Shown: positions 1-12,943 of the stretch, one piece after another | How positions within the stretch are numbered: the first letter of the stretch is position 1 | Layout of the letters: each line of letters begins with the position of its first letter | From: Periconia sp. R9002 | Taxonomy: Eukaryota > Ascomycota > Dothideomycetes > Pleosporales > Periconiaceae | Length of the DNA stretch: 12,943 nucleotides | Assembly (NCBI GenBank): GCA_023627715.1 | Contig: JAMAHW010000238.1 | Coordinates: forward strand, 1-12,943 | Direction: 5' to 3' | The notes under the pieces: model-generated | What the model was told of the DNA's origin: nothing | Database searches by the model: none | Seen by the model: the letters and a program-made list of their open reading frames with translations, nothing else | Made by a program: the position numbers and the translations under genes

Positions 1-87
1 CGCGAGCTGCTGGGATTCGAGTAAAAGAATGTCCGAGATAGATATACCACTTTTCCAACTCAACTTTGTTTCTTTTCTGGCCATCGA
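1..87. other. left flank, no gene recognised
   Basis: This stretch lies outside the first repeat copy. A short frame open from the window edge ends at a TAA near position 22, which could be the last codons of a gene lying outside the window, but it is too short to judge. I see no RNA gene or promoter motif here. Confidence 0.4.
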
Positions 88-130
88 CGCAAGGTCAGGG
101 CCGGTGCGGGTCGGCCGCCCCCCTGCTAGC
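88..130 (+). repeat. boundary repeat, copy 1
   Basis: This copy starts CGCAAGGTCAGGGC and ends TGCTAGC. It is nearly identical, as a reverse complement, to 3478-3521, with one or two substitutions and one missing base. More diverged copies lie at 7451-7494 (same orientation) and near 11890-11933 (inverted). With the copy at 3478-3521 it brackets the NACHT relic and the HET-6-type gene like a terminal inverted repeat. I found no convincing target-site duplication and no transposase, so the type of element is unknown. Confidence 0.8.
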
Positions 131-189
131 TTCATCAGAGGATTTCATCTGCCTCTAACGAGGCTCTAGTAGTCAGTCGAAAACACGGT

Positions 190-590
190 ACTTGCATCTA
201 GAACCTTCTTGAAGCTTCGCTATGGCAAACCACCTGGGTAGTTATCCATCGCTCATCTCGCATATACGGAAGCACGATCATGCGGACAAACCCTTCTTCA
301 ACGGTATGAATACCTGCGTTACCCTATCCGAGATCTTCACCAATATTCTGAAAGATTCAAGCTTGAACATAGCATATCTAGTTATTAATGCGCTTGATGA
401 GTGGATTGTAGGCTTACCGAAGCCGTTAGAGTTCTCGCGTCAAGTGGCTCGCTTCTAGCCGCAACCACTAAAATATTAAGCGGAGATTACAGCCTGCGAT
501 TCGGTCGCAACATTAAGTCTCAAGATTGAAGATGGCGATACAGCCATTAAATCCTTTGTTGACTCTGGCTACGGTACGGCATCTGAGACA
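190..590 (+). pseudogene. NACHT (NLR-type) ATPase domain relic
   Basis: From 222 the translation reads SYPSLISHIRKHD, then LSEIFTNILKDSSLNIAYLV and INALDEW. This matches the stretch of fungal NACHT domains around the Walker B motif, where the usual form is (I/V)DALDEC; here the first Asp is Asn and the Cys is Trp. After LPKPLEF the frame breaks near 436. The next expected NACHT segment, SRVKWLASSRN, continues in another frame and is then cut by stops (SSRNH*NIKRRLQPA). A third frame from about 509 reads LSLKIEDGDTAIKSFVD, plausibly the strand that follows in NACHT domains. No Walker A motif, N-terminal effector domain or C-terminal repeats remain. The piece sits just inside repeat copy 1 and runs towards the 3' end of the HET gene. 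The function is lost. From 591 to 779 I see only further short broken frames. Confidence 0.75.
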
Positions 591-779
591 TACTCCGCCT
601 GTTTTATTGCCAATGCGCCTAGAGCCAGAGAAGGCCTACCTGCCCCTCCTACTTTAAGATGAAGAGCTTCAGATCCTCTTTAGCCCGCTGCCTCTACGCT
701 TCGCAGACCCGCAGTTGTCTCCTCTGCTGACCAGCAAGAAGCTTCCAAATGAATTGTAAGTACTTGTGCATTCATGTCA

Positions 780-3000
780 CTAAGCTAGTTCTACAGTTTG
801 ACATTTGGAAAGGTCCATTGCCTCTCCATCCATGATACCGTCGACATAAGCTTCGCTGATGATCTGATACTTCCCGCCACTTTGACACCGAAGAATGAAT
901 GGTACTTGTGCGCCCCTGATTAATGCAATGACATCGCCTCGATTAACATGCTCAGAACTAAGGACTAAATGTCCCTTATTCGTAACGCATGGAAGTCTTC
1001 GCAAGCTTTTCCCCATAATTTCGGAGCCAAGCCTTCGATTTGCCCCAATGCTATCCATGGACATGTCTCTGTAACCATTGTCATCGAAGTATTTTTCGAT
1101 CTTATTTTTGAAAAAGCTTGGCTTAACATGTCTTGCTCCATTCCGAAGAAGACAAACAGCATCACGAAAACGGCTCTCTCCTACTCTTGTCAGTCGAGTT
1201 CGATCGAACCCAACTTCTCCGATTGAAGTTCTCGCCGCCACCCGTATTCGATCACCAAAATTCTGGTAATCTCTTCCACCATGGTAGGTAAGTCGAATAA
1301 TCTTAACTAGCCACTCTATTGGCCACAAAAGCGTGTCTTGGGTGGGCACCTCATGGCTAGAAGATCGACCCGGGAAAGTCCCAACTGCGGATATCTTGTC
1401 GTATATGTGGCAAATCACAGAGATTCCCTCGATTTCCCCGTCCTTCCTCATAATAGTGACACTAGGATGTTGCGGTTCCGATCCGGACGCGCTGAATCGA
1501 GGATAGATGGTAATGTGATCATCTTCGATATCTTGTAATTTGTATGTCATGGATCGAGACCAGTCTGGCACCCAAGATGGTAGGTCGGACGGCGGTTCAG
1601 AGAGTTGACAGAATGACAGAAGCGATATATGCCCTTGCTCTAGCAGAGCCGCCATGGCGGTCGTAAATGTTTCTTCCTTGGATTTCCCATAGTCGGGGAC
1701 GACGCCCTTAAGCTTCAACTCTTCACAATCTGCTGCGATGCTTAACAAAGCATATATTTTACCTCGTACATCTGTTGAATCCAAGTGATGAGGACCGTGG
1801 CGTTGAATATTGTGGCTGCCAACGCATGTTAAGCGGAGTAGAGCTGCTAGCGGGAATCTCCAAAATCTATATACTTGCCACGAAGATAGCATGACCAAAG
1901 GTCTATGTTGAAAACATGACTGAAATATTTCGAGGTGATATGGCCTTAACCGTGGGATATCGAGAAATCTTGATGCGATAGTGGACCATAAAGCATAATA
2001 TGCGTTTAGGGCAGCACTACATCGGCGTCGCGTAATCCGCTTAGCTCCGCAGGTGAACTCAACCTTTTCTGGAATAGCAACTTCTTGAAGAACCCATATT
2101 CGCCCCCACCAGGGCCTAGTGAAAAGACGCTTCATATTGGCGATCGGTAACACATTCCGGTCATCGTTCCAACCACTGATGGAATAGAAAAGGTCTTGCA
2201 ATGCCTCTCTAGTTACTCTGAGTGTTCCCCCATCGGGCGCTTCGATGAAGTAGAACCTTGGTTGGTGTACGTCACGGATTTCTCCGGATATGGGTACCAT
2301 CTCTTGCCAAATTGCTCGATATGGGTTCGGGCTTATGTCCATGCCACAATCCTCTGCTTTCGCCCCTAACATATTAAGATAATCCATGACTGAGTCACTA
2401 CTGTCATCTGCCGGACCAAGCCATACAATAACCTTGCATGCTTCTTGGTAAATATTGGCCATAAGACCAACTTGATAATTCTTCTCCTCGATATCTGATT
2501 GGTTAATGCAAACAGCGTCGATCCAGAAGTACAGGGACTGCGTGAGGTTCCTCTCGGGAAATGTCTCTCTAAGTAAAGCCTTCTGACTCTCTCTTAGCTG
2601 TCGAAGAGCTCCTTCTAGGCTTCGTGTGATATCTATGAGCTTGCCGTCGCAAAGAACAGGGATAGTATCTTTAGAGTTACCCCAAGTATATGAAAGCGCG
2701 ATGTAATCTGGAGTGCTTCGAAGGGGCCATGTTTGAAGGCTAAAATGAATCATTTCTTCTCGTCGTCCATATTTAAGGTTGAGTAGGCGAATGCTTTGAG
2801 AACGCAAGCTATCTGAGTATTTAAATTTCGCCCTAAAATTAGTGTTAGAAATCGATTCTACTTATACTTATAGTTCTTTAAGTAGGAGGTTGTAGGAACG
2901 TCTCGCAGAATGCGGGGGGCCAATGGTAGAGAATAAAGGGGAGACGATACTCTTCTACATGCTTTCCTGGTAAGGATAAAAATCGCTTAAAACATGCCAT
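780..3000 (-). CDS. HET-domain protein, HET-6 type
   Basis: This is a heterokaryon-incompatibility (HET, PF06985) protein. HET proteins trigger regulated cell death after fusion of unlike hyphae; the biochemical mechanism of the domain is not settled. The order of motifs is: SIRLLNLKYG near residue 30, YIALSYTWG at about 60-68, WIDAVCINQ at about 120-128, IVWLGPADD near 155, WWGRIWVLQE at about 258-267, LPSWVPDWS in the middle, and a C-terminal GDVIALIRGAQVPFILR...YVDGIMDGEA block. These are the landmarks of the HET-6(OR)-like class, and both ends look complete. The long open frame (from 2807) begins at a TTG, and HET-like sequence lies upstream of its first ATG, so I propose a first exon 3000-2951 with ATG at 3000. 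An intron at 2950-2833 then joins in phase, giving 700 aa. The HET assignment is near certain; the first exon is an inference. The gene lies between repeat copies 1 and 2, with its 3' end facing the NACHT relic. Confidence 0.88.
2833..2950 (-). other. predicted intron of the HET-6-type gene
   Basis: Reading the minus strand, the donor is GTATCG after exon 1. The branch site TTCTAAC (complement of 2844-2850) lies about ten bases before the acceptor TTTTAG, a typical fungal 3' end. Length is 118 nt. Exon 1 (3000-2951) ends in codon phase 2, and exon 2 starts with the single base needed to restore the frame, reading on through KFKYSDSL into SIRLLNL. The 3' end of the intron is convincing. The donor is only moderate, so exon 1 could differ. 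Confidence 0.5.
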
Positions 3001-3477
3001 TACGGAGTATATCGATAGGCTATTAGAAAAAGGAGTATTTCGGAACAGTAGCAGATGTGAGGGGTGGAAATGGTGAATTTTGAGGTAGTAGGAAACAGTT
3101 AATAGGCACAAGTTAGACTCGGGATGATTGTACTGGCGATTGATTAGCCCTGTTATCTCGTTTTTACGTCTTTAAATAATTATGATCCCTTTATCATACT
3201 TTATATTCTTGACCAGATTTTTGAATTTCGAATAGAAATCCGCCACATTTTCTCAAGGAAATTAGGCAGCAACAATCGTTCACCGGAGGAATACTGCTTG
3301 GTAACTTGGTGGGGCGAAGTGCATGATTGGCTTGAGGTGCGTGCTGCTGATTGCACAACTCGTAGTGTGGCGCGGGAAGGCTTACGTGCGGCGGCCAAGT
3401 TGCGGTGGGAGGCGAATCCAGAGCCGACTAGACTAAATATGCGTTTATCTTGAGAAGTCAACGAACACCTTGGTAAC
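3001..3477. other. upstream region of the HET-6-type gene
   Basis: This stretch is noncoding as far as I can see. It is AT-rich near the gene and more GC-rich towards repeat copy 2. It should hold the promoter and 5' leader of the leftward HET gene. I see no clear TATA box in a usable position. A minus-strand open frame across 3201-3638 has low-complexity, non-conserved-looking composition and runs through the repeat; I do not regard it as a gene. Confidence 0.45.
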
Positions 3478-3536
3478 GCTAGCAGGGAGGACGGCCGACC
3501 CGCACCGGCCCTGACCTTGCGCTGGAGGCGCTCGAT
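3478..3536 (-). repeat. boundary repeat, copy 2 (inverted)
   Basis: The reverse complement of 3478-3521 matches copy 1 over about 43 bases. Similarity to copies 3 and 4 runs further outward, to about 3536, as ATCG followed by CGCCTCCAGCGC. Copies 1 and 2 face each other 3.4 kb apart. Inside the repeat the two flanks do not resemble each other, so the inverted repeat itself is only about 44 bp. Confidence 0.8.
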
Positions 3537-4197
3537 TTTTCGGTGTGGATGAACAGAGATGTTGACGTGTGCATTGGTGTTTCGGGAGAAGGCAGGCGAA
3601 GAAACGGCCGCCAAGAGGTTTGAAGCACAGGCCATCATCTGGTTAGATCTCGAGAAGTTAAAATCTAGGACCTGCCCTCGGAACTTGTTCCACTCCGGGG
3701 GACCAAAAGGTGGTCCGCTGCAAGACCCAAAATGGGTTCCCTATTCTAGGAACAACGTTAGCCCAAGTTTGGATCGCGGCCAGATTTTAGTCATGCCTAG
3801 GTTGATTAGGGTAGCTTGTTACATAACCGTCCTGAACGCGCCTAGGTTTTCTGTGGGTGGTTTCAGTTTAGTTCCCGCAGTGGGGCCTAGTCTAAGCCCG
3901 AGATGTAATGTGTTGAGAGCTGGACCGTGCACACTTATTCCGATCCACGCAAAGAATTAGGCGCCACTAGAGCGCAGAAGGCAGCGTTTTCATACCTTGC
4001 GTGAAGAGAGGGGTTAAAAGTAGCTAAAGTTAGGGCTCAGCCTCGTGGTTGCCTGGACCTACCAACCTGCTTGGGCTAAACTCGTGACTGCCAAGACTGC
4101 TGCCTGAACAGCGACTCGTCTCTGAGACTATATCCCCCAAGCTTTGTGTTTCGTGCGAACATACCACGACTCTTCCTCTGTAAAGATCAGTCGACAA
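3537..4197. other. spacer before the second HET gene
   Basis: I see no gene I can support. A plus-strand ATG frame at 3559-3960 (133 aa) begins with a hydrophilic, protein-like piece (REKAGEETAAKRFEAQAI) and then turns into sequence typical of chance translation. It could contain a degraded exon, but I do not recognise a family. The last couple of hundred bases must hold the promoter and leader of the downstream HET gene; no strong core motif stands out. Confidence 0.4.
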
Positions 4198-6360
4198 ATG
4201 GGCACCACAGGAGATGCGTTTCACTTACAGGCTTTATGCGAAACGTGCAAGCACATAAACCTGAAGGCTCTCAAGCATGCTCACGGTTTCGTCCATCTAC
4301 CATCACTTAAGTCGCTTATGGACAGCACAAGCGACTGCGATCTATGTAAATTGATTCTGGAAGCTTGTGGTCATTATGCGGACATGCAAGGACTGAAAAT
4401 CACTGCAGAAACCAGGCAGTTAGGACCTGTTCGACTTTTTGCGACAGGTAGGGAAGGGGTATCCTCCGGAATGGGGTGGCGTGAACTTGAACCCCTTGAA
4501 GAGCAGCAACTGTCTCCTAAAGTTATTGTGATGGTGGGCAAACTGGATCAGCACTTGTCAATGGTCCCGTCTAGGTCGATTCTTCTTGAAATGTACGCGC
4601 TAAAAGGTATGTTCTATCAACTTAAGTACGGACTGGTGACTTCTGACTTACTTCCAATAGGTTCTGCTGCTGTACGGTCGGGGGTTGCTGAGCTTAGAGA
4701 GACCGAGGGTCATGCTGCATGCGAAGCGAACTTTTCTCGGCTGAAGAAATGGCTTCAGTACTGCAGACGCTACCACATGATTTGTTCTTTGGAACATATT
4801 AAACCACTCATCGGGCCTTCACCCATGCCAAAACGCCTTATTGACCTTGGCATTCCAAATATTTCACCAGCCACACCGAGGATCATAGACACAAGAGGGC
4901 GCCAGGAGCAGTATGTGGCTCTTAGCTACTGTTGGGGCCCAACCAAACATCTTTGTACCACTAAAAAGAACGTTCGAGACATGGAAAAGTCTATCCCTAT
5001 TGAGTTACTTCCCCAGACGATAAAGGATGCCTTCTTAGTCGCTCGAAATGTGGATGTGCGGTACATTTGGATTGATGCTTTGTGCATCATCCAGGATGAC
5101 GACGAGGAGTGGAATATCGAGGCCAAACGAATGGGAGCAGTCTACGCAAACTCATACTTCACCATCGCAGCAACGTGTGCAGAGCAGGCAGAAGACGGTT
5201 TCTTGAGGCCCCGCACGCTCAAAAAAGTCGCCGTACCGCTCCGTGTTGACTCCGCTTCGAAAGTCGATGGCAACGTATACTTCAGAAACCCATCCGATTT
5301 CCTTCATGACCATCAAACTTATGTGCTCGAGAGTCCACTACTAAGAAGAGCTTGGGTACTACAAGAAACTCTCCTCTCGCGCCGCACAGTACACTTCTCG
5401 AGTAAGCAAATTTACTGGGAATGTCGCTGTGCATTTTTTGCAGAGGACGGTATGACAGAAGACGCTGATTGTCGGGAACATGCACACGAATTTCTGAATA
5501 TGATTAGCATAATGAAAGGAGGGATTCATTCTCAGCAGCTTGCCGAGATGTTCTTCCGATTATGGGGTAGCATCTTGCTGCGGTACTCAAATCTTTCCAT
5601 TACCCGACCCAGCGACAAGCTTCCTGCGCTTTCAGGGTTAGCCTCACTAGCGGAACGGGTTCTTGGGTACCGATATCTGTACGGCATCTGGAATTTAAAT
5701 CTCCCATACGGACTCTTTTGGCACCCTGTGCATCGCCCAATGGTTCACACCACAGAATGGAGAGCACCTTCGTGGTCATGGGCTGCTTTGGAAGGTGCAG
5801 TTACGTTCGAGAAGTATTTCCCGGAAGAGGACTCGAGGATTCGTTTGATCGAAGGATCGGATGACAACCAATTACGAGGAGTGATGAGAATAACAGGCAA
5901 GATCCATTCATGCTATGTCTCTCCTGATCTTCAGCCACAGCCAAAACCTTGTCGAAGCGACCGAAAGCTTAGATCCATACCCGTCACACCAGCTGAGTAT
6001 GCCTTTGCAGAAGACGAGTCCAAGCTTACTGAATATCGCACTTCCACAGGTACTTTCTCTTACAGTCTCTACGGCGAAACGCCAGGCGTTTCACTACTTC
6101 GGATGACAGAAGGTCGACTGATGAGCGCACAAAACGCTGGTGAGCGTAATATATGCAGATTCGACGGAGATAGAGGTAATGAAACGGAATTTTTCTTCCT
6201 TAGGCTTTCATGTGCAGATCGAATGGAGTTCCATCATTGTCGCGGATTGCTTCTGCGCCGTGTGAACAGTGCGATAGATGCATATGAACGTGTGGGCATC
6301 GGGTGGTCCACAGACTCGCTGTGGCATACTACATCTGAAACGCTCGTTACGCTCATTTGA
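4198..6360 (+). CDS. HET-domain protein with N-terminal Cys pairs
   Basis: This is a second heterokaryon-incompatibility protein, of a different class from its neighbour. The start is the first ATG in frame (MGTTGD, 4198); the frame stays open upstream only by way of a TTG. Near the N-terminus are C14-x2-C17 and C47-x2-C50, the paired cysteines common in this class, probably a metal site. After removal of the 54-nt intron at 4607-4660 the protein is about 702 aa. The segment MYALKG-SAAV...LKKWLQYCRRYHMIC leads into the HET domain: YVALSYCWG near residue 221, IWIDALCIIQDD near 272, YANSYFTIAAT, GFLRPR and RRAWVLQE near 365. The C-terminal part has the usual WRAPSWSWA motif. No frameshift or missing block is seen, so the gene looks intact. 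A role in allorecognition or cell death is inferred from the family. Confidence 0.9.
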   Translation: MGTTGDAFHLQALCETCKHINLKALKHAHGFVHLPSLKSLMDSTSDCDLCKLILEACGHYADMQGLKITAETRQLGPVRLFATGREGVSSGMGWRELEPLEEQQLSPKVIVMVGKLDQHLSMVPSRSILLEMYALKGMFYQLKYGLVTSDLLPIGSAAVRSGVAELRETEGHAACEANFSRLKKWLQYCRRYHMICSLEHIKPLIGPSPMPKRLIDLGIPNISPATPRIIDTRGRQEQYVALSYCWGPTKHLCTTKKNVRDMEKSIPIELLPQTIKDAFLVARNVDVRYIWIDALCIIQDDDEEWNIEAKRMGAVYANSYFTIAATCAEQAEDGFLRPRTLKKVAVPLRVDSASKVDGNVYFRNPSDFLHDHQTYVLESPLLRRAWVLQETLLSRRTVHFSSKQIYWECRCAFFAEDGMTEDADCREHAHEFLNMISIMKGGIHSQQLAEMFFRLWGSILLRYSNLSITRPSDKLPALSGLASLAERVLGYRYLYGIWNLNLPYGLFWHPVHRPMVHTTEWRAPSWSWAALEGAVTFEKYFPEEDSRIRLIEGSDDNQLRGVMRITGKIHSCYVSPDLQPQPKPCRSDRKLRSIPVTPAEYAFAEDESKLTEYRTSTGTFSYSLYGETPGVSLLRMTEGRLMSAQNAGERNICRFDGDRGNETEFFFLRLSCADRMEFHHCRGLLLRRVNSAIDAYERVGIGWSTDSLWHTTSETLVTLI
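4607..4660 (+). other. 54-nt intron that keeps the frame open
   Basis: The donor GTATGT at 4607, branch site TTCTGAC ending near 4647 and acceptor CCAATAG at 4660 are all close to fungal consensus. The length is a multiple of three and there is no in-frame stop, so the unspliced frame reads through with 18 extra residues. Removing it joins ALKG to SAAVRSG, which restores the spacing usual in HET proteins before the W-L-x2-C motif. I therefore regard splicing as the normal state. Confidence 0.75.
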
Positions 6361-6789
6361 CATGATGCCTCTATATGACATCAAAGACGGAGTTCTATGT
6401 ATCTCATTTAGAAAGATTAACTTGTCATGATTGTCGCATTGAGATTAAGAAAACTTACCTCACATTGTGTCCTAGTGCGCATTAATTGCATTGACGTGCA
6501 CAACAGCATCACAAAGCTATTCGAACAAACTAAAACCACATGTGCACAGATCTGGGTAGTAACAGTTCCGCAACTGCGACAGATCGCATATCTAACACCA
6601 TGCTGAACATAAAAAAGAAAGAAAAGTGATACGCTAGCGTATGCTGCATGTGAGGGGAAGTTACTAGTAAGCCAGGTTGTTTTCTGGGGTTCCCATCTGC
6701 AGGGCAATTCCGGCGTCGTGCGCCTATTAATTAGCAGCGCGCTGGCGGAGGCTCGTAGGTGGCAGCTCGCTACCAATTCAGCTGTCAGC

Positions 6790-6796
6790 TATAAAA
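6790..6796 (+). promoter_or_regulatory. TATA box
   Basis: TATAAAA stands in isolation, followed about 30 bases later by a pyrimidine-rich stretch (TTGTTGTCTTCTTCAACG) of the kind found at fungal transcription starts. The first ATG after it in good position is at 6969. It is the clearest core-promoter-like sequence in the window, although the gene it would serve is doubtful. Confidence 0.4.
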
Positions 6797-6968
6797 TGGT
6801 ATAGGAGGTCGTAGCTATTGTCACTCATTGTTGTCTTCTTCAACGCTTGCTGTGTCTTGGCTGCCGGTCTGTAGACGTCTTGTCTTCATCGCAAACTGGC
6901 ATCCGCTAACATACCTGCAATATCTGACACCCACCCACTCTATTCGCACCATCTGACTGTCACTCGGG

Positions 6969-7085
6969 ATGTATCTCGGTCATGATGTGTACGGGAAGCA
7001 GAAGGACGCGATAAGGCTTAAGCAGATCTCTTATCCGGTCGGCGGATGGATCAACGGCGGGTCTGCAGGGCTCGACAGTGCGTGA
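6969..7085 (+). CDS. possible small protein or first exon, unknown function
   Basis: This ATG frame gives 38 residues (MYLGHDVYGKQK ... GGWINGGSAGLDSA) downstream of the TATA box and leader-like stretch at 6790-6968. I do not recognise the sequence. It may be a first exon: a GTGCGT donor overlaps the end at 7078. A compatible frame open from about 7152 to the stop at 7341-7343 includes YMSTAISRAMEA and GYWELWIVYVPEG. However, I see no good branch site, so the splice is speculative. It could equally be a relic or chance. Confidence 0.25.
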   Translation: MYLGHDVYGKQKDAIRLKQISYPVGGWINGGSAGLDSA

Positions 7086-7438
7086 TAGATGTTGCGGAAA
7101 CTACCCAAGTAAACGTAGCCGGCCTTTGGAGCACACCCCGAGGTTGTAGAACGGCCGAGTCGGAAGCTGATTGCGGTTTCGCGGTTTCGATGCCGGACGG
7201 GTTCGTGTCGTGCTGTCATACGGTCAAACGACCAGCGGCTCCCTTACATGAGCACTGCAATCTCTAGAGCCATGGAGGCGTGCTCTAGCTTGAGCTCTGA
7301 GGGTTACTGGGAGCTTTGGATTGTGTATGTTCCGGAAGGATGAGTACTAGCGGAGCTGTGATGGTGGCCATGCTTGGTAAGATTCTACACTATTCGGAGC
7401 TGCGCACAGCACTCTCCTCTTCAGCCATGTCAACAAAC

Positions 7439-7743
7439 TATCGCCTCCGGCGCAAGGTCAGGGCAGGAACGGGTCGGCCATCTTCCCTACTAGCGGTGGC
7501 GACTAGTAGAGAGCTTTAGTTCTATTTGCTTGCTGCAGGCAACTAGGTGGCATATTTTATATAATAGCAAGAATATGCAAGGCACCAGGCCTTCCAGCTA
7601 TATAAACTTTAAGAATAATCTATCATTCATTTTTAATAATGCAGTAGTTTTTCACGCCCCGTAGTGGACAAACTGCGCCCATCTCAACGGCTGGTCCCAT
7701 TCCTTTTCCCGGACTGCACTTACTGCCTCGTGTAGCGCTAAAG
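7439..7743 (+). repeat. left arm of ~300-bp inverted repeat
   Basis: The arm pairs with 11645-11945. Its outer part (7451-7494) is copy 3 of the boundary repeat, starting CGCAAGGTCAGGGC. The middle is the 3' flank of the CHAT gene, about 80 percent alike between arms with small indels and mostly transitions. The inner 92 bases (7652-7743) are the 3' end of the CHAT coding sequence and are identical in the two arms. Similarity stops abruptly at 7743/11645. Confidence 0.9.
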
Positions 7744-10291
7744 CAATATCTTTATCCTCCATTTCCCTATCCTCCCCAAAGAGTGTGCCATAGAACGTTT
7801 TTGCGACCTCTACACAGACTGCATCTGCCGACGGCCACTGACAGCCGACGACATGTGCGAATCCAGCAACCTGGAACCCGCTAACAATGTGAATGACCTC
7901 GTCTTTTAGCCTCACTGCTCCGTTTTCTGCTGTTGAACAAGCTGAAAGGTATGCAAGCCTTGCATGTCCTAACTTTAACTCAGAGACACTCTGCACCGTC
8001 ACTGTGTCCTGGATAAGACGTCCAGCGCTGTCCTGCTTCTGGAATACTAGTCCGCTCTTTGATGGATCCACATAGTTTGTGAGTCCATGGCAAGCAAAGT
8101 GAGCGATGCTACAATGTCCTAGGCTCTGAAAAATACGGTAAGCACTTGATTGGTCATGTATGTCCAATTTCAAGTGAGTATGAAGCGCTTCCAAAATTGC
8201 TTCTTTTTCGCCTTCGACTCCGCCAAGGGTAGGTAAACCTGGAGTAGTTTTCATGGTCGCCAGCAATACAGTGTCACCGCAGACATTGCTATTCCGCAAT
8301 CGTTCTCGGCTATATGCGAGGGCCTTAATGGACGGCGTGTAAGACGAAAGTACCCTTTTAAAAAGATTCCTGTCCGATCTGGGCCTATGGCTTCCTGCGG
8401 CGTGGAAGGGCATTGAACTAGCCAACCCAGTTCCGATCCACCAGATCCTTGGGAGGTCTTGCTTCACCTGCTGCATTCTAAGTCCGCATGCCACGAGAAC
8501 GTCTCTCACACAGACCTGCCAGAGCCAATCCAGGTACTCCCGTAACTCCTTATTAATAGAGTCGAGGCCTTCTCGAGCTGTATTCCACTGTCGATTCAGC
8601 CATCTCTTAGCGTCTGACGCTAACAATGAGGGCAGCTTTATACTCTTGATTTCTGACGACGTAACGACTATCGCATGGCTACCGATAGTGGTCACATTAA
8701 TCACAATAATAGGCCCTCCCGTTGCACATGCACGCATTTCCGCTGGTGTCAGGCCCAGGAGGAATCGATCGTAACCAGGAATATTGCGGATGTCTTGGAT
8801 GCATAACTCAAATGCTGCTACACAGTCTCGGCGCCATTGTTGAGCATATTTGATAGTAAGCAGGTCTTCTAGCCCAGAAAGAGGAGCATTTATCTCGTCT
8901 AGGAGTTTTTGGAAACGAGCAGCTATTTCTGGATGTGCCTCGCTCAGGGTAGAGACGCCGCTTCGGTCACCGATGAGTTGACTGAGGATGACCGTCCTTC
9001 CTCTCTCGAGGATCTCCAGCGCGTGCTCTGGCAACTCAAGTCGGAGATAAATCGAGCATGCCGAGGCGGCGAGTCCAGAGAAATGTGACACGGCATACTG
9101 TTGATCACTACGCTGAAGAGATCTGTTCGAAACGGTTGGCAGTAGATTGATAGCATCGATAGCAAGTGCTGCGGCAGGATTGAGTTTTCCTTGCAAGCCC
9201 AGGATGTTCACACACCGGGCAGCAGCCTGAACACGATAGAAAGAGATGCTGGTATCGCACTTCCAGGCACTTAGAAACAAGTCGCCGGACATCTCCAGGT
9301 CGGCCATGTTGCCTGTTCGCTCGTACCGGCATTCAAGGTGAATTCCAAGGTTGTTCAAGTAGCCCGTCCGATCTGGATGGTTGTCTGGGGTTAAGTCGAC
9401 GGCCTGCTGCACTGCTTGGTTAGCCGCTTCCAGGTCAGCTATGTCGCCTGTTTGCTCATACTGGCGAAGAAACTTGTTTCCAAGGTTGTTTAACCTGCCT
9501 GCCCGATCTGGATGGTTGTCTGGGGTTAAGTCGACGGCCTGCTGCGCTGCTTGAATAGCCGCTTCTAGGTCAGCTATGTTGCCTGTTCGCGCGTACCAGC
9601 TTCCAAGATTACTTCCAAGGCTGTTCAACCAGCCCGCCCGATCTGGATGGTTGTCTGGAGTTAAGTCGACGGCCTGCTGCGCTGCTTGAATAGCCGCTTC
9701 TAGGTCAGCTATATTGCCTGTTCGCGCGTACCGGCTCTCAAGATGACTTCCAAGGTTGTTCAAGTAGCCCGCCCGATCCATATAGTTGTCTGAGGTTGAG
9801 CTGACAGCCTGCTGCGCTGCTTGTATAGCCGCTTCTAGGTCAGCTATGTTGCCTGTTCGCGCGTACCGGCTCTCAAGATGACTTCCAAGGTTGTTCAAGT
9901 AGCCCGTCCGATCAGGATGGTTGTCTGGGGTTAAGTCGACAGCCTGCTGCGCTGCTTGTATAGCCGCTTCTAGGTCAGCTATGTCGCCTGTCCGCTCGTA
10001 CCGTGTTCTCAACGTTATTCCATACAAAGAATGAAGACCCGAAAGTGAAGCGGATTCTGTAGGCGTGTAGTCAACCACCAACCTTGCGGCCATGGCCACG
10101 GCAGAATTGATTGAATCCAAATCGCCTGTACGTTTATGCTCCTTGTATGCTTGTATTGTCATGGACACCAGAAGCTCTGTTGGCTCAATGCCGTTGCCGT
10201 GCATTAGCCTGGAGGGTTCGGGCAGTTGTGAGAGCTCGCCGCTCTCCATCGCCATGGGGTCATCCGTCATCGCTGTACGCTCATCTGTCAT
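7652..10291 (-). CDS. TPR-CHAT cysteine protease
   Basis: This 879-aa protein has an ATG start (MTDERTAM). Residues 101-325 are five 45-residue TPR units (TG(D/N)IADLEAA ... PDR-G-LNNLG), with a diverged unit before them and the start of a sixth (326-333). A helical linker holds HALEILERGR near 423. The C-terminal half is a CHAT domain, a caspase-like protease fold: HFACHG at 731-736 supplies the catalytic His (H735) and LSACSTA at 782-788 the Cys (C785), both intact. SGFQVAGFAHVVGCQW and a closing LHEAVSAVRE...WAQFVHYGA follow, as in complete CHAT proteins. There is no NACHT or NB-ARC, so the TPR region probably acts directly as the sensor. The gene is head to head with the gasdermin-like gene, which suggests that protein is its substrate; this is inference. 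The family call is firm. The last 29 codons and stop recur exactly at 11647-11736. Confidence 0.92.
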   Translation of the reverse strand: MTDERTAMTDDPMAMESGELSQLPEPSRLMHGNGIEPTELLVSMTIQAYKEHKRTGDLDSINSAVAMAARLVVDYTPTESASLSGLHSLYGITLRTRYERTGDIADLEAAIQAAQQAVDLTPDNHPDRTGYLNNLGSHLESRYARTGNIADLEAAIQAAQQAVSSTSDNYMDRAGYLNNLGSHLESRYARTGNIADLEAAIQAAQQAVDLTPDNHPDRAGWLNSLGSNLGSWYARTGNIADLEAAIQAAQQAVDLTPDNHPDRAGRLNNLGNKFLRQYEQTGDIADLEAANQAVQQAVDLTPDNHPDRTGYLNNLGIHLECRYERTGNMADLEMSGDLFLSAWKCDTSISFYRVQAAARCVNILGLQGKLNPAAALAIDAINLLPTVSNRSLQRSDQQYAVSHFSGLAASACSIYLRLELPEHALEILERGRTVILSQLIGDRSGVSTLSEAHPEIAARFQKLLDEINAPLSGLEDLLTIKYAQQWRRDCVAAFELCIQDIRNIPGYDRFLLGLTPAEMRACATGGPIIVINVTTIGSHAIVVTSSEIKSIKLPSLLASDAKRWLNRQWNTAREGLDSINKELREYLDWLWQVCVRDVLVACGLRMQQVKQDLPRIWWIGTGLASSMPFHAAGSHRPRSDRNLFKRVLSSYTPSIKALAYSRERLRNSNVCGDTVLLATMKTTPGLPTLGGVEGEKEAILEALHTHLKLDIHDQSSAYRIFQSLGHCSIAHFACHGLTNYVDPSKSGLVFQKQDSAGRLIQDTVTVQSVSELKLGHARLAYLSACSTAENGAVRLKDEVIHIVSGFQVAGFAHVVGCQWPSADAVCVEVAKTFYGTLFGEDREMEDKDIALALHEAVSAVREKEWDQPLRWAQFVHYGA
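9317..9991 (-). repeat. five tandem 135-bp units encoding TPRs
   Basis: The units encode residues 101-145, 146-190, 191-235, 236-280 and 281-325 of the CHAT protein. All have exactly the same length and very similar DNA; for example, GGCCTGCTGCGCTGCTTG recurs between units. The second unit differs in its middle (SSTSDNYMD instead of DLTPDNHPD). Near-identity among units points to recent expansion or homogenisation, a habit known from repeat domains of fungal NLR-type genes. Confidence 0.9.
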
Positions 10292-10763
10292 GTTTAAAAA
10301 CTATCGTTCAACTTCATTCGATGTGCCTGGAGAGAGGGTCACAATGTGTGTCGACTGTGTTCATGATACGAGATGTACTGACTTTCAGCTTACTTGTGGC
10401 GCTGTTGTGGCGCTGTGCATGCGTGTCCAGCGAAGCAAAATGGCTGAGCGCAGCCACTGTGGTATGGCTTACTTTTTCAGTCGTAACCAGGATCTGCCCG
10501 CATCTCTCATTAAAATGTATTACAACAAATTACTTTGGATAGTGAACGAGACAAATTGATTTTCGGCTCGCTTGCTCAGCTGTTGTGAGGGGGCTGTGCA
10601 TGTGGCGCAGGCATTTGCCTCGTATTCAGCTGCGGAGGCTGAGTATCTAGTGTGTCACTTTAGGCAGGCAGTAGGAGAAAGAAGGTATTTAACCTGCAGA
10701 AGGTTCCCTGTGATTCCTGTTCCACCTCAAATCAAGGCCTTTGTCATTATTATCCCTGCAGTC
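10292..10763. promoter_or_regulatory. shared divergent promoter region of the CHAT and gasdermin-like genes
   Basis: These 472 bases separate the two start codons and must hold both promoters. Two imperfect direct repeats occur, GCTGTTGTGGCGCTGTGCATG at 10401-10421 and a copy at 10579-10602 with three extra bases. They are possible sites for a common regulator. TATTTAA at 10686-10692, about 75 bases before the plus-strand ATG, is a possible TATA element. Overlapping open frames on the plus strand here show no conserved features. Confidence 0.5.
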
Positions 10764-11621
10764 ATGACACTGAGCATTATTTCATCAGACTTTTTCCTCC
10801 CTCTAGACTCCGTCCAACTTGGACGGCTCGTAAAGTCCGTCGAATTCCCTACCCTAAACTACCACGACCCACCCTACCCGCAGGCTCCTGAAGGAAAGAC
10901 TGTCGTTCGCGGCCAGTATGTAAGGGTATCGCAAGGCGAAAACAGTGCCGGCTTTACGACAAAGCTGGCATCACTCATGTCATCCGGGTTCTCAAAGCGA
11001 GCGAACACCAAGGTCCGAATCGAGACGAATGCGGTCAAAACCTACACACTAGACAATTCTACAGCCTGGTTCATGAAGGCTACAAGCTTTGACGATACTA
11101 GAAGATGGATAGAGCGCGCTCTTGGTGGGAATGGAATTTACCTCGTCACTGGCTTCCATACCGTGACAGACGCTCGCATTGTGCATGAGTCGACTGAAGG
11201 TCACCAGCTTGCCGGTGAGGTGACTTCCCCCGCTGGCTTGTCGCTCGCTGCCATTGGTGCTATTGCACCACTCGGTGGCATCCTTGATCCGGCTGTGGCT
11301 GCGCACCACAGCATTCTGGATGGAGTCAAGACCCAGTTTATCGCGCCTGGGGAGCAAATTTGTGCCTTACAGTATTGCAAAATCTCCTATCGTTGGCTGC
11401 ACAGCAAGAATATTGACAATCTCAAACTGTCCAAAGCACCGCGGTGGACGGCCAAAGAGAGCTGGCGGAAGGCTAGTGTTGATGAGGCAACAGATGAGCC
11501 CGATATCCTTGAGGTGGCGACTGAGGAATTGGAAGAGCTAGAGGGAGAGTGGGAGAGAGAAGAAGGGGAAGGAGGCGAGATCTTGCTGATACAGTCTGCT
11601 GAAGAAAGCGATGGGTTTTGA
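10764..11621 (+). CDS. gasdermin-like pore-forming protein (putative)
   Basis: This 285-aa protein is read from the first ATG of its frame. Near the N-terminus is FFLPLDSVQLGRLV (10-23), followed by a PPYP loop, a basic strand (KRANTKVRIETNAVKTYTL, 78-96), AWF (101-103), RRWIERAL (113-120), the amphipathic strand IYLVTGFHTVTDARIV (125-140) and a Gly/Ala-rich hydrophobic segment (158-176). I associate this pattern with fungal gasdermin-like proteins; length agrees with HET-Q1 (about 280 aa). After a basic stretch (KAPRWTAKESWRK, 224-236) comes a tail in which 20 of the last 47 residues are acidic. Fungal members are held inactive by a short C-terminal tail that a neighbouring protease removes; the released N-terminal part forms membrane pores. 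The divergent CHAT protease gene fits that role. No signal peptide is seen. The family call comes from pattern memory plus context, not from an alignment. Confidence 0.68.
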   Translation: MTLSIISSDFFLPLDSVQLGRLVKSVEFPTLNYHDPPYPQAPEGKTVVRGQYVRVSQGENSAGFTTKLASLMSSGFSKRANTKVRIETNAVKTYTLDNSTAWFMKATSFDDTRRWIERALGGNGIYLVTGFHTVTDARIVHESTEGHQLAGEVTSPAGLSLAAIGAIAPLGGILDPAVAAHHSILDGVKTQFIAPGEQICALQYCKISYRWLHSKNIDNLKLSKAPRWTAKESWRKASVDEATDEPDILEVATEELEELEGEWEREEGEGGEILLIQSAEESDGF

Positions 11622-11644
11622 GGAAAGCTGATTTGCATAAACTA

Positions 11645-11736
11645 CTTTAGCGCTACACGAGGCAGTAAGTGCAGTCCGGGAAAAGGAATGGGACCAGCCG
11701 TTGAGATGGGCGCAGTTTGTCCACTACGGGGCGTGA
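11645..11736 (+). pseudogene. orphan 3' end of a CHAT gene
   Basis: This piece begins 24 bases after the gasdermin stop. It encodes LALHEAVSAVREKE and on to WAQFVHYGA and a TGA, exactly the last 29 residues of the CHAT protein. All 92 bases match 7652-7743 in reverse complement. It has no start codon and no catalytic residues. It is in the same orientation as the gasdermin-like gene but is not fused to it, because that gene's stop comes first. It marks either a lost second CHAT copy or the breakpoint of an inverted duplication. Confidence 0.92.
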
Positions 11737-11945
11737 AAAACTGCTATATTGTTAGACATGAACAATAAATTGTTCTTAGAGCTTACATAGCTGTAAGGCC
11801 CGGTGCCTTGCATATTCTTGCCACTGTATAAAATATGCCACCTAGTTGTGTGCGGCAAGCATGACTAAAGCTCTCTACTGGTTGCCACCACCAGCTGAGA
11901 GGGTGGCCGACCCGTTCCTGCCCTGACCTTGCGCTGAAAGCGATA
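11645..11945 (-). repeat. right arm of ~300-bp inverted repeat
   Basis: This arm is the reverse complement of 7439-7743. It runs from the orphan CHAT end, through a diverged 3' flank that shares CTTGCATATTCTTG and ATAAAATATGCCACCTAGTT, to boundary repeat copy 4 at about 11890-11933. Similarity reaches out to GCGATA at 11945. Together the arms enclose a unit of about 3.9 kb that contains most of the CHAT gene and the whole gasdermin-like gene. Confidence 0.9.
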
Positions 11946-12663
11946 TTTTTAAAGAAGATACAATTTGCCCCAAAAATGGGAAAGTGTCGTACTAAAATCC
12001 CTCAGCACGTAGCGAGAAGGACCTCGTAACGAGAACATTTCCACTGCCAAGCCATCTTATATCTCTCCACAAAGGTCTATCAAGATATACATGATAATAA
12101 TCGTTCTTTAGCTATCTCTTTACTAACTATTAATGTATAGAAGAAAACATCGTAGCGTTGGTAGCGCTATTGTCAATCTTGTAATCGCCTCAAAATCCGC
12201 TTCCGACGCTATACCCCTGTTCAACAACGAGTATTAACAAGCCTCTAGATTTCGGGACTATCATAAGGTTGTTTAGATATAAAAGAATGAACCTCAGAGA
12301 GTCTTAGGCTTCTTATACTAATGGTTGTGGATTCCGAGAGTTTCGCCGAGCAGAAAGAGGGCAGCTTCTGCTAAAGCATGTTTTTAGCACGCTTCGGCTA
12401 AGTTAGTGTAAAGAATCCGCCGTATTGAATTCTAGCGCAATCAGTCATCTGTGGCGCAGTGCCAAGGGAGTTTGTCTAGTTTGTTCGGTTTGTATGGTTT
12501 GTGCAAGCCAGAATAGAACAGGTGTCCGGTTCGCTGCCTGGAAACGGGCGCTCGCTGCCTCTGGCTGCCTTCTACTTACACCATCGTAGTACAATCAACG
12601 ACAGTGAGCTAATATGGATGTAGCTAGTAGAGCACTGCCAGACTCAAGTGGCAAATATTTTAT
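11946..12663. other. right flank, no gene recognised
   Basis: This region is moderately AT-rich with stops in all frames at short intervals. A small imperfect hairpin lies at 12369-12389 (TGCTAAA paired with TTTAGCA across seven bases), too weak to call a terminator or an RNA gene. I found no tRNA-like structure and no further copy of the boundary repeat. Confidence 0.4.
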
Positions 12664-12943
12664 TTAACACGTAATATACGAAGAACCTTGAGACCGCTTA
12701 TTCGCTTCGCTCTCTAGCGCCTTAGCTCGGTGGTCCATATCGAGAACTAGGTGGTCCGTATCATCTCCTCTGTTTTTATGGAGGTCACATGACCTATAAT
12801 GGGTCTTAGTGTTATGCTTATATGAAAAAAGACACTTGACGTTACGTATCCCCCATAGGAAATACGCATCGTATCGTGTTGCTAGATTTGTAAGCACCGA
12901 GGGAACCAAACCCCGCAACACGCTTAAACTGGGAAGTGGCCAC
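12664..12943 (-). other. open frame reaching the window edge, doubtful
   Basis: A minus-strand frame is open from the right edge to a stop near 12664 and contains no ATG near its beginning, so any gene would start outside the window. The translation (for example TDHLVLDMDHRAKALESEANKRS) is hydrophilic and basic near its end and could be a C-terminus, but I recognise no family. It may be chance. Confidence 0.2.

Follow-up and report, generated by a model that had tools for sequence, protein, structure and literature searches.

The question raised by this locus is whether two genes that lie head-to-head in a window of 12,943 nucleotides (the whole stretch of DNA analysed), one encoding a TPR-CHAT protein and the other a 285-aa protein reminiscent of gasdermins, work together as a module of regulated cell death. 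A sequence-only reading had proposed so, describing an intact CHAT domain behind TPR units in a gene divergent from that of the gasdermin-like protein; both open reading frames are indeed placed as it had them, with 472 bp between their start codons. The protease side of the locus comprises the following features:

7652–10291, minus strand: TPR-CHAT gene, presumed sensor-protease, 879 aa in a single open frame.
7655–8539, minus strand: CHAT protease domain, residues 585–879 (PF12770, E 1.5e-36).
8087–8089, minus strand: codon of His735, candidate catalytic residue in the motif HFACHG (His in 42/42 aligned sequences).
7937–7939, minus strand: codon of Cys785, candidate catalytic residue in the motif LSACSTA (Cys in 41/42, Ser in 1).
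9297–10012, minus strand: TPR array, 5.3 copies of a 45-aa unit (135-bp tandem repeat, 86% matches).
10292–10763, no strand: intergenic region of both divergent genes, presumably holding both promoters.

The match of the 879-aa protein to PF12770 covers the complete domain and scores well above the Pfam cut-off (126.8 bits versus 24). Conservation of the two candidate catalytic residues was read from an alignment (A4) of 42 sequences, namely the window protein, one paralogue and 40 of at least 120 protease relatives, and their role is taken from the CHAT/separase dyad as described in PMC9729208; judged from these residues, the CHAT domain is probably a protease with a His-Cys dyad and a candidate for activity. 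Residues ~33–585 are predicted to form TPR-like helices, and five units of the array compared pairwise share 79–93% DNA identity. The 15 Pfam families listed for this protein include neither NACHT nor NB-ARC, in agreement with the earlier description of a CHAT protease devoid of an NLR ATPase, and PADLOC returned a single weak match for it (E 0.0068). In structure, the protease model as a whole best matches Csx29, the TPR-CHAT protein of type III-E CRISPR (Craspase), which has the same TPR-then-CHAT layout; however, Csx29 is controlled by a guide-RNA complex and has Csx30 as its substrate, as reported in PMC9729208, whereas the protein described here carries near-identical 45-aa TPR units and its presumed substrate is the gasdermin. 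The catalytic part of separase also superposes with the model (5fby_A, 3.1 Å over 315 residues).

The gasdermin likeness of the partner protein is visible only in its predicted fold. Its gene and the elements that matter for its possible activation are:

10764–11621, plus strand: gasdermin-like gene by predicted fold, 285 aa from its ATG.
11466–11468, plus strand: codon of Arg235, candidate P1 residue of an activating cut, in E232-S-W-R235.
11469–11618, plus strand: acidic C-terminal tail, residues 236–285, presumably inhibitory.

The listing of open reading frames shows 349 aa for this frame because an upstream TTG was taken as its start. Proof of the gasdermin fold by sequence alone failed: no Pfam family matched the 285-aa protein above cut-off, a single-sequence search against the PDB gave no match, and a PDB profile search with 60 sequences missed RCD-1, its sole match being a ubiquitin ligase (E 0.72). 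Confidence in the AlphaFold2 model is middling (pTM 0.69 and mean pLDDT 69.9, with residues 146–186 below 50). Searched with Foldseek, it retrieved gasdermins first, with RCD-1 at the top and bacterial gasdermins also present, at low TM-scores (0.28–0.33 by query length), and gasdermins held ranks 1–21 in a second structural comparison. In this fold search, set beforehand as a check on the gasdermin proposal, the protein thus showed, by prediction, the N-terminal pore-forming fold of the family, and we regard it as a probable fungal gasdermin, with a fold predicted at the middling confidence of the model.

The tail of this protein is as short and acidic as first described, with 20 acidic and 2 basic residues among 50, and at its head stands Arg235, which is kept in 60 of the 60 aligned gasdermin relatives and falls within the region (225–245) earlier proposed for the cut. 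In a wider gasdermin set the W+7 position is Arg in 37 of 38, and an Asp or Glu precedes Arg235 by three residues in 54 of the 60 relatives. The (D/E)xxR at 232–235 resembles the separase substrate motif EXXR (PMC9729208) and may be regarded, from its sequence, as a candidate separase-like cleavage site; the motif occurs at four places in the window gasdermin, is not rare in its relatives, and position 232 is one of several alignment columns with at least 90% acid. A separase-like S1 pocket was sought at the aligned position of the CHAT protease and was absent there: the separase Asp that reads the P1 Arg (D2151 in PMC9729208) aligns with Val827, a position occupied by Val in 39 and Ala in 3 of the 42 sequences, and the adjoining position 828 is acidic in 39 of the 42. 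Arg235 may also be structural, since gasdermins whose genes lie beside caspase genes, or near which no protease was found, keep it as well.

In eight other cases, distributed over three fungal classes (control mean 0.15), relatives of both genes occur on one contig, as the first reading had expected of true partners; pairing means here presence on the same contig, whatever the distance. The locus tags of the paired relatives are consecutive in Scytalidium and in Pseudogymnoascus and differ by two in a third case. The pair is thus conserved in relatives as a cluster, and in the window its two genes, 472 bp apart, fall inside the 10-kb span that was set for such clusters; the closest named relative is Periconia macrospinosa (Pleosporales). 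Fungal gasdermin genes near protease genes, CHAT included, had been mentioned in that reading and are described in reviews (PMC10197012, PMC12881547) which, reporting Clave et al. 2022, already present two-gene gasdermin/CHAT clusters, and the window pair is therefore a further example of a known pair type. It resembles these clusters in that the gasdermin gene adjoins a TPR-bearing CHAT gene and encodes a short, presumably inhibitory tail. According to the same reviews, a Podospora TPR-CHAT protein activates the neighbouring gasdermin, making a functional pair. The other precedent given there, HET-Q1 cut by an adjacent HET-Q2, does not hold as it was put, since a review presents the two as idiomorphs, alternatives at one locus; that system involves a serine (S8) protease, whereas here the enzyme is a cysteine protease of the CHAT type and the two genes occur together. 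As reviewed, HET-Q1 of Podospora anserina becomes active when a short piece at its C-terminus is lost, with a likely cut at F238, close by residue number to Arg235. RCD-1 of Neurospora crassa, the closest solved fold to the 285-aa model, is instead activated by co-expression of two variants and not by a clustered protease (PMC10197012, PMC12881547).

The earlier reading of the TPR-CHAT/gasdermin pair is thus supported, and the mechanism that we propose draws on a protease domain with its dyad, a predicted gasdermin fold, pairing in other fungi and an invariant Arg before an acidic tail. The TPR array would act as a sensor binding a cue (non-self, infection or stress), upon which the CHAT cysteine protease would become active and cleave the adjacent gasdermin, most likely at Arg235 in (D/E)xxR, so as to take off its acidic C-terminal tail; once released, the N-terminal part would oligomerise in membranes, presumably forming pores, and lead to cell death. 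We consider it likely that the pair is a two-gene module of regulated cell death in which CHAT frees the gasdermin in this way. The model predicts a cut directly after Arg235.

The window contains three other elements that bear on how the locus is to be understood:

780–2807, minus strand: neighbouring HET-domain gene (PF06985, E 1.4e-26).
4144–6360, plus strand: neighbouring HET-domain gene (PF06985, E 1e-33).
11645–11949, plus strand: inverted copy of the 3' end of the CHAT gene and downstream DNA (other arm 7435–7743).

The inverted copy, absent from the sequence-only reading, sits right behind the gasdermin gene and holds the last 29 CHAT codons and the stop (11647–11736) followed by ~210 bp; its arms show 0 differences over 92 positions in the coding part and 36 over 213 in the non-coding part. 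Its different lineage sets the pair apart from the described gasdermin/CHAT clusters, and this copy may do so too. Dispersed repeat copies also occur around the locus. Of at least 56 copies in all, 24 are within 5 kb of HET, NACHT, CHAT, C14 or gasdermin genes, against 2 of 17 for S8 genes as control, and 46 are on contigs numbered above 100, versus 30 of 150 HET genes; the proximity to immune genes may be explained by the small contigs that both share. A transposon carrying the pair, marked by this repeat, was considered and is not claimed.

The adjoining HET-domain genes suggest that the pair may have been taken over for allorecognition as a het locus, with strain-specific versions and death only on fusion of unlike hyphae. 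The locus is prone to rearrangement because of its repeat array and inverted duplication, which we count in favour of this idea, and precedents are on record in het-Q1/het-Q2 and in hetB of Aspergillus fumigatus (a CHAT protein, idiomorphic); nevertheless, according to a review the majority of fungal gasdermins do not serve allorecognition, and we find such a takeover rather unlikely. It bears on the trigger rather than on the mechanism and could hold together with the death-module explanation. Another alternative is a true gasdermin left uncut by this CHAT protease, and activated by interaction of allelic variants as in RCD-1-1/RCD-1-2 or by another protease; CHAT would then have a different substrate, such as a caspase-like protease. 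In favour of this, RCD-1 proteins provide the two closest solved folds and are described in reviews as acting by co-expression of two variants, CHAT genes adjoin long caspase genes on three contigs of the genome, and the Arg-reading Asp of separase is not kept at the aligned position. We nonetheless judge this improbable: the two genes have stayed together in three classes of fungi, no caspase gene lies in the window, the invariant Arg and the acidic tail are in keeping with release by proteolysis, and the Podospora protease is reported in review to activate its neighbour.

The HET genes also bear on whether the pair is adjacent by chance, as functionally unrelated members of an immune-gene cluster: both HET genes lie on the same 12.9-kb contig and such genes are numerous in the genome (152 matches at E ≤ 0.001). 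The shared contigs, far in excess of the control, and the consecutive locus tags make this extremely improbable. Decay of the locus, rearranged by inverted duplication and no longer active, would fit the inverted copy behind the gasdermin gene and the dispersed repeats, but both genes retain uninterrupted frames of full length, the protease keeps its dyad and the gasdermin relatives have the same length, so that we hold it to be very improbable.

The same genome offers a wider context for the module. Four gasdermins were found in it, on contigs C59, C111, C141 and C238; two further whole-genome protein searches gave these four and a chance match with stops (E 0.58), and a gasdermin profile (A1), searched against 1576 open frames with at least 40 residues, from the window and 12 other loci, detected only the four known genes and no further gasdermin beside other CHAT genes. 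CHAT occurs on six contigs, on four of which no gasdermin was found. None of 20 S8 matches falls on the gasdermin contigs, and searches for CHAT, S8 and C14 show none on C111, where the three frames run against Pfam besides the gasdermin correspond to ankyrin, GMC oxidoreductase and methyltransferase. The C111 gasdermin and the CHAT contigs that yielded no gasdermin count against the proposed module. The four long caspase genes found encode Peptidase_C14 extended at the C-terminus, each with a PADLOC caspase match, and all of them lie beside TPR-CHAT (three) or TPR (one) genes; two of them also adjoin gasdermins, and C59 has CHAT, caspase and gasdermin genes together. A CHAT-caspase-gasdermin cascade is therefore possible in this genome. 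More tentatively, fungal gasdermin death might be able to proceed through two different caspase-fold proteases, a TPR-CHAT sensor cutting and thereby activating a long caspase that cuts the gasdermin, with subfamily-specific residues before the universal Arg (DExxR-type for CHAT, (Y/F)LS(T/S)R|G beside caspase) and the window representing a short form in which CHAT cuts directly.

The pair, compact and intact, comes from a Pleosporales-like fungus and enlarges the small set of eukaryotic sensor-protease/gasdermin modules known. Should cleavage take place at the universal Arg, a single residue would account for the activation of several gasdermin subfamilies by different proteases and, if the cascade is true, fungi would possess a protease relay like that of animal pyroptosis, built from other parts.

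The contig carrying the pair measures 12,943 bp within a 42.9-Mb genome of 267 contigs. Its two genes are:

7652-10291, minus strand, TPR-CHAT protease gene, 879 residues
10764-11621, plus strand, gasdermin-like gene, 285 residues, 472 bp from the CHAT gene and in the opposite direction

The sequence-only reading had described an intact CHAT domain behind TPR units and a divergent 285-aa neighbor with a short, very acidic tail, and all of these features hold. Pfam places the CHAT domain (PF12770, E = 1.5e-36) on residues 585-879 of the 879-aa protein, and the candidate catalytic dyad, His735 and Cys785, is conserved in 42/42 and 41/42 sequences, respectively, of an alignment that joins 40 of the best 120 of 1100 relatives to the window protein and a single paralogue. 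The upstream TPR array consists of 45-residue units encoded by a 135-bp tandem repeat (5.3 copies). Its five complete units show 79-93% DNA identity to one another and vary at 19 of the 45 residues, mostly in the latter half. Among named relatives of the 285-aa protein, the nearest belong to Periconia macrospinosa, at 88% with 91% query coverage, and Didymosphaeria variabile, at 81% with 81% coverage, suggesting a Pleosporales lineage. HET-domain genes lie beside the pair at 780-2807 (minus strand) and 4144-6360 (plus strand), the whole contig being made up of immune-type genes. A Fusarium relative of the protease (P0164) bears a NACHT domain, the ATPase of NLRs, on the same protease. A 483-aa relative of the gasdermin (P0029), named nucleoside phosphorylase in its source, covers 99% of it at 52%; it may be fused to a domain that also occurs in fungal NLRs, or may derive from a misjoined gene.

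Within the stretch where cleavage by CHAT had been proposed (near residues 225-245), Arg235 is kept in 60/60 aligned gasdermin relatives, and an acid stands three positions ahead of it in 54 of them (38 Glu, 16 Asp), the other six having Y (2), H, A, T, and W. The tail that follows holds 20 acids and 2 bases in 50 residues. In a wider set of 38 sequences from several subfamilies (the window protein, three paralogues, 24 of 30 from one relative set, and ten gasdermin relatives, without HET-Q1 and RCD-1), Trp228 is present in 38/38 and an Arg follows seven residues on in 37/38, while the pattern preceding this Arg differs by subfamily (C59 and C111 being other contigs of the same genome):

CHAT-paired family, (D/E)xxR
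C59 type, (Y/F)LS(T/S)R|G, in 8/8
C111 type, HWGVR, in 7/7

One reading of these alignments is that the Arg may be a common P1 whose preceding residues would be matched to the partner protease, and separase, according to PMC9729208, does cut after EXXR. However, (D/E)xxR is not rare within these gasdermins, and an invariant Arg could be structural. The protease also lacks the Asp of separase at the corresponding site: that paper equates K670 of Csx29 with separase D2151, and K670 aligns with Val827 of the window protease, a position that is V in 39/42 and A in 3/42 CHAT proteins. Residue 828 is an acid in 39/42.

Pairing of a gasdermin with a CHAT protease is a known kind of arrangement. According to the review PMC10197012, ~80% of gasdermin genes in fungi sit in clusters with protease genes, the partner being an S8 protease for 63% and a nearby CHAT gene for 19%. 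The review PMC12881547 gives cysteine proteases as ~17% of the proteases, describes clusters of two or three genes with proteases often directly fused to TPR, ANK, or WD40 repeats, and reports that in Podospora a TPR-bearing CHAT protease activates its gasdermin; hetB of Aspergillus fumigatus is a CHAT protein gene according to PMC11138114. Among the papers listed by our full-text searches, none was seen to describe CHAT-caspase-gasdermin loci or a (D/E)xxR site in fungal gasdermins, although Clave et al. 2022 may do so. We consider the finding real, and the mechanism of the sequence-only reading, in which the TPR array would sense a ligand, CHAT would cut the gasdermin, and the freed N-terminal part would permeabilize membranes, the best of those weighed, though the kind is already known.

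The pair is also conserved in other genomes, as judged from exactly equal contig sizes in two lists of relatives (77 for the gasdermin, the best 120 of 1100 for CHAT). At least eight contigs are common to both, against a mean of 0.15 matches (maximum 2) when sizes were shifted by 1 to 100:

Periconia macrospinosa, 167,324
Fusarium solani, 513,327
Scytalidium lignicola, 42,891, tags g11075 and g11074
Pseudogymnoascus, 63,059, tags V495_04961 and V495_04960
Cordyceps, 44,558, tags CDD83_9434 and CDD83_9436
Three more, 5,296; 46,102; 20,936

The named contigs span Dothideomycetes, Leotiomycetes, and Sordariomycetes. At least 8/36 gasdermin contigs of at least 5 kb match; the figure is a minimum, as another 980 CHAT relatives fall outside the list.

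A stretch made up of the last 29 codons of the CHAT gene, its stop, and the adjoining downstream DNA has an inverted copy 24 bp past the gasdermin stop, so that two arms flank the pair:

7435-7743 and 11645-11949, inverted arms

They differ at 0/92 coding versus 36/213 non-coding sites (Fisher p = 1.1e-6). Inversion between them would keep the CHAT 3' end intact in either orientation, and, as an idea, either use of the arms in turn or a short tract of gene conversion could account for their coding identity. Contig C158 is similar, with an inverted copy of a CHAT 3' end behind a caspase gene (81% over 600 bp). A short dispersed repeat (~40-100 bp) occurs in the window at 88-130, 3477-3530, 7442-7495, and 11893-11949; 56 places were counted genome-wide, mostly on small contigs and frequently close to HET, NACHT, CHAT, or gasdermin genes.

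Queried with three of its own gasdermins, the genome returned the same four genes, on the window contig, C59, C111, and C141, and none on C158, C175, C84, or C83. A search with one long caspase likewise returned exactly four genes, on C59, C141, C175, and C158; the C14 family search missed C141 and gave further matches on C37 and C15, outside the four counted. The loci are:

C59, 159925-163482, minus strand, TPR-CHAT (CHAT E = 2e-35), divergent, ~1 kb from the caspase
C59, 164513-166546, plus strand, long caspase (Peptidase_C14 E = 1e-17)
C59, 166727-167566, minus strand, gasdermin, 180 bp from the convergent caspase
C141, 48968-49861, plus strand, gasdermin, 137 bp from the convergent caspase
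C141, 49999-51972, minus strand, long caspase (E = 1.6e-11)
C141, 52670-52825, plus strand, TPR frame divergent from the caspase, running off the contig end, CHAT part unseen
C175, 28347-29660, plus strand, CHAT frame, convergent with the caspase, 72 bp between
C175, 29733-31841, minus strand, long caspase
C158, 21823-24650, minus strand, TPR-CHAT region split in two frames
C158, 30888-32843, plus strand, long caspase, across a HET-TPR NLR-like gene from the TPR-CHAT region
C111, 88596-89555, gasdermin from a different subfamily, with HWGVR ahead of the conserved position

No CHAT, S8, or C14 match was found across C111, where an ankyrin-repeat gene lies ~3 kb from the gasdermin. The order and orientations on C141 are those of C59 mirrored, and both rows are possible protease cascades. 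All four of the long caspase genes counted adjoin TPR-CHAT (3/4) or TPR (1/4) genes, and two also adjoin gasdermins. This arrangement hints at a relay from CHAT to caspase to gasdermin without demonstrating it. A parallel exists in bacteria, where a type III CRISPR SAVED-CHAT protease activates a caspase. Most of what exceeds the ordinary in this finding is the invariant Arg together with the CHAT-caspase-gasdermin loci of this genome.
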